Assembly (NCBI RefSeq): GCF_040144835.1
Contig: NZ_CP151632.1
Coordinates: 3,658,001 to 3,722,000 of the forward strand
Length of the DNA stretch: 64,000 nt
From: Microbacterium sp. LWS13-1.2
GTDB taxonomy: Bacteria; Actinomycetota; Actinomycetes; Actinomycetales; Microbacteriaceae
Direction: 5' to 3'
Below, one piece after another: positions 1-64,000 of the stretch (position 1 is its first letter; every line of letters starts with the position of its first letter). The position numbers and the translations under genes were made by a program. The notes beneath the pieces were generated by a model. It was not told the origin of the DNA and did no database searches. It worked only from the letters and a program-made list of their open reading frames with translations.

Positions 1-109
1 CGAGGTTGTCGAGCGTGGCCATGAACATCGGGAGAGATGCCGCGGCCAGCACGAGCGCGAACGGGCGCGGTCGCCGCCGCGTCCGCGGGGCGAGGGAGGT
101 GTCGGTCAT
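1..109 (-). CDS. MFS drug-exporter, N-terminal fragment
   Basis: Only the first 36 codons lie in the window; the rest continues past position 1. The peptide starts MTDTSLAPRTRRRP and goes into a hydrophobic segment ending FMATLDN. This matches the first transmembrane helix and the 'LDxTVVNVALP' motif region of DHA2-type (14-helix) major facilitator exporters, which sit in the cytoplasmic membrane and expel drugs by proton antiport. It is divergent from a TetR gene across a region with two palindromic operators, the classic layout of a TetR-controlled efflux pump. The family is inferred from a short stretch only. Confidence 0.6.
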   Translation of the reverse strand, partial: MTDTSLAPRTRRRPRPFALVLAAASLPMFMATLDNL

Positions 110-123
110 GAGGATCTCCGGTT

Positions 124-164
124 GTAATCGAATGATTACCACAATGTAGTAATCGACTGATTAC
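124..164. promoter_or_regulatory. Tandem TetR-type operators
   Basis: Two perfect inverted repeats of the form GTAATC-N4-GATTAC lie at 124-139 and 149-164, centre to centre 25 bp. They sit between the divergent starts of the MFS gene (109) and the TetR gene (197). A TetR dimer pair binding here would cover the promoters of both genes. The palindromes are seen directly; the identity of the binding protein is inferred. Confidence 0.75.
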
Positions 165-196
165 AAAGTCAAGTCATTCGCTGATAACCTCGGAGC

Positions 197-850
197 ATGA
201 CTTCTGTGCAGCGGGACGGCAGCGGCGCCACCGCCCACGAGCCGGCCGAGACCGGCAAGCGCCTGTCGTCCGACGAGCGGCGCCGGCAGATCCTGGTGGC
301 CGCGCTCGCCGTCTTCGGCACCCGCGGGTACGAGGGCGCGACGACCGACGAGGTCGCCCGCGCCGCGGCAGTCAGCCAGCCGTACGTGGTGCGGCTGTTC
401 GGCTCCAAGGAGAACCTGTTCCTCGCGACCATCGAGGACGCCCTGACACGGCTGCTCGCGGCGTTCCGCGCCGCGCTCGCCGCCGACGAGGGCGACGACC
501 TCCCCGCCGCCAAGCGCATCGGACAGGCCTACGTCGACCTCATCGAGGTGCGGGGCCTGCACCAGACCCTCGCGCACGCCTACCTCCTGGGCAGCAACCC
601 GGTAATCGGCGCCGCCGCGCGCCGCGGGTTCGCGGCGGTGTGGCGGTTCTTCCGCGAGGAGATGGGGCTCGAAGCCGACGAGGCCCGCGCCTTCATGGCC
701 GAGGGCATGCTGATCAGCACGATGATCGGGTTGCGCATCGTCGACGACTACGGGTCGGACCCGCAGATCACCGAGCTCTTCCGCTCCTGCTTCCCGAGCG
801 AGCTGCCGCACGTGCTCGACGTCCTCCCTCGGGGGGACGAGCGCTGGTAG
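197..850 (+). CDS. TetR/AcrR family transcriptional regulator
   Basis: A 217-residue repressor. An N-terminal helix-turn-helix occupies roughly residues 28-75 (RRQILVAALAVFGTRGYEGATTDEVARAA, then the typical Y-V-V-R-L-F-G-S-K-E-N-L-F end of the TetR DNA-binding domain). The remainder is the variable ligand-binding domain. It is divergent from an MFS exporter, so it probably represses that pump and itself through the two palindromes at 124-164. The ATG at 197 has TAACCT at 185-190, exactly 6 nt upstream, so the mRNA is probably leaderless. The inducer cannot be told from the sequence. Confidence 0.9.
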   Translation: MTSVQRDGSGATAHEPAETGKRLSSDERRRQILVAALAVFGTRGYEGATTDEVARAAAVSQPYVVRLFGSKENLFLATIEDALTRLLAAFRAALAADEGDDLPAAKRIGQAYVDLIEVRGLHQTLAHAYLLGSNPVIGAAARRGFAAVWRFFREEMGLEADEARAFMAEGMLISTMIGLRIVDDYGSDPQITELFRSCFPSELPHVLDVLPRGDERW

Positions 851-880
851 CGCGCCGGGTCGCGGCATCCGTCGATGTCG

Positions 881-901
881 TGCGATCTCGTCGAGAGCGC
901 A
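881..901. terminator. Possible hairpin after the TetR gene
   Basis: An inverted repeat with 10-bp arms and one mismatch (TGCGATCTCG / CGAGAGCGCA) surrounds a single central base, 30 bp after the TetR stop codon. There is no T-run. A related GTGCGATCTCG repeat recurs near 936-947, so it may be a small repeat rather than a terminator. Confidence 0.3.
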
Positions 902-1015
902 TGTCGTTCGCGCGCGCGGCGCGTGATCTCGGCGAGGTTGTGCGATCTCGACGCCGGTTCGTCGAGGGATGCCGCTCCTTGGCCGCCGTCGGAGGCGCGG
1001 CGTATCGTCGGGGGC

Positions 1016-1300
1016 ATGTGCCGGAACATCCACACGCTCCACAACTTCGAGCCGGCGGCGAGCTCCGACGAGGTGCACGCGGCCGCCCTCCAGTACGTGC
1101 GCAAGATCGCGGGCACCACGAAGCCCTCGAAGGCGAACCAGGAGGCGTTCGATCGCGCCGTCCACGAGATCGCCCACCTCACGCAGCACCTCCTCGACGA
1201 CCTCGTCGCGACGGCGCCGCCGAAGAACCGCGAGGTCGAGGCGGCGAAGGCGCGCGAGCGGGCGATCAAATCGGGCAGGTACGCCGCGCCGGCCGCCTGA
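1016..1300 (+). CDS. DUF2277 family small protein
   Basis: A 94-residue protein beginning MCRNIHTLHNFEP, the signature start of DUF2277. The body of the family is also recognisable: AALQYVRKI.G..KPSKAN...FDRAV.EI, then a conserved basic tail (PPKNREVEAAKARERA). The function of the family is unknown. The start at 1016 is chosen over upstream in-frame codons because MCRNI is the family start and a TATCGT box lies at 1003-1008, 7 nt upstream, suggesting a leaderless message. It is followed by the 121-bp tandem repeat array. Confidence 0.85.
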   Translation: MCRNIHTLHNFEPAASSDEVHAAALQYVRKIAGTTKPSKANQEAFDRAVHEIAHLTQHLLDDLVATAPPKNREVEAAKARERAIKSGRYAAPAA

Positions 1301-1304
1301 GCCC

Positions 1305-1985
1305 CGGTCGTCGAGCGAGCGAGGAACGAGCGAGCGGCATGAGCCCCGGTCGTCGAGCGAGCGAGGCGAAACGCGCCTTACCCGGCGCGGCCTGTCGGCT
1401 CGAGGCGTTTCGTCTCGGTCGCCGGCGTTCCCTCGCCCGACGTCCGGAGCTTTCACCCGGTCGTTGAGCGAGCGAGGGACGAGCGAGACGAAACGCGCTT
1501 ACCGCGCGCGGTCCGTCGGCTCGAGGTGTTTCGTCTCGGTCGCCGGCGTTCCCTCGCCCGACGTCCGGGGCTTTCACCCGGTCGTTGAGCGAGCGAGGGA
1601 CGAGCGAGACGAAACGCGCTTACCGCGCGCGGTCCGTCGGCTCGAGGTGTTTCGTCTCGGTCGCCGGCGTTCCCTCGCCCGACGTCCGGGGCTTTCACCC
1701 GGTCGTTGAGCGAGCGAGGGACGAGCGAGACGAAACGCGCTTACCGCGCGCGGTCCGTCGGCTCGAGGTGTTTCGTCTCGGTCGCCGGCGTTCCCTCGCC
1801 CGACGTCCGGGGCTTTCGCCCGGTCGTTGAGCGAGCGAGGGACGAGCGAGACGAAACGCGCTTACCGCGCGCGGTCCGTCGGCTCGAGGTGTTTCGTCTC
1901 GGTCGCCGGCGTTCCCTCGCCCGACGTCCGGGGCTTTCACCCGGTCGTTGAGCGAGCGAGGGACGAGCGAGACGAAACGCGCCTT
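1305..1985. repeat. 121-bp tandem repeat array
   Basis: Units begin with GGTCGTTGAGCGAGCGAG at 1459, 1580, 1701, 1822 and 1943, an exact 121-bp period. A diverged 115-bp copy starts at about 1344 and the last copy is truncated near 1985. Full units are almost identical, so the expansion is recent. Each unit carries an inverted pair, GACGAAACGC and GTTTCGTC, and its first 35 bp match the left arm of the palindromic elements elsewhere in the window. Frames open through the array only because of its composition; no gene is called in it. Confidence 0.9.
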
Positions 1986-2101
1986 CGACCACGCGAGTGC
2001 TCGGGTTGAGATAGTCTGGTCGGCTCCCTGATCGGCGACGGACGCTTCGACTCGTCCCTCGCTCAGCGCAAGTGCCGCACCGGAGCAGACAGGGAAACAC
2101 C

Positions 2102-3790
2102 GTGGGCTACATCGACATCGCCGCCGTCTCGTATGCGCTGCCTGACGGACGGCCGCTCCTCGACGAGGTCTCGTTCCGCGTCGGCGAGGGATCGACGACC
2201 GCGCTGATCGGGCAGAACGGGGCCGGCAAGACCACCCTGCTGCGGATCATCCGCGACGAGATCCCGGCGCACGGCGGCGTCGTGCAGATCGACGGCGGCC
2301 TCGGCGTCATGGACCAGTTCGTGGGCCACGGTGGGCCCGGGCAGACCGTCCACGATCTGCTGATCGCCGTCGCACCCGATCGCGTGCGCCGCGCCGCACG
2401 CGAGTTGGAGGACGCGGAGGCGGCCATCATCGAGCGCGACGACCTCGACACGCAGATGCGGTACGCCGGAGCGCTCGCCGACTACGCCGAGGCGGGCGGC
2501 TACGAGTACGAGACCGTCTGGGACACCTGCACGACGGCGGCACTCGGCATCCCGTTCTCGCGTGCCCGGTTCCGCGAGCTGACGACGCTGTCGGGCGGCG
2601 AGCAGAAGCGGCTCGCGCTCGAGGCGCTGCTGCGCGGACCCGACCAGGTGCTGCTGCTGGACGAGCCCGACAACTACCTCGACGTGCCCGGCAAGCGGTG
2701 GCTGGAGGAGCGCCTGCGCGAGACCCAGAAGACCGTCCTGCTGGTCTCGCACGACCGCGAGCTGCTGGCGCGCGCCGCCGACCGCATCGTGACGCTCGAG
2801 GTCGGCGGCGCGGGCAGCACCGCGTGGGTGCACGGCGGCGGCTTCGGCACGTATCACCGTGCTCGCGACGACCGCATGGCGCGACTCGACGAGCTGCGGC
2901 GGCGCTGGGATGAGCAGCACGTCAAGCTCAAGGAGCTCGTCGCGACGCTCAAGGTGAAGGCCACCGCGAACGACACGTTCACGTCGCGCTACCGCGCCGC
3001 CCAGACGCGACTGCGCAAATTCGAGGAGGCAGGCCCGCCGCAGGAGCGGCCGAGGGAGCAGGACCTCGATGTGCGCCTGCGGGGTGCGCGCACCGGGCGG
3101 CGCGCGGTCGTCGCCGAGCAGCTCGAGCTCACCGGCCTCATGCGGCCCTTCGACGTCGAGGTGTGGTTCGGCGACCGGGTCGCGGTGCTGGGGTCGAACG
3201 GCTCGGGCAAGTCGCACTTCCTGCGGCTGCTCGCACGCGGCGGCACCGATCCCGACGGCCGGCTCGGACACCTGACCACGACGGGTGCGGCGCTGGATCC
3301 GGTTGCGCACACCGGGCGGGCGATCCTCGGCGCGCGCGTCGTTCCCGGCTGGTTCGCGCAGACCCACCGTCACCCCGAGTTCGACGGCAGGACGCTGCTC
3401 GACATCCTGCACCGCGGCGAGGACGCACGAGCGGGGCTTCCGCGCGAGGCGGCGAGCAGCGCGCTCGACCGCTACGGCCTCGTCGGTCAGGCCGAGCAGA
3501 CGTTCGACAGCCTGTCGGGCGGCCAGCAGGCGCGGTTCCAGATCCTGCTGCTCGAGCTGTCGGGCGCGACGCTGCTGCTCCTGGACGAGCCGACCGACAA
3601 CCTCGACCTCGTCTCTGCCGAGGCGCTGCAGGACGCCCTCGCCCGCTTCGAGGGGACCGTGCTCGCCGTCACGCACGACCGGTGGCTGGCGAAGTCCTTC
3701 GACCGCTTCCTGGTGTTCGGCTCCGACGGCCGGGTGTTCGAGTCCGGCGAGCCGGTCTGGGACGAGACCCGCGTCGCGCGGGCGCGCTAG
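2102..3790 (+). CDS. ABC-F family ATPase
   Basis: A 562-residue soluble protein with two ABC ATPase domains and no membrane segments. Domain 1 has Walker A GQNGAGKTT, signature LSGGEQKR and Walker B LLLLDEPDNYLD. After a charged linker (about residues 255-330), domain 2 has GSNGSGKSH, LSGGQQAR and LLLLDEPTDNLD. ABC-F proteins act on ribosomes, either as translation factors or in antibiotic target protection; which applies here is not evident. GTG at 2102 is chosen because of AGGGAA at 2091-2096, and because the preceding codons from 2072 are not family-like. A strong hairpin follows the stop codon. Confidence 0.9.
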   Translation: MGYIDIAAVSYALPDGRPLLDEVSFRVGEGSTTALIGQNGAGKTTLLRIIRDEIPAHGGVVQIDGGLGVMDQFVGHGGPGQTVHDLLIAVAPDRVRRAARELEDAEAAIIERDDLDTQMRYAGALADYAEAGGYEYETVWDTCTTAALGIPFSRARFRELTTLSGGEQKRLALEALLRGPDQVLLLDEPDNYLDVPGKRWLEERLRETQKTVLLVSHDRELLARAADRIVTLEVGGAGSTAWVHGGGFGTYHRARDDRMARLDELRRRWDEQHVKLKELVATLKVKATANDTFTSRYRAAQTRLRKFEEAGPPQERPREQDLDVRLRGARTGRRAVVAEQLELTGLMRPFDVEVWFGDRVAVLGSNGSGKSHFLRLLARGGTDPDGRLGHLTTTGAALDPVAHTGRAILGARVVPGWFAQTHRHPEFDGRTLLDILHRGEDARAGLPREAASSALDRYGLVGQAEQTFDSLSGGQQARFQILLLELSGATLLLLDEPTDNLDLVSAEALQDALARFEGTVLAVTHDRWLAKSFDRFLVFGSDGRVFESGEPVWDETRVARAR

Positions 3791-3795
3791 GGCTG

Positions 3796-3822
3796 ACGGA
3801 TGCCGCGGCCCGCGGCATCCGT
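3796..3822 (+). terminator. Hairpin terminator after the ABC-F gene
   Basis: Perfect 13-bp arms, ACGGATGCCGCGG and CCGCGGCATCCGT, are separated by one base and begin 6 bp after the ABC-F stop codon. There is no T-run, which is common for GC-rich actinobacterial terminators. Confidence 0.6.
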
Positions 3823-4190
3823 CCCCGCCCCGTCCCCGCCCCGTCCCCGCCCCGTCCCCGCCCCGTCCCCGCCCCGTCCTCACCTCCTGTCGGGGTTTGG
3901 GGCGCATCACGTCCGTTTGGGGCGCACCGCGTACGCCCCAAACGCACGCGGTGCGCCCCAAACCCGCGAAGCACCGGGTGCGCCCGGGGATCCCGTGCGC
4001 CCCGGACGCACGCGGTGCGCCCCAAACCCGCGAAGCACCGGGTGCGCCCGGGGATCCCGTGCGCCCCAAACGCACGCGGTGCGCCCCAAACCCGCGAAGC
4101 ACCGGATGCGCCCGGAAACCCGGTGCGCCCCGGACGCGCGCGGTGCGCCCCAAACCCGGGAAGACCGCGTGCGCCCGGCAGGATCCAGCC
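3821..4190. repeat. 11-bp and 64-bp tandem repeats between genes
   Basis: Five copies of GTCCCCGCCCC (11 bp) run from 3821 to 3875. Then a 64-bp unit repeats, marked by AAACCCGCGAAGCACCG at 3960, 4024 and 4088 and a diverged copy at 4152. The units alternate GCGCCCC and GGGGCGC, and GTTTGGGGCG (from about 3923) pairs with CGCCCCAAAC, so the region can form hairpins. It lies between the ABC-F and GuaB3 genes. No gene is supported here. Confidence 0.85.
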
Positions 4191-4219
4191 GCGACAACCC
4201 CGCCGGGTAGGCTGGTCGG

Positions 4220-5344
4220 GTGAGCATGGACATCGAGCTCGGCCGGGCCAAGCGCGCGCGTCGCGCCTACACGTTCGACGACATCGCGGTGGTGCCCTCG
4301 CGGCGCACGCGCAACCCCGAGGACGTCTCGACCACGTGGACGATCGACGCATTCAGCTTCGACATCCCGGTGCTGGGCGCACCCATGGATTCGGTCGTCA
4401 GCCCGCGCACGGCGATCATGCTGGGTCAGCTCGGCGGCCTCGGCGTGCTCGACCTCGAAGGCCTCTGGACGCGCTACGACGACCCCGAGCCGCTGCTGGC
4501 CGAGATCGCCGGGCTCGACAAGACCGCCGCGACCCGCCGCATGCAGGAGCTGTACGCCGAGCCGATCAAGCCCGAGCTCGTGCGCGACCGCCTGGCCGAG
4601 ATCCGAGCCGCCGGCGTGACCGTGGCCGGCGCGCTCACGCCGCAGCGCACGCAGGAGCTGTACGAGACGGTCGTCGCCGCCGGCGTCGACCTGTTCGTCA
4701 TCCGCGGCACGACGGTGTCGGCCGAGCATGTCTCGAGCGTCGATCAGCCGCTGAACCTCAAGAAGTTCATCTACGACCTCGATGTGCCCGTCATCGTCGG
4801 CGGGGCGTCCACCTACACCGCCGCGCTGCACCTGATGCGCACCGGCGCCGCCGGCGTGCTGGTCGGCTTCGGCGGGGGAGCGGCGTCGACGACGCGCGCC
4901 ACCCTGGGTCTGCACGCCCCCATGGCCACCGCGGTCGCCGATGTCGCCGGCGCGCGTCGTGACTACCTCGACGAGTCGGGCGGACGCTACGTGCACGTCA
5001 TCGCGGACGGCGGTGTGGGCACGTCGGGCGATATCGTCAAGGCGATCGCGATGGGTGCGGATGCCGTCATGCTCGGCGTCGCGCTCGCGCGCGCCACGGA
5101 TGCGCCGGGCCGGGGTTTCCACTGGGGCCCTGAGGCGCACCACGCCAAGCTGCCCCGCGGGCGTCGGGTGAAGGTCGATCAGGTCGCCTCCCTCGAGGAG
5201 GTCCTGTACGGGCCGGCTCCGGTCGCGGACGGCACCGCGAACCTCATCGGGGCGCTGCGCAAGTCGATGGCCACGACCGGATACTCCGACCTCAAGGAGT
5301 TCCAGCGCGTCGAGGTCGTCGTCGCGCCCTACGCCGCGGGATGA
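4220..5344 (+). CDS. guaB3: IMP dehydrogenase-family protein, GuaB3 type
   Basis: A 374-residue TIM-barrel protein starting with the GuaB3-like D-I-E-L-G-R-A-K-R-A-R-R-A-Y and containing SFDIPVLGAPMDSV and the phosphate-binding loop VIADGGVGTSGD. It has no CBS pair, so it is much shorter than true GuaB. In IMPDH a catalytic Cys lies after the 'GxGxGSxC' loop; here the equivalent is VGFGGGAASTTR, and no cysteine occurs anywhere in the protein. Purine nucleotide metabolism is likely because guaA is two genes downstream, but classical IMPDH chemistry is doubtful. GTG 4220 is preferred over ATG 4226: TAGGCT lies 6 nt upstream, giving a leaderless start. Its stop overlaps the next start (ATGA). 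Confidence 0.85.
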   Translation: MSMDIELGRAKRARRAYTFDDIAVVPSRRTRNPEDVSTTWTIDAFSFDIPVLGAPMDSVVSPRTAIMLGQLGGLGVLDLEGLWTRYDDPEPLLAEIAGLDKTAATRRMQELYAEPIKPELVRDRLAEIRAAGVTVAGALTPQRTQELYETVVAAGVDLFVIRGTTVSAEHVSSVDQPLNLKKFIYDLDVPVIVGGASTYTAALHLMRTGAAGVLVGFGGGAASTTRATLGLHAPMATAVADVAGARRDYLDESGGRYVHVIADGGVGTSGDIVKAIAMGADAVMLGVALARATDAPGRGFHWGPEAHHAKLPRGRRVKVDQVASLEEVLYGPAPVADGTANLIGALRKSMATTGYSDLKEFQRVEVVVAPYAAG

Positions 5345-6348
5345 GTGACCCCGACGACGACTCCCGGTCGTTGAGCGAGCGAGGAACGAGCGAGACGAAA
5401 CGCCTCGGTGGCACCGACGACTCCGTGCCGGAGCATCCGACGAACGGGCGCGTTTCGTCTGCGGGCGCTGGAGCGCCCTCCGCTCAACGACCGGATGCAG
5501 ACGATCCGGTCGAGGAGTTCCCGCCGACGCTGCGCGAGGTGATGCTGCGCCCGCGATGGATCGGGATGCTGCTGCTGTGCCTCGTCGTCGCAGCCGTGTT
5601 CGCCTGGCTCGGGCAGTGGCAGCTGGGTCGAGCGGTGCAGACGAACCCGCTGCCGCCCGGCGCGACCGAAGAGGTGCAGGAGCTCGCCGACGTCGCAGTG
5701 CCGGGCGAGTACCTCCCCGAGCCGCTCGTGGGTCAGCGGGTCGCGACTGCCGGCAGGTGGGTGCCCGAGGACTTCGTCATCGTGCAGTCCCGGTTCAACG
5801 ACGGCGTCGAGGGTTACTGGGTCACCGGTCAGCTGCGCCTCGACCCGACCCGCACCGAGACTTCCGCCCCCACCTCCGTCGCGGTGGCCCTGGGGTGGGC
5901 CGCCACCGAGGACGACGCTCGTGCGGCGATCGAGAAGCTCGAGGCCGAGGCGTCGGCGGGCGACACCGTCGAGCTGACGGGACGGCTGATCTCGGACGAG
6001 GGACCGGTGCTGCCGCCGCGCGGCGCCGATCCGCAGACGCTGACACGGATGTCGCCGGCCGCCCTCCTGGGACAATGGCACGACGTCTCGGGGCTGTTCG
6101 TGTACCGCCCGTACCTTGCCTCCGGGGATGCCGTCGCCGGCCTCGCCGCGATCTCCTCCCCGGCACCGGCGGACGGGTCGAGCGTGAACTGGCTCAACAT
6201 CTTCTACGCGCTCGAGTGGGCCGTCTTCGCCGGTTTCGCTTTCTACCTCTGGTATCGCCTGGCGAAGGATGCCTGGGAGAAGGAGCTCGAGGACTTCGAG
6301 GACGCCCGTCGCGAGCCGGGCGACGAGCCGGAGCCCTCGGCATCCTGA
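5341..6348 (+). CDS. SURF1-family membrane protein
   Basis: A 335-residue protein with the SURF1 layout. A first membrane helix (WIGMLLLCLVVAAVFAWLGQWQL, about residues 73-95) is followed by a periplasmic domain (QRVATAGRWVPEDFVIV..., GYWVTGQLRL) and a last helix near residues 285-305 (FYALEWAVFAGFAFYLWYRL). SURF1 proteins help assemble haem-copper cytochrome oxidase. The first ~60 residues are odd: 5364-5494 is a complete copy of the palindromic repeat, translated as RSLSERGTSETKR and related text. The gene either starts at 5341, overlapping guaB3 by 4 bp, or translation begins later, for example at GTG 5539/ATG 5542 just before RPRWIG. Confidence 0.85.
   Translation: MSDPDDDSRSLSERGTSETKRLGGTDDSVPEHPTNGRVSSAGAGAPSAQRPDADDPVEEFPPTLREVMLRPRWIGMLLLCLVVAAVFAWLGQWQLGRAVQTNPLPPGATEEVQELADVAVPGEYLPEPLVGQRVATAGRWVPEDFVIVQSRFNDGVEGYWVTGQLRLDPTRTETSAPTSVAVALGWAATEDDARAAIEKLEAEASAGDTVELTGRLISDEGPVLPPRGADPQTLTRMSPAALLGQWHDVSGLFVYRPYLASGDAVAGLAAISSPAPADGSSVNWLNIFYALEWAVFAGFAFYLWYRLAKDAWEKELEDFEDARREPGDEPEPSAS
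5364..5494. repeat. Palindromic repeat element inside the SURF1 gene
   Basis: The element begins CCGGTCGTTGAGCG and ends CGCTCAACGACCGG. Inside, ACGAAACGC on the left is mirrored by GCGTTTCGTC on the right. The left arm is A-type (GAGCGAGCGAGGAACGAG); the right arm is B-type, with its own small hairpin GGGCGC/GCGCCC. Its length keeps the SURF1 frame open from the upstream ATG. Confidence 0.85.
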
Positions 6349-6431
6349 GAGGGCATCTGCCGGGTCCGGGCGCGGCCTGGTGGGTCCCGGCCTCGACGGG
6401 CGCGGCGAAATCCCGCGGGTAGACTGGCATC

Positions 6432-6932
6432 ATGCCCCGCGCCCCGAAGCTCGCTTCCTTTCCGGCGATCCGCGGAGCCCTGAGGTTCTACCAGGTCTGC
6501 TCCATCATCACGGGCACGATGCTGCTCCTGCTGGTGGCCGAGATGATCGCCAAGTACGCGGTCGGCTACGAGCTGTTCCTGGGAGGCTCCGGCGGGTTCC
6601 TGTGGTTCGCGCCGGTCGTCGAGACCGCCTCGGGTCTCGAGTCGACGGGCGACGGGTTCAACCTGTCGCTCGGCATCCTCGTCGCCCACGGCTGGTTCTA
6701 CGTCGTCTACCTGATCTCGTGCTTCCGCGTGTGGAGCCTCATGCGCTGGAACCTCGGGCGCCTGGCAATGCTCGCCGCCGGCGGCATCGTGCCGCTGCTG
6801 TCCTTCTTCATGGAGGCGCGCGTCGCGCGCGACGTGAAGACCTACCTGTCCGAGCGCGAGGCCGCTGAGTTGCACTCGCGCGCCGAGCACTCGTCCCTCA
6901 CTCAAGCGATCCCGACGGAGAACAAGCGTTGA
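6432..6932 (+). CDS. DUF3817 family membrane protein
   Basis: A 166-residue protein with three predicted membrane helices: [17 protein letters not shown], an [17 protein letters not shown] segment, and [16 protein letters not shown]. The pattern G.LRFYQVCS...G..LLLL.AEM..KY, with a later L.I..HGW.Y..YL, is typical of DUF3817, often found next to guaA in actinobacteria. Its function is unknown. TAGACT at 6420-6425 lies 6 nt before the ATG, giving a probable leaderless transcript that continues into guaA, whose start overlaps this stop codon. Confidence 0.85.
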
Positions 6933-8527
6933 CTCAGAGCCTTTCAGAAGCAGGGACCGAGACCTCCCAGCGCCCCGTGCTCGTCGTCGACTTCGGCGCC
7001 CAGTATGCGCAGTTGATCGCACGTCGTGTGCGCGAGGCGGGCGTCTACAGCGAGATCGTGCCCCACACCGTGAGCGCGGCCGACATCGCCGCGAAGAACC
7101 CGGTCGGCATCATCCTGTCGGGCGGTCCCTCGTCGGTGTACGAAAAGGGTGCACCGGCTCTCGACACGGGCGTCTTCGACCTGGGGCTCCCGACGCTCGG
7201 CATCTGCTACGGATTCCAGGTGATGGCGCAGGCGCTCGGCGGCGAGGTCGCCCACACCGGGCTCCGCGAGTACGGGGCGACGGATGCCGCGGTCACGGGC
7301 GACGGCGGCGTGCTGCTGGGTGGCCAGCCGATCGAGCAGAACGTGTGGATGAGTCACGGCGACCAGGTCGCCAAGGCGCCGGAGGGCTTCGACGTCCTCG
7401 CCTCGACGAGCGCCACCCCGGTGGCCGCGTTCGGCAGCGACGAGCGCCGGCTCTACGGCGTGCAGTGGCACCCCGAGGTGAAGCACTCCGACTACGGGCA
7501 GAACGTCATCGAGAACTTCCTGCACAAGGCCGCGGGACTCGCCGCCGACTGGAACAGCGGCAACGTCATCGCCGAGCAGGTCGAGCGCATCCGCGCGCAG
7601 ATCGGCTCGGGCCGCGTGATCTCGGCCCTCTCGGGCGGCGTGGATTCCGCGGTCTCGACCGCGCTCGTCCACGAGGCCGTCGGCGACCAGCTGACCGCGA
7701 TCTTCGTCGACCACGGGCTGCTGCGCAAGGGCGAGCGCGAGCAGGTCGAGAACGACTACGTCGCCTCGACGGGTGTGCGCCTCATCACGGTCGACGCGCG
7801 CGAGCAGTTCCTGAACGCGCTCGAGGGCGTCAGCGACCCCGAGCAGAAACGAAAGATCATCGGGCGCGAGTTCATCCGCTCGTTCGAGGCCGCCGAGCGC
7901 GAACTCGTCGCCGAGGCCGCGGCCGACGGCGAGCCGATCCGGTTCCTGGTGCAGGGCACGCTCTACCCCGACGTCGTCGAGTCGGGCGGCGGCACCGGTA
8001 CCGCGAACATCAAGTCGCACCACAACGTCGGCGGCCTCCCCGAAGACCTGCAGTTCGAGCTCGTCGAACCGCTGCGCACCCTGTTCAAGGACGAGGTGCG
8101 CGCCATCGGCCGCGAGCTCGGCCTGCCCGAGGCGATCGTGGCCCGCCAGCCGTTTCCGGGCCCCGGCCTCGGCATCCGGATCGTGGGTGAGGTCACCGCT
8201 GACCGTCTCGAGATTCTGCGCGATGCCGACGCCATCGCCCGCGAAGAGCTGACCAAGGCCGGCCTCGACGGCGAGATCTGGCAGTGCCCCGTCGTGCTGC
8301 TGGCAGATGTCCGCTCGGTGGGCGTGCAGGGTGACGGCCGCACCTACGGCCACCCGATCGTGCTGCGCCCGGTGTCGTCCGAAGACGCGATGACCGCGGA
8401 CTGGACGCGTCTGCCCTACGACGTGCTCTCGAAGATCTCGAACCGCATCACCAACGAGGTGCGGGAGATCAACCGTGTCGTCCTCGACGTGACTTCGAAG
8501 CCGCCGGGGACCATCGAGTGGGAGTGA
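6929..8527 (+). CDS. guaA: GMP synthase (glutamine-hydrolysing)
   Basis: A 532-residue protein that makes GMP from XMP, ATP and glutamine, the last step of guanine nucleotide synthesis. The N-terminal class I amidotransferase has nucleophile Cys in TLGICYGFQ and the His/Glu pair in VQWHPEV. The ATP-PPase domain has the P-loop SGGVDS, followed by the GMP synthase C-terminal dimerisation domain ([21 protein letters not shown], ending [10 protein letters not shown]). Length matches the family. The likely start is TTG 6929, overlapping the DUF3817 stop codon, so translation is coupled. A UUCG-capped hairpin follows. Confidence 0.97.
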
Positions 8528-8536
8528 TCCCGCGGG

Positions 8537-8562
8537 CGCCTCGGACCTTCGGGTCCGGGGCG
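8537..8562 (+). terminator. guaA terminator hairpin
   Basis: 11-bp arms, CGCCTCGGACC and GGTCCGGGGCG (one G-T pair), close on a TTCG tetraloop 10 bp after the guaA stop codon; a T-rich stretch follows a few bases later. A typical intrinsic terminator for this gene block. Confidence 0.75.
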
Positions 8563-8624
8563 TCACTGCTTTCTCCCGGCTGTGGGGGCGCCGGCGTTTC
8601 GGAGACGTGCGGGAGGATGGACGG

Positions 8625-10031
8625 GTGACCCCGCCCCCCGACGACACGCTGCCCGATGCCGACTACGTGCTGGTCGGCAGCCGCGTCGCGCTGGGGCTGG
8701 ACGGCGGCTTCGCCGTCGCCGTCCCGACCCGCCTGCGGCTGCTGGCATCCGCCGGCGCCCCGGATCCGCTGCAGCTGAGCGTCGACGGGGCGGCGCCCGA
8801 TGTGCACGCCGCACAGCGGCAGGCGTTCGTCGACGCAGGACTGCTCGACAGCACAGCCTCGGCTCGGAACCTCTTCGATGACGTCGCCGCGGATCCCGCC
8901 TGGCTCTTCTCGGCGGGGGAGCCGGCCGGAGAGGGCGCTCGCGGGCCGGGCGTCGAGTACCGAGAGGTGGCCGACGCCACCGGCACGAGCATCCTCTCGC
9001 TGCCGGTGTTCCGGGACGACCCGACATGGCATCTCTCGGATGCCGCGATCATCGTGCATGCTCCGGGCGGCGACCGTGTGCTGCGCGGGTTCCGCAGCCT
9101 GTACATCGCGTGGCTGACGCACATCGCCGACGAGCGGCGCGCTGCCGCCGGGGACCCCGACCGGATGCTCGTCGTCATCTTCGAGTCGCGTCAGATCGGC
9201 GAGGCGCTGACCGGGTGGGACGACCCGCGCGTCCGGCTCGTGCACACCGTCCACAATTCGCACCTGCCGGCGCCCCACGACGACCCCGACGCGCCGGTGA
9301 CCGGCATGTGGCAGCGGTGGCTCGCGACGCTCGACCGCTATGACGCGGTACTGTGGCCGACCGCCGCGCAGCGCGACGAGGTGGCGGCGCGCTTCGGCGA
9401 CCCGGGCACCTTCCACGTCGTCCCGAACACGATCGAGCTCGGCGCGGAGCCTCCCGCGGCCGCGTCCCGCGACCCGCGCCGGGTCGTGATGCTCAACCGG
9501 CTGGCACCGCAGAAGCGCGTCGACCTCGCGATCCGCGCGTGGGCGCTGGTCACCGCCGCCGTACCCGATGCGCGGCTGGACATCTACGGCGAGGGCCCGC
9601 TGCGGGACGAACTGCAGGCGCTCATCGACGGCTTGGGTCTGAGGGCATCCGTCACCCTCCACGGAGCGACCGCCGACCGCGACGCGATCTTCGACCGCGC
9701 CGCGCTCTTCGTCACCTCGACCGCGTTCGAGGGGCAGGGTCTGTCGATCGCCGAAGCGCTCGCGCGCGGGCTGCCGGTCGTGTCGTTCGATGCGCGGTAC
9801 GGCCCGCGCGAAGCGGTCGGCGACGCCGGACTGCTGGTCGCACCCGGCGACGTCGAGGGGTTCGCCGACGCGATCACCGTTCTGCTGCAGGACGACGCCC
9901 GCCGTGCCGAGCTGTCGTCGCGGGCGCGAGCCGCGGCGGCGGCCTTCACACCCGACGCCGTGCGCCCCGCACTCGCCGGCGCGCTCCGCGCCGCGGTGGT
10001 GCGCCCCTCGCGGCGTACTCCGGCCGGCTGA
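8625..10031 (+). CDS. GT4-type glycosyltransferase
   Basis: A 468-residue GT-B fold transferase. The C-terminal half is diagnostic: LNRLAPQKRVDLAIRAW, LDIYGEGPLRDEL, then TSTAFEGQGLSIAEALARGLPVVSFD with the nucleotide-sugar-binding E-x7-E style motif, and YGPREAVGDAGLLV. The N-terminal half includes HTVHNSHL, near the acceptor side. It resembles the transferases that add glucose or GlcNAc to teichoic-type polymers, but the acceptor is unknown. GTG 8625 is preferred over GTG 8607 because GGAGG sits 8-9 nt upstream. No signal peptide; likely cytoplasmic. Confidence 0.82.
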   Translation: MTPPPDDTLPDADYVLVGSRVALGLDGGFAVAVPTRLRLLASAGAPDPLQLSVDGAAPDVHAAQRQAFVDAGLLDSTASARNLFDDVAADPAWLFSAGEPAGEGARGPGVEYREVADATGTSILSLPVFRDDPTWHLSDAAIIVHAPGGDRVLRGFRSLYIAWLTHIADERRAAAGDPDRMLVVIFESRQIGEALTGWDDPRVRLVHTVHNSHLPAPHDDPDAPVTGMWQRWLATLDRYDAVLWPTAAQRDEVAARFGDPGTFHVVPNTIELGAEPPAAASRDPRRVVMLNRLAPQKRVDLAIRAWALVTAAVPDARLDIYGEGPLRDELQALIDGLGLRASVTLHGATADRDAIFDRAALFVTSTAFEGQGLSIAEALARGLPVVSFDARYGPREAVGDAGLLVAPGDVEGFADAITVLLQDDARRAELSSRARAAAAAFTPDAVRPALAGALRAAVVRPSRRTPAG

Positions 10032-10083
10032 TCCGCGCTCCGACACGTTCGGCGGTGTCGGGGGCCGGCGGTACCGTCGCTCC

Positions 10084-10665
10084 ATGGGTGTGCGGGTGGT
10101 CGCTGCGACGGAGGCGGGATGGGATGCCGTCGACGCCGTCATGCAGGCCGATGCGTCGTCGCGCAACTGCCAGTGCCAGTTCCACATCCTCGAGAATGCG
10201 GATGCGCGCCTCACCACACGCCAGTCGCGGCGAGACCTGCTGCACGAGCAGGTGCGCAGCCTCGATCCGCCGCGTGGTCTGGTCGCGTTCGACGGGGACG
10301 CGGCCGTCGGCTGGTGCGGCGTCGAGCCACGCGTGCGCGTGCGGCACGTCCTGGCGAGCCGACTCGTACGCGCTCACAGCCTGTACGCGGCGGACGACCC
10401 GGGCGTGTGGGCGATCTACTGCATCCTCGTGCCGCCCGCGCGACGCCGCGGGGGAGTCGGCGCGGCGCTCCTGGCGGCAGCCCTGGCCCACGCTGTGGAG
10501 CGCGGAGCGACCGCGCTCGAGGCGTACCCCATCGACACCTCGAGGCGTGGCGGCCAGCTGCCCGCGGGGTTCTCCACCGGCACCGTCGCCATGTTCGACC
10601 GGCACGGCTTCGCGGCGGTCGCGGCGCTCCCCTCCGCGCGCACGCTGATGCATCGGCTCGCCTGA
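10084..10665 (+). CDS. GNAT-family N-acetyltransferase
   Basis: A 193-residue acetyl-CoA-dependent transferase. The core motif region reads VWAIYCILVPPARRRGGVGAALLAAALAHAV, with the acetyl-CoA pyrophosphate loop RRRGGVG, followed by MFDRHGFAAV. A Cys-rich spot (RNCQCQFH) lies near residue 30. The substrate is unknown. The ATG at 10084 has TACCGT at 10072-10077, 6 nt upstream, indicating a leaderless start. It stands alone between the glycosyltransferase and the ClpP pair. Confidence 0.8.
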   Translation: MGVRVVAATEAGWDAVDAVMQADASSRNCQCQFHILENADARLTTRQSRRDLLHEQVRSLDPPRGLVAFDGDAAVGWCGVEPRVRVRHVLASRLVRAHSLYAADDPGVWAIYCILVPPARRRGGVGAALLAAALAHAVERGATALEAYPIDTSRRGGQLPAGFSTGTVAMFDRHGFAAVAALPSARTLMHRLA

Positions 10666-10794
10666 GCCCGCGTCCTCGATGGAAGCGGTGCGAAGCCCCA
10701 CGCCTGGGATCGAGGTGGCGGCGATCCGCCGAGGGCAGAGCCGCCGCGAGCGGAACCGGATGCCCTCACTCGCGCAGCCGCGCAGGCTGGGGTC

Positions 10795-11439
10795 ATGGCA
10801 GACGAAGGCAAGATCCCCCAGTTCGGCGCCGAGGCGCGTCGCGAGCTGTTCCACCAGCGCGTGCTCGTGCTCGACGGTCCCCTCGACGATGACAACGGCA
10901 CCCTGATCGCGACGCAGCTGCTCGCGCTCGCGGCCGAGGACGAGGTATCCGATATCGCCCTCTGGATCCATTCACCGGGCGGCTCGGTCCCCTCGATGCT
11001 CGCCATACGCGACGTGATGAACCTGATCCCGAACGACGTCGCGACCCTGGCGCTGGGGCTCGCGTGCAGCGCGGGGCAGTTCCTGCTGTCGGCCGGCGCC
11101 CCGGGCAAGCGGCGCGCGCTGCCCCATGCGCGCATCCTCATGCACCAGGGATCCGCCGGCATCGGCGGGTCGGCCGTCGAGGTCGAGGTGCAGGCCGATG
11201 ACCTGCGGCACATGCGCGACACCGTGCTCGGCCTCATCGCGCAGGACACCGGACAGAGCATCGAGCGGATCTTCGACGACTCGCTGCACGACCGGTGGTA
11301 CACGGCCGCCGAGGCGCAGGATTACGGGTTCATCGACGGGATCGTCGAGGACTTCGCCCAGGTCGTGCCCCGCCGGCGACGTCCCGCGGGTCTCGGCGTC
11401 GGGGCAGAGGCCACGGCGGCCAGGGAGGTGGCGGCATGA
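10795..11439 (+). CDS. clpP: ClpP-family serine peptidase subunit
   Basis: A 214-residue Clp protease proteolytic subunit. The substrate-strand motif WIHSPGGSV, nucleophile Ser92 (GLACSAGQFLL), His117 (ARILMHQ) and the Asp-containing LHDRWYTAAEA stretch are all present, so it should be active. ClpP barrels degrade proteins fed by AAA+ unfoldases in the cytoplasm. It is the first gene of a pair with a second ClpP-like gene whose ATG overlaps its stop codon. No clpX, clpC or tig gene is adjacent, so this is probably a second clpP locus. A CAGGCT box lies 6 nt before the ATG. Confidence 0.9.
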   Translation: MADEGKIPQFGAEARRELFHQRVLVLDGPLDDDNGTLIATQLLALAAEDEVSDIALWIHSPGGSVPSMLAIRDVMNLIPNDVATLALGLACSAGQFLLSAGAPGKRRALPHARILMHQGSAGIGGSAVEVEVQADDLRHMRDTVLGLIAQDTGQSIERIFDDSLHDRWYTAAEAQDYGFIDGIVEDFAQVVPRRRRPAGLGVGAEATAAREVAA

Positions 11440-12032
11440 CCTCGTACACGATCCCGAACGTCGTGGCGCAGCATCCGCGCGGCGATCGCATCATGGACGT
11501 CTACTCGCAGCTGCTGACCGAGCGCGTCGTCTACCTCGGCACCGGCATCGACGCCGGCGTCGCGAACGCCCTGATCGCACAGCTGCTGCACCTCGACGCC
11601 GACAGCCCCGAGCGCGACATCCAGCTCTACATCAACTGCGAGGGCGGTGACCCCGCCGCGATGCTGGCGGTGTACGACACGATGCAGCACGTGCGGCCCG
11701 ATGTCGCGACCACGGTCGTCGGGCAGGCCATCGGGGTGGGCGCCGTCATGCTGGCGGCCGGCGCAGCGGGCAAGCGCTCGGTGCTGCCGCACGCGCGCAT
11801 CGTGCTGCACCAGCCGGCGGGGCAGGGGAGGGGCGCGATCCCCGACCTGATCCTTCAGGCCGACGAGCTCGTGCGCGTGCGCGGCGAGGTCGAGGAGATC
11901 CTCGCGCGCCACACCGGACAGGATGCCGCCAAGCTGCGCGTCGACACGGATCGCGACCGTGTCTTCACGGCGACCGATGCCGTCGCCTACGGTCTCGCCG
12001 ACCAGGTGCTCGAGCGGGTTCCGGGTCGCTGA
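11436..12032 (+). CDS. ClpP-like subunit lacking the nucleophile serine
   Basis: A 198-residue ClpP homologue translationally coupled to the preceding gene (ATGA overlap). Conserved parts include RIVYLG-like VVYLGTGID, IQLYINCEGG, the catalytic-type His125 (ARIVLHQPAGQ) and DRDRVFTATDAVAYGLAD. The active-site segment, normally GQAASMGA, reads GQAIGVGA: Gly100 replaces the nucleophile serine. Alone it should not cleave peptides. Like ClpR or other inactive paralogues, it may form a mixed barrel with the active subunit encoded just upstream. The substitution is seen in the sequence; the structural role is inferred. Confidence 0.88.
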   Translation: MTSYTIPNVVAQHPRGDRIMDVYSQLLTERVVYLGTGIDAGVANALIAQLLHLDADSPERDIQLYINCEGGDPAAMLAVYDTMQHVRPDVATTVVGQAIGVGAVMLAAGAAGKRSVLPHARIVLHQPAGQGRGAIPDLILQADELVRVRGEVEEILARHTGQDAAKLRVDTDRDRVFTATDAVAYGLADQVLERVPGR

Positions 12033-12069
12033 AGGCGTCCTTCGGCAAGTTCAGGGCCCTTCCGATCCG

Positions 12070-12254
12070 ATCGTTGAGCGAGCGGATCGGGTCGGCGCTT
12101 ATCCGGTCGTTGAGCGAGCGGAGCGAGACGAAACGCGTCGGCGTCCGGGGACCTCCAGCGCGTTTCGTCTCGCTCGTTCCTCGCTCGCTCAACGACCGGG
12201 GGGGAGGCGGGCGCGCGTTTCGTCTCGCTCGTTCCTCGCTCGCTCAACGACCGG
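12070..12254. repeat. Palindromic repeat elements between convergent genes
   Basis: One complete element runs from CCGGTCGTTGAG at 12103 to the matching CTCAACGACCGG ending at 12199, with ACGAAACGCG / CGCGTTTCGT inside. A partial left arm precedes it at about 12070. A second right arm (GTTTCGTCTCGCTCGTTCC...) ends at 12254. The clpP and LigD genes converge on this spot, so it could act as a two-way terminator. Confidence 0.85.
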
Positions 12255-12260
12255 GCGCCG

Positions 12261-13499
12261 TCACGGGGAGGCCGGCCAGACCTTGCCCTCCCACGGGTCG
12301 TAGTCGGCGATCAGGTCCTCCTGCGGCGGGCGCTCGGCCTCGGGGACGTGCTGCAGGTTCACGCGCACGCGGTACCAGAGCGAGCTCGAGCCGCGCATCC
12401 CGTCGATGAGCACGTCGGCGGGATGCAGCTGCGCGGCGACCGCCGGGTACCGCGCGGTCCACTCGTCGAGCGCGGCGATCGACTCGGACTTCGCCTTCGT
12501 GCGGGCGATCTCGATGAGCGGCATCGTGGACTGGCGGCGACCCGATCCGTCACCGGCGCGCGGGGGCTTCTCGCCAGGACCGAGCTCGTCGGCGAGGCGC
12601 AGCAGTCCGTCGAGGGTGCCGACGGCGTCGTCGATGCCGGCGTGCGGATCGTCGAGATCGGCGAATCGCTGCGGCACGGTGAGCACCGTGAACTCGTCGG
12701 GGCGGCGCTCGCGCACCTCGTCCCAGTCGAGCGGCGTCGACACCCGCGCGTCGGGCAGGGGACGGATCGAGTAGGCGGACGCCACCGTGCGGTCCTTGGC
12801 GTTCTGGTTGAAGTCGACGAACACGCTCTCGCCGCGCTCCTCCTTCCACCAGCGTGCGGTCGCGAGGCCCGGCACGCGGTTCTCGACTTCACGTGCGAGC
12901 GTCTCGGCCGCGGTGCGCACCTGCTTGTAGTCCCACTGCGGCGCGATGCGCACCAGGATGTGCATGCCGCGGGATCCGCTCGTCTTCGGCCAGCCGATGA
13001 GCCCCACATCGTCGAGCACCTCGCGGGCGACGAAGGCGACGTCGACGATCTGCGACCAGTCGACGCCCGGCATCGGGTCGAGGTCGATGCGCAGCTCGTC
13101 GGGGTGGTCGAGATCCTCGGCACGGACGGGGTGCGGGTTGAGGTCGAGGCACCCGAGGTTGATCACCCACGCCAGGCCGGCGGCATCCCGGATCACAGCC
13201 TCTTCAGCGGAGGTGCCCCGCGCGTACTGGAGGGTCGCGGTGTCGATGAAGCCGGGGTGGTTCTCGGGGACGCGCTTCTGGAAGAACGGCTCGGCGTCGA
13301 TCCCCTTGGGGAAGCGCTTGAGAACCATCGGCCGGCCGCCCGCTCCGCGGAGCGCACCGTCTGCCACGGCGAGGTAGTACCGGACGATGTCAAGCTTGGT
13401 GATCCCCTGCGCGGGGAAGACAATCTTGGCCGGACTCGAGATGCGCACCTCGTGCCCCTCGATGTCGAGGATCTCGGCTTCGGACTTCGCGGGCGTCAC
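12261..13499 (-). CDS. LigD-type polymerase/primase domain protein
   Basis: A 412-residue stand-alone version of the polymerase domain of NHEJ ligase LigD. Motifs are clear: LVLKRFPKGI-like VLKRFPKGIDAEPFFQKR, the metal-binding ELRIDLDPMPG, WPKTSGSRGMHILVRI with the catalytic His, and RTVASAYSIRPLPDARVSTPLDWDEV. Neither the ligase nor the phosphoesterase domain is attached. Such enzymes fill in DNA ends with ribonucleotides during repair with Ku. The GTG start has TAGCCT 6 nt upstream (leaderless). The XRE gene lies 52 bp upstream on the same strand. No ku gene is present in the window. Confidence 0.9.
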   Translation of the reverse strand: MTPAKSEAEILDIEGHEVRISSPAKIVFPAQGITKLDIVRYYLAVADGALRGAGGRPMVLKRFPKGIDAEPFFQKRVPENHPGFIDTATLQYARGTSAEEAVIRDAAGLAWVINLGCLDLNPHPVRAEDLDHPDELRIDLDPMPGVDWSQIVDVAFVAREVLDDVGLIGWPKTSGSRGMHILVRIAPQWDYKQVRTAAETLAREVENRVPGLATARWWKEERGESVFVDFNQNAKDRTVASAYSIRPLPDARVSTPLDWDEVRERRPDEFTVLTVPQRFADLDDPHAGIDDAVGTLDGLLRLADELGPGEKPPRAGDGSGRRQSTMPLIEIARTKAKSESIAALDEWTARYPAVAAQLHPADVLIDGMRGSSSLWYRVRVNLQHVPEAERPPQEDLIADYDPWEGKVWPASP

Positions 13500-13551
13500 C
13501 CGGCCAGGCTAGCGACGCCCCGGGACATCGGCCAGGGGCGAGAGGGACGAC

Positions 13552-13887
13552 TCAGGCGGCGAGGGCGTAGGCGGCGCGGCATCCGACCACCGCGCGCTCG
13601 GCGGCGCGCGACCGGAGGTCGTCGACGACACCGGCCGTCAGCTCGATCAGCGTCACCTCGAGGGCGCCGGCGACAGCCGCGATCATCTCGCTCGACGGCT
13701 CCTTGAGGCCGCGCTCGATCTCGGAGAGATACTGCGGAGACACCCCGGCGCGCTCTGCGGTGTCGGCGAGGCGTTCGCCGCGCTCATGTCGGAGCCGCCG
13801 AAGGCGGTCGCCCAGCGCGTCGCGCCAGAGCGGCTCGGGCTCACGAGAGGGATGCGTCTTCGTCGGCAGCGGGATGATCTCGGCCAT
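13552..13887 (-). CDS. XRE-family HTH regulator
   Basis: A 111-residue DNA-binding protein. The helix-turn-helix is at about residues 28-82: LRRLRHERGERLADTAERAGVSPQYLSEIERGLKEPSSEMIAAVAGAL. No extra ligand domain is visible. ATG 13887 is chosen because TATCGT lies exactly 6 nt upstream, whereas the longer open frame beyond it has no family features. Its target is unknown; the nearest genes are the LigD polymerase (same strand, downstream) and the divergent secreted protease. Confidence 0.85.
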   Translation of the reverse strand: MAEIIPLPTKTHPSREPEPLWRDALGDRLRRLRHERGERLADTAERAGVSPQYLSEIERGLKEPSSEMIAAVAGALEVTLIELTAGVVDDLRSRAAERAVVGCRAAYALAA

Positions 13888-14073
13888 GCGCTCACGATAG
13901 GACGCGGGCGCCGAATGCTCGACGGTGTTCCGCTCAGAGCAGAAACGTGCGAGCGCCATCGACGGGCCCGGCGGGCTCGCAACGTCGCCGGCCTGGCGGC
14001 GCTGCGCGATGCGCTGTTTCGTGAGCGTGTGACGGGTGTCACTGTGCGGTCTGCTCAACCTGGGAGATTCCTG

Positions 14074-14102
14074 TTGACCTTTTGAGAATTCGCACATAGC
14101 GT
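14074..14102 (+). promoter_or_regulatory. Promoter of the secreted protease
   Basis: TTGACC at 14074-14079 and TAGCGT at 14097-14102 are separated by 17 bp, a good sigma-70-like spacing, about 45 bp before the protease start codon. Confidence 0.5.
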
Positions 14103-14148
14103 GCCGCCGTAACGTGATTCCCCACTCACGCAGAAAGCAGGCTCCCCC

Positions 14149-17100
14149 TTGAACCGACGCTCTCTGGCGGTCGTCGGCGCGCTCGCGCTCGCGATCACCA
14201 CCCCCACCGCAGCGATGGCTGCCACACCCGACGACGACCCGTCGTCGAGATTCGAGAAGTCAGACACGAAGGGCGCGGTCGGAACGACCGTCCGCCCGAT
14301 GAGCGTGGGCGCAGACGGGCGCGTCACCGTCATCGTCGAGATGGCCGGCGACCCGGTCGCCGTCGCGCAGGCGAAGAGGGGCAGCGATCTCTCCGCCGCC
14401 GAGCGGAAGGCGATCAGGAACACGCTCGAGTCCGCACAGGACGCGGTCGTCGGATCCATCGAGAGCAAGGACGGCGACGTCGCGGCGACGATGCAGTCCG
14501 CCTACAACGGGATCCAGGCGACCCTTCCCGCCGATCAGGTCGACGCTGTGGCAGCCCTGCCCAACGTCGTCGCCGTGCACGCCGTGAAGACCTACACGCT
14601 CGACAACGCCGTGTCGGTGCCCTTCCTCGGCGTGCCGCAGGTATGGCAGGACACGGGCTACACCGGCGAGAATATCAAGGTCGCCGTGATCGACACCGGC
14701 GTCGACTACACCCACGCCAACTTCGGCGGCGTCGGAACGCCCGAGGCCTACGCGGCGGCCAACGCCGCCGAGGCGCAGCCCGCCGACCCGGCGCAGTTCG
14801 GCCCGGACGCACCGCGCGTCAAGGGCGGCTACGACTTCGTCGGCGACTCGTACAACGCTGACCCCGCATCTCCGGACTACCAGCCCGTTCCGATGCCCGA
14901 CGCCAACCCCCTCGACTGCAACGGCCACGGCAGCCACGTCGCCGGCACCGCGGCCGGCAGTGGTGTCACGGCCGATGGCGAGACGTACACCGGTCCCTAC
15001 GACGCCTCGACGTCGTCGGCCGAGTGGACGATCGGCCCGGGCGTCGCGCCGCAGGCAGACGTCTACGCGCTCCGCGTCTTCGGCTGCGGCGGCTCGACCG
15101 ACGTGGTCGTCCCCGCCATCGACTGGGCGGTCGAGAACGGCATGGACGTCATCAACATGTCGCTCGGCTCACCGTTCGGTCGCGGCGACGACCCCGACGA
15201 GGTCGCCGTCAGCAACGCGACCGGTGCGGGCGTGGTCGTCGTGAAGTCGGCCGGCAACGAGGGCCCGAGCCCGTACCTGGCCGGCAACGGCGACGGTGCC
15301 ATCTCCGTCGCGGCAGTCGACAGCACGGAGTCCTTCCCCGGTGCCGAGATCACCGTGGACGGTGTCGCGATCCCCGCGATCAACGCCAACGGCGCGGTCC
15401 TGACCGGCCTGCCGGGCATGACCGTGGTCCGTCTGACCGACGACCCGGCCACCGCCGACGAGAACGAGGAGCTGGGCTGCTCGGTCGAGGCGTATCAGCA
15501 CGCCGGCGTGACCGTGGGCGGCAACCAGCTCGCGGTCTCGGAGCGCGGCGTCTGCGCCCGCGTGGCCAAGGCGATCTTCGCCCAGCAGGCCGGCGCCGCG
15601 GCAGCGGTGATGATCAACTCGACCGACGACTACCCGCCGTTCGAGGGGCAGATCACCTCCAACCCCGACACGGGCGAGGAGTACGTCGTGACCATCCCGT
15701 TCCTCGGCGTCCGGCTGTCGGACGGCCCGACGCTCGTCGACGGCGAGCCCGCGACCGTGACCGCTGCAGACCTCGCCAACCCCGGCTTCCGCGGGTACGC
15801 GTCGTTCAGCTCGAGCGGTCCGCGCAGCGGCGACAGCGCCCTCGGCGTCGACGTCGCGGCTCCGGGCGTCTCGATCGTGTCCACGGGCGTCGGGACCGGC
15901 AGCGGTTCCGCGACGATCTCGGGGACGTCGATGGCGGCTCCGCACGTGGCCGGCGTCGCGGCGCTCGCCGTGGAGGCGCACCCGACCTGGAAGGCCAGCG
16001 AGGTCGCTTCGGTGCTCGTCTCGACGGCGGACCCCGAGAAGGTCGACGGTCAGAACCTCGTCCGCGGCGGCGTCGGCCTGGTCGATCCCGCCCAGGCGGT
16101 GGGCCAGCAGGTCACGGCCACCGGCGACGCATTCAAGACGGAGGACGGGCGCCTGCGTGAGGCTGCGCTGAGCTTCGGCTTCGTGGAGAGCTCCCGCGAC
16201 TTCCGCGACAAGAAGTCGGTCACGCTGACGAACTACGGCACCGAGGCGGTGACGTACGACGTCGGCGTCGAGGCATCCGCGCAGTCGGAGGCGGCGACGG
16301 TGAGCGTCAGCCCCAGCACGGTGACCGTGCCGGCGGGTCGCACTGCCAAGGTGACCGTCACCCTGACCGCTCCGGCGACGGCAGCGGGCAGCTCGACGGC
16401 CGGCGGCTTCGCGTTCTACGAGTTCTCGGGCGACGTGGTGTTCTCGTCGTCGGCGGATACGCTGCGGGTCCCGTACCTGCTCGTGCCGCGCGCGACGAGC
16501 GACGTCTCGGCCTCGGGTGACCTCAAGGTCACGAAGAGGGGCGAGCCGGTCGACGGCCAGGTGCAGGTCTCGCTCAAGAACCGGGCCGGTGCCATGGCTG
16601 CCGACGCCGACTTCTACACGTGGGGCCTGGAAGACAAGAAGGACGCGCCGAAGTCGTTCACCGACACCGGCTACGACCTCCGCGCCGCCGGCGTGCAGTC
16701 GTTCGACATCGGCGGCGACCAGCTGCTCGTGTTCGCGGTCAGCACGCACAACCGGTGGTCGAACGCGGCGGCGAACGAGTTCGACGTCGTCATCGACACG
16801 AACCGCGATGGCGAGCCGGAATGGATCGTGTTCTCGGCCGACGGCGGGCTGGTCGAAGCCGGCAGCGCGAACGGCATCTCGCAGGTGTTCGCGTACGAGA
16901 TCGAGACCGAGGAGACCTACGCCACAGGCTTCCTGGCCGCTGCGCCGACCGACAGCAGCACCATCCTGCTGCCGGTGGTCGCGAGCGATCTCGGCATCAC
17001 GGCCGGAGCGTTCGACTACACCGTGCAGAGCTTCTCGTCGGTCAACGACGGCTCGGACGCCATCGACGCCACGGCGACCTACAACCCGTGGGCGCCGGCT

Positions 17101-17265
17101 CTCACCAACGGGCAGTTCGTGCCGGTGCCGGTCGGCGGCACCGTCCCGGTGCCCGTCGACGTGAACGCCGCGGCCTTCGCCGAGCAGAAGCCGCTGGGCG
17201 TCATGGTCGTCGCGACCGACAACGCGGCCGGCAAGGACGAGGCGCTCCTGGTCAAGGCCAAGTAA
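14149..17265 (+). CDS. Secreted subtilisin-like serine protease (S8) with PA domain
   Basis: A 1038-residue exoprotease. A signal peptide ends near AAMAA (about residue 24), followed by an I9-type inhibitory prodomain to about residue 150. The catalytic triad is Asp182 (AVIDTGVDYTH), His260 (NGHGSHVAGT) and Ser594 (SGTSMAAPHVAG), with the oxyanion Asn in SAGNEG. A PA domain is inserted at about residues 400-530 (GVCARVAKAIFAQQAGAAAAVMIN). The remaining ~400 residues are beta-rich, fibronectin-like. TTG 14149 fits the signal peptide. It probably digests extracellular protein for nutrition. No LPXTG anchor is seen, so it is released. Confidence 0.92.
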   Translation: MNRRSLAVVGALALAITTPTAAMAATPDDDPSSRFEKSDTKGAVGTTVRPMSVGADGRVTVIVEMAGDPVAVAQAKRGSDLSAAERKAIRNTLESAQDAVVGSIESKDGDVAATMQSAYNGIQATLPADQVDAVAALPNVVAVHAVKTYTLDNAVSVPFLGVPQVWQDTGYTGENIKVAVIDTGVDYTHANFGGVGTPEAYAAANAAEAQPADPAQFGPDAPRVKGGYDFVGDSYNADPASPDYQPVPMPDANPLDCNGHGSHVAGTAAGSGVTADGETYTGPYDASTSSAEWTIGPGVAPQADVYALRVFGCGGSTDVVVPAIDWAVENGMDVINMSLGSPFGRGDDPDEVAVSNATGAGVVVVKSAGNEGPSPYLAGNGDGAISVAAVDSTESFPGAEITVDGVAIPAINANGAVLTGLPGMTVVRLTDDPATADENEELGCSVEAYQHAGVTVGGNQLAVSERGVCARVAKAIFAQQAGAAAAVMINSTDDYPPFEGQITSNPDTGEEYVVTIPFLGVRLSDGPTLVDGEPATVTAADLANPGFRGYASFSSSGPRSGDSALGVDVAAPGVSIVSTGVGTGSGSATISGTSMAAPHVAGVAALAVEAHPTWKASEVASVLVSTADPEKVDGQNLVRGGVGLVDPAQAVGQQVTATGDAFKTEDGRLREAALSFGFVESSRDFRDKKSVTLTNYGTEAVTYDVGVEASAQSEAATVSVSPSTVTVPAGRTAKVTVTLTAPATAAGSSTAGGFAFYEFSGDVVFSSSADTLRVPYLLVPRATSDVSASGDLKVTKRGEPVDGQVQVSLKNRAGAMAADADFYTWGLEDKKDAPKSFTDTGYDLRAAGVQSFDIGGDQLLVFAVSTHNRWSNAAANEFDVVIDTNRDGEPEWIVFSADGGLVEAGSANGISQVFAYEIETEETYATGFLAAAPTDSSTILLPVVASDLGITAGAFDYTVQSFSSVNDGSDAIDATATYNPWAPALTNGQFVPVPVGGTVPVPVDVNAAAFAEQKPLGVMVVATDNAAGKDEALLVKAK

Positions 17266-17285
17266 CCCGCGTCGCACGGATCAGA

Positions 17286-17317
17286 GGTGGCGTCCCGTCG
17301 AAAGGCGGGGCGCCACC
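17286..17317 (+). terminator. Protease terminator hairpin
   Basis: 12-bp arms GGTGGCGTCCCG and CGGGGCGCCACC (one G-T pair) enclose an 8-nt loop, 20 bp after the protease stop codon. Confidence 0.65.
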
Positions 17318-17336
17318 CCGTTCGTGCAGACAGGAC

Positions 17337-17364
17337 GGATGCCGCGGCCGGTGCCGCGGCATCC
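17337..17364. terminator. Second hairpin between convergent genes
   Basis: Perfect 12-bp arms GGATGCCGCGGC and GCCGCGGCATCC with a 4-nt loop. It resembles the hairpin after the ABC-F gene at 3796 and lies between the protease and the convergent lipoprotein gene, so it may serve both directions. Confidence 0.55.
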
Positions 17365-17398
17365 ATCGGCGCAGTGCCCAGGGCCAGGCGGCCGAGCG

Positions 17399-17830
17399 TC
17401 ACCGCGTGCAGAGCCTGGGGGTGTCCGAGGTGCCGAAGCGGTAGTCGTACGTCGTGGCGTCGACGGAGACGACGACGCGCATGCCGTCGACCAGGGCCTG
17501 CGTGTACGAGACGCCGGGCGACGGGCATCCGAGGGCGCCGTTGTTCCAGGTGACCGCATGCGCGGAGACGAGCTCGGGAGTGCCCGAGACGCCGCGGTCG
17601 GCGAGATCGGCGACGATCGCATCCCAGCGGGCGGGCGGGACGATGGCCGGTTCGCCGGTGGGCTCGATCGGGCCGCGCGGCGTTGTCGCGAAGGGCGGAC
17701 GGGTGTGCGCCGAGGGCGTGGGCCCGGAGGGCGTGGGCTCGGTCGGCGTGGGCTCGGTCATCGGTCCTCCTGCGCAGCCGGTGAGGCACAGCAGCACGGC
17801 GATGCCGAGAACCGCAGAACGCCGGGCCAT
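17399..17830 (-). CDS. Small secreted lipoprotein, function unknown
   Basis: A 143-residue protein with a short signal peptide and lipobox L-T-G-C at residues 16-19. A Pro/Thr-rich linker of TEPTPTEPTPSGPTP type follows, then a compact domain with two cysteines (GALGCPSPGVSY and RLCTR) and motifs VTWNNGALGCP...VDG.RV.V..D....Y.FG. The domain resembles small actinobacterial lipoproteins of unknown role. GAGGAG upstream and a TAGGCT box about 27 bp before the start indicate a leadered message. Confidence 0.75.
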   Translation of the reverse strand: MARRSAVLGIAVLLCLTGCAGGPMTEPTPTEPTPSGPTPSAHTRPPFATTPRGPIEPTGEPAIVPPARWDAIVADLADRGVSGTPELVSAHAVTWNNGALGCPSPGVSYTQALVDGMRVVVSVDATTYDYRFGTSDTPRLCTR

Positions 17831-17942
17831 GACATGTCACTCCTCGAGTCGGCTTCAGCCTAGGCGCGGTCTGCGGAGGCGGATAGCGGCTCGACGGGAT
17901 GCACGGCAGGCTCCCGGCTGTGGTCATGCCGTGAGAAACGCC

Positions 17943-17974
17943 GAACGGCCGCCCGGAAACGCGGGCGGCCGTTC
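17943..17974 (-). terminator. Terminator after the BI-1 gene
   Basis: Perfect 13-bp arms GAACGGCCGCCCG and CGGGCGGCCGTTC with a 6-nt loop, 15 bp past the stop codon of the minus-strand BI-1 gene. Confidence 0.7.
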
Positions 17975-17988
17975 GTGAGCGTTATGCG

Positions 17989-18909
17989 TCAGTTGCTGCT
18001 GCGCACGATCGCGATGATGCGGAGGATCTCGACGTACAGCCAGACGACGGTGACCATGATGCCGAAGCCGCCGAGCCACCCGTACTGACGGGGAGCGCCG
18101 TTGCGCACGCCCTGCTGGATGTTGTCGAAGTCCAGCACGAGCGAGTACGCCGCCATGATGACGACGAAGACGCCGATGATGACACCCCACGGGATGCCGA
18201 ACGGGCCCTCCTGGCTCAGCAGACCGAACGCGCCGCCGGCGATGGGTGCGTTGAACAGCATGAGTCCGATGTTGATGAGCGAGAACACGAGGTAGCCGAC
18301 CATCGCGATGAGGAAGATCTTCGTCGCGCGCTTCGACGCGCGGATCTTGCCGCTGGCGAAGAGGGCGAGCGTGACGCCGACGACCGAGAGCGTCGCGAGG
18401 GTCGCCTGGAGCACGATGCCCTCGAACATCATCTCGAAGAAGGCAGAGATGCCACCCACGAAGAGACCCTCGAACGCGGCGTAGCCGAAGATCAGCGCGG
18501 GGCGGATCTTCTTGCGCGACGTGAAGATGACGACGAGCGAGAGGACGAAGCCGCCGAGGGCGCCGATCGCCCACGGGGCGATCGAGGGGTTCGGGTTGGC
18601 CGGGGTGACGCCCGCCATGGTCCACATCCAGCCGGCGACCGCGCCGACGATGAGGACGGCGAACAGTCCGAGCGTCTTCCAGACGGTGTCCTCGACGGTC
18701 ATGCGGCCCGTCTCGACGGAGCCGGCCGGCGGAGCGGCGTACATGCCCTCGAGGTGCGCCTGGGAAGCGGCATCCGTTCCTGCGCGCTGCGCCGTCGCGA
18801 ACTGCGTCTGTGATCCCAGGTTCGCCGCCTGCGAACCGCCGGGGTAGGTCTGCACGGCCTTCGGGTCCTGGAAGGCCGGGCTGTTGAACGCGGGGTTGTT
18901 GAGGGCCAC
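17989..18909 (-). CDS. Bax inhibitor-1/YccA-like membrane protein
   Basis: A 306-residue protein. A soluble N-terminal region (LNNPAFNSPAFQDP, typical of the actinobacterial subgroup) precedes seven hydrophobic segments from about residue 90, including VWKTLGLFAVLIVGAVAGWMW, WAIGALGGFVLSLVVIF and WGVIIGVFVVIMAAYSLVLDFD. The D-x-D-N in the sixth segment corresponds to the conserved acidic residues of the BI-1 pore. Homologues are Ca2+/H+ leak-type channels; the bacterial role is uncertain. GTG 18909 is preferred to the longer frame because VALNNPAFN is the family start. Confidence 0.85.
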   Translation of the reverse strand: MALNNPAFNSPAFQDPKAVQTYPGGSQAANLGSQTQFATAQRAGTDAASQAHLEGMYAAPPAGSVETGRMTVEDTVWKTLGLFAVLIVGAVAGWMWTMAGVTPANPNPSIAPWAIGALGGFVLSLVVIFTSRKKIRPALIFGYAAFEGLFVGGISAFFEMMFEGIVLQATLATLSVVGVTLALFASGKIRASKRATKIFLIAMVGYLVFSLINIGLMLFNAPIAGGAFGLLSQEGPFGIPWGVIIGVFVVIMAAYSLVLDFDNIQQGVRNGAPRQYGWLGGFGIMVTVVWLYVEILRIIAIVRSSN

Positions 18910-19186
18910 TGCTCTCTCACACTCCAATGTCAAGGGAATCCCAGCACGATGCTGTTGATCAACACTATCCGACAGGGCGCGAGGTGGCACGGAATCGCGC
19001 TGTGAGCTGGCTATGAGCGGGGCTCCCGCCGAGGGTCCCGCCGAGGGGGGTTTGCCGAGACCCCAGCCGCCGGACGAGACCCCGGGTGAACCCCACGGGC
19101 TCGTCCACCCGGTGGGGTCTCGCCGAGGGTGGGGTGGCGGGTCGCCGTCTCGCAGGGAAGGGGTCGGCGATCACTACGCTGAGACG
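18910..19186. other. Divergent intergenic region
   Basis: This 277-bp gap separates the BI-1 and GDPD genes. It contains several short inverted segments of the kind GGTCTCG / CGAGACC between 19030 and 19140, and a TTGACA hexamer on the minus strand near 18930. No gene is supported. Confidence 0.5.
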
Positions 19187-20212
19187 GTGCCCCGCCGCAG
19201 ACCGCTCGTCATCGGCCACCGGGGCGCGCCCGGGTATCGCCCCGAGCACTCCCGGTCGTCGTACGCCCTCGCGTTCGCGATGGGCGTCGACGCGGTCGAG
19301 CCCGACGTCGTGGTCTCGCGCGACGGCGTGCTCGTCGTACGTCACGAGAACGAGATCTCGGGCACGACGGACGTCGCCGATCGGCCGGAGTTCGCGGATC
19401 GCCGCACCACCAAGACGGTGGACGGCGTCGAGCACACCGGCTGGTTCACCGAGGACTTCACGTGGGACGAGCTCGCGACGCTCCGCTGCCGCGAGCGGAT
19501 CCCGCAGCTGCGGCCCTCGAGCGCGAGCTTCGACGACGAGCAGCCGGTGCTGCGGCTGCGCGATGTGCTGGACGCCGTGCGCGCCGCGTCATTGGAATAC
19601 GGCCGCGAGATCGGCGTCGTCCTCGAGATCAAGCACGCGACCTACTTCGCGACATGCCTCGGCGCCGCAGGCGGGTGGGACATCGCGGCGCTCGTCGACG
19701 CCGAGCTGCGCGAGGCCGGCTGGGCCGGCGGCGAGCTGCCCCTCACCATCGAGGCCTTCGAGTCGACCGTGCTGCACGCGCTGAGGGAACGAGGCATCCG
19801 TGCGGCGTACGTCTACCTGCTCGAGGCCTCGGGCCGGCCGTTCGACCAGTTCGCCGCGCACGGCAAGGCGGCGCTGACCTACCGGCAGACCGCCGCGCCC
19901 GCGGGGCTCGACTCCCTCGTCGGAAAGGTCGACGGGATCAGCGTCGACAAGCGGATGATCCTCGCCCCCGACAAGCTCGGGCGCACCAGCGGGCCGTCGC
20001 CCGTCGTGGCCGACGCCCACGCCCGCGGCCTGCGCGTCTTCACGTGGACGTGCCGACCCGAGAACCGCTTCCTGATCGGCCAGTTCCGCACGCGGGGAGG
20101 TCCGTCGGCGTTCGGCGACTGGGAGGCCGAGTGGAGCGTCATCCGCGACTGCGGGGTCGATGGCGTGTTCGTCGACCACCCCGATCTGGGGGTCGCGTTC
20201 TTCCGCGACTGA
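19187..20212 (+). CDS. Glycerophosphodiester phosphodiesterase
   Basis: A 341-residue GDPD-family hydrolase that splits glycerophosphodiesters into glycerol-3-phosphate and an alcohol. The family start VIGHRGAPGYRPEHS supplies the catalytic His, and VEPDVVVSRDGVLVVRHE supplies the metal-binding Glu/Asp and second His. EIKHAT and VFVDHPDLG close the barrel. There is no signal peptide, so it is cytoplasmic as annotated. GTG 19187 is chosen because TACGCT lies at 19175-19180, exactly 6 nt upstream (leaderless). Confidence 0.92.
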   Translation: MPRRRPLVIGHRGAPGYRPEHSRSSYALAFAMGVDAVEPDVVVSRDGVLVVRHENEISGTTDVADRPEFADRRTTKTVDGVEHTGWFTEDFTWDELATLRCRERIPQLRPSSASFDDEQPVLRLRDVLDAVRAASLEYGREIGVVLEIKHATYFATCLGAAGGWDIAALVDAELREAGWAGGELPLTIEAFESTVLHALRERGIRAAYVYLLEASGRPFDQFAAHGKAALTYRQTAAPAGLDSLVGKVDGISVDKRMILAPDKLGRTSGPSPVVADAHARGLRVFTWTCRPENRFLIGQFRTRGGPSAFGDWEAEWSVIRDCGVDGVFVDHPDLGVAFFRD

Positions 20213-20214
20213 CG

Positions 20215-20385
20215 CCCGCCCCGCAGCCTTGCTCGGGTGTCACGACGTGTGGGCTCGTCGGCGGGGAAGCGCCGTGTCGCGACCCCTGAGCGCCTGAGCG
20301 CCGCGCCGCAGGCCTTGCTTCGGGTATCACGACACGCGGCCTCGGTCGCGACGTTGCCGCGTCTCGCGACCCCTGAGCGCCGTGG
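20215..20385. repeat. Two diverged ~80-bp direct repeats
   Basis: Two copies share a block order: CCGCAG.CCTTGCT, CGGGT.TCACGAC, then GTCGCGACCCCTGAGCGCC (first) or TCTCGCGACCCCTGAGCGCC (second). They lie downstream of the GDPD gene. CCTGAGCGC is repeated again between them. Confidence 0.6.
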
Positions 20386-20425
20386 CGACGACGAGAGAGG
20401 CGCGCCTGGTGGATAGAGTGAGCGC

Positions 20426-21556
20426 GTGACCACCCCCGGCATCGTCGTCCACGGTGTTCAGCGCTCCTTCGGACAGGTGCAGGCCGTGCGCAACGTGACG
20501 CTGCGGGCGCACGCCGGTCGGGTCACGGGGCTCGTCGGGCCGAACGGCTCGGGCAAGACCACGCTGCTGCTCATGCTCGCGTCGCTCCTCGCTCCCGACA
20601 CGGGCTCCATCCGCATCGACGGCATCGATCCGGTCGCCGATCCGCAGGCGGCGCGTGCCGTGCTCGGCTGGATGCCCGACGCGCTCGGCGCGTGGAACTC
20701 GCTCACCTCGCGCGAGACGCTCACCGTGACGGCGCGGCTGTACGGGATGCCGACGGCCGCGGCATCCGCCCGCGCCGATGCTCTCCTGCACGAGGTCGGC
20801 CTCGTCGACCTCGCGGACGCCCCGGCCCGCGTCCTCTCGCGCGGACAGAAGCAGCGCCTGGGACTCGCGCGCGCACTCGTGCACGACCCGCGCGTGCTGC
20901 TGCTCGATGAACCCGCGTCGGGACTAGACCCCCAGGCGCGCATCGAGCTGCGGCTGCTGCTGCGGCGGTTCGCGGCCGAGGGGCGCACGGTGCTCGTATC
21001 GAGCCACATCCTCTCGGAGCTCGAAGAGGTCGTCGACGACGCCGTCTTCCTGATGGCGGGAGTCACCGTCGATCCGGCGCGCGTCGAAGCGGCGTCGCGC
21101 CGCGCACGCCCGTGGCGCGTGCGGCTGGCCGGAGCCGAGCCGTCCGCCGAGAGCCTCGACCACGTGGCGGGTGCGCTGCGTGTTCCCGTGGAGAGTCTCG
21201 GCGTCGACCGCCGCGACATCGTGATGTCGTTCGAATCGGAGGATGCCGCGGCCGCGGCCCTGCGCGACCTCCTCTCGGCCGGGCTCGACGTCGTCGAGTA
21301 CGCCGCGGCGCAGGGCGCGCTCGAGCGCACCTTCCTGGACCTGGGTGAGGGGCGCCCTCCTCAGGCGCCGATGCCTTCCGCGCCGACGCCTCCGGCGGGC
21401 GCGCCGCAGACGCCGGTGCCGCCCGCATCCGCGCCACCGCCAGCGCCGCCCACCGCTCCGGCATCCGCACCTCCGGCATCCGCACCCCCGGCACCCCCGC
21501 GTCCGGCGTCGGCAGCACCCGGCGGCGACGCGGGCGAGAGCGAGGCGACCTCGTGA
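20426..21556 (+). CDS. ABC transporter ATPase with Pro/Ala-rich tail
   Basis: A 376-residue ATPase of the ABC-2/exporter type. Motifs: Walker A GPNGSGKTT, signature LSRGQKQRLGLARAL, Walker B VLLLDEPASGLD and the H-loop VSSHILSEL. A CcmA-like C-terminal part follows to about residue 310. The last ~60 residues are almost only Pro, Ala, Ser and Thr, which is unusual for this family. TAGAGT lies 6 nt before the GTG start (leaderless). The stop codon overlaps the permease start, so the pair forms one exporter. The substrate is unknown. Confidence 0.9.
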   Translation: MTTPGIVVHGVQRSFGQVQAVRNVTLRAHAGRVTGLVGPNGSGKTTLLLMLASLLAPDTGSIRIDGIDPVADPQAARAVLGWMPDALGAWNSLTSRETLTVTARLYGMPTAAASARADALLHEVGLVDLADAPARVLSRGQKQRLGLARALVHDPRVLLLDEPASGLDPQARIELRLLLRRFAAEGRTVLVSSHILSELEEVVDDAVFLMAGVTVDPARVEAASRRARPWRVRLAGAEPSAESLDHVAGALRVPVESLGVDRRDIVMSFESEDAAAAALRDLLSAGLDVVEYAAAQGALERTFLDLGEGRPPQAPMPSAPTPPAGAPQTPVPPASAPPPAPPTAPASAPPASAPPAPPRPASAAPGGDAGESEATS

Positions 21557-22650
21557 ACGGTCAGCGGCTCGGCACCATCGTCGGCCTCGAGCTGACGCAG
21601 CGCACGCGGAGCGTGGCCTGGTACGTGCTCCTCGGCGTCTTCGCGCTGCTCCTGGTCATCGTCACGGCGCTCTCGTTCCTGGCGTGGGGTGCCGCGTACC
21701 AGCCCGGCGGCGCGATCTACTCGACGATCGTCTACATCACGCTGCTGCTCGTGGTGCTCGTCTCGCCGACGCTGAGCGGCAACGCGATCAACGGCGACCG
21801 GGATGCCGCCACCCTCGCGCCCGTGCAGATCACCCTGGCGACGACGGCCGAGATCCTCATCGGGAAGTTCCTCGCGGCGTGGATCACGGGACTCGCCTTC
21901 GTGGCGGTGTCGGTCCCGTTCCTCGCGGTGGCCACGCTGGCCGGCGGGGGAGAGCCCGCGACCATCGCGGTGTCGCTGCTCGTGCTCATGTTCGAGGTGG
22001 GCATCATCGCGGCGATCGGAGTCGCGCTCAGCGGCATCCTTTCGCGCCCGCTGTTCTCGGTGGCGAGCACCTACCTCGTCGTCGCGGCGCTCGTCATCGG
22101 CACGCTCATCGCGTTCGCGCTGGTGGGATACTCGATCCGGTCGGAGGCGACCAGCAGCTACCGGTCGTTCGAGTACGGCGAGTACTCCGGCGACACGTTC
22201 CCGTGCATGCCGGGGGAGGAGTCGAGCGACGAGTATCCCTGCGACGAGGATGCCGAGGTGCGCTGCGGTGAGTGGCAGACGTCGACGTACGAGGTGCCGC
22301 GGTTCGACCGCGTGTGGTGGCTGCTCGCCGCGAACCCCTTCGTGATCCTCGCCGACGCCACGCCGACGCAGTTCGACGCGTACGGCAATCCGAACGACCT
22401 CTTCGGCCAGATCAAGTTCGGCGTGCGGGCGGCCCAGCAGCCCCCCGACCTCGAACAGCGCTGGGACGACTGCGCCCCCGATCTGCAGAACGACCGGCCG
22501 ACGCCCGAGGAGGTCATCGACCAGTCGGCGCCGATCTGGTTCGTCGGCATGGCGCTGCAGCTGCTGCTCGCGGCCGGACTGATGTGGTGGGCCTGGGCGC
22601 ACACCCGCACCCCGGCCGGGCGCCTGCCGTCGGGCACCCGCATCGCCTGA
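21553..22650 (+). CDS. ABC transporter permease
   Basis: A 365-residue membrane protein coupled to the ATPase upstream (GTGA overlap). About six hydrophobic segments are visible, including WYVLLGVFALLLVIVTAL, STIVYITLLLVVLVSPTL and LAAGLMWWAWAH near the C terminus. The motif SPTLSGNAINGDRDAATLAP.Q.T, followed by a GKFLAAWI stretch, is typical of ABC-2 exporter permeases. An extracytoplasmic segment contains several cysteines and acidic residues (FPCMPGEE, YPCDEDAEVRC), probably disulfide bonded. Together the pair exports an unknown substrate. Confidence 0.85.
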   Translation: MNGQRLGTIVGLELTQRTRSVAWYVLLGVFALLLVIVTALSFLAWGAAYQPGGAIYSTIVYITLLLVVLVSPTLSGNAINGDRDAATLAPVQITLATTAEILIGKFLAAWITGLAFVAVSVPFLAVATLAGGGEPATIAVSLLVLMFEVGIIAAIGVALSGILSRPLFSVASTYLVVAALVIGTLIAFALVGYSIRSEATSSYRSFEYGEYSGDTFPCMPGEESSDEYPCDEDAEVRCGEWQTSTYEVPRFDRVWWLLAANPFVILADATPTQFDAYGNPNDLFGQIKFGVRAAQQPPDLEQRWDDCAPDLQNDRPTPEEVIDQSAPIWFVGMALQLLLAAGLMWWAWAHTRTPAGRLPSGTRIA

Positions 22651-22674
22651 CGGTCGAGGCGAGACCGGCGCTCG

Positions 22675-23139
22675 TCAGGCGTAGAAGCCGTCGCGCAGGT
22701 TGATCCCGTGCTCGACCCATACCTTCAGCGCCGCGAGCATGCCGGTCCAGCCCTCGCAGTTGCCGAACGCGCTCTTCGCGCCGTCGGGGCTGGCCTCCCA
22801 CGCCGACTCGGTGATGGTCACGAGGGTGCGTGCGCCGTCGTCGATCGGCTCGAACTCGAACGTGGTCGTGGTCTCCGACTCGACGCCCGCGCGGGCCTCC
22901 CAGCGGATGACGAGCTTCCGCGGCGGGTCGGACTCTACGACGGTCACCGGGAACCGGCCGGGGAAGTCCGCGAAGTCCCAGGTGACGTCGGCGCCCTGCT
23001 CGAGCCGGCCCTGCGCGCCGCCGGTGGTGAAGTAGCGGGACAGCTGCTCGGGGTCGGCGACGGCCTCGTAGACGTCGGCCGCCGGCCGCGAGACGCGCCC
23101 CGACACGGTGAACGAGAGGGCGGTGAGTTCTTCAGACAT
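22675..23139 (-). CDS. SRPBCC/AHSA1-family protein
   Basis: A 154-residue START-like fold protein (residues 5-145): VSRPAADVYEAVADPEQLSRYF, then WEARAG and TLVTITESAWE, ending WTGMLAALKVWVEHGINLR. Such proteins bind hydrophobic ligands; the role is unknown. It is divergent from an ArsR regulator with only 16 bp between the two start codons. ArsR-SRPBCC pairs are common, and the regulator very likely controls this gene. Its start codon lies inside a palindrome. Confidence 0.88.
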   Translation of the reverse strand: MSEELTALSFTVSGRVSRPAADVYEAVADPEQLSRYFTTGGAQGRLEQGADVTWDFADFPGRFPVTVVESDPPRKLVIRWEARAGVESETTTTFEFEPIDDGARTLVTITESAWEASPDGAKSAFGNCEGWTGMLAALKVWVEHGINLRDGFYA

Positions 23140-23158
23140 GTTGTAGTTTTATAACATG
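23137..23158. promoter_or_regulatory. Palindrome covering both divergent start codons
   Basis: The arms CATGTT (23137-23142) and AACATG (23153-23158) are perfect inverted repeats, with TA dinucleotides also matching inside. The ATG of each divergent gene is part of an arm. TAGTTT (23144-23149), 6 nt before the ArsR ATG, and TATAAA on the minus strand, 8 nt before the SRPBCC ATG, can serve as -10 boxes, so both mRNAs would be leaderless and the operator is probably this palindrome. Confidence 0.65.
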
Positions 23159-23479
23159 ACGGATGCCGAGCACAAGGGGTCCGATGACGACCTGGTGTTC
23201 AAGGCGCTCGCCGCCCCGCTGCGCCGGCGCATGCTCGATGCCTTGAAGGACGAGCCGCTCACGACGGGGGTCCTCTGTGCGCGCTTTCCCGAGGTCGATC
23301 GCACGACCGTGCTGCAGCACCTCCGCGTGCTCGAGCGGGCCGAGCTCGTCACGGGCCGCAGGATCGGCCGAGAGCGTCACCTGGCCCTGGCGCCGGTGCC
23401 GATCAAGCGCATCCATGACCGCTGGATCGGGGAGTACGCGCGCGCCGCCGTCGACCTGCTCGACCGGCTGAACGACTGA
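23156..23479 (+). CDS. ArsR-family HTH regulator
   Basis: A 107-residue winged-helix repressor: FKALAAPLRRRMLDALKD, then the recognition-helix stretch VDRTTVLQHLRVLERAELVTGRRIGRERHLAL. There is no CxC metal site, so it is not a classical arsenic or cadmium sensor. It belongs to the group that is paired with SRPBCC genes, here divergent. TAGTTT 6 nt upstream gives a leaderless start at 23156. Confidence 0.9.
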   Translation: MTDAEHKGSDDDLVFKALAAPLRRRMLDALKDEPLTTGVLCARFPEVDRTTVLQHLRVLERAELVTGRRIGRERHLALAPVPIKRIHDRWIGEYARAAVDLLDRLND

Positions 23480-23485
23480 CGGTGT

Positions 23486-24262
23486 CTACCCGAGGCGCTC
23501 CTGGATCACGCGGGCCGTCGCCGCGGGGTCGGGACGATGCATCACCGACTCGGGAACGACCACGAGCTCCGCGCCGTCCATGGCGTCGGCGAGGCGGTCG
23601 GCCGCGGTGACCAGGATCGGGAAGGTCTGCTCACCGCGCAGCACCGTCACCGGCGCCGCGACGCCGAGCATCTCGTCGGTGGGGAGGGACGCTTGGCGGA
23701 CGAGGTTGGTGTCGTAGACCGTGGACTGGGCGAGCGGGAGCAGCGAGGCGAACTGGTCGCTCGCGCGGATGCCCTCGACCATGTCGCGCGGGAGCCCGAC
23801 GCTTTCGAGCTGGAAGGTGACGATCGCGTCGTCGAACCGGCCCTCATCGACGTACTGCTGCAGGCGGTCGGCGAGGTCGTCGGCCGGCTCGTCGACGCCG
23901 AACCGCAGCGGCGGCTCCGAGAGGAACAGTGCGCGCACCGGCACGCCGCGGGATGCCGCGACCAGCGCCAGCACCGCGCCGGACGAGTGCCCGAGCACGG
24001 CCGCGTCGCCGCCGACCGCGTCGATCACCGCCGCGAGATCCTCGACCTCGCGGTCGGGCGTCGAGTGCCGTGCGTCACCGCTGGAGCCGCGGGCGCGGCG
24101 GTCCCACGTGACCGCCTGGAAGCCGGCATCCGACAGTGCCTGCGCGAGCCCCGCGGCGTCGGCGGCCGTCGACATCGCGCCGTTGACGATGACCACGGTG
24201 GGGCCATCGCCGGTCGCTTCATACGCGATGGGGGTGCCGTCGGCGGAGGTCGCGGTGCGCAT
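23486..24262 (-). CDS. Alpha/beta hydrolase
   Basis: A 258-residue hydrolase. The nucleophile elbow is GHSSG (about residue 94), an oxyanion region VIVNGAMST lies near residue 30, the acid is probably in VLRGEQTFP (weak), and the catalytic His is in VMHRPDP close to the C terminus. The fold and length match soluble carboxylesterases or lactonases. The substrate is unknown. It is convergent with the ArsR gene (6-bp gap). Confidence 0.8.
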   Translation of the reverse strand: MRTATSADGTPIAYEATGDGPTVVIVNGAMSTAADAAGLAQALSDAGFQAVTWDRRARGSSGDARHSTPDREVEDLAAVIDAVGGDAAVLGHSSGAVLALVAASRGVPVRALFLSEPPLRFGVDEPADDLADRLQQYVDEGRFDDAIVTFQLESVGLPRDMVEGIRASDQFASLLPLAQSTVYDTNLVRQASLPTDEMLGVAAPVTVLRGEQTFPILVTAADRLADAMDGAELVVVPESVMHRPDPAATARVIQERLG

Positions 24263-24491
24263 GGCGTCAGCAAACCACGGGCCGCCGACATGCGCCAGGC
24301 ATGCGGCATCCGTTCCTCAGATCGTGCGCGCCCGCGCGCGAGCGGTGGCGTCCGTCACCGATCGCCGAGGTGCGCGCTCACGAGCCCGCCGCGCTGCGCG
24401 GCCGCCCGTGAGCACCGCGGGCGAGGCCGCGGGCTGGCATACATTAGGCACACTCCACCGTCCCACCCCACTCCGTCGAAAGGTGTTCTGC

Positions 24492-24937
24492 ATGGCGAAC
24501 GACGTTCCGCTCGGCCTTGCCGACCGGTCGCTGTCCGTCAAGATCTATGAGGAGCTGCGCGAGCGGATCATCGAGGGCACGCTCGCCGCGGGCGAGCGCA
24601 TCCGAGAGCGGGAGCTCGCGGCGGAGTTCAACGTCTCCCGCATCCCCATCCGCGAGGCGATGCCGAGGCCGGAGGCCCAGGGATTCATCAAGACCCTGCC
24701 GCGCCGGGGCGCCGTGGTGACAGAGATGACGCTCAACGACGTCGAGGAGCTGTTCGTGGTGCGCTCGAGCCTCGAGGTGCTCGCCGCCAAGCTCGCGGCA
24801 CAGGCGTGCGCGGCCGGCGCCTCGTCGGACGAGCTCTTCGCGCGACTGGCGAGAGCGGAGGCAGCACCGGATGCCGGCGGCGACCGGGACATCACTGCCG
24901 CCAACTCCGCGCTCCACGAGGAGATCCTCGACCTGTT
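24492..24937 (+). pseudogene. Truncated GntR/FadR-type regulator
   Basis: The intact part has a GntR winged helix (SVKIYEELRERIIEGTLAAGERIRERELAAEFNVSRIPIREAM.RPEAQGFI) followed by the beginning of an FCD ligand domain (LNDVEELFVVRSSLEVLAAKLAAQ, then NSALHEEILDL). After about residue 148 family similarity stops abruptly at about 24937. Downstream sequence in another frame is the end of an amidohydrolase. A deletion has joined the two genes, removing most of the FCD domain. GAAAGG lies upstream of the ATG. The DNA-binding part could still be expressed with a frameshifted tail. Confidence 0.75.
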
Positions 24938-25141
24938 GAGCTCGTGGTGCTCGACGCGTACGATGCGGAGTCCGTGGTCGTCGACCAGCCCGCGCGCCGG
25001 CTCGTCATCGCACGGGGGCGCATCGTCTACAGCGGGGCGGTGTCGGAGCAGTTCCACGGGACGGCCGGCGATCACTTCGGCGGCGAGGTGGCGGTAGGTC
25101 TCGGTCGCGCGCGGCGAGCGGAGCACGCCCACCGCTTCTGA
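24938..25141 (+). pseudogene. C-terminal remnant of a cytosine deaminase-like amidohydrolase
   Basis: In a frame different from the GntR part, the reading ELVVLDAYDAESVVVDQPARRLVIARGRIVYSG matches the C-terminal beta-sandwich of cytosine deaminase and related amidohydrolases, where 'ADLVVLDA....' precedes '..V..GR.V'. The metal-binding barrel and the start codon are gone. The remnant ends at the TGA at 25139-25141. In related bacteria GntR and cytosine deaminase/permease genes are neighbours, so one deletion explains the join. Confidence 0.65.
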
Positions 25142-25292
25142 TTCCGTAAGTGCGCCGCGTTGCGTCGGACGAGATGTCGCGCACCGCGTTCCGATCGGCT
25201 CCAGCGGCTCGCGCGAATCGTGCGAGCCCCACTGCGACGAACGCGCGTCAGGCCCCGTGCGACGCGACCGCCGCGAACGCTAAGGTGCGTGA

Positions 25293-26669
25293 GTGAGCAC
25301 GCGGGTGGATCTGAAGCGCGCGCTGCGCCGGGGAACCGGCCGGCGGCTGCGGCTGCATCCGGCCCAAGCCGTCGTCACCGGCTTCGGGATCGCCGTCGCG
25401 GTGGGAACGGTGCTGCTGATGCTTCCCATCTCGAAGGCGGGAGCCGGCGGGGCGACATTCGTCGAGGCGCTCTTCACCGCGACGAGCGCGGTCTGCGTCA
25501 CCGGCCTCACCGTCGTGGATACGCCCACGTTCTGGACGCCGTTCGGCCAGGTGGTGATCCTGGGCCTGATCCAGCTCGGCGGTCTCGGCATCATGATCTT
25601 CGCGTCGCTGATCGGGCTGGTACTCGCCCGCAAGCTCTCGGTGCGGGCCCGGCTCAACACCGCCGCCGAGGCGAAGGTGGTCGGCTTCGACGACGTGCGA
25701 GGGCTGGTCCGCGGCATCGTGCTGACCTCCCTCGTCATCGAGGCCGTCACCTTCGCCATCCTCTTCGTGCGATTCCTCACCGGCTACGGGTACGGCGTCG
25801 GCCAAGCCGCCTGGCACAGCTTGTTCCACGCCGTCTCGGCGTTCAATAACGCCGGCTTCGCGCTGTACAGCGACAATCTGATCGGATTCGCCCAGGATCC
25901 GGTGGTCTGCCTGCCGATCTGCGCGGCGATCATCCTGGGCGGACTGGGTTTCCCCGTCCTCCTGCAGCTGCGCAAGGAGTTCCGCCGCCCCCTGCACTGG
26001 TCCATGAACACCAAGCTGGTGCTCTGGGCCACGGTTGTGCTGCTCGTCGGGGGAACCGTCTACATCACCGTCCTCGAGTGGAACAACCCCGACACCCTGG
26101 GGGCCATGCATCCTTGGGGGCGCCTCCTCGCGGGCTTCTTCCAGTCGGTTCAGACCCGCACCGCGGGCTTCAACTCGGTCGACATTGGTGCGATGCGCGA
26201 CGAGACCTGGCTCGGGATGGACGTGCTCATGTTCATCGGAGGCGGACCTGCCGGAACCGCCGGCGGGATCAAGGTGACGACGTTCGCGGTGCTGTTCTTC
26301 ATCATGATGACCGAGCTGCGCGGCGAAGGCGCCGTAAACATCTTCGGCAAGCGGCTTTCGCGCGCGGTGCACCGTCAGGCGATCACGGTCGTGCTGATCG
26401 CCGTTGCAGCCGTCGTCGTCGGCGCCGTCATCCTCATGCTCCTGTCGGGTGAGAATCTCGACCGGGCGATGTTCGAGACGGTGTCGGCGTTCGCTACCGT
26501 GGGCCTGTCGACCGGCATCACGGCGAGCCTGTCGCCGGCAGCGCAACTGGTTCTCGTGATGCTGATGTTCCTCGGGCGGCTGGGGCCGCTGACCCTCGGC
26601 TCGGCCATCGCCCTGCGCGAGCGCCGCATCCTGTACGAGCTTCCGAAGGAGAGGCCTGCCATTGGCTAG
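25293..26669 (+). CDS. ktrB: KtrB/TrkH-type potassium channel subunit
   Basis: A 458-residue membrane protein with four M1-P-M2 repeats. The pore loops are visible in order: TSAVCVTGLTVVDT, SAFNNAGFALYS, TRTAGFNSVD and SAFATVGLSTGIT, each with the selectivity-filter glycine. Together with the KtrA ring it forms an Na+-dependent K+ uptake system. It overlaps ktrA by 8 bp. TAAGGT at 25281-25286 lies 6 nt before the GTG start, so the transcript is probably leaderless. Confidence 0.93.
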   Translation: MSTRVDLKRALRRGTGRRLRLHPAQAVVTGFGIAVAVGTVLLMLPISKAGAGGATFVEALFTATSAVCVTGLTVVDTPTFWTPFGQVVILGLIQLGGLGIMIFASLIGLVLARKLSVRARLNTAAEAKVVGFDDVRGLVRGIVLTSLVIEAVTFAILFVRFLTGYGYGVGQAAWHSLFHAVSAFNNAGFALYSDNLIGFAQDPVVCLPICAAIILGGLGFPVLLQLRKEFRRPLHWSMNTKLVLWATVVLLVGGTVYITVLEWNNPDTLGAMHPWGRLLAGFFQSVQTRTAGFNSVDIGAMRDETWLGMDVLMFIGGGPAGTAGGIKVTTFAVLFFIMMTELRGEGAVNIFGKRLSRAVHRQAITVVLIAVAAVVVGAVILMLLSGENLDRAMFETVSAFATVGLSTGITASLSPAAQLVLVMLMFLGRLGPLTLGSAIALRERRILYELPKERPAIG

Positions 26670-27360
26670 ATTCCCGTTCTTCGGCGGGGACACCTCCCGT
26701 CGCATCGCCGAGGCGGACTCGGTCGCCGTCATCGGACTCGGCCGGTTCGGCAGCGCTCTCGCTCTGGAGCTCGTCAGCGGTGGCACGGAAGTGCTCGGCA
26801 TCGACCTCGACGAGGACCTCGTCCAGTCGTTGAACGGTGAGCTGACCCAGGTCGTGCGCGCCGACTCGACGAAGTACGAGGTGCTCAAGCAGCTGGCCAT
26901 CGACGAGTTCGACCGGGTCGTGGTCGCGATCGGCGGGGACATCTCGGCATCGATCCTCACGTGCTCCGTGCTGCGCAGCATGGAGATACCGGTCATCTGG
27001 GCCAAGGCGGTCGACGACCGCCACGGTCTGATCCTCGAACAGCTCGGCGTGCACCACGTGATCTACCCCGAGAAGGACATGGGGCGCCGTGTCGCCCATC
27101 TCGTGCGCGGCGCGGCGCTGGATTTCATCGAGGTCGCACCCGGCTACGCGCTGGTCAAATCCCCCGTCCCGTCGACGATCCAGGGCATCCCGCTGGGCGA
27201 TACGGCACTGCGCAAGAAGTACGGCGTCACGATCGCCGCGTATCACCATGAAGGCGGGTCATGGACGAACGCCGACAACACCACGGTGCTGCAGACCGGC
27301 GACACCATCCTTGTGGTGGGCCCGACGAAGGATGCCGAGGGCTTCGCGCAGCTGCGGTGA
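26662..27360 (+). CDS. ktrA: KtrA/TrkA-type regulatory subunit
   Basis: A 232-residue cytoplasmic gating protein. The N-terminal RCK domain has the Rossmann motif VIGLGRFGSALALEL, with the ribose-binding Asp in GIDLDEDLV. An RCK_C domain follows from about residue 145 (FIEVAPGYALVKSPVPSTIQGIPLGD, then GDTILVVGPT). It binds nucleotides and opens KtrB. The TTG start lies within the end of ktrB, so the genes are translationally coupled. Confidence 0.93.
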   Translation: MARFPFFGGDTSRRIAEADSVAVIGLGRFGSALALELVSGGTEVLGIDLDEDLVQSLNGELTQVVRADSTKYEVLKQLAIDEFDRVVVAIGGDISASILTCSVLRSMEIPVIWAKAVDDRHGLILEQLGVHHVIYPEKDMGRRVAHLVRGAALDFIEVAPGYALVKSPVPSTIQGIPLGDTALRKKYGVTIAAYHHEGGSWTNADNTTVLQTGDTILVVGPTKDAEGFAQLR

Positions 27361-27413
27361 ACGTGAGCGGGCGCTGACGGGCGAGAGCCACCGCAGGTTC
27401 GCGCCCCGCGGCC

Positions 27414-27890
27414 TCAGCCCACGGCGTGCCCGCCCGGCCCGAAGGACGCCGCGAGCGCCTCGAGCGTGACGGTGCGCTCCTTCATCGCGATCCTCCGAAG
27501 GAAGGGGGTCGCCAGCCGATACATGCCGTACGTGCGCATCTTCGCGTGATGGTGCACGAGCGTCGTCTCGTCGTCGGTCGCCTCGAGCCGATACGCCGGC
27601 CAGCCCTCCAGCTTGAAGCTGCCCCGCTTCGTCTTGTCCCACCAGTGGTAGACGAGCGTGTGCGGCGGCTGGAACTCCGCGATCTCACCAGGGGTGGGGC
27701 CGTACGACGTGTCGTCGAGATAGGTGGTGCCGAGGGCCGGGGCGCCGGGCGAGGTCTGCGTGGTGCGTCGCAGCATGCTCCCCTTGTCAGGCATCCACTC
27801 GTTGTGGCCCTCGATGTCGGCGAGGCGGGCGAACACCGCGTCGATGCCGGCAGGGACGGTGCGCGTCAGCTCGAACTCGATGACACCCAT
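27414..27890 (-). CDS. SRPBCC-family protein
   Basis: A 158-residue START-like protein: VIEFELTRTVPAGIDAVFARLADIEGHNEWMPD, then HTLVYHWWDKTKRGSFKLEGWPAYRLEA and TLVHHHAKM. It belongs to the polyketide cyclase/dehydrase-like ligand-binding proteins; the ligand is unknown. It is convergent with ktrA. On the minus strand TACCCT (27902-27897) lies 6 nt before the ATG, so the mRNA is probably leaderless. Confidence 0.8.
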   Translation of the reverse strand: MGVIEFELTRTVPAGIDAVFARLADIEGHNEWMPDKGSMLRRTTQTSPGAPALGTTYLDDTSYGPTPGEIAEFQPPHTLVYHWWDKTKRGSFKLEGWPAYRLEATDDETTLVHHHAKMRTYGMYRLATPFLRRIAMKERTVTLEALAASFGPGGHAVG

Positions 27891-27951
27891 GCGCTCAGGG
27901 TACGACCGGGAGGCCGCCCGTGTATCGGTGACCGTGTGACGGGCGCGCCCC

Positions 27952-28315
27952 CCGGTCGTTGAGCGGAGGGCGCTCTGGCGCCCGCAGACGAAACGCGTCG
28001 GAGTGCGGTCGACGCCGGTTCGGCGCGTTTCGTCTCGCTCGTTCCTCGCTCGCTCAACGACCGGAGCGAGGAACCGGTCGTTGAGCGGAGGGCGCTCTGG
28101 CGCCCGCAGACGAAACGCGTCGGAGTGCGGTCGACGCCGGTTCGGCGCGTTTCGTCGTGCTCGTTCCTCGCTCGCTCAACGACCGGAGCGAGGAACCGGT
28201 CGTTGAGCGGAGGGCGCTCTGGCGCCCGCAGACGAAACGCGTCGGAGTGCGGTCTGCGCCGGGTTCGGGGCGTTTCGTCGTGCTCGTTCCTCGCTCGCTC
28301 AACGACCGGGGGGTA
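27952..28315. repeat. Three tandem palindromic elements, 122-bp period
   Basis: Units start with GGTCGTTGAGCGGAGGGCGC at 27954, 28076 and 28198. Each has a B-type left arm with a nested GGGCGC/GCGCCC hairpin, then ACGAAACGCG..., CGCGTTTCGTC, and an A-type right arm ending GCTCAACGACCGG. They fill most of the 544-bp gap between the divergent SRPBCC and MoxR-type genes. From 28316 to 28422 nothing is recognised; the promoter box TACCCT of the next gene follows. Confidence 0.9.
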
Positions 28316-28434
28316 AGGAACCGGTACTTCGACGCGGGCCTGAGCCGACGCGCGTCGCCGAGAACGCTCATCGGGCGCCGAGGAATTTCGCCGATCCGGC
28401 CCTCGCACCCCCGGGGCAGTCCTACCCTCTCGTC

Positions 28435-29826
28435 ATGACACCATCGCCTTCCGGAATCGCGACGGCCGGGCAGTTGCGCGCATCGGGTCACACCTATCGG
28501 CCGGTGCGGGTCGAACTGCGCGAGAACCTCCTCGACGCACTCGCGAACGGTCGCGACCCGTGGCCCGGCATCCACGGCTTCGACACGACCGTGATCCCGC
28601 AGCTCGAGCGCGCCCTCCTGGCCGGCCACGACATCGTGCTGCTGGGCGAGCGCGGGCAGGGCAAGACGCGACTGCTGCGCAGCCTCGTGGGGCTGCTCGA
28701 CGAGTGGTCTCCGGTCATCGAGGGGTCGGAGCTCGGTGAGCATCCGTTGCACCCGATCACGCCGGCATCCGTCCGCCGAGCCGGCGAACGGGGTGATGAC
28801 CTTCCCGTCGCGTGGCGCCACCGCAGCGAGCGGTACGCCGAGAAGCTCGCCACCCCCGACACGTCGGTGGCCGACCTCATCGGCGACGTCGACCCGATCA
28901 AGGTGGCGGAGGGTCGCTCGCTCGGCGACCCCGAGACGATCCACTACGGGCTCGTGCCGCGCAGCAACGGCGGCATCGTCGCGATCAACGAGCTGCCCGA
29001 CCTGGCGGAGCGCATCCAGGTGTCGCTGCTCAACGTCATGGAGGAACGCGACATCCAGATCCGCGGGTATGTGCTGCGCCTCGACCTCGACGTGCTCGTG
29101 GTCGCGACCGCGAATCCCGAGGACTACACGAATCGCGGCCGGATCATCACGCCGCTGCAGGACCGCTTCGGCGCCGAGATCCGCACCCACTACCCGCAGA
29201 CGATCGACGAGGAGATCGCCGTCATCCGCCAGGAGGCCGACCTGGTCGCCGAGGTGCCCGCCCACCTCCTCGAGGTGCTCGCGCGATTCACCCGCAACCT
29301 GCGGGAGTCGGATGCCGTCGACCAGCGCGCCGGGGTATCGGCGAGGTTCGCGATCGCCGGTGCCGAGACGATCGCTGCGGCGGCCCTGCATCGCGCGACG
29401 CGGCAGCGAGAGGAGGTCGCCGTCGCCCGCCCGGTGGACCTCGAGACCGCCGTCGATGTGCTCGGCGGCAAGATCGAGTTCGAGACGGGGGAGGAGGGGC
29501 GGGAGCGCGCGATCCTCGAGCATCTGCTGCGCACCGCGGTCGCCGAGACCGCCCGGGCGCACCTCCGCGGGCTCGACGCCCGCGTGCTCGCCGATGCCCT
29601 CCACGACGGCGCGACCGTCATGACCGGCGAACAGGTGACAGCGGCCGACGTCCTCGCGGCGATGCCGGTGCTCGGCGAGTCCGACCTGTACGACCAGGTG
29701 GCCCAGCGACTCGAGGCCGTGACGCCGGGGGAGCGTGCCGGTGCGCTCGAACTGCTCCTCGAGTCGCTCTACCTCGAGAAGCGCATCGGCAAGGACAGCG
29801 CGGACGGGGAGACCGTCTATGGATGA
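28435..29826 (+). CDS. MoxR/ChlI-type AAA+ ATPase
   Basis: A 463-residue AAA+ protein. Walker A is GERGQGKTRLL (about residue 72); the Walker B-equivalent is IVAINELPDL, as in this subgroup; then LLNVMEERDIQIRGY and sensor-1 VVATANPEDYTNRG. Together with the downstream vWA protein it forms a MoxR-vWA type chaperone pair, similar to magnesium-chelatase subunits but without a pigment pathway nearby. These pairs remodel or insert metal into partner proteins; the client is unknown. TACCCT lies 6 nt before the ATG (leaderless). Confidence 0.88.
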   Translation: MTPSPSGIATAGQLRASGHTYRPVRVELRENLLDALANGRDPWPGIHGFDTTVIPQLERALLAGHDIVLLGERGQGKTRLLRSLVGLLDEWSPVIEGSELGEHPLHPITPASVRRAGERGDDLPVAWRHRSERYAEKLATPDTSVADLIGDVDPIKVAEGRSLGDPETIHYGLVPRSNGGIVAINELPDLAERIQVSLLNVMEERDIQIRGYVLRLDLDVLVVATANPEDYTNRGRIITPLQDRFGAEIRTHYPQTIDEEIAVIRQEADLVAEVPAHLLEVLARFTRNLRESDAVDQRAGVSARFAIAGAETIAAAALHRATRQREEVAVARPVDLETAVDVLGGKIEFETGEEGRERAILEHLLRTAVAETARAHLRGLDARVLADALHDGATVMTGEQVTAADVLAAMPVLGESDLYDQVAQRLEAVTPGERAGALELLLESLYLEKRIGKDSADGETVYG

Positions 29827-29832
29827 GCACTG

Positions 29833-30140
29833 CCGGTCGTTGAGCGAGCGAGGTACGAGCGAGACGAAACGCCTCGTAGCTGGCGTAGACGGCAATCCCG
29901 ACGCGTTTCGTCTTCGGGCGCTAGAGCGCCCTCCGCTCAACGACCGGCGGTCGAAGTACCGGTTCCTTACTCACCGGTCGTTGAGCGAGCGAGGTACGAG
30001 CGAGGCGAAACGCCTCGTAGCTGGCGTAGACGGCAATCCCGACGCGTTTCGTCTTCGGGCGCCGGAGCGCCCTCCGCTCAACGACCGGGGGGCGAAGTGC
30101 CGGTTCGAGCGAGGTACGAGCGAGACGAAACGCCTCGTAC
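29833..30140. repeat. Two and a half palindromic elements, 141-bp period
   Basis: Units begin with CCGGTCGTTGAGCGAGCGAGG at 29833 and 29974. Each carries an A-type left arm, a unique GTAGCTGGCGTAGACGGC centre and a B-type right arm ending CGCTCAACGACCGG. A further partial left arm starts near 30105. They separate the MoxR-type ATPase from its vWA partner. Nothing else is recognised in the 343-bp gap. Confidence 0.9.
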
Positions 30141-30169
30141 CAACGACGCGCCCGAGCAGAGGCACGTAA

Positions 30170-32212
30170 ATGCCGCGGAGCTTCCACCGCACGCCGGCGC
30201 ACACGGCGCGGTACGGACGGTACAGCGGCGGCGATCCGCTCGCGCCGCCGGTCGAGGTGCAGTCGGCGCTCGAGGCGATCGGGCAGGACGTGATGGCGGG
30301 GACCTCGGCCGAGCGGGCGATGCGCGAGTACCTGCGGCGCGGAGACCGCAACCGGGAGGGGCTCGACGACCTGGCTCGGCGTGTGCGCGAGCGCCGGGCC
30401 GAGCTGGTGGGGCGGCACCGGCTCGACGGCACGCTCGAAGAGATCCGCAGGCTGCTGGACCGCGCCGTTCTCGAGGAGCGCAAGCACCTCGTGCGCGACG
30501 TCCAGCTCGACGACGACACCCGTTCCTTCGCCGAGATGCGCCTCGAGAATCTGCCGCCCAGCACAGCCGCGGCCGTCAACGAGCTCGCCGACTACGACTG
30601 GCAGAGCCCGAGCGCACGTGCGGACTACGACCGCATCCGCGAACTGCTCGGCCGGGAGATCCTGGACCAGCGATTCGCCGGCATGAAGAACGCGCTCGAG
30701 AACGCGACGGATGCCGACCGCCAGGCGATCCGCGACATGCTGAACGACCTCAACGACCTGCTCGAGAAGCGGCGGCTGGGCGACGACACGCAGGAGGACT
30801 TCGACGAGTTCTTGCGCAGGCACGGGGATCAGTTCCCGGAGAATCCGCAGAACCTCGACGAGCTCCTCGACACGATCGCCGAGCGTTCTGCGGCGGCGCA
30901 GCGGATGCTCAACTCCATGACCCCGGAGCAGCGGGACGAGCTCATGGGCCTGGCCGCCCAGGCGTTCGGGTCGCCCGACCTCATGCAGTCGCTGTCGCGC
31001 CTCGACGACAATCTGCGCTCGCTCCGGCCCGGCGAGGACTGGACGGGCTCGGCATCCTTCTCCGGTGATCAGCCGACCGGTCTCGGTGAGGCGACCGGCA
31101 TCATGCAGGACCTCTCCGATCTCGACGCGCTGACCGACCAGCTCAGCCAGACATACCCGGGCGCGCGCATGGACGACATCGACCTCGATGCGCTCGAGCG
31201 CCTGATCGGCGAGGACGCCGCCGTCAGCGCCCGCACCCTGCGCGAGCTCGAGCAGGAGCTGAGGGACACCGGGATGCTGCAGCGCGCGTCCGACGGACAG
31301 TTGCGGCTGACCCCGCGGGCGATGCGCCAGCTGGGACGGGCGCTGCTCCGCGACTTCGCGACGCGCCAGTCGGGTCGCACCGGCCGCCGTGAGACGCGCC
31401 ATGCTGGCGCCGCCGGCGACCGCACCGGTTCGACGCGGGAGTGGGCGTTCGGTGACACCGAGCCGTGGGACATCCCGCGCACGGTGTCGAACGCGGTGCT
31501 GCGGACGGTGCTCGAAGGCGCCGACGCCTCGGCTGGCGTGCGACTCGACACGCGCGACGTCGAGGTCGTCGAGACCGAGCAGCGCACGCAGGCCGCGGTC
31601 GCCCTCCTCGTCGACACGTCGTTCTCCATGGCGCTGGACGGCCGCTGGGTTCCGATGAAGCGCACCGCGCTCGCCTTGCACCACCTCATCTCGACGCGCT
31701 TCCGCGGTGACAGCCTTCAGTTGATCGCGTTCGCCCGCCACGCCGAGGTGATCGACATCGAACGACTGACCGCCAAGGACGCCGAGTGGGACAAGGGCAC
31801 GAATCTGCAGCACGCGCTGCTGCTGGCCCAGCGGCATTTCCGTCGCCACCCGACCGCGCAGCCCGTGCTGCTCATCGTCACCGACGGCGAGCCGACGGCC
31901 CACCTGCGGCCGGATGGTCGCGTGCACTTCGCCTACCCGCCGGATGCCCGCACGGTGGCGGTCACGGTGCGCGAGCTCGACACCGTGCAGCGGCTCGGAG
32001 CCCAGACGACGTTCTTGCGGCTCGGCGAGGACCCCAGTCTCGCCCGATTCATCGACGCCCTCGCGCGGCGAGCCGGTGGGCAGGTCGTCGCCCCCGAGCT
32101 CGACGACCTCGGGCGGGCCGTCGTGGACAGCTACCTCGGCTCGCGGCACACCGGGCGCGGGTCGCCCGAGGACTTCGGTGACATGCTGCACGGGCGGTCG
32201 TGGTGGTGGTAG
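30170..32212 (+). CDS. vWA-domain protein, partner of the MoxR-type ATPase
   Basis: A 680-residue protein. The long N-terminal two thirds is helical and highly charged (many E/R/D, e.g. RDMLNDLNDLLEKRRLGDD), a probable coiled-coil scaffold. The C-terminal vWA domain (about residues 478-680) has the metal-ion-dependent adhesion site DTSFSMA (DxSxS), then the Thr in GTNLQHAL and LIVTDGEPTAH. Similar to magnesium-chelatase ChlD-like partners. It acts with the ATPase encoded upstream, although the repeat elements separate them. AGAGG precedes the ATG. Confidence 0.88.
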   Translation: MPRSFHRTPAHTARYGRYSGGDPLAPPVEVQSALEAIGQDVMAGTSAERAMREYLRRGDRNREGLDDLARRVRERRAELVGRHRLDGTLEEIRRLLDRAVLEERKHLVRDVQLDDDTRSFAEMRLENLPPSTAAAVNELADYDWQSPSARADYDRIRELLGREILDQRFAGMKNALENATDADRQAIRDMLNDLNDLLEKRRLGDDTQEDFDEFLRRHGDQFPENPQNLDELLDTIAERSAAAQRMLNSMTPEQRDELMGLAAQAFGSPDLMQSLSRLDDNLRSLRPGEDWTGSASFSGDQPTGLGEATGIMQDLSDLDALTDQLSQTYPGARMDDIDLDALERLIGEDAAVSARTLRELEQELRDTGMLQRASDGQLRLTPRAMRQLGRALLRDFATRQSGRTGRRETRHAGAAGDRTGSTREWAFGDTEPWDIPRTVSNAVLRTVLEGADASAGVRLDTRDVEVVETEQRTQAAVALLVDTSFSMALDGRWVPMKRTALALHHLISTRFRGDSLQLIAFARHAEVIDIERLTAKDAEWDKGTNLQHALLLAQRHFRRHPTAQPVLLIVTDGEPTAHLRPDGRVHFAYPPDARTVAVTVRELDTVQRLGAQTTFLRLGEDPSLARFIDALARRAGGQVVAPELDDLGRAVVDSYLGSRHTGRGSPEDFGDMLHGRSWWW

Positions 32213-32302
32213 AGCCGGACGCGCACTCGTCGCCCAGCTCGCACCCGCTCGTTGTCGAGGCTGTCGGGGACGTTGAGCACGTTCGCGGCCAGAGCGATTC
32301 AG

Positions 32303-32337
32303 CCAGGTGACGGGACCTTCGGTCCGTGGCACCCGCG
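32303..32337 (+). terminator. Possible terminator between vWA and lipoprotein genes
   Basis: An imperfect hairpin pairs ACGGGACC with GGTCCGT around a TTC loop, and flanking GGTG pairs with CACC. It lies about 95 bp after the vWA stop codon and lacks a T-run. Confidence 0.35.
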
Positions 32338-32385
32338 CGGCGAGGGCTTGAATGGCGCATGCTCGTGGGAAGGAAGGAGTCACCG

Positions 32386-33099
32386 ATGAACTCGATCGGA
32401 TGCCGGCTGCCGAACGTCGTGATGATCACGGCGTCGGTGCTCCTGCTCTCGGGGTGCTCGCTGACGATCCCCGTCGGGCCACAGACCAGCGAGGAGCGGG
32501 ACATCGGCGAGGTGTCGCACGTGATCCTCGACACATCAGGTGATCTCGTCGTGTCGGAGGGAGAGCCGGCACTCACGGTGCACGCGCCGGAGGGGGTGAT
32601 CGAGCGTCTCACGTCCGAGGTGAACGGCGACACGCTCGTGCTGGCCGCCGAACCCGGCTTCACGATGGGGTTCGGCGACGTGCGGTACGAGCTGACCGTG
32701 CCGCGGCTGGAGCTGGTGGAGCTGAACGGCTCAGGCGATGTCGAAGCGACGGTCTCGGCGGACGGCACCGTGCAGCTCGACCTCGACGGGTCCGGTGACG
32801 TCGACTGGTCGGGCCTGGAGGCCGATCGCGTCGAGGTGCGTCTCTCGGGCTCGGGAGACGTCGCCCTGGTGGGCTCGGCCGCCGAGCTGTCAGTCGACCT
32901 CGAGGGCAGCGGCCACGTCGACGCCGAACAGCTCGAGGCGGAGGATGCCGTCGTCACCCTCTCCGGATCGGGCGAAGTCGACGTCTCGGCGACCGTCAGT
33001 CTCTCCGTCGACCTCTCGGGCAGCGGTCAGGTCTCGTACTCCGGGGATCCGAGTACCGATGTGCGTGTGTCGGGTTCGGGAGACGTCGTGCGTCGCTGA
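32386..33099 (+). CDS. DUF2807 (auto-adhesin-like) lipoprotein
   Basis: A 237-residue surface lipoprotein. A signal peptide ends in lipobox L-S-G-C (Cys near residue 25). The rest is a right-handed beta structure built on a recurring GSGDV/GSG.V motif, e.g. LNGSGDVEATV, LDGSGDVDW, LSGSGDVAL, LSGSGEVDV, VSGSGDVV. This is the putative auto-transporter-adhesin head domain (DUF2807), of unknown function. AAGGAG lies about 10 nt upstream of the ATG. Confidence 0.88.
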   Translation: MNSIGCRLPNVVMITASVLLLSGCSLTIPVGPQTSEERDIGEVSHVILDTSGDLVVSEGEPALTVHAPEGVIERLTSEVNGDTLVLAAEPGFTMGFGDVRYELTVPRLELVELNGSGDVEATVSADGTVQLDLDGSGDVDWSGLEADRVEVRLSGSGDVALVGSAAELSVDLEGSGHVDAEQLEAEDAVVTLSGSGEVDVSATVSLSVDLSGSGQVSYSGDPSTDVRVSGSGDVVRR

Positions 33100-33253
33100 A
33101 TGCCATCGATGCCGAGAGAGTCGCCTACTTCGATCCGTTCGACCAGCCGACCGCGGTGCAGCCGCCGGGATGAATTCGCTCCTCGCCCGGGTCATGTCGG
33201 CGCGTGGCTCCGCGTAGGTCGTCGGCGGGAGGGTCCGGCTGCCGCGCCGTTCG

Positions 33254-33388
33254 TCAACCGGACGCGCCTTTGCGTGGCTTGATGAACGCTCTTGACTCCG
33301 CGCTCGCGCGCTTCTCGGCGCGCTTCTCCTTGAGTGATGACTGAGCGACCTTCTTCGCGCCGCGTGCTCTTGGTGATCTGCCTGACAT
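33254..33388 (-). CDS. Small basic protein
   Basis: A 44-residue, very basic peptide (MSGRSPRARGAKKVAQ, then LKEKRAEKRASAESR). The K-x-L-K-E-K-R-A-x-K-R-A core resembles short Lys/Arg/Ala-rich proteins seen in Microbacteriaceae; a nucleic-acid-binding or ribosome-associated role is possible but unproven. GGGGAA lies upstream of the ATG. It is divergent from the small frame at 33527. Confidence 0.55.
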   Translation of the reverse strand: MSGRSPRARGAKKVAQSSLKEKRAEKRASAESRAFIKPRKGASG

Positions 33389-33491
33389 GACGACTCGCTT
33401 CCCCTGGTCGGCTGGCGGGTGAACCCTCGACCATAGCCGCCTTCTCAGGAAAGCCAACTCGCCGACTCGCGCCAGGGAAAAAGCCGCTGAC

Positions 33492-33519
33492 TTGCCTTTT
33501 TCTGGAACCGGGCTATGGT
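33492..33519 (+). promoter_or_regulatory. Promoter upstream of the DksA-like gene leader
   Basis: TTGCCT (33492-33497) and TATGGT (33514-33519) are spaced 16 bp apart. TATGGT lies 7 nt before the ATG at 33527, so the message would start at or near that codon. Confidence 0.5.
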
Positions 33520-33526
33520 GATGGCC

Positions 33527-33691
33527 ATGACCACGATGGCCCGCCCGCACCGCATGGAGCGTCTCGCCGACGCCTCCGTGGTGACGGCCGTGGTCGATAT
33601 CGCGGGTGCTCGCCACGAGGTGCTGCCGCCCCGGCTGAGCGGCGCGGATGGACTGCGCCCGCAGCCCACCCGTCGCGTCGCGCCCCCGTAG
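33527..33691 (+). CDS. Small frame upstream of the DksA-like gene (possible leader peptide)
   Basis: A 54-codon frame (MTTMARPHRMERLADASVV, ending RRVAPP) directly follows a promoter. No family is recognised. It is followed by a short inverted repeat (CCGATC/GATCGG, 33694-33710) and an intrinsic terminator at 33730-33753, before the DksA-like gene. This order suggests a translated leader with an attenuator, but it could also be a separate tiny gene or be untranslated. Confidence 0.35.
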   Translation: MTTMARPHRMERLADASVVTAVVDIAGARHEVLPPRLSGADGLRPQPTRRVAPP

Positions 33692-33729
33692 TACCGATCA
33701 CCTCGATCGGTCCGAACCGGACACCCCGC

Positions 33730-33753
33730 GCGTCGCACATGCGGCGCTTTTTT
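33730..33753 (+). terminator. Intrinsic terminator/attenuator before the DksA-like gene
   Basis: A 7-bp stem (GCGTCGC / GCGGCGC, one T-G pair) with an ACAT loop is followed by six T residues. It ends 17 bp before the DksA-like ATG, so transcription must read through it or be released from it to express that gene. Confidence 0.65.
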
Positions 33754-33770
33754 CTACCCGAGGAGCACAA

Positions 33771-34085
33771 ATGTCCATCGAAGTCACCGAGTCCGTTCCT
33801 GTTGCCGGCGTCCAGCGCGAGCTCGAGCGGCAGCTCGAGGAACGGCTGGCCCTCATCCAGGAACTCGCACCATTCGCGCTGCCGAGCGTCGACCCTGCTG
33901 CTTGCCAGGCGACGGCATCCCACCGGGTCGCGATCGAGCAGATCACCGCGGCGCTGAATCGGATCGCCCAGGGCACGTACGGCCGCTGCACCCGGTGCGG
34001 TCGGCAGATCGCGTCCGCGCGGCTCGAGGTACTCCCGTACGCGGCCGCCTGCATCGAATGTCAGAGCCATGCCGAAGCCGCGTAA
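33771..34085 (+). CDS. DksA/TraR-family zinc-finger protein
   Basis: A 104-residue protein with an N-terminal helical pair (about residues 10-75) and a C-terminal C4 zinc finger, CTRCG...CIEC, in the family context YGRCTRCGRQIASARLEVLPYAAACIEC. DksA/TraR proteins enter the RNA polymerase secondary channel to modulate initiation. AGGAG lies 7 nt before the ATG. A terminator hairpin directly upstream suggests control by attenuation. Confidence 0.88.
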   Translation: MSIEVTESVPVAGVQRELERQLEERLALIQELAPFALPSVDPAACQATASHRVAIEQITAALNRIAQGTYGRCTRCGRQIASARLEVLPYAAACIECQSHAEAA

Positions 34086-34137
34086 CCGCAAGCCCGTCGC
34101 CAGTCAGTGCTGCCCGGCGGGGCCGTACGTGCCGGTG

Positions 34138-34791
34138 CTACGGCGCCCATCCGTAGGACCGCAGCCACGATCGGCACAGGGTCGTCCAGGCCGAGGCGGG
34201 GCCGGCTTCGCGGGCGAGTCCGAGCGCATGATTGCCCCGCTCGAAGATGTGCGCCTCGTGCGGAACACCCGAGCGCGCGAGTGCCGAGCCGAGCAGGTAG
34301 GCATGCTCGACAGGCACGACGGTGTCGCCCACGGTATGCCAGAAGAACGAAGGCGGCGCGTCGGGGGACACCAGACGGTCCAGCGACGTCGCTACCCGCA
34401 GCGCGGCGTCGGCGTCCTCGCCGAGCAGATTGATGCGTGATGCACCGTGCGAGCCGAGCTCCATGGACACGACGGGGTACGCGAGCGCCACGAAGTCGGG
34501 CACCTCGTCGCGCTCGCCGTGCGGTGCGTAGGCGGCGAGTCCCGCCGCGTGCCCGCCTGCCGAGAACCCCATCAAGCCCACGGTGTCCACACCGGCCGCG
34601 CGACGGCTTCCGATCTCTGCCCGAATCGCGAGCAGAGGACCCGGATGCCGCGTCATCAGCGGGTAGCGGAAGACGGATGCCGACAGCCCGATCGACGCCA
34701 GCCAATCGACGATCGGCTCCGACGAGCGCTCCGCGTGTGTCGCATAACTGCCGCCTGGGAGCACGAGGACGTGCACGGACGCGCCGCTCAC
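34138..34791 (-). CDS. Alpha/beta hydrolase (esterase), last gene of the catabolic operon
   Basis: A 217-residue hydrolase. LVLPGGSY is the oxyanion-hole region, the nucleophile elbow is GFSAGG (about residue 88), Asp is in the HTVGDTVVPVEHA stretch, and the catalytic His is in ERGNHALG. It resembles acetylxylan-type or BD-FAE esterases. The GTG start overlaps the sulfatase stop codon (GTGA), so it is translated with the operon. It may remove acyl groups from the sugar substrate; that role is inferred from context. Confidence 0.8.
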   Translation of the reverse strand: MSGASVHVLVLPGGSYATHAERSSEPIVDWLASIGLSASVFRYPLMTRHPGPLLAIRAEIGSRRAAGVDTVGLMGFSAGGHAAGLAAYAPHGERDEVPDFVALAYPVVSMELGSHGASRINLLGEDADAALRVATSLDRLVSPDAPPSFFWHTVGDTVVPVEHAYLLGSALARSGVPHEAHIFERGNHALGLAREAGPASAWTTLCRSWLRSYGWAP

Positions 34792-36341
34792 TGAGGCACC
34801 GCCCGACCCCGCTGCCGGAAGTCCTCGAGCACGCGCTCCCAGGGGATCACCCCGTTCGCTTCCGCCCACCGCTGCCACGCGGCCTCAAGATCGGCGACGA
34901 CGTCGGGGTGCTCGGCAGCGACGTCGGCCGTCTCGCCGCGATCGGCCTCGAGGTCGTACAGCTCCCAGGGCCGGCCGGACTCACGGACGAGCTTGAAGCG
35001 CCCGCGGCGCGCGGCGGCGTTGCCCATGTGCTCCCAGCAGAGGGTGCGCTCCGCCGGAGCGTCCCCGGACCCGGGCTGCCGCCACCGCTCGAGGAGACTC
35101 ACCCCGGGGCCGTCGCCCGGTTCGTCGACGGCATCGAGGATGCTGGGAACGATGTCGACGATGTGCGCGGGTGCGTGCGCGATCTCGCCGCCGGCGATGC
35201 CGCCGCCGGGCCAGTGGGCGATGAACGGGGACGCGATACCGCCCTCGTGCACCCAGCGCTTGTAGAGCCGGAACGGAGCGTTCGACAGATGCGCCCACGG
35301 CCGTCCGTAGCTGGAATAGCCCGCTTCCGGGCCCGGGCGGATGCCCGGCTCGTTCCCGACCATGACCTCGACGCCGTCGCGCGTGAACGGCGGGCAGATG
35401 TCGGGGTTCATGCGGCGCTCCGAGAACGGAAGCTCTTCGGCACAGGCTCCGTTGTCGGAGCAGAAGACGATCAGCGTGTCGTCGTGCACGCCATGGGCGT
35501 CGAGCGCCGCGATCAGGGTGCCGATGCCGCGGTCCATGATCTCGACCTGGGCCGCATAGACGGCCATGCGTTCGCTCTCCCACTCGGGGTCCGCAGCATC
35601 CGTCCACCGCGGCACGTCCGGATCGTAGGTGGATTCGGCAAGGGGCGCGATCCCGAGCTCGTGAAGCCGCTCCGCCCGCTCTTCTCGCAGCCGATCCCAG
35701 CCGCCCCGGTACCGCTCTCGGTACCTCGCGACATCCGCCTCGGGCGCGTGCAGCGGCCAGTGCGGTGCCGTGTAAGAGAGGTACAGGAAGAACGGCGTCC
35801 CCCGCTGCGCCGATCGCGCGACGAAATCCGCGGCACGGTGGGAGAGGTCGTCGGTGAGGTAGTAGTCCGCCGTCGTCTCTTCGTCCAGCCTCCGCTCCCC
35901 GTCGTACAGCCGAGGCCGGTAGTAGCTGGATGCGCCGGGGAGGATGCCGTAGAACTCGTCGAATCCGCGATGGGTCGGCCACGTCTCGTTCGGCGCCGAG
36001 ATGTCGGAGGACAGATGCCACTTCCCGACCAGGGCTGTGGCGTATCCCCGAGCCTTCAGCCGTTCGGCGATCGTCGGCGCGTCGACGCTGAGTGATCCCG
36101 CGTACCCGTGGGGACGGTCGTCCGTGGTGAGGATGCCGATACCGACCGAGTGGGACTCGCGGCCCGTCAGCAGCGCCGCGCGCGACGGGCTGCAGCGGGG
36201 AGTCGCGTAGAACGCGCTCATGCGCACCCCCGTCGCAGCGAGCCGATCCAGGTTCGGGGTCTCGATCTCGCCACCGAACGCCCCGGCATCCGAGAATCCG
36301 AGGTCGTCGGCGAGGATGACGACGATGTTCGGAGCCGTCAT
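34788..36341 (-). CDS. Arylsulfatase-type sulfatase (S1 family)
   Basis: A 517-residue sulfatase. IVVILADDLGFSD carries the metal-binding Asp12/Asp13. The active-site signature is Cys50 in RCSPSRAALLTGR, the C-x-P-S-R motif whose Cys becomes formylglycine; GKWHL and FCSDNG follow. No signal peptide, so it appears cytoplasmic, acting on imported sugar sulfates. ATG 36341 overlaps the aldolase stop codon. Part of a ten-gene minus-strand operon with a transporter. The substrate is not known. Confidence 0.92.
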   Translation of the reverse strand: MTAPNIVVILADDLGFSDAGAFGGEIETPNLDRLAATGVRMSAFYATPRCSPSRAALLTGRESHSVGIGILTTDDRPHGYAGSLSVDAPTIAERLKARGYATALVGKWHLSSDISAPNETWPTHRGFDEFYGILPGASSYYRPRLYDGERRLDEETTADYYLTDDLSHRAADFVARSAQRGTPFFLYLSYTAPHWPLHAPEADVARYRERYRGGWDRLREERAERLHELGIAPLAESTYDPDVPRWTDAADPEWESERMAVYAAQVEIMDRGIGTLIAALDAHGVHDDTLIVFCSDNGACAEELPFSERRMNPDICPPFTRDGVEVMVGNEPGIRPGPEAGYSSYGRPWAHLSNAPFRLYKRWVHEGGIASPFIAHWPGGGIAGGEIAHAPAHIVDIVPSILDAVDEPGDGPGVSLLERWRQPGSGDAPAERTLCWEHMGNAAARRGRFKLVRESGRPWELYDLEADRGETADVAAEHPDVVADLEAAWQRWAEANGVIPWERVLEDFRQRGRAVPQ

Positions 36342-37264
36342 GAGGGCGTTCCGCCGCCGTCGAGGAGAACCGAGCGGTGCGGCGCGATGAACGCTTCGAG
36401 CGCACTCCTCTCGGATGCCGTGCACGCCGCCAGCGGCGGGGCAACGTGGGGCGGCAGCAGGCCGAGGAGGTCGAGGATCGCCTTCACCGCGGGCACACCG
36501 GGCCGGATGCCGTGCAGCCCGGTGAGCGCCGTCGTGATCCGCTGCGCCTCGTCGGCGGCGGCGTCGTCGCCCGTGCGGAGGGCGGCGACGATCCGGAGCG
36601 CCAGTGCAGGCGCGACGTTCCCGGTGCCGGGCACGATGCCGTCGGCGCCGAGACGCAGTCCCGCCACGAGTGCGGTCTCGCCGCCCTGACTGACGCCGAA
36701 GTCGGGACGCGACTCCTTGAGGGCCAGGAACCGCGTGAGCGTCTCGAGATCGCCGGAGCTGTCCTTCACCCCGACGACGTGCGCAAGGGCCGGAAGTTGC
36801 TCGATGACAGCCGGGCTCATCTCGTTCGTGTAGCGGGGGAGGTTGTAGACGATGACCGGGATGCCGAGCCTCTCGAACCGACGGTAGTGGTCGAGGATCT
36901 CGTCGTCCCGATGCCGGAAGTAGAAGGGAGGACACAGGGCGGCGGCGTCCGCCCCCGCATCGACCGCGATCGTGCCGCGCTCCAGCGCCTCCGTCGTCGC
37001 GGGCGCCGTCGCATTGACGACGACCACCCCGGCCGGCACGCGTTCGCGCCAGGCGGCGACCATCTCGGCGACGTAGGGCGACAGGCTGCTCGTGGCGAGC
37101 AGCGGCCCCTCGCCGTTGCTCCCGAGCAGCATGAGCTTCGTGACGCCGGTGCGGGCCATCGCGTCCAGCAGCCGCGTGCTGGCCGAGGCATCCGGCATGC
37201 CGTTCTCGTCCAGGCCCGTCACGAGCGGGACGACCAGGCCATCGAGCAGTTCGACGCCGTTCAT
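36338..37264 (-). CDS. DapA-family aldolase/lyase
   Basis: A 308-residue TIM-barrel protein of the dihydrodipicolinate synthase/N-acetylneuraminate lyase family. The pyruvate-binding loop is LLGSNGEGPLL, Tyr is in VIVYNLPRYTN and the Schiff-base Lys is in VVGVKDSSGD. In a transport-and-catabolism operon it is more likely a 2-keto-3-deoxy sugar acid aldolase or dehydratase than lysine-pathway DapA. ATG 37264 overlaps the oxidoreductase stop codon; its own stop overlaps the sulfatase start. Confidence 0.88.
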   Translation of the reverse strand: MNGVELLDGLVVPLVTGLDENGMPDASASTRLLDAMARTGVTKLMLLGSNGEGPLLATSSLSPYVAEMVAAWRERVPAGVVVVNATAPATTEALERGTIAVDAGADAAALCPPFYFRHRDDEILDHYRRFERLGIPVIVYNLPRYTNEMSPAVIEQLPALAHVVGVKDSSGDLETLTRFLALKESRPDFGVSQGGETALVAGLRLGADGIVPGTGNVAPALALRIVAALRTGDDAAADEAQRITTALTGLHGIRPGVPAVKAILDLLGLLPPHVAPPLAACTASERSALEAFIAPHRSVLLDGGGTPS

Positions 37265-38907
37265 CAGTAGGGGCGCACTTCCGGCAGATCGGGCCACGCG
37301 AGCTCGATGCCCGCCGCGACGAGCCGCGCCTGGAAGTCCGCGAGCTCCCCGTCGTCGTTGCGCACGCCGGAAGGCGTGAGGCCGCGTTCGAGGCAGTGGG
37401 CCGCGAGAAGGCCCGCCACCTCGCCGACGTTCCACTCCACCGGGTGAAGGCGGAAGCAGCCGTTGGTGATGTGGGTCGTGCCGATGTTCTTGCCGGCGGG
37501 AAGCAGGTTGGTCACCCGCTGGGGGATGAGCGCTCCGAGAGGGATCTGGAACGGGCAGCTCGCGACGTCGATGTAGTTGTCGCCCCCGGTGGAGGGGTGC
37601 AGATCGATGCGGTACATGCCGATGCCCACGCTGTCGGCGTAGTCGACGGAACCCGCGTCGCCCCGGACCGCGAACGAGAGGTCCTGCTCGACGACCGTGT
37701 ACTCGGCGCGGATCCGGCGGGACTCCCGGATGTACGGCGCCTTCGCGAAGCCGTCCGGCGTGCCCATGACGTCAGGTCGCAGCCGCAGCCCCGGCCAGCC
37801 GCGGCCGCCATCGGGACGCGGCACTTCGGTCTGCAGCCAATAGAGCATGCTCCTGGCAAGCTCGCGGCTGCCGTCGAGGTGGCGCTGCTTCTCGTCGTCG
37901 CTCACCCCGATGAGGCTTCCGTCCAGGTAGTCGATCATCGGCCAGTTGACGATCGTCACCTCGCTGTCGCAGAACCCGGGCTCGAAGACATCGCGAGAGA
38001 CGATGCGGCGGAAGGCCCACAGTTCGCGGTCACCGGGATCGACGCTCTGATCGGCGACCACCTCGGCGGCCTTCTCGTGCGGCACGAAGCGCCGCTCCAG
38101 CGGCTCGAGCGTGCGCGGGTCCGGCGCGGTGAGACCGAGCAGTGGACCCGGCCAGTAGTCGGGGCGATACGAGCGCCAGTAGTCGTAGCAGGCGGGTCGC
38201 TCGATCGTATGGTCCTCGCCCTCGCGGTACTCGAGCGCGAACACCCACGAGAACGCCTGCATGTTGTCGGGCTGTGACTCGTCGGACGCGCTCGGCTCGC
38301 CCGTCTCTGCACGCGACTCGAATCCCGTGACGAACTCCGTGCCCGTGAGGGGAAGCAGGTCGCCCAGTTCGGTCGCGTCCAGGAAGTACCGCGCCGTGAC
38401 CGTGACGTCGCCGCGGGGACCGCTCAGGGTGACGGCGGTGACCTCATCTCCGTCGGTGTCGGCGGCCACCGGGACGTGGTTGTACAGGATGCGCAGCCGC
38501 CCGGACGTGAGGTAGGGCGAGAGCAGGGACTCGAGGACGGATGCCGCGACCCGCGGTTCGTGACAGAGCCGGCTGACCCGCCCGCGGCCGGGATTGAGCT
38601 CGGGGTCGCCCATCGCCTCGGCCGTGAGCGGATACCAGCGCCGATAGTGCTCGCGGATGCTGTCACGCAGGGCGCGGTACGTGCGCGTAGCCCCGAATCG
38701 CTCGATCCACGGATGCTCGTCCGGGGGCACCCCCTGACTGGTCAGCTGACCGCCGACCCAGTCGGTCTCTTCGCTGATGATCACACGAAGCCCGCTGCGC
38801 ACGGCGCTCAAGCCCGCCGCCACCCCTCCGAGCCCTCCTCCGACGATCATCACGTCGCACGTCTCGACCCCGACTTCAGCCAACGCTCTCCCTTTCATTG
38901 TGCTCAT
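37264..38907 (-). CDS. FAD-dependent oxidoreductase
   Basis: A 547-residue flavoprotein with the N-terminal dinucleotide fold CDVMIVGGGLGGVAAGLSAVRSGLRVIISEE. The family pattern is that of the PF12831 'FAD-dependent oxidoreductase' proteins found in glycan-use loci: WVGGQLTSQGVPPDEH near residue 55, ARYFLDATELGDLLPL and LLPAGKNIGTTHITNGCFRLHPVEWNVGE. Probably oxidises a sugar or sugar acid. ATG 38907 overlaps the ATPase stop codon; TTG 38883, preceded by GGGAGAG, is an alternative start. Confidence 0.82.
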   Translation of the reverse strand: MSTMKGRALAEVGVETCDVMIVGGGLGGVAAGLSAVRSGLRVIISEETDWVGGQLTSQGVPPDEHPWIERFGATRTYRALRDSIREHYRRWYPLTAEAMGDPELNPGRGRVSRLCHEPRVAASVLESLLSPYLTSGRLRILYNHVPVAADTDGDEVTAVTLSGPRGDVTVTARYFLDATELGDLLPLTGTEFVTGFESRAETGEPSASDESQPDNMQAFSWVFALEYREGEDHTIERPACYDYWRSYRPDYWPGPLLGLTAPDPRTLEPLERRFVPHEKAAEVVADQSVDPGDRELWAFRRIVSRDVFEPGFCDSEVTIVNWPMIDYLDGSLIGVSDDEKQRHLDGSRELARSMLYWLQTEVPRPDGGRGWPGLRLRPDVMGTPDGFAKAPYIRESRRIRAEYTVVEQDLSFAVRGDAGSVDYADSVGIGMYRIDLHPSTGGDNYIDVASCPFQIPLGALIPQRVTNLLPAGKNIGTTHITNGCFRLHPVEWNVGEVAGLLAAHCLERGLTPSGVRNDDGELADFQARLVAAGIELAWPDLPEVRPY

Positions 38908-39725
38908 GTCGCGGCATCCGCTGATGCCTCCGCGCCGGACGGATCCAGCGCGGCGGCCAGGAGGTTCCGCGTGTACTCGTGCTGCGGTGCGCCGAAGATC
39001 TGCGCGGCGTCGCCGGATTCGACCAGCTCGCCGTGGCGCATGACCACGACGCGGTCCGCGATCTGCCGCACGACGCCGAGGTCGTGCGAGATGAACAGCA
39101 TCGACAGCCCGTGCTCCTGCTTGAGATCCACCAGCAGACGCAGGATCTGAGCCTGCACCGAGACGTCGAGGGCTGAGACCGCCTCGTCGCACACGAGCAG
39201 GCGCGGCTTCATCGCAAGGGCCCGAGCGATACTGACCCGCTGGCACTGTCCGCCCGACAGCGCGGAGGGCCGGCGGTCGGCGACGCCTGAGTCGAGACCG
39301 ACATCGTCCAGCAGCGCGGCGAGGGCCTTCTCGCGATCTCGAGCGGGTGCGATCGAGCGGTTCGTGCGCCACACCTCGTTGATGATCGCGCGCACGCTCA
39401 TCCGGGGGTTCAACGAGGAGCGCGGGTCTTGGAACACCATCTGAAGCTCGCGCTTGAGTGCGGCGGGGCGGCGCGAGACCACGTCGAGCGTCGCGCCGCC
39501 GAACGTCATCGTGCCCTCTTGCGGGCGCTGCAGGCCCACGACGCAGCGGGCGACGGTCGTCTTTCCCGAACCGGACTCGCCGACCAGTGCGAGAGTCTCG
39601 TTCTCGCTGAGGGTGAACGAGACGTCATCGACCGCCCGGCGAGCAGGCGGCATACCAGGCTTCTCGCGACGTTTGCGGCTGAAGTCGACGACGAGGTCGC
39701 GGACCTCGAGCAGATCGCCGTTCAT
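38904..39725 (-). CDS. Peptide/oligosaccharide ABC importer ATPase (DppF-like)
   Basis: A 273-residue ATPase. Walker A is GESGSGKTT, the signature is LSGGQCQRVSIARAL, Walker B is LLVCDEAVSALD and the H-loop is LFISHDLGVV. The ending HEYTRNLLAAALDP is typical of the second ATPase of Dpp/Opp-type importers. The signature has Cys in place of the usual Arg/Gln. Start overlaps the DppD-like stop codon (ATGA). Energises uptake with the second ATPase. Confidence 0.92.
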   Translation of the reverse strand: MNGDLLEVRDLVVDFSRKRREKPGMPPARRAVDDVSFTLSENETLALVGESGSGKTTVARCVVGLQRPQEGTMTFGGATLDVVSRRPAALKRELQMVFQDPRSSLNPRMSVRAIINEVWRTNRSIAPARDREKALAALLDDVGLDSGVADRRPSALSGGQCQRVSIARALAMKPRLLVCDEAVSALDVSVQAQILRLLVDLKQEHGLSMLFISHDLGVVRQIADRVVVMRHGELVESGDAAQIFGAPQHEYTRNLLAAALDPSGAEASADAAT

Positions 39726-40711
39726 ACCGGGACCTCCTCGGCGAAGTGACACGCGCTGCGGCGGCCGGGACCGACTTCGATCAGCGTCGGGTCCACGTCG
39801 CGGCAGATGTCGCGTGCCATGGGGCATCGGGGGTGGAAGGCGCAGCCGGTGGGACGAGCGCGCGGATTGGCGGGTGCACCGGGAAGCGGGTCGGCGATCG
39901 CGCTCTTCGCGCTGACAGAGGGAACGCTGCGCACGAGGGCGCGGGTATAGGGATGCCGCGGCCGCCGCAGGAGCTCGCGCGCCGGGCCACGCTCGGCCAC
40001 CCTGCCGGCATACATCACGACGAGGTGGTCCGCGACGTGCGCCATGACGCGCAGATCGTGACTGACCAGGAGCATCGCAGTCCCCTCGTTGTCCCGCAGC
40101 GAGCGCAGCAGGTCGAGGATGCGCGCCTGCACCGTGACGTCGAGTGCGGTCGTCGGCTCGTCCGCGAGGATCAGCTGCGGTGTGCCGGCGAGTGCGAGCG
40201 CGACCATCGCCCGCTGGCGCATGCCGCCCGAGAACTGGTGGGGGTAGTCGTTCGCGCGAGCGGCGGGATCGGGGATCCCCGCCCGGTCGAGCAACGCGAC
40301 CGCGGTGCGCTGGGCCTCGGTGCGGCTCGACCCGTTCGCACGCAGGATCTCGCCCACCTGCTTGCCGATGCGCTGCGTCGGATTCAGGGCGGCGAGGGGG
40401 TCCTGGAAGATCATCGAGATCTCACGACCGCGGACCTTGCGCCGTTCGTCCTCGTTCATGGTCAGCAGGTCCCGACCACGGAAGCGGATGCGGCCGCCGG
40501 TCGTGGAGCCGGGAGGCAGCAGCCCGAGGACGGCCATGGCCGTCATCGTCTTGCCGCTCCCGGACTCCCCGATCAGACCGGTCGTGGTGCCCGCCTGCAT
40601 CGAGAACGAGACGTCGTCGATGATGCGCACGGGACCTTCCGCTCCGGGGACGTCGACCGTCAGGTTCTCGACCTCCAGCAGCGGCGGTTCTGTGCTCCGT
40701 GCATCTGTCAT
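39722..40711 (-). CDS. Peptide/oligosaccharide ABC importer ATPase (DppD-like)
   Basis: A 329-residue ATPase: Walker A GESGSGKTM, signature FSGGMRQRAMVALAL, Walker B LILADEPTTALD, then LLVSHDLRVMAHVAD. The C-terminal oligopeptide-ABC extension carries the cysteine cluster region CAFHPRCPMARDICR and a final Cys near the end, typical of an Fe-S-type motif in DppD/OppD. 15 bp downstream of the binding-protein gene in the operon. Confidence 0.92.
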   Translation of the reverse strand: MTDARSTEPPLLEVENLTVDVPGAEGPVRIIDDVSFSMQAGTTTGLIGESGSGKTMTAMAVLGLLPPGSTTGGRIRFRGRDLLTMNEDERRKVRGREISMIFQDPLAALNPTQRIGKQVGEILRANGSSRTEAQRTAVALLDRAGIPDPAARANDYPHQFSGGMRQRAMVALALAGTPQLILADEPTTALDVTVQARILDLLRSLRDNEGTAMLLVSHDLRVMAHVADHLVVMYAGRVAERGPARELLRRPRHPYTRALVRSVPSVSAKSAIADPLPGAPANPRARPTGCAFHPRCPMARDICRDVDPTLIEVGPGRRSACHFAEEVPV

Positions 40712-40726
40712 CGACGATCCCCGTTC

Positions 40727-42253
40727 CTACTCGGCTGCGATCGAGACGCCGGAGAAGTCGACGCGGCCGTCCGGCGCCGGCTCGAAACCCTGCACGTTGC
40801 TCTGCCACGCGTACGCCGTCTCCACGAACATCGGGTACATGCCTACGGCGTCGTTCCAGATGATCTCGATCGCGTCGGCGTAGAGCGCTTCGCGCTCCTC
40901 CACATCACCGGTCGATCCTGCGGCGGCCAGGAGCTCGTCGAGGTCCGGGTTGCAGTAGCCCATGCGGTTGGCGGCGCAGGTGTACAGGCGTCCGAGGTTG
41001 GTCGCGGCGTCGAAGCCCGCCGAGCCGAGCTGCTGGATGTTGATGTCCCAGTTCAGCGCGAGGAGGTCCTCGAGGAACACCGCCTGCTCCTTCTCGAGCA
41101 CTTCGACCTGCACCCCGATCTCGGCGAGGTCGGAGGCGACGGCCTTCGTGACTTCGGCGAACTGCGGCTGCGAGTACTGGAAGCGCAGGACGGTCGAGTA
41201 GTCGAACCCGGCCTCGTCCAGGGCGGCCTTCGCCGCCTCGGGGTCGAACCCAACTGGCTCCTGCGGCGCGTAGCCGAGGACATTCGGTGCCACCGGCGAG
41301 TCGGCGAGACTGCCTGTCTCGGGGAAGAGGCTGGCGATGATCGTCTCGAAATCGACCGCCTGCCACAGGGCCCGGCGCACCTCGGCGTCGGCGAGTGCCG
41401 GCGTCGAGCTGTTCATCCACATCGTGAGGACCGCGGCGCTGGGGATGGTCTCGACGACGAGTCCGCTGTCCTCACGGAGCATGGTGACCTGATCGTCTGG
41501 CATTCCCCACGCGGCTTGGATCTCTCCGGTCTGCAGCGCTGTGATGCGCGCCGCAAGCTCGGGGATCGTGCGCATCTCGAGCGAATCGAGGGTCGGCACC
41601 CCGTCCCAGTAGTTCGGGTTGGGTACGAGCCGGAGCGACGATCCGGGCACGAACTCGTCCACCATGAAGGCTCCGGATCCGACCGGCTCGCTGAAGCTCG
41701 CCTCGTCGACGTCGGCGGGGGTGACGACGAAGTTGACCAGCTTGCCGAGCAGCGCGGCGTCCGAGGCCGGGGGAGTGAAGACGACGGTGGTCTCATCCGG
41801 AGCCGCGACCGTGTAGTCCTTGAAGTTGCCGGCGAGCGGCCCGGCAAGCGCCAGGAGCCGCTCGAACGATGCCACGACGTCCTCCGACGTCACGGGCGTC
41901 TCGTCCGAGAACACGATGTCGTCGCGGAGTGTGAACGTCCATTCGCTCGCGTCCTCGTTGGACTCCCACGACTCCGCGAGTTCGCCCTCGAACTCGCCTG
42001 CCCCTGTCGTCTTGAGCAGGTTGCTGAAGATCGCCTCTGCCGCGAGGCCGGTTCCGCCGTCCTGCGACAGGGCGCCGTGCGGGTCCAGGCCCTCGATCGG
42101 GAACTGCACGCCGACGATGAGCTCCTGTTCCTCGGCGAGTGGCGCCTCCGATGTGTCGGGGGACCCGGTGGTTGTGGTGGTGGTGCACCCCGCGAGAGCG
42201 AGGACGGCGATCGCCGCGCCCACCACGGAGAGTGCGGTTCTTGTGCTGTGCAT
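40727..42253 (-). CDS. Solute-binding lipoprotein (SBP family 5)
   Basis: A 508-residue lipoprotein with signal peptide and lipobox L-A-G-C (Cys near residue 23), a Thr-rich linker, then the extracellular solute-binding family 5 fold (GLDPHGALSQDGG, then LAESWESNEDASEWTFTLRDDIVFSDETPVT). It captures the substrate, an oligopeptide or oligosaccharide, for the adjacent importer. ATG 42253 has AAGGAG upstream; an alternative ATG at 42292 overlaps the permease stop codon. Context suggests a sugar ligand. Confidence 0.9.
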   Translation of the reverse strand: MHSTRTALSVVGAAIAVLALAGCTTTTTTGSPDTSEAPLAEEQELIVGVQFPIEGLDPHGALSQDGGTGLAAEAIFSNLLKTTGAGEFEGELAESWESNEDASEWTFTLRDDIVFSDETPVTSEDVVASFERLLALAGPLAGNFKDYTVAAPDETTVVFTPPASDAALLGKLVNFVVTPADVDEASFSEPVGSGAFMVDEFVPGSSLRLVPNPNYWDGVPTLDSLEMRTIPELAARITALQTGEIQAAWGMPDDQVTMLREDSGLVVETIPSAAVLTMWMNSSTPALADAEVRRALWQAVDFETIIASLFPETGSLADSPVAPNVLGYAPQEPVGFDPEAAKAALDEAGFDYSTVLRFQYSQPQFAEVTKAVASDLAEIGVQVEVLEKEQAVFLEDLLALNWDINIQQLGSAGFDAATNLGRLYTCAANRMGYCNPDLDELLAAAGSTGDVEEREALYADAIEIIWNDAVGMYPMFVETAYAWQSNVQGFEPAPDGRVDFSGVSIAAE

Positions 42254-42288
42254 TCTCTTCTTCTCCTTGCGTGACTTCGTTGTCGGGT

Positions 42289-43161
42289 TCATCTGTGATC
42301 ACCGCTGGTGAAGCGAGCGGTGAGCCGGTCTCCGAGCAGCCCTGCGCAGATGACGAGTCCGCTCAGGGCGATGCCGGGAAAGGTCGAGATCCACCAGGCG
42401 CTGCCGAGGTATGTACGTCCTTCGGCGATGGTCTGCCCCCAGGACACCGAGGAGGGTGGCAGCCCCAGGCCCAGGAAGCTGAGCCCTGCTTCGGCGAGCA
42501 CCGCGCCGGCGAACTCGGTGGTGGCGAGCGCGACGATCGGGCCGAGGACGAACGGTGCGATGTGCCGGCCCAGGAGAAGTGGCGTGCGCACTCCGATGAG
42601 CCGTGCGGCATCGACCCAGGGGCGTTCGCGCAATGAGAGGCCGAGCCCGCGAGAGAGCCTCGCGAAGCCGATCCAGTTCGCCACAGAGAGGGCGATGATC
42701 ACGACGAGCATGCTGCGCTCGAAGACGCCCGTGATGATGATGGCGAGCAGGATGCCGGGAAACGCGAGCAGCACGTCGATCAGGCGCGACACCGTGACGT
42801 CGACCCAGCCGCTGAAGTATCCGGCGACGGTGCCCAACAGCACGCCGACGAACCCTGAGATGACGACGACGCACGTGCCGATGATGAGGGAGGTGCGGGT
42901 GCCGTACACGAGCTGGCCGACCATGTCGCGGCCGAGACCGTCCGTGCCGAGCGGGTAGAAGGCGCCGTCGGCCCCGACAGACCCGGGCGGCAGCAGACGG
43001 TCGCCGACCGAGGTGAAGACGGGATCGTACGAGATCACGAGCGGTCCGATGAGGGCCACGAGGACGTACATGCCGATGATCGCGAGCGGAATCATGCCGG
43101 CGGTCGCGCTCAGTCGGCGTCCGCGGCCCGCGAAGACGCTGGTCAGTGAGATGGCGGTCAT
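42289..43161 (-). CDS. ABC importer permease (DppC-like)
   Basis: A 290-residue membrane protein of the BPD permease type. An N-terminal helix (MIPLAIIGMYVLVALIGPLVI) is followed by PLGTDGLGRDMVGQLVYGTRTSL, the usual DppC start, and the EAA loop near EAGLSFLGLGLPPSSVSWGQ. About six helices are visible. It pairs with the DppB-like permease upstream; start overlaps that gene's stop codon (ATGA). Confidence 0.92.
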   Translation of the reverse strand: MTAISLTSVFAGRGRRLSATAGMIPLAIIGMYVLVALIGPLVISYDPVFTSVGDRLLPPGSVGADGAFYPLGTDGLGRDMVGQLVYGTRTSLIIGTCVVVISGFVGVLLGTVAGYFSGWVDVTVSRLIDVLLAFPGILLAIIITGVFERSMLVVIIALSVANWIGFARLSRGLGLSLRERPWVDAARLIGVRTPLLLGRHIAPFVLGPIVALATTEFAGAVLAEAGLSFLGLGLPPSSVSWGQTIAEGRTYLGSAWWISTFPGIALSGLVICAGLLGDRLTARFTSGDHR

Positions 43162-44081
43162 GAGCGCACCAGCCGGATCCGCGGGTCGAGCTGCGCGTAG
43201 AACAGGTCGACGGTGAGATTGAGGATCACGACGATCGTCGCGGCGACCAGAGTCCCTGCCTGGACGATCGCGTAGTCGCGATTCGACACGGCCGACACGA
43301 GGAGGGTGCCCAGTCCCGGCCACGCGAACACGTTCTCGACGATGACGGCACCGCCGAGCAGTGCGCCGACCTGCAGGCCGAAGATCGTGACGATCGGGAT
43401 CGAGGAGTTGCGCATCACGTGACCGGTGAGCACGCGACGCTCGGAGAGCCCCTTGGAGCGAGCGGTCTGCACGTACCCCTCCGACATCGTCTCCACCACG
43501 CTGCTCCTCGCGATACGGGTGAGCAGCGCGATGAAAGGCGCGGCGAGCGTCACCGCCGGCAGTACGAGGTGGGCCCAGCTGCCGGTGCCCGAGCTCGGCA
43601 GCACCTGCAGCTCGAGGGAGAACAGCAGGATGAGCATGATGCCGACCCAGAACGTCGGCATCGCCTGCAGCGTGAGGGCGAGGCCGGAGATCCCCCGGTC
43701 GCGCAGTGAGCCGGGGCGAGACCCGGCGAGCGCGCCCAGCACGAGACCGAACAGCGCGATGGCGGTCGCTGCGAGGGTGAGCTCGATGGTGGCCGGAAGC
43801 CGGCTCATGACGAGCTCCAGTGCAGGCTGGCCGAAGCGATAGGAGTCGCCGAAGTCGAGCTGCAGCACATTGACCAGATACAGCCCGTACTGCACCAGCA
43901 GCGGCGCGTTCAGGCCGAGCTCCTCCCGCAGGGCCTCGACTTCCTCGGTGGTCGCATCGGGTCCGAGCAGGATCGTCGCCTGGTCGCCAGGCACCATACG
44001 GACGATGATGAACACGAGCGTGACGGCGCCCCAGATGATGAACAGTCCGCTTCCCACGGCCCTGAGCATGTATCGGGTCAC
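43158..44081 (-). CDS. ABC importer permease (DppB-like)
   Basis: A 307-residue membrane protein. Typical DppB motifs: the first helix with FIIVRMVPGDQA, then LGLNAPLLVQYGLYL and LDFGDSYRF, and the EAA loop YVQTARSKGLSERRVLTGHVMRNS. About six transmembrane helices. The GTG start overlaps the LacI-regulator stop codon, so the transporter is translated along with its regulator. Confidence 0.92.
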   Translation of the reverse strand: MTRYMLRAVGSGLFIIWGAVTLVFIIVRMVPGDQATILLGPDATTEEVEALREELGLNAPLLVQYGLYLVNVLQLDFGDSYRFGQPALELVMSRLPATIELTLAATAIALFGLVLGALAGSRPGSLRDRGISGLALTLQAMPTFWVGIMLILLFSLELQVLPSSGTGSWAHLVLPAVTLAAPFIALLTRIARSSVVETMSEGYVQTARSKGLSERRVLTGHVMRNSSIPIVTIFGLQVGALLGGAVIVENVFAWPGLGTLLVSAVSNRDYAIVQAGTLVAATIVVILNLTVDLFYAQLDPRIRLVRS

Positions 44082-45145
44082 GTGTGCACCGAGACGGACG
44101 AGGCGAGGGCGATCGAGTTCCCGTCGACCGGCTCGCAGGGCAGGAGCTTCTGCAACGGCCCGGCATCGCGGTCCTCGAGGAGGGTGATGAGCATCCGGAC
44201 GGCTTCCTGCCCCATCTCCGCCCGCGGCAGCGCGAGCCCGGTCCAGATCCGCGTGGGCGTCGACGCCGGCGCTTCACCGAGGAAGGCCACCGACAGATCG
44301 GTGGGGATGCGGATGCCGGCGCTCGCTGCGGCGAGCTCGAGTGCGCGGCCGATGCCATCGGCCTCGCGCGGCTCTACGAGGATCGCGGTGATGCCGGCAT
44401 GAGTCCACGAGCGCAGCAGTTCGGCATCGATCTCGGACCCGTCTCCGACCTGGTGCACCAGGTCGGGCGTGAAGTGCAGGCCGGCTGCTTCGAGGCCTGC
44501 GCGATGACCGGCGGCACGGTCGAGGCCGGGCTCCGCCCCCTCCGCGCGGCGCACCAGCAAGATGCGGCTGTGCCCCATCGCGGCGAGCCGCTGCACCATC
44601 GTCTTCGTGGCGTTCGCATAGTCGGCACCGACGTACGAGAGGCGGACCCCCTCGACTTCGCGTCGGCCGATGAAGACGTAGGGGAAGTCCTCGCGTGAGA
44701 GCCGCGCGAGCTCGTCACGCGCGAGGTGGCGACCGAGAAGGACGCATCCGTCCGACTTGAGCAGGCGGTTGGACCCTCCGGCGTAGATGCTGCGCTCCGT
44801 CGATCCGCCGGCCGACGTGAAGAGCAGCATGTCGTAGCCCAGCAGCGCAGCCTCGGCCTCGACCCCTTGGAGGAACGGGAAGTAGAAGTCCCGCTCGCTC
44901 ACCGGGAACACCGGCTCGAACGTGTAGAGGCCGAGGATGCGGTTCCCTTTGCCGCGAAGGCTGCGCGCCGCGGTGTTCACGGTGTACCCGAGCTCCGCGA
45001 TGACGGCCAGCACGGCCTCGCGGCGATCGGCCGAGACCTGCGAGCCGTGGCCGTTGATGACGAGCGACACCGTCGCCTGCGACACCCCGGCACGACGCGC
45101 GATCTCGACCTGTGTCGGACGGCGGCTTCCCTGTCGTGTCCCCAA
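44078..45145 (-). CDS. LacI-family transcriptional regulator
   Basis: A 355-residue repressor and first gene of the minus-strand operon. The N-terminal LacI HTH reads QVEIARRAGVSQATVSLVINGHGSQVSADRREAVLAVIAELGYTVN with the hinge helix AARSLRGKG. A periplasmic-binding-like sensor domain follows (residues ~65-350) and would bind a sugar effector. TTG 45145 has GGAG 7 nt upstream. It probably represses itself, the importer operon and the divergent FAH-sulfatase operon through the two 13-bp motifs at 45156-45168 and 45291-45303. Confidence 0.92.
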   Translation of the reverse strand: MGTRQGSRRPTQVEIARRAGVSQATVSLVINGHGSQVSADRREAVLAVIAELGYTVNTAARSLRGKGNRILGLYTFEPVFPVSERDFYFPFLQGVEAEAALLGYDMLLFTSAGGSTERSIYAGGSNRLLKSDGCVLLGRHLARDELARLSREDFPYVFIGRREVEGVRLSYVGADYANATKTMVQRLAAMGHSRILLVRRAEGAEPGLDRAAGHRAGLEAAGLHFTPDLVHQVGDGSEIDAELLRSWTHAGITAILVEPREADGIGRALELAAASAGIRIPTDLSVAFLGEAPASTPTRIWTGLALPRAEMGQEAVRMLITLLEDRDAGPLQKLLPCEPVDGNSIALASSVSVHT

Positions 45146-45155
45146 CTGAACGCTC

Positions 45156-45303
45156 CGTTACGTATTAGGAAATGGGCGTTCCCGACTGTATATGAGCCCC
45201 TTCGAAGGCGTCAAGCGTCGATTCCTGGCCAAAATTCGGTTGCGATCTCCCCTTGCAAGGCGGTTCTGGATGCCGTTACCCTGCCAATCACTAATACGAA
45301 ACG
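45156..45303. promoter_or_regulatory. Divergent control region with two inverted LacI-type operators
   Basis: The motif CTAATACGTAACG lies on the minus strand at 45168-45156, and CTAATACGAAACG on the plus strand at 45291-45303. Minus promoter: TTGACG (45214-45209), 16 bp, TATACA (45192-45187). Plus promoter: TTGCAA (45253-45258), 18 bp, TACCCT (45277-45282). Each motif lies just downstream of its own promoter, so bound repressor would block both operons. CCTTCGAAGG at about 45199-45208 is an extra palindrome. Confidence 0.7.
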
Positions 45304-45335
45304 ATGAAGTGATCAACCACGAGCGAAGGAGCTCA

Positions 45336-47150
45336 GTGAAGCTCGCGACATTCCTGCACGAGAACTCCGAACAGTGGGGATTCGTGTGGGCGGACCCCGT
45401 CACCGCGGAGCTGCGCATCGTCGAACCCGGCCTTGCCGAGGCGGCGCTCGCCGGGAGCGGAGGCGGGACGAGCGGCTATGCGGCGAGCCGGCCGAGCTTC
45501 CTGGGCACGTGGCCCGGCACGCTCGCGGATTTCCTCGCGCTCGGCGATGAGGGAATGGCCGTGCTCGACCGGCTGGAGCGCTTCCTGGCGCGGTTCGCCT
45601 CCCAGTCGGATGCCACGATCCTCGACACGATCTCGCACGCGGTCGCCGACGTCGAGCTGCTCGCGCCCATCCCGCGCCCGCGGCTGTGCCTCGGGCTCGT
45701 CACCAACTCGCCGTCCTTCGCCCGCGCCAATCCGCGCATCGAGCATCTGAACCTGTTCCCCGTGGCGCACCAGCGCCCGCAGGGGACTGTCGTGGGCGGG
45801 GGAGCCGCCGTGCTCATGCGCAACGGACATCACGATCCGCTCATGTCGTTCAATGTCGAGCTCGGGGTGATCATCGGCCGGGGAGGGCGGGAGATCCCGC
45901 TGAACGAGGCGATGCGCCATGTCGCCGGCTATACGAATGTGACCGACGTGGCGGGCACGTACTACTACGGCCGAGTGCCGGGGAACGCGGGGCGCGGCTA
46001 CAGCCTGCCCGCCGAGTACGGTGATTGGTTCTTCCAGGCCACGGCGTCCTGGGGCGGGAAGATCGCCGACACACTGTGCCCGGTGGGGCCCTTTCTCGTC
46101 ACGAAGGACGAGGTCGGCGATCCGTACGACCTGCTCGTGTACACGCGGCAGGACGGGCGCCAGCGCGACCGTGCGCACACCTCGGCGACGATCCTCGGGG
46201 TCGAACGGGTCATCCAGTGGTACTCCTCGTTCGCCACGCTGCATCCCGGCGACATCCTCCATCTCGGCACCATGGGCGTCGACGGGCTGGCGATCCCGCG
46301 TGAGGTCGTCGAGCGCCGCGAGGTCGTGCTCGAATCGGAAATCGAGCAGCTGGGCGTCCTGCGCAACCCCGTCCAGGTGGTGCCGGTCGGTGAGCGCGTG
46401 CCGTTCGACCGGCATCCGTCCTACGCGATCAGGCGCGCGGCGCAGGAACCGCCGACGGACGCCGCCACCTGGCATCCCGACGATGCCCGGCATGTGTTCA
46501 CGGCCTTCGGCAATCACATCGGCGCGCCGGGCGAAGGTCTGCCGCGACTGCAGGTCCCCCGCTTCTTCACCGGACCGGCGAGCTCTCTCGGGGCAGACGG
46601 ATCGCGCGTGGTGCTGCCTGCTCGCGCGACGGTCGTCGAGGTGACGATCGAGCTCGCGGCGATCATCGGCCGGCTCGCGTCGGACGTCGACCCGGACGAT
46701 GCGGAGTCGTACATCGCCGGCCTCGCGCCGGTCGTGTCGCTGTGCGACGAGTCGTTCGGCGACGCCGTTGCCGAACCCGCCCGGCTCGGCGAACGGCACA
46801 TCCCCGCCGTGTACGGCCGGTGGGGCGACGGGTTCAATGTGATCGGTGCGCTCGAGCCGCAATCCGGCAGATGGCGCGGGCGTCGCATGCGTCTGGACTC
46901 GGGCGACGAGTCCATCTCCGGCTCCACCGACGATTACCTCGACGGCGCAGCTGAGATGCTCGCCACGATCTCGGCGGTGACGACGCTGTTCCCCGGCGAC
47001 GTGATCCTGCTCGGCCGCACGGCCGCCACGCTGCGACTGCCGGTGAGCGGAGGCGTCGTCGCTGGCGAGGTCGAGGGTCTCGGGCGCGTGCGCGCCGAGA
47101 TCGTACGGGCAAGTGCGGGCGGGGCGACGGACGGGGAGGCATCCGCATGA
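45336..47150 (+). CDS. Double-domain fumarylacetoacetate hydrolase-family protein
   Basis: A 604-residue protein made of two FAH-type halves. The first (to about residue 355) keeps FNVELGVIIGRGGREIPLNEAMRHVAGYTNVTD, close to the metal-binding Glu/Asp pattern of the family. The second (about 390-600) has the matching VEVTIELAAIIGRLASDVDPDDAESYIAGLAPVVSLCDES and GDVILLGRTAATLRLP, but is more diverged. FAH enzymes split or decarboxylate 2,4-diketo acids, which fits the last step of a non-phosphorylating sugar acid route with the DapA-type aldolase. GAAGGAGC precedes GTG 45336. Overlaps the next start. Confidence 0.8.
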   Translation: MKLATFLHENSEQWGFVWADPVTAELRIVEPGLAEAALAGSGGGTSGYAASRPSFLGTWPGTLADFLALGDEGMAVLDRLERFLARFASQSDATILDTISHAVADVELLAPIPRPRLCLGLVTNSPSFARANPRIEHLNLFPVAHQRPQGTVVGGGAAVLMRNGHHDPLMSFNVELGVIIGRGGREIPLNEAMRHVAGYTNVTDVAGTYYYGRVPGNAGRGYSLPAEYGDWFFQATASWGGKIADTLCPVGPFLVTKDEVGDPYDLLVYTRQDGRQRDRAHTSATILGVERVIQWYSSFATLHPGDILHLGTMGVDGLAIPREVVERREVVLESEIEQLGVLRNPVQVVPVGERVPFDRHPSYAIRRAAQEPPTDAATWHPDDARHVFTAFGNHIGAPGEGLPRLQVPRFFTGPASSLGADGSRVVLPARATVVEVTIELAAIIGRLASDVDPDDAESYIAGLAPVVSLCDESFGDAVAEPARLGERHIPAVYGRWGDGFNVIGALEPQSGRWRGRRMRLDSGDESISGSTDDYLDGAAEMLATISAVTTLFPGDVILLGRTAATLRLPVSGGVVAGEVEGLGRVRAEIVRASAGGATDGEASA

Positions 47151-48529
47151 CAGCGGGCCGCGGCATCCGTCAGAACCTCCTCATCCTCCACTGCCATGAC
47201 CTGGGCCGCTTCCTCGGCGCGTACGGAGTGCAGACCGTGTCGACGCCGAACCTCGACGCGCTCGCCGCGCGGTCGGCGGTCTTCGACGACGCATTCGCCA
47301 CCTCGCCGCAATGCAGCCCGGCGCGCGCATCCCTGTTCACCGGGACCTACCCGCAGCGCAACGGCGTGCTCGGCCTCACCCACTCGCCGTTCGACTGGGA
47401 TCTCGCCGATCCGTCGGCGCACCTCGCGACACGGCTGAACCGCGAGGGATACCGCACCCACCTGATCGGGGTGCAGCACGAGTCACGGGTGCTCGACGAG
47501 GACGCCGTGGCGCAACGCCTGGGATTCGACCACGTGGAATCGACCGGCGCGGGAGGTTCGCGCTCGGAGCGGTCAGGAATCGTCGTGGGCGACCGTGCGA
47601 TCGACGCTCTCTCCCAGTACGCCGACGATACCCGGCCCTTTTATCTGCAGGTCGGATTCTTCGAGCCCCATCGCGCGCCCGACCCGCGGGACGAGCCCGG
47701 CGTCATGGGATTCCTCGGCGGCTACATCGAGCCCGACTCCTCGCGTGGCCACGGGGTGCCGGGCTACCTTCACGACGACGACGGCGCCCGCGCCGAGATC
47801 GCCGAGCTGCAAGGGGCGGTGCGCTACCTGGATGAGCACGTCGGCCGGGTGCTGGACGCTGTCGAGAGACTCGGACTCGCCGACGAGACGATCGTCGTCT
47901 TCACCACGGATCACGGGCTCGCGCTGCCTCGTGCGAAGTGCACCCTCTACGACCCGGGACTGGAAGTCGCCCTGATCGTGCACGCGCCCGGTAGACACGC
48001 GTGGAGCGGCGTTCGCGTCGGTGGACTCGTGAGCCACCTCGACGTGCGGCCCACCGCGCTCGAGCTGCTCGGGCTCCGACCCGACGACGACCCCGACGGC
48101 ACGAGTCTCGTGCCGGTGGTCGAGTCGGCGGCAACCGCGCACCCGTACGTCTTCGGGCAGCTGACCTATCACGACTACTACAGCCCCCGACGCTCGGTGC
48201 GCTCCGACAGGTACAAGCTCATCGTCAACTTCGACAACGCCCCCAACCCGATGGATGCCACCCAGTCGTGGCTGCGGCGCAGTTCGGTGCGTGACCTGAC
48301 GAAGGGCGGCATACGCACCAGTCGGCTTGTCGAGCTCTACGACCTCGAGGTCGATCCCGGCGAAGAGTTCGACATCGCCGCGTCGCCTCGCAACGTGAGG
48401 ATCCGCGACGAGCTCGCCGCAGCGATGCTGGGGTGGATGCGCGACGTTGACGACCCACTGCTTTCCCAGGGGCCGCGATCCCCGCACCATGCCGCGGCCG
48501 TGCAGTTCCTGACCACCGCAGGTGCGTGA
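47147..48529 (+). CDS. Second sulfatase (S1 family)
   Basis: A 460-residue sulfatase distinct from the minus-strand one. LLILHCHDLGRFLG is the variant metal loop seen in heparan N-sulfatase-like groups. The formylglycine Cys56 is in QCSPARASLFTGTYPQRNG (C-x-P-x-R). VFTTDHGLALPRAKCTLYDPGLEVALIV follows. No signal peptide is seen, so it is cytoplasmic. The ATG overlaps the FAH-gene stop codon. A dedicated formylglycine-generating enzyme is not encoded in the window. Confidence 0.9.
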   Translation: MTAGRGIRQNLLILHCHDLGRFLGAYGVQTVSTPNLDALAARSAVFDDAFATSPQCSPARASLFTGTYPQRNGVLGLTHSPFDWDLADPSAHLATRLNREGYRTHLIGVQHESRVLDEDAVAQRLGFDHVESTGAGGSRSERSGIVVGDRAIDALSQYADDTRPFYLQVGFFEPHRAPDPRDEPGVMGFLGGYIEPDSSRGHGVPGYLHDDDGARAEIAELQGAVRYLDEHVGRVLDAVERLGLADETIVVFTTDHGLALPRAKCTLYDPGLEVALIVHAPGRHAWSGVRVGGLVSHLDVRPTALELLGLRPDDDPDGTSLVPVVESAATAHPYVFGQLTYHDYYSPRRSVRSDRYKLIVNFDNAPNPMDATQSWLRRSSVRDLTKGGIRTSRLVELYDLEVDPGEEFDIAASPRNVRIRDELAAAMLGWMRDVDDPLLSQGPRSPHHAAAVQFLTTAGA

Positions 48530-48553
48530 ACGACCGAAGGAGTAGGACGAGGA

Positions 48554-50383
48554 ATGTCAACGCTCAGTAGACGGCACGTGATGGGTGCGGCAGGCATAGC
48601 CGCGCTCGGTGCCACCATGGCCGGACAGCTGTCTCCCTCACAGCCTGCCGCGGCGGCCGAGGCCACCGCCGACGCGCTGATGGGAACGACCCCGCAGGAG
48701 TTCGGCGCGGTCGGGGACGGGGTCGCTGATGACACGGACGCCATCCAGCAGGCCATCGACGCCCAGCTCACGCGTCCGAACAAGATCGTGTTCTTCCCTC
48801 CGGGGACCTACCGCATCACGCGCACGCTGGTCGTGCCCGACGTCGAAGGACTGGGGGGTGACAACTTCAACCGCATCGTGCTGGCTGGTGCGAGCACCAT
48901 GAGCTCGCGGGTGTCGATCATCGATGTCGACTTCGACGGGACGGGCCTCGAGATGCGAGCTCCCCTCGCCGCGTTGCGGGGGCTCTGCTTCGTGGCGCCG
49001 GCCAGTCTGAAGAACACCGTCGCGGTGCAGTCGGCGCGTGATGCCAACCGAGTGGGCGCGAACACCGACGACGTCGATCTCGTTGTGACGGAGTGCACCT
49101 TCATCGAGTTCTACCTCGCGCTCAGGCACGTGGGTCGTGGGCTCGTGTTCACGAACAACCTGGTCGCCGTCGGCGACTTCGGCATCGACATCTCGTGGCC
49201 GACAGCCGGCGTATCCGGCACCGGCGTGCACCTGCTGCCGTACGGCATGCGCAAGTGGCTGATCGAGGGCAACCACTTCCACAGCATGGGAACCGCGATC
49301 CGGACGACGGGGGAGAACGCGGGGAGCTTCCGCGGCGCGATCATCGCCAACAACGTGCTCGACATCGGGCGCCGGCTGTTCGAGGGCGGCATCATCAACT
49401 CGACCTTCACGGGCAACGTGGTCGAGAACGGCTCGGGCGGTGCGCTGATCAACATCACTGCGGGGGGAACGAACCTCACCTTCACCGGGAACGTGCTCGG
49501 CGGCGGTGAGCCGACCGGTGGCGGGCGTCCGCCGTACTCGATCGCGTTCGACACCGCCGTGCAGGCACGCAACGTCGCGATCACCGGGAACACCTTCAAC
49601 TGGGTCACCCGCTCTCCGGTGTACTTCGCGGCGGCCGCTGCGGAGATCACGATCTCAGGGAACTCCTTCGACAACTGGAACCTGGATCAGGATGAGCGCT
49701 GGGGCGCCGTCCGCATCAACGGCGATGCGACGGATGTGTCGCTCCTCGGCAACCTGTTCGGAGCGAACCCCGTGACCGAAGCGCCGCCGGTGCGGGTGAC
49801 CGGGACCCTCGCCCGCTCCACGATCACGGGCAACACCTTCGACAACACGGCGGGTGTGGTGTGGGCGCAGGTGATCGGGGCCGACAATGTCATCGAGCGG
49901 CGTCGTCCCGGTGCGATGGAGCAGGAGGTGACGGCAGCCGCCAACGCAGCGATCGTCGTCCGCGCCACCACGACCGGTGTCCACGACGTCGGGGCAGACG
50001 CGTACGGAGCATTCGTCGCCGCCTCGGACCAGAGCGCGGGCGCGGGGCCGGGCGTGAAGGGCGGCATGCGCGTCGTTCCCGTGAACGAGGTCGGATCGAC
50101 CGCCGTCGACCTGCTCTGCTCCACGGACGACGAGAACGGCGTCGCCGCGATGCGCGTCGACATCACGGGCATCGCGCCGACTGCCGATAACGCCCGTGAT
50201 CTCGGTTCGGCCGAGAACCGAATGCGCACCGTGTTCGCCCACGGCGTCCAGTTCGCGGCGGGGCCGAGGCCGCAGCCTGCGCTGGGTGCGATGGCGATGG
50301 TGACGGATGCCGCCGGCACGAGCGTGCTCGCGGTGTCGGATGGCACCAGATGGCTGCGCGTGGTGCTCGGAAACCCCGTGTAG
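48554..50383 (+). CDS. Tat-exported right-handed beta-helix protein
   Basis: A 609-residue protein with a twin-arginine signal (SRRHVMGAAGIAALGATMAG, cleavage after about residue 36). It then starts like pectate-lyase superfamily proteins (QEFGAVGDGVADDTDAIQQAIDA) and runs through many N-x-(F/V)-x-G/N beta-helix rungs such as ITGNTF and ISGNSFDNW. The last ~130 residues (ADNARDLGSAENRMRTVFA..., GAMAMVTDA.GTSVLAVSDGTRWLRV) resemble phage tail-fibre ends. Probably a secreted polysaccharide lyase or hydrolase. Catalytic residues cannot be assigned. 25 bp after the sulfatase gene. Confidence 0.8.
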   Translation: MSTLSRRHVMGAAGIAALGATMAGQLSPSQPAAAAEATADALMGTTPQEFGAVGDGVADDTDAIQQAIDAQLTRPNKIVFFPPGTYRITRTLVVPDVEGLGGDNFNRIVLAGASTMSSRVSIIDVDFDGTGLEMRAPLAALRGLCFVAPASLKNTVAVQSARDANRVGANTDDVDLVVTECTFIEFYLALRHVGRGLVFTNNLVAVGDFGIDISWPTAGVSGTGVHLLPYGMRKWLIEGNHFHSMGTAIRTTGENAGSFRGAIIANNVLDIGRRLFEGGIINSTFTGNVVENGSGGALINITAGGTNLTFTGNVLGGGEPTGGGRPPYSIAFDTAVQARNVAITGNTFNWVTRSPVYFAAAAAEITISGNSFDNWNLDQDERWGAVRINGDATDVSLLGNLFGANPVTEAPPVRVTGTLARSTITGNTFDNTAGVVWAQVIGADNVIERRRPGAMEQEVTAAANAAIVVRATTTGVHDVGADAYGAFVAASDQSAGAGPGVKGGMRVVPVNEVGSTAVDLLCSTDDENGVAAMRVDITGIAPTADNARDLGSAENRMRTVFAHGVQFAAGPRPQPALGAMAMVTDAAGTSVLAVSDGTRWLRVVLGNPV

Positions 50384-50892
50384 ACGTCGCCAGCCCAGTG
50401 GCTGATGACGGTCCGGCCGCTTCGCAATCGATGCATGCACTACGGGGCGCCAGCGACACTGGTCGGACTATCACCCGATCTGCCGGGTTACGGTTTGGTC
50501 GACGCTACTAGCCCAGGTACCACGTTCAGCGAGGTCGATCGTGCAATGGTCGACACCCTCCTCGAAATCTCGGATTCGTTTGGTGACGTGCCACATTGAA
50601 CACCCCGTGGGGGGCAGCCTCGCGGCTTCGCGTCGCACTGAGCGTTACGCGACGCACTGTGGGTGACGGAATACGAGGTTCCGCGCACACCGCGGCGTTG
50701 CTTGCGAATCAGTACGTGCGCGAACTCATCATCCGGCTGACCGCGGGCTCGGGTGAATCGATGGCCAAGTTGAAGCCCGAGAGCTACACCGCAGGCACCC
50801 CGCACGCGTTGCCGCCGGCCGCCTTTCGGCTCAAACAATTCGAGAGGCCGGCCTAGAAACGAGGACTCATCTACCGAATCGAAAAGACGGTT
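50384..50892. other. Gap with only weak short frames
   Basis: After the beta-helix gene there is no convincing gene for 509 bp. Two short plus-strand frames (50405-50599, ending FGDVPH, and 50596-50856, ending QFERPA) overlap ATGA-like but match no family I recognise. Composition is less GC-biased than in the neighbours, suggesting decayed or acquired DNA. Confidence 0.5.
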
Positions 50893-51363
50893 CTAGCCGG
50901 ATGCATTGGACTCGAGTCGTTCGTGCGGTGTCTGCCACCCGTCCGCTTCCGGCAAAGGGAGCATGAGCGGCGGGAGCCCCGCCCGGGTCATCGCGTCGAC
51001 CAGGGAGCGTCGATGGTACGGATCCACCAAGCGGCGAACGAAGTCGAAAGCGCCCTCGATCTCGCCGTCGGCGACCAGGAGTGCCCGCTCGTCGAGGATG
51101 GAAAACTCCACGCGAACGTTGCTTGAGAATTCGAACGCGGGTTCATCACTTTCCTCAGCGCCCGGCACAGTGATCGTCAACTCTGAAAAGAAGACAGTCG
51201 GACTGGTCTCCTCCGTGCTGATGTTCTGACCAACTTGCGCACGCTGAGTCGGGTTGACACCGAAGTTCCGGGAATGCCTGGTGGATGGCTCAGTGATAGA
51301 CCGCAATATGAGATCGACCACAGTTGGCGCTTCGGTGATGCAGGAACTCGCTCTACCGAGCAA
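50893..51363 (-). CDS. SecB-like protein
   Basis: A 156-residue frame. The C-terminal part FDFVRRLVDPYHRRSLVDAMTRAGLPPLMLPL follows the SecB pattern, in which 'YxREx..DL..R..LPPL.L' ends the fold, and the middle strands (ITVPGAEESDEPAFEFSSNVRVEFSILDE) fit the beta part. SecB-like chaperones in actinobacteria are known from toxin-antitoxin-chaperone modules, but no toxin-antitoxin pair is seen beside it. The start is uncertain: TTG 51363 as given, or the GTG that opens VVDLILR. A moderate-confidence fold call. Confidence 0.45.
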   Translation of the reverse strand: MLGRASSCITEAPTVVDLILRSITEPSTRHSRNFGVNPTQRAQVGQNISTEETSPTVFFSELTITVPGAEESDEPAFEFSSNVRVEFSILDERALLVADGEIEGAFDFVRRLVDPYHRRSLVDAMTRAGLPPLMLPLPEADGWQTPHERLESNASG

Positions 51364-52529
51364 GACATTATTGCCTGAAAGGACGCACTGCTGGCGGAGT
51401 CCACCGAGCGTGCATTCTCATCGACATGTTCGTGTAACGGAACCACGGCTCCGCCAGCGATTGATTGCCGCCCCGTCGCCTGCGACGAGATCAAGAGTCC
51501 ATCGAAGCCACCTGCCTCGCCTACAAAGGAGCAGCGGTATATGTGCGATCGTTCGCTTCCTGGTTCGATGCCAGGCTGGGGGGTGGCTGAGCGCGCGTAA
51601 GCACCTTGACGCCGTCGCGACGCCGTCGGCGGGGACAAGTCAACTCTTGACCGTCGTTGCTCGTCGCGCCTACCGTGGCGGTGCACTCGAGCGCGGCGAG
51701 CATCCTGCCGACCGTTGCTACGTGGAAGTTGCCATCCCCGTTGAGAATCTCGTCCACACCCTCCACGAACACACCGAACCCGCCCGCCCCGAGCTCTACC
51801 TCACCGCTTGACCATCACCCACCATGGAGCAACACGAGTGACACCACGCCACGGGACTTGACCATGTCCAGTTTGGGACCGCACGTCGCCGGGTTGGGTT
51901 GTCGTGGCTAGACACTCGCAACGACCACGCACCCGGCATGGCACCCCGGTGCATCCTGCCTCCGTGCATCCTGTCTCGAAAGTCTGGGCAAGAAGTGGGC
52001 AAACTTGTACTCTTCTTGACATCCTCGGAGCTAAAAAAGCCCCGCGACCAGGGATTTACCCGCAGGATACATCGACGCGACGGCGGGAGTCGAAACTGCG
52101 GTCGGGCGGATCTCTGTGTGGCTCGGGAAGCGCGGAATCTCGCGAGTTGGGGGCGTCTTGCCGCGGAAAATCAATGATCTCTCGTCAGCAATCGCGCTCT
52201 GTGTTGTTCCGTCTCGATCAGGGAAATTGGGCTCGATCTGCGCGGCTTGTGTCCACCTGGTGTCCACACTCGGTCGGCAACGTGGTCCCCCCACGTGGCC
52301 CCCGCGGAGAGGCGCGTCGAGCCAGTCGCGCGTATGTGTGCGACCTCGGGTCCACCTCGCTGGAGCCCTCCAACGATGCTGACTCGTGCTGTGGATGCCC
52401 CACATAGTCAGCCCACGGCGGGTCCGGTACCTGTTGCGCCGGGGATGTTGAATCCCGGGCGGCACCGTCCCGCGTCCCGCCGCGATCGGACGAGTTGCGG
52501 CCAAAGCGAGGGTCGAAAATCGGGCCTAC
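51364..52529. other. Gene-poor island boundary
   Basis: In 1166 bp no frame has a family-like protein, a good ribosome-binding site and consistent codon use. Third-position GC bias is weak on both strands. A T-arm-like stem (CCTGG-TTCGATG-CCAGG) at 51559-51575 and a terminator-like hairpin near 52033-52056 are the only structures. Probably decayed DNA between the catabolic locus and the defence island. Confidence 0.5.
52033..52056 (-). terminator. Possible terminator of the helicase operon
   Basis: On the minus strand AAATCCC, an intervening loop and GGGG are followed by C and six T residues. It lies about 475 bp beyond the HelD-like stop codon, in the right direction for that operon. Confidence 0.4.
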
Positions 52530-54488
52530 TCATCGACGTAACGCGTCGGGGAGCGGCTTGATGTGAATGACGACGAGTTCACGATTCGCGCGTGTAAGTG
52601 AGGTGTACAGGGGCCCCTGCCGACCGACGTTCATCGGGAAATCAGTGGGCTCCACCACCACCACCGCGTCGAACTCGAGCCCGCGTGCAGCGTTCGGGCC
52701 GAACACGCGCACCGTCTTGCCATTGAGGGACCAGACTTCGACGTTGCCGTGCTGCCCTTGCCAACCCCGGGCACGAAGGAGCGTCCGAATGGTCTCGAAA
52801 TTTGGGGAGATTACGGCAGTGGTTCCGGACGGGTAGGCCTCGAAGAGCCGCGCCAACTGGCTAGTGATAGCCAGACCGAGATCGTCAGATGAGGTCCGCA
52901 TCACGACGGGGATCGGGCCAACTTTCTGGAACGCGCGAATCTTTCGTTCTGGTCTTGGGAGCAGCTTGTTCGCGTATTCGAGAATCGGGCGGGTTGAGCG
53001 GTAGCCGCGATCGAGCTGTCTGAACGCAACGCCGTCGTAGGAGACGTCGATCATCTCGAGCACCCTGTCCCAGTTATCGAACGTGTGGTCTGATCGGCGT
53101 TGATTGTGATCACCGAGGATCGTCCACGTTCCCGCGTTGATCGACTCGAGCAAGAACCACTCGAGCGAGGTCATGTCTTGCGCTTCATCCACGATGGCAT
53201 GCGTGACGTTCGAGAGGGACCTGTGCTGCGTGATCGTCCATTTGATGAGGCTGATCAGCGCGGCGTGGGCGCGTACTTGCAAAGCCTGCGGATAGTTCGG
53301 CAGATCGACGAGGTAGGTTGCCCATTCCTTGTCGTGCGTCAGCGGCAAATCGGGTTTCCCATTAGCTCGCAGGTAGTCGTAGACCTCATGGGCGGCGATC
53401 CCATGCCTGCTCTTGGCTCGTAGCCTCGAGGCCGCGGCACGAGCCATGCTGCCGAGCTCCCAGTCGCAATCTCGCCATGTGGTCGAACCTGGCCCCTTCG
53501 GTGGAACCTTCGAGCCAAGCAGGAGCACAGCGAGTTCGATCGTTGAGAGAACATGGATGCGATCGTTGTCCTCGACGAGGTCACCGATCACCCCTCGAAC
53601 GTGCTGCGAGTACCCGACGGTCGGTCCGACGATGAGGACGTCGCCTATGGTTGCGTTTTCGCCAGCCTCATGGTTGAGCAAGTACGCCGCGCGATGCGTT
53701 GCGACGATAGTCTTCCCGGTGCCAGGCGGGCCCTCCACGATGAGGTTCTGATCGGCCGGGTACGAGACGAGTTCGTACTGGTCTGGCTGCAGAGTGGAAA
53801 GTACAGGTCGTAGGGACTTGCCGCGCGGAGCTTCCATGCGTGACCGCAGCACGGCCTCTGCGCGGATCAGCGGTTCGGCTGCGGGCGTCGATACAGTCGG
53901 CCGCCTTTCCAGGTCTGGTGCGGAAGTCCCTTGAGGAGGTACCGCGAGCGGCGTCACTACTTGAGGTGCCGGCGGCGCGGATGGCCGTGGCCGCGGCAGC
54001 GGGCGACGTCTCGCGTCGGGCGCAGGATTCGGGATTGAGAGTGCGCGCTTCTCGAACGGAACCTCAAGTACGCCATCCCGAATGACATCTTCTGCGAGTG
54101 TCTTGATCTCACCATTGGGCTTGTGGTCGAAGGATCGGATCACGGCAACGTCATCACACCATTCGTGATGTGCGGTGCCCTGATAGAACGTGCATGCGAC
54201 GGGTGCTGCCCAACTGAATACTTCGACACCATCGAGCTCGACATGCCGTTCGCCGATGTAGAAGTCATTCCTTCCACCGAGCATGTCGTTTGGATGCGTC
54301 AGCGCGACGCGACCTAAGAGGTATCCAAGTGGTGCGGGCGGGAACTTTGGACGACCATCGCCCGTCCACTGGGTGTTCTGCGGGCCTTCATATTTGATCG
54401 GTGCGCGTGCTTCATCCCTCACCCGCTGCGAGTACCGGCGCTGCGCCGCGCGTTCATCTTCGAGCGCAAGCTTCAGCTCATCGTTCAC
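52530..54488 (-). CDS. HelD-like superfamily 1 helicase
   Basis: A 652-residue protein. The N-terminal portion has the HelD-type pattern LLGRVAL..., NDFYIGERHV, VFSWAAPVACTFYQ. A Pro/Ala-rich linker (about residues 165-205) follows, then an SF1 core with Walker A GPPGTGKTIVATHRAAYLL (about residue 251), Walker B/II HAIVDEAQDMTSLEW, motif IV-like QLDRGYRSTRPI, and C-terminal GLEFDAVVVVEP and YTSLTRANREL. HelD proteins release stalled or idle RNA polymerase. The GTG start overlaps the SNF2 stop codon, so the two are made together. Likely part of a defence island. Confidence 0.82.
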   Translation of the reverse strand: MNDELKLALEDERAAQRRYSQRVRDEARAPIKYEGPQNTQWTGDGRPKFPPAPLGYLLGRVALTHPNDMLGGRNDFYIGERHVELDGVEVFSWAAPVACTFYQGTAHHEWCDDVAVIRSFDHKPNGEIKTLAEDVIRDGVLEVPFEKRALSIPNPAPDARRRPLPRPRPSAPPAPQVVTPLAVPPQGTSAPDLERRPTVSTPAAEPLIRAEAVLRSRMEAPRGKSLRPVLSTLQPDQYELVSYPADQNLIVEGPPGTGKTIVATHRAAYLLNHEAGENATIGDVLIVGPTVGYSQHVRGVIGDLVEDNDRIHVLSTIELAVLLLGSKVPPKGPGSTTWRDCDWELGSMARAAASRLRAKSRHGIAAHEVYDYLRANGKPDLPLTHDKEWATYLVDLPNYPQALQVRAHAALISLIKWTITQHRSLSNVTHAIVDEAQDMTSLEWFLLESINAGTWTILGDHNQRRSDHTFDNWDRVLEMIDVSYDGVAFRQLDRGYRSTRPILEYANKLLPRPERKIRAFQKVGPIPVVMRTSSDDLGLAITSQLARLFEAYPSGTTAVISPNFETIRTLLRARGWQGQHGNVEVWSLNGKTVRVFGPNAARGLEFDAVVVVEPTDFPMNVGRQGPLYTSLTRANRELVVIHIKPLPDALRR

Positions 54489-57400
54489 CGCGCCCCCTCC
54501 GGCACGAGCTTCACAACGCATGCAGCAAGGGGCTCGAGCAGAATCTCGGGCTGGCGCTCGTTTGCGAGCTCATTGGTAAGGCGCGCGAATCGACTTTCCG
54601 CTCGGCGGCGCTGACCATCGAAGAGCTTCATTGCCTTGGGGCCACGTTTGTTGATGCGGGCCGTCTCAATGCGCTTCTCGATGGTGAGGAGTCGGCGCTG
54701 ATGCTGGTCGGTGAGCGTGATTCTCCGTGCCTCCAACAACGCATCAAACTCGCGGTCCCTTCGGTCCTGCTCGTCGGCGTGCCGAAGCGCAAGCTCATCC
54801 AAAGCGCGCTGAGCGATGTGAGGCAATCGTTCGACCTCAGTAAACGGATGATCGGCCAGTTGCCCCTGAGCAAGCGCCGCGAGTACCGCGTCCGCGGCAG
54901 AGTTGTTCGCAGGCCGCCCGTCCAATCCCACCGCGGCACCCCAGATCTCGTCACCGCCTCTGGAGGCGGCGACCGCCTTCGCGAGTACGACGACGAAGAC
55001 GGCGTCGGAATCTATCGACGGAGACTCGACCCGAAGGGATGCGAATCTGGCCTGCCGGTGGCTGGGAACCTCGGCAGCTGCCATGGCCAGCGGGCTGGTG
55101 GCGTTGAGGAGCACGCCGCCTGTCTTGCGTGCGAGCTCTTGATCAAGCACGAGGTGGATCGGCACCTCGTTGCGAAGTTGTGAAGAGAACGCAGCCGTTT
55201 CGGCGCGAGTGCGTTGAGACCTCTTGTTGAGCTCGTCCACGCGAGCTGCCATCGCCGAGTTGCCACGCAGCTCCACCGTCAAGCCATCCCGGGCGAATCG
55301 GATCCCTTGTGCACCATCCACCCGCGCCCAATGATCGACAAGCAGGGCAAGCTCGCGCTGGCCAAGATAGCGGCCGCTCCGGAGCAGGTCATCTTCGAGT
55401 CCTGCGACGTCGACGTCGTTGCTCACCAGGAGGCTGCTCGCGGCATCCGCGACATCCTTGAGGCCAGCACGCTGCTCTTCGAGCGCGAGGAGGGCCTCGT
55501 GCACCTTCTGCGCGCGTTGAGCGTCGTCAAGGGTGAAGTCGAAGCCGGCTTTCAGGACCTCAGGTGCTGCCGCAGCGATGATGGGTTCCAGCGCACCGAT
55601 CGATGACTCGAAGATCTTGATCCGTGTAAGGAGCCGCGCCAGGATGCGCTCGTCGATTGTCCGATCATTCACGAAGTTGACGATGAGCATTGTGTCTTCG
55701 GGCTGACCAATTCGATCGATGCGGCCGATTCGCTGCTCGATCTCCATCGGGTTCCACGGCAGGTCGTAGTTGATGACCGCCGAGCAGAACTCGAAGTCGA
55801 GACCCTCGCTCGCGACACGGTTGGCAAACACAAAGTCGAATGCACCAGCTCGGAACTCGGACATTATGGTTCGTCTCTGGTCTCGACTCACACCACCGTG
55901 CATCACGCCGATGCGGAACTCGTTCTTGAGCCGCGATTCGAGATACGCAAGCGTGGGGCGGGAGAACGTGAAGAGCAGCGCGCGCCGATTCTGGAGCTTG
56001 AGGTTGCGCAGCGACGCCCGCAGCTCATCGAACTTGGTGTCGACCGTGTCGCCCAGACGACGAGCCGCCGCGACGAGCGCAGCGTGCGGCGCGACGCGGC
56101 CGACCGCGTGGTCGTCATCCTCGTCCGTGACAGTTCCGAAGTGTTCGGGGTCTAGCACCGCCTGACGCGCCATCGGAAGACACGCGCTCGCGAGCCGCAG
56201 GGGCATCTGCATCGAGAAGTACAGATTGCTGTCCATCTCTCGTGCACGTGCCTTGCACCACTCTACGTACTGCTCGTAGAACTCGAACTCTGCGGCGGTC
56301 CACTCGACGTCGTGGCGGTCTTCCGTTCGCTTGGCTTTCCGTTCGTCGACTTCGACCTTCTTCGTGCGGGTGATGACTGCGGAGAGCGTGTTCAGGTCCG
56401 CGAGGTACCTCTTCGCATGGATTACGTCGGACGCGTCGAGTGAGGGTTTCGAAAGCAACTCGGTGAGCAGCTCGAACTCTGGTCGACGCATGATCGACGC
56501 ACCGAATGTGCTCCTTTCGAGTCGCTCCAGTGTTCTGAGAACTTCGCGTCCTCCCGCACCCGGGCGCACAAGGTCTGCGGCGGCCGTGTTTATCACGGCG
56601 TTTGGTTCCAACCGAAGGTTGAGGTCCCAGATGCTGCCGAAATCTTCGGGAGCAAGAAGCTCGAGCAGGCTCAGAAGATCGCCCTCACCCAGGTTGATTG
56701 GCGTAGCGGTCAAGAAGACCAGGTTGTCTGCCCAGTCGGCGAGCTCTGTGCCCAGTGAGTAGTTCTTGGTGGTTGGGTTGCGCATCGAGTGCGCTTCGTC
56801 CACGATCACGAGATCGAACTCCGGCGGGAGATCCTCCAACTGTTCGAGACCGCTCCAGCGTCGAAGTCTCTCGATGCTGCAAATGTAGGAGAGCCTGGGT
56901 GGAAGGCGGTTCTCGAGGTGCCGATTGAGGAACTGATCGAGACTCTGGTTATCGAGCTCGACAAGCTCGAAGCCGAACCGATCCTCCATCTCCTCTTTCC
57001 ACTTGCTAAGAAGGTTCGAGGGGCAAACGATGAGGACTCGGTCCGCCTCGGTCCGCGCCTCTAGTTCGGTCCAGATCAAGCCCGCCTCGATCGTCTTACC
57101 TAGCCCGACTTCATCGGCGATGAGAAGTCGGGCCTTCCCCGTCTGAAGGAGCTTGAGTACCGGCTTGAACTGGTACGGGCGGAAAGTGGTGCGGGTCGCT
57201 CGAAACGAGAACAAGGTGTCCGCGAACTTACCGCGAAGCTTCGCTCGGGTCAGGGTTGCGCCAAAACTCGCGGCGTCGGTCGGCGGTTCGAGCACCCAGG
57301 TCGTGGGATCGTCGTGGGCTGGCACCGGTCGAAGTCGAGACTCAACGACGTCCTGCGGTCGACCGTCGATCACGACAGAGTACGACCAGCTGTCGCGCAG

Positions 57401-57847
57401 GAACTTCCGGGCGCGCACCACGACGTCCGCACCGCTCGGATGCGTTATCGCAGCCTCGTTGACAGCGAAAATCGGCGCCGGCACCTCGATAGCGGATGTC
57501 CATAGCGATTCTGCCCACTCCCACGCATTCGCCAGGGGGTCATCATCGGCTAGGTCAGCGAGCTCCACGACCGACGAATCCGCCGGCGCTTTGCCGATTC
57601 CGACCTGAACCACAAGGTTCCCGTCGTCAAGACCCTCGAACCAGTAGACGCCTTCAGGAAGCGGGGGGTCAGCTCTCCACAGCACACGACAGTTGGAGAC
57701 CTCGTCGGCCACGCCCCGGACCGCGGTGTCCAAGATCAGGGCGCGATCGAAGCGCCCACGGGCAAGCGGGAGATCCAGCCCGTTCGAATCCGGGTGATAG
57801 CCGAAGGTCGGCCCCACTGGATCCAGGTCGTGCTTCGACGAGGTCAT
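54485..57847 (-). CDS. RapA/HepA-like SNF2 helicase
   Basis: A 1120-residue ATPase. Motif I is LLIADEVGLGKTIEAGLIW (about residue 243), motif II VIVDEAHSMRN (about 349), motif III LTATPIN, and motif VI EQRIGRIDRIGQ (about 704). FANRVASEGLDFEFCSAVINYDLPWNPM is typical of RapA/HepA, the SNF2 enzyme that recycles RNA polymerase. A long helical region lies between the lobes, plus a ~300-residue C-terminal domain of unknown role, rich in D/E/R/K (EEQRRDREFDALLEARRITL-like). N-terminal ~200 residues unrecognised. First gene of an operon with the HelD-like helicase. GGAG precedes the ATG. Confidence 0.85.
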   Translation of the reverse strand: MTSSKHDLDPVGPTFGYHPDSNGLDLPLARGRFDRALILDTAVRGVADEVSNCRVLWRADPPLPEGVYWFEGLDDGNLVVQVGIGKAPADSSVVELADLADDDPLANAWEWAESLWTSAIEVPAPIFAVNEAAITHPSGADVVVRARKFLRDSWSYSVVIDGRPQDVVESRLRPVPAHDDPTTWVLEPPTDAASFGATLTRAKLRGKFADTLFSFRATRTTFRPYQFKPVLKLLQTGKARLLIADEVGLGKTIEAGLIWTELEARTEADRVLIVCPSNLLSKWKEEMEDRFGFELVELDNQSLDQFLNRHLENRLPPRLSYICSIERLRRWSGLEQLEDLPPEFDLVIVDEAHSMRNPTTKNYSLGTELADWADNLVFLTATPINLGEGDLLSLLELLAPEDFGSIWDLNLRLEPNAVINTAAADLVRPGAGGREVLRTLERLERSTFGASIMRRPEFELLTELLSKPSLDASDVIHAKRYLADLNTLSAVITRTKKVEVDERKAKRTEDRHDVEWTAAEFEFYEQYVEWCKARAREMDSNLYFSMQMPLRLASACLPMARQAVLDPEHFGTVTDEDDDHAVGRVAPHAALVAAARRLGDTVDTKFDELRASLRNLKLQNRRALLFTFSRPTLAYLESRLKNEFRIGVMHGGVSRDQRRTIMSEFRAGAFDFVFANRVASEGLDFEFCSAVINYDLPWNPMEIEQRIGRIDRIGQPEDTMLIVNFVNDRTIDERILARLLTRIKIFESSIGALEPIIAAAAPEVLKAGFDFTLDDAQRAQKVHEALLALEEQRAGLKDVADAASSLLVSNDVDVAGLEDDLLRSGRYLGQRELALLVDHWARVDGAQGIRFARDGLTVELRGNSAMAARVDELNKRSQRTRAETAAFSSQLRNEVPIHLVLDQELARKTGGVLLNATSPLAMAAAEVPSHRQARFASLRVESPSIDSDAVFVVVLAKAVAASRGGDEIWGAAVGLDGRPANNSAADAVLAALAQGQLADHPFTEVERLPHIAQRALDELALRHADEQDRRDREFDALLEARRITLTDQHQRRLLTIEKRIETARINKRGPKAMKLFDGQRRRAESRFARLTNELANERQPEILLEPLAACVVKLVPEGAR

Positions 57848-57930
57848 GTCATCTCACTCCATTGATAAGTCGCAGGAGGGTGCCCATATGGGACCGGACA
57901 GCCCCCAGAGCTGACGATCATCAGAATGCT

Positions 57931-57960
57931 ACGGGGTGCGGCCGACAGGCCGCACCCCGT
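57931..57960 (+). promoter_or_regulatory. Strong hairpin between divergent helicase and IF2_N genes
   Basis: Perfect 13-bp arms (ACGGGGTGCGGCC and GGCCGCACCCCGT) with a GACA loop are followed by TTGT. The hairpin ends 26 bp before the IF2_N-protein ATG. It looks like a terminator, but no gene ends here: both neighbours start from this gap. It may be an attenuator or an operator. Confidence 0.6.
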
Positions 57961-57986
57961 TGTCGCGCCGTGGGCAGGGGAGCGGC

Positions 57987-59000
57987 ATGCGGAGCATTAG
58001 CGACAGCGAAGGATGGGTCGACTACGGTCGAGTCAAGATCCATCAGCCGACCGAGGACGGTGGTGTGGTGCCGAAGCCCCCGAAGCCCCGCGTGTACGAA
58101 ATTGCGAGCGAGTTCGGCGTCTCTACCGAGGTCGTCCTCGAGAAGTTAGCCACCCTCGGCGAGCCCGCGCCCGACCAGTTCTCGCCGCTTCAGCCGGAGG
58201 TAACTCGAAAACTCCGTGCTGCCCTCGAAGAGAGCTCACCTGGGCAGGCGACGCGGGCGCCAAGGGCACCGCTACAGCGCGCGCTCGAAGCTGTGAGTCG
58301 TCGCGTGAAGCCGCGAAAGCCGCGTGTACACGAGGTCGCCGACGAGTTGGGGATCGATTCGCGGGTCGCACTGGCAAAGCTCAAGGAGCTCGGTGAGTTC
58401 GTCAAGAGTCCTTCGTCCACCCTCCAGCCTCCCGTCGCGCGCAAGCTGAGAGCTGCGATCGAGGCTAACCGCTCGATTGGCTCTACCGCGACGGAGGCTC
58501 ACCACGACCCAGTCCCACCGTCCTCCGGAGCCAGCGAAACGCGTGCTCCGACGCCCGCCGCGGCTTCTCCGCCCACTCGTCCCGCGAAATCTCGGGTGCA
58601 TGAGGTTGCCTCAGAGTTCGGAGTGGATTCGTCGGTTGCGCTCGCGAAGCTCAAGGAGCTCGGCGAATTCGTGAGAAGCCCCTCATCGACACTCGAGCCC
58701 CCGGTCGCACGAAAGCTGCGGGCCGCCCTTGAGGCTGATGGCGCAGCGCACCTGAGCAGGATGGGCGTTGTGGCGGAGCTCAGCCCATCACTTTCGGGCG
58801 TCGACGCGAGGCAGCAGGGTGCCGAATCAACGCGTCCTGGTCCCCGCCCGCGTGTGCATGAGCTCGCGGCCGAGCTTGGCGTCGACATCGCCATCGTGTT
58901 TGCAAAGCTCAGAGATCTCGGGGAGCCCGCTCGAAACCCCTCTTCCGCATTGGATCCCTCCGTAGCGGTCAAGGTCAGGGCCGAGCTCCGCGGCGGCTAA
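57987..59000 (+). CDS. Protein with four IF-2 N-terminal domains
   Basis: A 337-residue protein with no GTPase domain. Four repeats of the IF2_N fold lie at about residues 35-81, 113-159, 203-249 and 289-335. Repeat 3 reads [20 protein letters not shown], then [20 protein letters not shown], then KLRAALE, nearly identical to the N-terminal domain of actinobacterial translation factor IF-2. Repeats 1 and 4 are more diverged. Pro/Ala/Ser linkers separate them. The first 30 residues ([19 protein letters not shown]) are unrecognised. GGGGAG precedes ATG 57987. Divergent from the SNF2-HelD operon and convergent with McrBC, so probably part of the same island. Confidence 0.85.
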
Positions 59001-59224
59001 CCTACCCCGGGAGAACTACCTGCGTCCGGCTGGCGCGGTCTCGGTGCGCCTCAGTTGTCGTCAGGGCGAGGGACGCATCGTTCGTCGTCTGGATCGGGTG
59101 CGTTCACCGGATGGCGAGGGCGCACTCGCGCGGCTCCGACTGACTGAGCACCCCGTCCGAGGGCCGGGGAGCAAGGAGGGAGTAGCTGGGAGCCTTGATG
59201 ACTCAGGTTCTCTGTGTTGAACGC
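59001..59224. other. Convergent gap
   Basis: 224 bp between the ends of the IF2_N and mcrC genes. No gene, repeat or clear terminator is seen. Confidence 0.4.
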
Positions 59225-60283
59225 TCAGGCGGCGACTGGAGCGAGCCAGTCGAGCACGCCCTCGAGTCGGGCAGCGATCGATTCCCAAGGTTGGTTCAGG
59301 TCAAGTGTCTGAGCACCGATTCTGTTTCCTTGGACGATCACGTCCAGGTCCGGTTGAGCGGTTGCCTCGGTCTGTGCGTAGAGCAGGAGGCCGCTCACCG
59401 CGCCGGTGCGCTTACGATCCTCGTTCTTGACATACGCAAGGACCTGATACAGGTTGCCAGAGTGGACGGTCTCCTTTCCGCTCAGACCCTGTTGGAGAGT
59501 GTGGCCGTAGTACTTGGCGTCGATGATGAGCGTTCGGTTCGCGGAGCGTAGCGTGACGTCGGTGCGCATCTCCGGTAGCTGTCCGCCGAAGAGACTTGGC
59601 TGATCGAGATCCCACGTAATGACGCGCGCTCCCGGGGAGAGTTCGGGATGGTGGAAGGCGTAGTACTCGCGCAAAAACCGCTCGTAGAGGACGTTCATCC
59701 TCTCGTCGGGGAGCCAACTCGCAAGCCGCGCAGCGCCCGCGGACTCGGTGGGGAGTAGTCCGCGGATGATGAGCTCGCAGACGCCGAGCAGGAGCCGATA
59801 GGACGTGTTCGATCGGTGGTACGTGAGCGACTCCCAGCTAATCGACCTCGGCGCGATTGAGGTCACCGTATCGAGATAGGGGAGCACCCGACGGAGTGCG
59901 TCCTTCCGTGGCGTGGACACCTCGCCGTGTCGGATGAGAAGGATGATGGCAGCTTTCAGCGCCTGATTGTGGGGCGTGTCGATGTCGTACTCGTCGAACT
60001 CGCACACCAGACGTCCTCGCGTGATCGAGCGCGCGCTAGCCGTGCGTCCAACGTTGATGCGACCGCGTACAGTGGCCAGTTCTTCACTCACCGCGAGGTA
60101 GTCGCGATGGAGGCCGCGCTTGACCTGTGTGCCGACGCCGAAGGCAAGGATCTCAGCAAGGAGATCGTGCAAGTGATCGAACTTCTCGCTCGCGATGCGA
60201 TCGGCACCTTCGTTGCGCACGGTCCTGAACGCGTACGCGAGCATGACGTACACGTTCCGGATGACGATGCTGCGGTCGATCAC
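59225..60283 (-). CDS. mcrC: McrC-family restriction nuclease subunit
   Basis: A 352-residue protein. The family start IDRSIVIRNVYVMLAYAF lies at the N terminus. The PD-(D/E)xK core is formed by EMRTDVTLRSANRTLIIDAKYYG (D...DAK), preceded by LYERFLREYYAFHHP. McrC is the nuclease subunit that cleaves DNA when McrB translocates from a modified site. GTG 60283 is chosen because it overlaps the mcrB stop codon (GTGA) and places the family start correctly; a longer frame begins at 60313. Confidence 0.88.
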   Translation of the reverse strand: MIDRSIVIRNVYVMLAYAFRTVRNEGADRIASEKFDHLHDLLAEILAFGVGTQVKRGLHRDYLAVSEELATVRGRINVGRTASARSITRGRLVCEFDEYDIDTPHNQALKAAIILLIRHGEVSTPRKDALRRVLPYLDTVTSIAPRSISWESLTYHRSNTSYRLLLGVCELIIRGLLPTESAGAARLASWLPDERMNVLYERFLREYYAFHHPELSPGARVITWDLDQPSLFGGQLPEMRTDVTLRSANRTLIIDAKYYGHTLQQGLSGKETVHSGNLYQVLAYVKNEDRKRTGAVSGLLLYAQTEATAQPDLDVIVQGNRIGAQTLDLNQPWESIAARLEGVLDWLAPVAA

Positions 60284-62514
60284 GCGATGGCGCCCCGCAA
60301 CCTGGTTGACCACTTCTGGGCCACGTCGGGCTCGTCGAACCAGTACTCGTCGAGGAGGGGAACGAGTTCATCCTCCACGACGGAGTAGAGCCATTCGTCG
60401 GCCAGCTCATCGTCGGGCGGTGCGCTCAGATAGCTGTGTCCGACAGCAAAGCCCGGTCCGAGCGCCGGATCCGCCGTGATGGCACGGTTGAGGTCGAGGA
60501 TGACGCCGATCAGCGCATCGAGCGCAGGGCTCTGCACCGACTGTTGCCAAGATGTAAACCCGTTCGAGTCGAAGCCGGGGGCCATATGAAAGAAGCCGAA
60601 GCGTCTGCGCAGCGCATAGTCGAGGACCGCGAGGCTCCGGTCGGCGGTGTTCATCATCCCGATGATGTGGACGTTCGGTGGGACTGAGAACTTCTCGTTC
60701 TTATATAGGAGGCGCAACTCCTGGCCGCGCTTGTCTGCCTCGATCAGCATCAGGAGTTCCCCGAGGATCTTGGAGATGTTCCCCCGGTTGATCTCATCGA
60801 TGATGAAGAAGTACGGACGATTGACGTCGTCCTTCCGTGCTTCTTCACAGAAGCGGTAGAACGGGCCCTCAGCGAGCGTGAACCCGCCAGACTCGGTCGG
60901 GCGGTAGCCCATCATGAAGTCTTCGTATGAGTAGCTCTGATGGAACTGCACCATCTGTACCCGAGGAAGATCCTTCGCGCCCATGATGGAGAAGGCGAGC
61001 CGCCGGGCTGCGAACGTCTTCCCCACTCCCGGCGGACCGGCGAGGATCACGTTCTTCTTCCGCAGCAGGAGCCCACGGAGCCGCTCGTATGCATCCTCTG
61101 TGACATACACCTCGTCGAGGAACGCTTCCCGGCTGTATGACGGGGGCGGGGTCACGAGTTCGACTTCTTCGTGGTCGTCGTCCTCCTCGCCTGCGAAGAG
61201 TGCCTCAAGGTTCCCGACGTAGTCCCGGTAAGACGTGATGTCGGTCAGGGTCTTCACGGCGGCGTCACCGGGATGCACCCACGAGCCAACGTGAGTCCAG
61301 TTCACGGAGCGAACGTGACGGAACTGCCCGCGCTCGGGCTCGAACCTAGCTTCAGAGATCACCTCCCCTCGACCGACGAGTTCCCGCCTGCCGCGCTTGG
61401 CGTAAACGACGTCGCCTACCGCGATCTCGTTCTGGAACTGCCACAGGCAGAGCACGTCATTCTTCAACGACGACGTGGAACCGGATGCTGCTGCCAGATC
61501 GACTCGGATTGCTTCGCGGTCCGGATACCCGGCGAGATCGCCAACCTCATCCCAGCCGAGCGCCATGATTCCCTCGGCGCGAAAGGAGTCCCACTCTGAG
61601 GCTTGCGCCCCCGGTGAGTAGAGCCAGTGGTGCCGTGGACGCGGCTCGTCAACGGTGGGCTTCGGGGGCTTCACGGTGTCCCACATGGCACGGACATTCG
61701 GAGTCCAGAAGTGGAACGGCTCCGCTATCTCTGCGGCCAGTGACGCCCGGATGGCAAGCAGATCGCGATCCAGGGACTGAGCGTCAACGCCGCTAGCCCC
61801 GCCGATCCGGTCGGCAAGTCCAGTGCGGATCTGCGTCTTCATGTTCACCGACGAGATCGGCTCAAACACGTCAGGGAACGCGAGAAAGAGCATTGCATTG
61901 CGGATGTCGGGGGTTCCGTCCCCGATGTCGAGCATGATTTGCTGGACCTGCCACGGGTGGCCCACCGCGCCTCTGCGCTCCTCATCTGACAAGCCCCGCC
62001 ATTCACGTACAAACGTCGCTGCCCAGATCAGGTGAAGCCAGAGCCGACCGTTGTAACCCTGATTGCCTGCGAAGCCTGCATCGCCAGAAGGCCGATCCAG
62101 CGCGTCGTTCATCCATTCCGGAATCTCAGGGACCGGCTCGGCCAAGTTCAGGACCCGAGTGAGATGCTGTCGGCGTGTTGCCGGTGAGGCGTTCGAAACC
62201 GGCTGCTCACGCAGGAAAACCAACTCAGCCGCCATCAGCACGACGTCGCGCGAAGCACCCGCGAGCTGAAGCTCGAGCTTGTCCCACTGGCCGGCATCCG
62301 GGCCGATCAGCGGATTGTCCTCGATCCGTCTGCGCAGGTCTTCAGCGGCCGCCGCTGTCCAGACGGTCACTGCTGGATCGATGACCGACCGACCGTCCCC
62401 CAGCATGTGGTTGAAGACTTCAGCAACCTGCCGCGCAACGGCCATGTCCGCTTCGGGGCGGGACGGCAATGCGATGGCAATCGTGTCTGCGTCATCGGGC
62501 AGGGTGTTCGCCAT
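60280..62514 (-). CDS. mcrB: McrB-family GTPase with EVE-like reader region
   Basis: A 744-residue AAA+ GTPase. N-terminal ~290 residues are helical and unrecognised (NGRLWLHLIWAATFVREW, WTPNVRAMWDTVKPP). At about 295-400 is an EVE/PUA-like modified-base reader pattern (HHWLYSPGAQASEWDSF, MALGWDEVGDL, then LWQFQNEIAVGDVVYAKRG). The AAA+ core has Walker A GPPGVGKT (about 492), VQFHQSYSYEDFMMGYRP, IIDEINRGN and MNTADRSLAVLDYALRRRFGF. McrB recognises modified DNA and drives McrC. GGAG precedes ATG 62514. Overlaps mcrC. Confidence 0.9.
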   Translation of the reverse strand: MANTLPDDADTIAIALPSRPEADMAVARQVAEVFNHMLGDGRSVIDPAVTVWTAAAAEDLRRRIEDNPLIGPDAGQWDKLELQLAGASRDVVLMAAELVFLREQPVSNASPATRRQHLTRVLNLAEPVPEIPEWMNDALDRPSGDAGFAGNQGYNGRLWLHLIWAATFVREWRGLSDEERRGAVGHPWQVQQIMLDIGDGTPDIRNAMLFLAFPDVFEPISSVNMKTQIRTGLADRIGGASGVDAQSLDRDLLAIRASLAAEIAEPFHFWTPNVRAMWDTVKPPKPTVDEPRPRHHWLYSPGAQASEWDSFRAEGIMALGWDEVGDLAGYPDREAIRVDLAAASGSTSSLKNDVLCLWQFQNEIAVGDVVYAKRGRRELVGRGEVISEARFEPERGQFRHVRSVNWTHVGSWVHPGDAAVKTLTDITSYRDYVGNLEALFAGEEDDDHEEVELVTPPPSYSREAFLDEVYVTEDAYERLRGLLLRKKNVILAGPPGVGKTFAARRLAFSIMGAKDLPRVQMVQFHQSYSYEDFMMGYRPTESGGFTLAEGPFYRFCEEARKDDVNRPYFFIIDEINRGNISKILGELLMLIEADKRGQELRLLYKNEKFSVPPNVHIIGMMNTADRSLAVLDYALRRRFGFFHMAPGFDSNGFTSWQQSVQSPALDALIGVILDLNRAITADPALGPGFAVGHSYLSAPPDDELADEWLYSVVEDELVPLLDEYWFDEPDVAQKWSTRLRGAIA

Positions 62515-62652
62515 TCTCGGTGCTCCAACGCTCTCGCTACGTTCCACCGCACGGGACGCGATCGAGGAACGAGTATCAGTTGACCGTATCGAGTTTCGCG
62601 GTTCGAGGAGACGCGATGGCCGCGCCGTGTCTCCTTCCGCACCGATTGACGC

Positions 62653-64000
62653 TCATCCCGACATCGGACGGCCGTGCACGGCGGCGCCGATCGACTCAAG
62701 GCTGCTGTTGACAGCATGGGTGGCGTCGATCAGACCCTGAACGCTCTGGTCAGGTACTTTCACATAGCGGTAAACGAAGTCGGGCGCGAAGTGGCCGAAG
62801 TGCCCGCGTGGCTTTGCATCGCTGTCGGGCGACGCAAGGATGTCCGATAGCGACGTGAGATCGAACAACTCAGGATGCTCAGAGGCGAACGCCTCCCGCG
62901 CCTGCCTGTCCGCAACGGACCGCCCGGAGAGGTGGGGGAGGACTGCGCACAGTCGAAACTGTCCCTCTTGGTACTGCCACCCTGCCTGAATCTCGACGCC
63001 GTCCACGCTGATGTGTCGCCTCCAGCCGACAAGGGGATGTCCATGGCTGATGGCTGCTTCCGTCCAGCCCACACCGGGGCCTTCTGCGGCGAGTACCGTT
63101 TGAACCCGGCGAGCACGGAGCTTTCGGAGCGCTGTGCGGGTCTGCGACGAATCGATCTCCGCGAGTTCGGCGCTATCCAACCACGTGGATTCGCTAGGCG
63201 AGTGGACAACGGTGGTGTCCAACAATGCGCTCAGAAGCCGGACGACGCGGGAGTAGCGACGGATGGTCTCGATCTCGTAGCCCTCGGCCTCGACGTCTCC
63301 AAGTGCTACGTCAATGCGTTCAGCGAGATCCTGATAACTCAGATAGTTCCAACCGTCGATGGGTTCACGGGGCGAGGACATGCTCAGCAGAACGTGCTGG
63401 GAGGCGGCGCCCTTCCACCGGGCTGTTTTGGCACGGTACTCGTGCAGCTGGTTGGCTTCGGGAAGCGAGAACACTTTGTTCTCGATCACGAGCGGTGCAG
63501 CGTCGGGCCAATGCAGGACGAGGTCGAGGTTCTCGCGTTCCCGCTCCACGTGTCGGTGACGGGTCGCGTCGTCTTCGATGTCCACGGAGAGGTCACGGAA
63601 GACGGCGTCAGCGAGCTCCGGTAATGCGTCGAAGAACCACGCGAGGAAGTTGCTGTGGAACAACTCGCGCTGCCCGTACATGATGCGTGCGAGCGGCTCG
63701 ACATTGAGTTCGCGAGCGATGACCCCGACCGGCTGCTGTTCGCTCGGAGGGATTCCGTCCAGATAGAGACGCACGGGGTTCGCGGCACCTCGCGGTGGTG
63801 CAAGGCGCTCGACGCTTGTTCCGACGACATGCAGCTCCGGCGCTGGAACGCCGTGGAAGCCCCAACGCCCTTTCGCGTCCCCAGAATGCCATGACTCGAT
63901 CCGATACGCGCCGCGCACGACCCCGCCCGCGACGCCGAGTGCATAGACCGCGCGCTCCCGCGTAGTCGCGCCCACCTTCCAGTACATGCGCGTTGCGTCG
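62653..64000 (-). CDS. PD-(D/E)XK nuclease-family protein, partial
   Basis: The frame is still open at the window edge, so the 5' end is missing; ATG 63987 is probably internal. The first ~70 visible residues (YWKVGATTRERAVYALGV, YRIESW, GRWGFHGVPAPEL, GAANPVRLY) form a domain recurrent in restriction-type nucleases. Next comes a PD-(D/E)XK core: HSNFLAWFFDALPE, LDLVLHWPDAAPLVIENKVFSLPEANQLHEYR, with Asp and E-N-K. The C-terminal ~200 residues are unrecognised. It lies 138 bp upstream of mcrB on the same strand and may be a third component of that system. Confidence 0.75.
   Translation of the reverse strand, partial: DATRMYWKVGATTRERAVYALGVAGGVVRGAYRIESWHSGDAKGRWGFHGVPAPELHVVGTSVERLAPPRGAANPVRLYLDGIPPSEQQPVGVIARELNVEPLARIMYGQRELFHSNFLAWFFDALPELADAVFRDLSVDIEDDATRHRHVERERENLDLVLHWPDAAPLVIENKVFSLPEANQLHEYRAKTARWKGAASQHVLLSMSSPREPIDGWNYLSYQDLAERIDVALGDVEAEGYEIETIRRYSRVVRLLSALLDTTVVHSPSESTWLDSAELAEIDSSQTRTALRKLRARRVQTVLAAEGPGVGWTEAAISHGHPLVGWRRHISVDGVEIQAGWQYQEGQFRLCAVLPHLSGRSVADRQAREAFASEHPELFDLTSLSDILASPDSDAKPRGHFGHFAPDFVYRYVKVPDQSVQGLIDATHAVNSSLESIGAAVHGRPMSG

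Follow-up and report, generated by a model that had tools for sequence, protein, structure and literature searches.

A co-inherited pair of SNF2 and HelD-like motor genes that looks like an unnamed anti-phage module of Actinomycetota

Results

Organization of the locus

The window (the whole stretch of 64,000 nucleotides that was analysed) comes from a complete genome of 4.33 Mb; near 50 kb the window's GC content drops from ~0.70 to 0.62, a low level that persists to the window end. Within this island lie an SNF2 ATPase gene of RapA/DrmD type (54485..57847, minus strand, 1120 aa), followed on the same strand by the second gene of the pair, encoding a HelD-family SF1 motor (52530..54488, minus strand, 652 aa from a GTG start), and a divergent gene for a tetra-IF2_N protein (57987..59000, plus strand, from an ATG start). 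Next door are McrC (59225..60313, minus strand) and McrB (60280..62547, minus strand) of a type IV restriction system, both recognised by Pfam and NCBIfam, and a PD-(D/E)XK protein (62653..63987, minus strand) that matches PDDEXK_4 and, weakly, the PADLOC candidate PDC-S26. All the genes named in the original prediction are present, including the McrBC neighbours. To the right of the window the same island continues with PglW, PglX and PglY/BrxC (L052:5884-17317, about window positions 69783-81216), a cluster that we take to be type-2 BREX. Integration at a tRNA was considered and rejected, no tRNA gene being found in the window and the adjoining 40 kb on its right. At the island edge, ~2.1 kb (50384-52529) hold no convincing gene in the ORF list.

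The HelD-like ORF runs from its first ATG over 52530-54521 (minus strand, 663 aa), and the database copy of the protein is 652 aa long, in agreement with the GTG start at 54488. This GTG overlaps the SNF2 stop codon by 4 nt (GTGA) behind GGAGGGGG, an arrangement that makes the translational coupling of the two genes, which had been asserted at the outset, plausible.

The SNF2 protein

Pfam recognises SNF2-rel_dom and Helicase_C domains in the SNF2 protein, and its helicase motifs appear intact by eye (DEVGLGKT, VDEAH, LTATP, QRIGRIDRIGQ). Its assignment to the RapA/HepA type stands for structure, less so for sequence. In comparisons with the AF2 model RapA is the best structural match, over residues 179-1119, and the structural alignments to RapA begin at residues 177-179; the profile comparison gives 27% identities over 605 aligned columns and is weak N-terminal of those same residues. 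The NCBIfam models, in contrast, score the protein at 167 bits for RapA and 334 bits for DISARM DrmD, both below cut-off (610 for DrmD), and the PADLOC DrmD model PDLC02623 scores it at 411 bits, as against 167 for HmaA; DISARM, BREX and Dpd models of PADLOC also match. Judged by these scores the protein is closer to DrmD than to RapA, from which it further differs in being encoded by an accessory, patchily distributed gene and in having an N-terminal region that is only weakly comparable. A ResIII match reflects a helicase-domain family and not a nuclease, and no nuclease domain was recognised in either protein of the pair, the ends of the SNF2 protein having been scanned within the whole protein.

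The HelD-like protein

HelD is the best structural match of the second protein over its entire length (1-652), and both the SF1 motor motifs and the overall HelD fold are kept; the NCBIfam HelR/HelD model scores it at 135 bits, far under cut-off. The original description as HelD-like thus holds for the motor and the fold, but not for two parts of HelD. In the available text of PMC8655204 the DWR motif of the HelD N-terminal domain is described as absolutely conserved, and the N-terminal arms of actinobacterial HelD proteins as short in any case. The DWR motif is found at none of 17 HelD-like loci (the window and 16 relatives, the broken locus L041 being left out), the W of that position being kept at 15 of them. 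The distance from Walker A to DEAQ is 175-193 aa at all 17, compared with 313 in the other HelD of the same genome and ~328 (by hand count) in 6yxu_H, so that the protein is short by ~130-150 residues where HelD carries its RNA polymerase-opening arm. In the predicted model compact helices occupy residues 316-420, with the clamp arm absent there, and the N-terminus consists of a single helix (3-28) and a low-confidence stretch, followed by a beta domain. Taken together, the sequence and the model indicate a HelD-derived motor without the clamp arm (the domain 1A insert) and without DWR. The other HelD of the genome (G000:C1:3317163-3319133, L048) has DWR and the full spacing, and lies in one open frame, though one TAG was reported within its match.

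The tetra-IF2_N gene and the divergent region

The ORF of the divergent gene opens at GTG 57936; the ATG at 57987 is the better start, since the upstream GTG sits within a 13-bp hairpin, and it places the gene 139 bp from the SNF2 start, as originally stated. The hairpin is a perfect inverted repeat (57931..57960, plus strand; 57931-57943 and 57948-57960, 4-nt loop) between the SNF2 and IF2_N genes, with a folding z of -4.5; no further copies of its core half-sites exist in the window. A reading as a terminator was rejected, as the T run is absent.

Four IF2_N units are found with a profile built partly from the window protein, and three significant stretches with Pfam. Units 2 and 3 are 80-81% identical to an IF2_N domain of the host's IF-2, and units 1 and 4 are 60% and 54% identical. 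Among 58 database matches the best is a metagenome protein, P0243 (190 bits; 54% identity over 61%), the next scoring 86 bits; P0243 alone repeats the unit among the 6 sequences inspected and the 10 scanned with Pfam, which gave one IF2_N stretch in each of the 10. No match was found in phage records, and plasmid records yielded 8 matches of single-domain size, one of them annotated as IF-2. The IF2_N domain also occurs within AAA/STAND-type ATPases and a HATPase-DUF4325 protein of the database (P0282, P0298, P0299 and P0287; for P0298 and P0299 the fusion is taken from the match listing), which suggests that IF2_N may be a reusable module.

The pair is rare but repeatedly co-inherited

A profile scan of genome contigs with the HelD-like alignment gave at least 7 loci; in all 7 listed an SNF2 gene lies directly upstream, and it is from these that the frequency of orphan HelD-like genes was judged. 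With the SNF2 alignment, matches were found in at least 8 of 248 genomes of the order and at least 8 of 394 of the class (E limit 1e-100), and in at least 2 of 200 and at least 3 of 201 genomes of two families (E limit 1e-200); these counts are lower bounds, the best 2 or 3 candidates having been scored in most genomes. The positive genomes overlap between searches and amount to 16 distinct ones. A HelD-like gene adjoins the SNF2 gene in 11 of them (G000, G049, G103, G232, G397, G428, G436, G443, G444, G473 and G786, with broken frames in G428). It is absent beside the weaker SNF2 matches of G005, G134, G144 and G749 (378-678 bits), and in G163 the locus is cut by the contig end. The pair is therefore rare, being found in at least 4 of 248 genomes of the order and at least 7 of 394 of the class, and none of 11 other same-genus genomes in the survey has an SNF2 match.

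Besides the window, 17 pair loci were collected (L007-L013, L029-L031, L036-L041 and L045). Their HelD-like genes score at least 566 bits with the HelD-like profile, except for the pieces at L041 (318 and 295); among non-members the other HelD of the genome scores 173 bits and a UvrD-type gene at L044 scores 131. Both genes have intact frames in the window and in 16 relatives, the one exception being L041, where each gene is split into two ORF pieces. Co-occurrence was also apparent in database records: 33 exact contig sizes were common to 120 HelD-like and 118 SNF2 rows, whereas jittered controls averaged 0.33 such sizes and never exceeded 4. One of the 33 is that of the window's own contig, equal size does not prove adjacency, and two of the 120 SNF2 rows (P0199 and P0212) were left out, their sizes being absent among the HelD-like rows. 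The distance matrices of the two proteins over the 17 intact loci correlate at 0.925, a value reached in none of 2000 permutations, although such a correlation could arise through shared descent as well as through co-evolution. These results support a repeatedly co-inherited pair that is no housekeeping locus, in keeping with the initial expectation for a defence module.

The IF2_N gene does not share this distribution. With a profile that detects both the host's IF-2 and the window gene, all 17 other pair loci came out negative for IF2_N (at least 5.0 kb searched on the SNF2 side and 0.2 to 10 kb on the HelD side). The co-occurrence proposed for all three genes is thus borne out for two of them. 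The arrangement of three genes was discarded as a conserved unit; the IF2_N gene probably lies next to the pair module without belonging to it, its nearness to the SNF2 start being a matter of chance or, it may be, of shared regulation.

Carriage of the pair by phages is unsupported. HelD-like matches were found neither in viral contigs (pattern-based search) nor in plasmids, and SNF2 matches were weak or partial: one in viral contigs (27% over 91 residues), 5 plasmid records (31.9-35.2% identity, 51-58% covered) and 3 metagenomic phage records (30.6-33.4% identity, 55-65% covered).

Defence genes around the pair

PADLOC models were run on 49 neighbouring proteins, which had been selected for size and adjacency to the pair, at a limit of 1e-8 (1e-15 for a 10-protein set chosen partly for BREX-like sizes), and matched 36 of them (8/10, 7/9, 5/10, 10/10 and 6/10 in the separate sets; the 10/10 set includes three proteins from the window's own flank and three from L047, the stretch beside L040). 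The controls were the two largest ORFs from each of 10 stretches of 20 kb in ten genomes, nine pair-bearing and one (G005) with a weak SNF2 match only; 3 of these 20 matched, two at L060, on the same contig as a pair and ~18-38 kb from it, and one, GlgB-like, at L059, likewise on a pair contig. The enrichment near defence genes that had been anticipated was therefore observed, and 15 of the 17 relatives have at least one PADLOC-positive neighbour, the evidence being weak for L011 and L031 (kinase or HNH matches) and for one L045 match (a TAP-like protein model); some PADLOC models are generic. At L010 neither of 2 neighbours matched, one of them being an amidohydrolase gene 18 nt upstream; at L036 the single protein tested did not match, and the pair is flanked divergently by McrBC relatives (5e-47 to the window's McrB and 6e-13 to its McrC by BLAST).

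The identity of the neighbours varies. BREX genes lie near the pair at L012, L045, L040/L047 and in the window flank, Druantia DruE at L037, Hma at L039, and type IIG or other methylases at L009, L013 and L041; further neighbours are Leo (L040), Lmu-like (L030), PDC-S37 (L008), PDC-S68 (L038), NERD/UvrD (L007), and HEC-05/06 and ZacC (L029). Two loci form tight runs of five genes: HmaB, a GmrSD_N protein, HmaC, SNF2 and HelD-like on the same strand at L039, and methylase, a second SNF2, SNF2, HelD-like and a GmrSD_N protein at L009. In mechanical ORF lists no same-strand gene lies within ~100 nt of the pair in the window, L012, L029, L036 and L045, which argues that the pair can stand alone. 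The pair thus mostly sits among known defence genes, and it is this context that supports a defence role. As a separate observation, GmrSD/DUF262-like genes recur near the pair, at L009 and L039 (GmrSD_N, Pfam) and at L045 and L029 (shared PADLOC models).

Comparison with described systems

No named system with an SNF2 and HelD-like pair was found in PADLOC-DB or NCBIfam, and no report of it among the listed matches of searches in open-licence papers, where the word 'held' blurs matching; the original prediction likewise knew of none. The main text of a paper on defence in Actinobacteria (PMC10482375) does not contain the words helicase, SNF2, DISARM or DrmD, and the available part of PMC10952713 lists SNF2 and UvrD domains across known systems, the pair not being among them.

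The closest described relative, as far as the available text of PMC12458937 goes, is ARMADA, in which, likewise, a single defence operon encodes an SNF2 ATPase of RapA/BrxH type together with a helicase of the UvrD superfamily. ARMADA type II consists there of ArmA (RapA domain), ArmB (a PglX-like methylase), ArmC (YprA-like) and ArmD, a GajB-like UvrD protein with a RelE-like domain; the SF1 protein of the pair, in contrast, is HelD-derived. Unlike in ARMADA, neither a YprA-like helicase nor a methylase lies beside the pair in the window, and the genome's PglX is found in the BREX cluster outside the window and not with the pair. YprA carries MZB and DrmB carries MZB/DUF1998; no MZB match was found in the whole genome at E 0.001, nor, by that measure, a DISARM DrmB. 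DISARM DrmD is the nearest family model of the SNF2 protein, whose partner, unlike in DISARM, is a HelD-like motor, and neither DrmA, DrmB nor DrmC was the best match of any of the 8 other window proteins and 3 flank proteins scanned. Hma comprises a helicase, a methylase and an ATPase in the accessible portion of PMC8565338, and at L039 the pair sits with HmaB and HmaC where the helicase would be expected; L039 is the only such case among the sampled neighbours of the 17 relatives, and HmaB and HmaC are not beside the pair in the window.

Discussion

Together, the two motor genes resemble an anti-phage module that has yet to be named, and the reading to be preferred, with somewhat better than even confidence, is that of a two-gene, DNA-acting anti-phage cassette of Actinomycetota to which the IF2_N gene is a bystander. 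The joint defence module proposed originally would accordingly be reduced to the pair. Its joint function is drawn from genomic context, and the mechanism is tentative. The SNF2 protein would track along double-stranded DNA of the phage. The HelD-derived motor, which would no longer serve to open RNA polymerase, would unwind DNA or strip bound proteins, working at forks or stalled complexes, with the outcome that phage replication or transcription is stopped. The missing clamp arm and DWR suggest DNA, and not RNA polymerase, as the target of the motors. As no nuclease domain was recognised in the pair, any DNA cutting would come from neighbours (McrBC, BREX, GmrSD-like or restriction-modification), beside which the pair may in some genomes serve as an exchangeable helicase arm; the standalone loci together with the L039 and L009 runs point to a cassette that is complete as two genes yet can also be recruited in this way. 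A more specific form of this proposal, offered as speculation, is a two-gene immunity without a nuclease in which RapA and HelD, RNA polymerase recyclers of different lineages, were re-tooled and joined, the SNF2 protein finding or tracking invading DNA and the armless HelD removing transcription or replication complexes from it.

It is conceivable, if less probable than an autonomous cassette, that the pair is not autonomous at all but only supplies an interchangeable helicase arm to systems based on methylation (Hma, BREX, type IIG), taking the place of HmaA, BrxH or DrmD and inert without a partner methylase or ATPase. The five-gene runs at L039 and L009, with methylase and GmrSD_N genes, would fit such dependence, as would the methylases near L013 and L041 and the BREX genes near L012, L045, L040/L047 and right of the window; however, the pair has no close same-strand gene in the window, L012, L029, L036 and L045, its partners vary between loci, and the methylases were met within a neighbour sample. 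It is rather unlikely that the defence is aimed at RNA polymerase, with two counterpart recyclers ejecting polymerase from phage DNA or blocking a phage-modified polymerase. RapA and HelD are the best structural matches of the two proteins, and HelD is termed a functional counterpart of RapA in the available text of PMC8666675, but the HelD-like protein has no room for the clamp arm, DWR is found at none of the 17 loci, and the predicted model shows one N-terminal helix where a long arm might be expected, although the arms of actinobacterial HelD proteins are short in any case. Likeness to RapA need not imply RNA polymerase either, given that the SNF2 protein matches DISARM, BREX and Dpd models and that ARMADA, too, has a RapA-type protein (PMC12458937, available text).

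Lower still is the probability of an ordinary HelD of RNA polymerase recycling or rifampicin tolerance (HelR), or of a DISARM remnant, without a defence role of its own. The nearest NCBIfam models are indeed HelR/HelD and DISARM DrmD; the scores fall far under the curated cut-offs, though, a further HelD of the genome carries DWR and full spacing (one TAG reported), no MZB match was found in the genome, and broken frames are confined to one of the 17 relatives, those of the window being intact. In contrast to HelD/HelR recycling motors, moreover, the HelD-like protein lacks DWR and the clamp arm, and its gene follows an SNF2 gene at all 7 loci listed, of at least 7. That all three genes form one system, with the tetra-IF2_N protein as its sensor or disruptor of translation, is highly improbable. 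The 139 bp divergent intergenic region with its strong hairpin, the two units 80-81% identical to host IF-2, which could act as a mimic, and the fusion of IF2_N elsewhere to AAA/STAND-type ATPases and a HATPase protein would accord with it, but a profile able to detect host IF-2 and the window gene finds IF2_N at none of the other 17 pair loci. Of the transcription-translation interference first suggested, the translation half is thus not sustained, IF2_N being absent elsewhere, and the RNA polymerase half is weakened in part by the missing clamp arm and DWR.

Many anti-phage systems, among them BREX, DISARM, Zorya, Gabija and ARMADA, contain motors of SNF2 and UvrD type, whose role there is still debated. 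A two-gene DNA-acting cassette made of motors only, with no nuclease recognised, would allow a direct test of that role; and, if this reading is true, HelD, a known RNA polymerase recycler, entered immunity after losing its polymerase-opening part. Programs that search for defence systems are likely to list the SNF2 gene as a lone DrmD and to overlook its HelD-like partner. One database protein of 1100 aa (P0007) appears by eye to consist of two tandem HelD-like copies.
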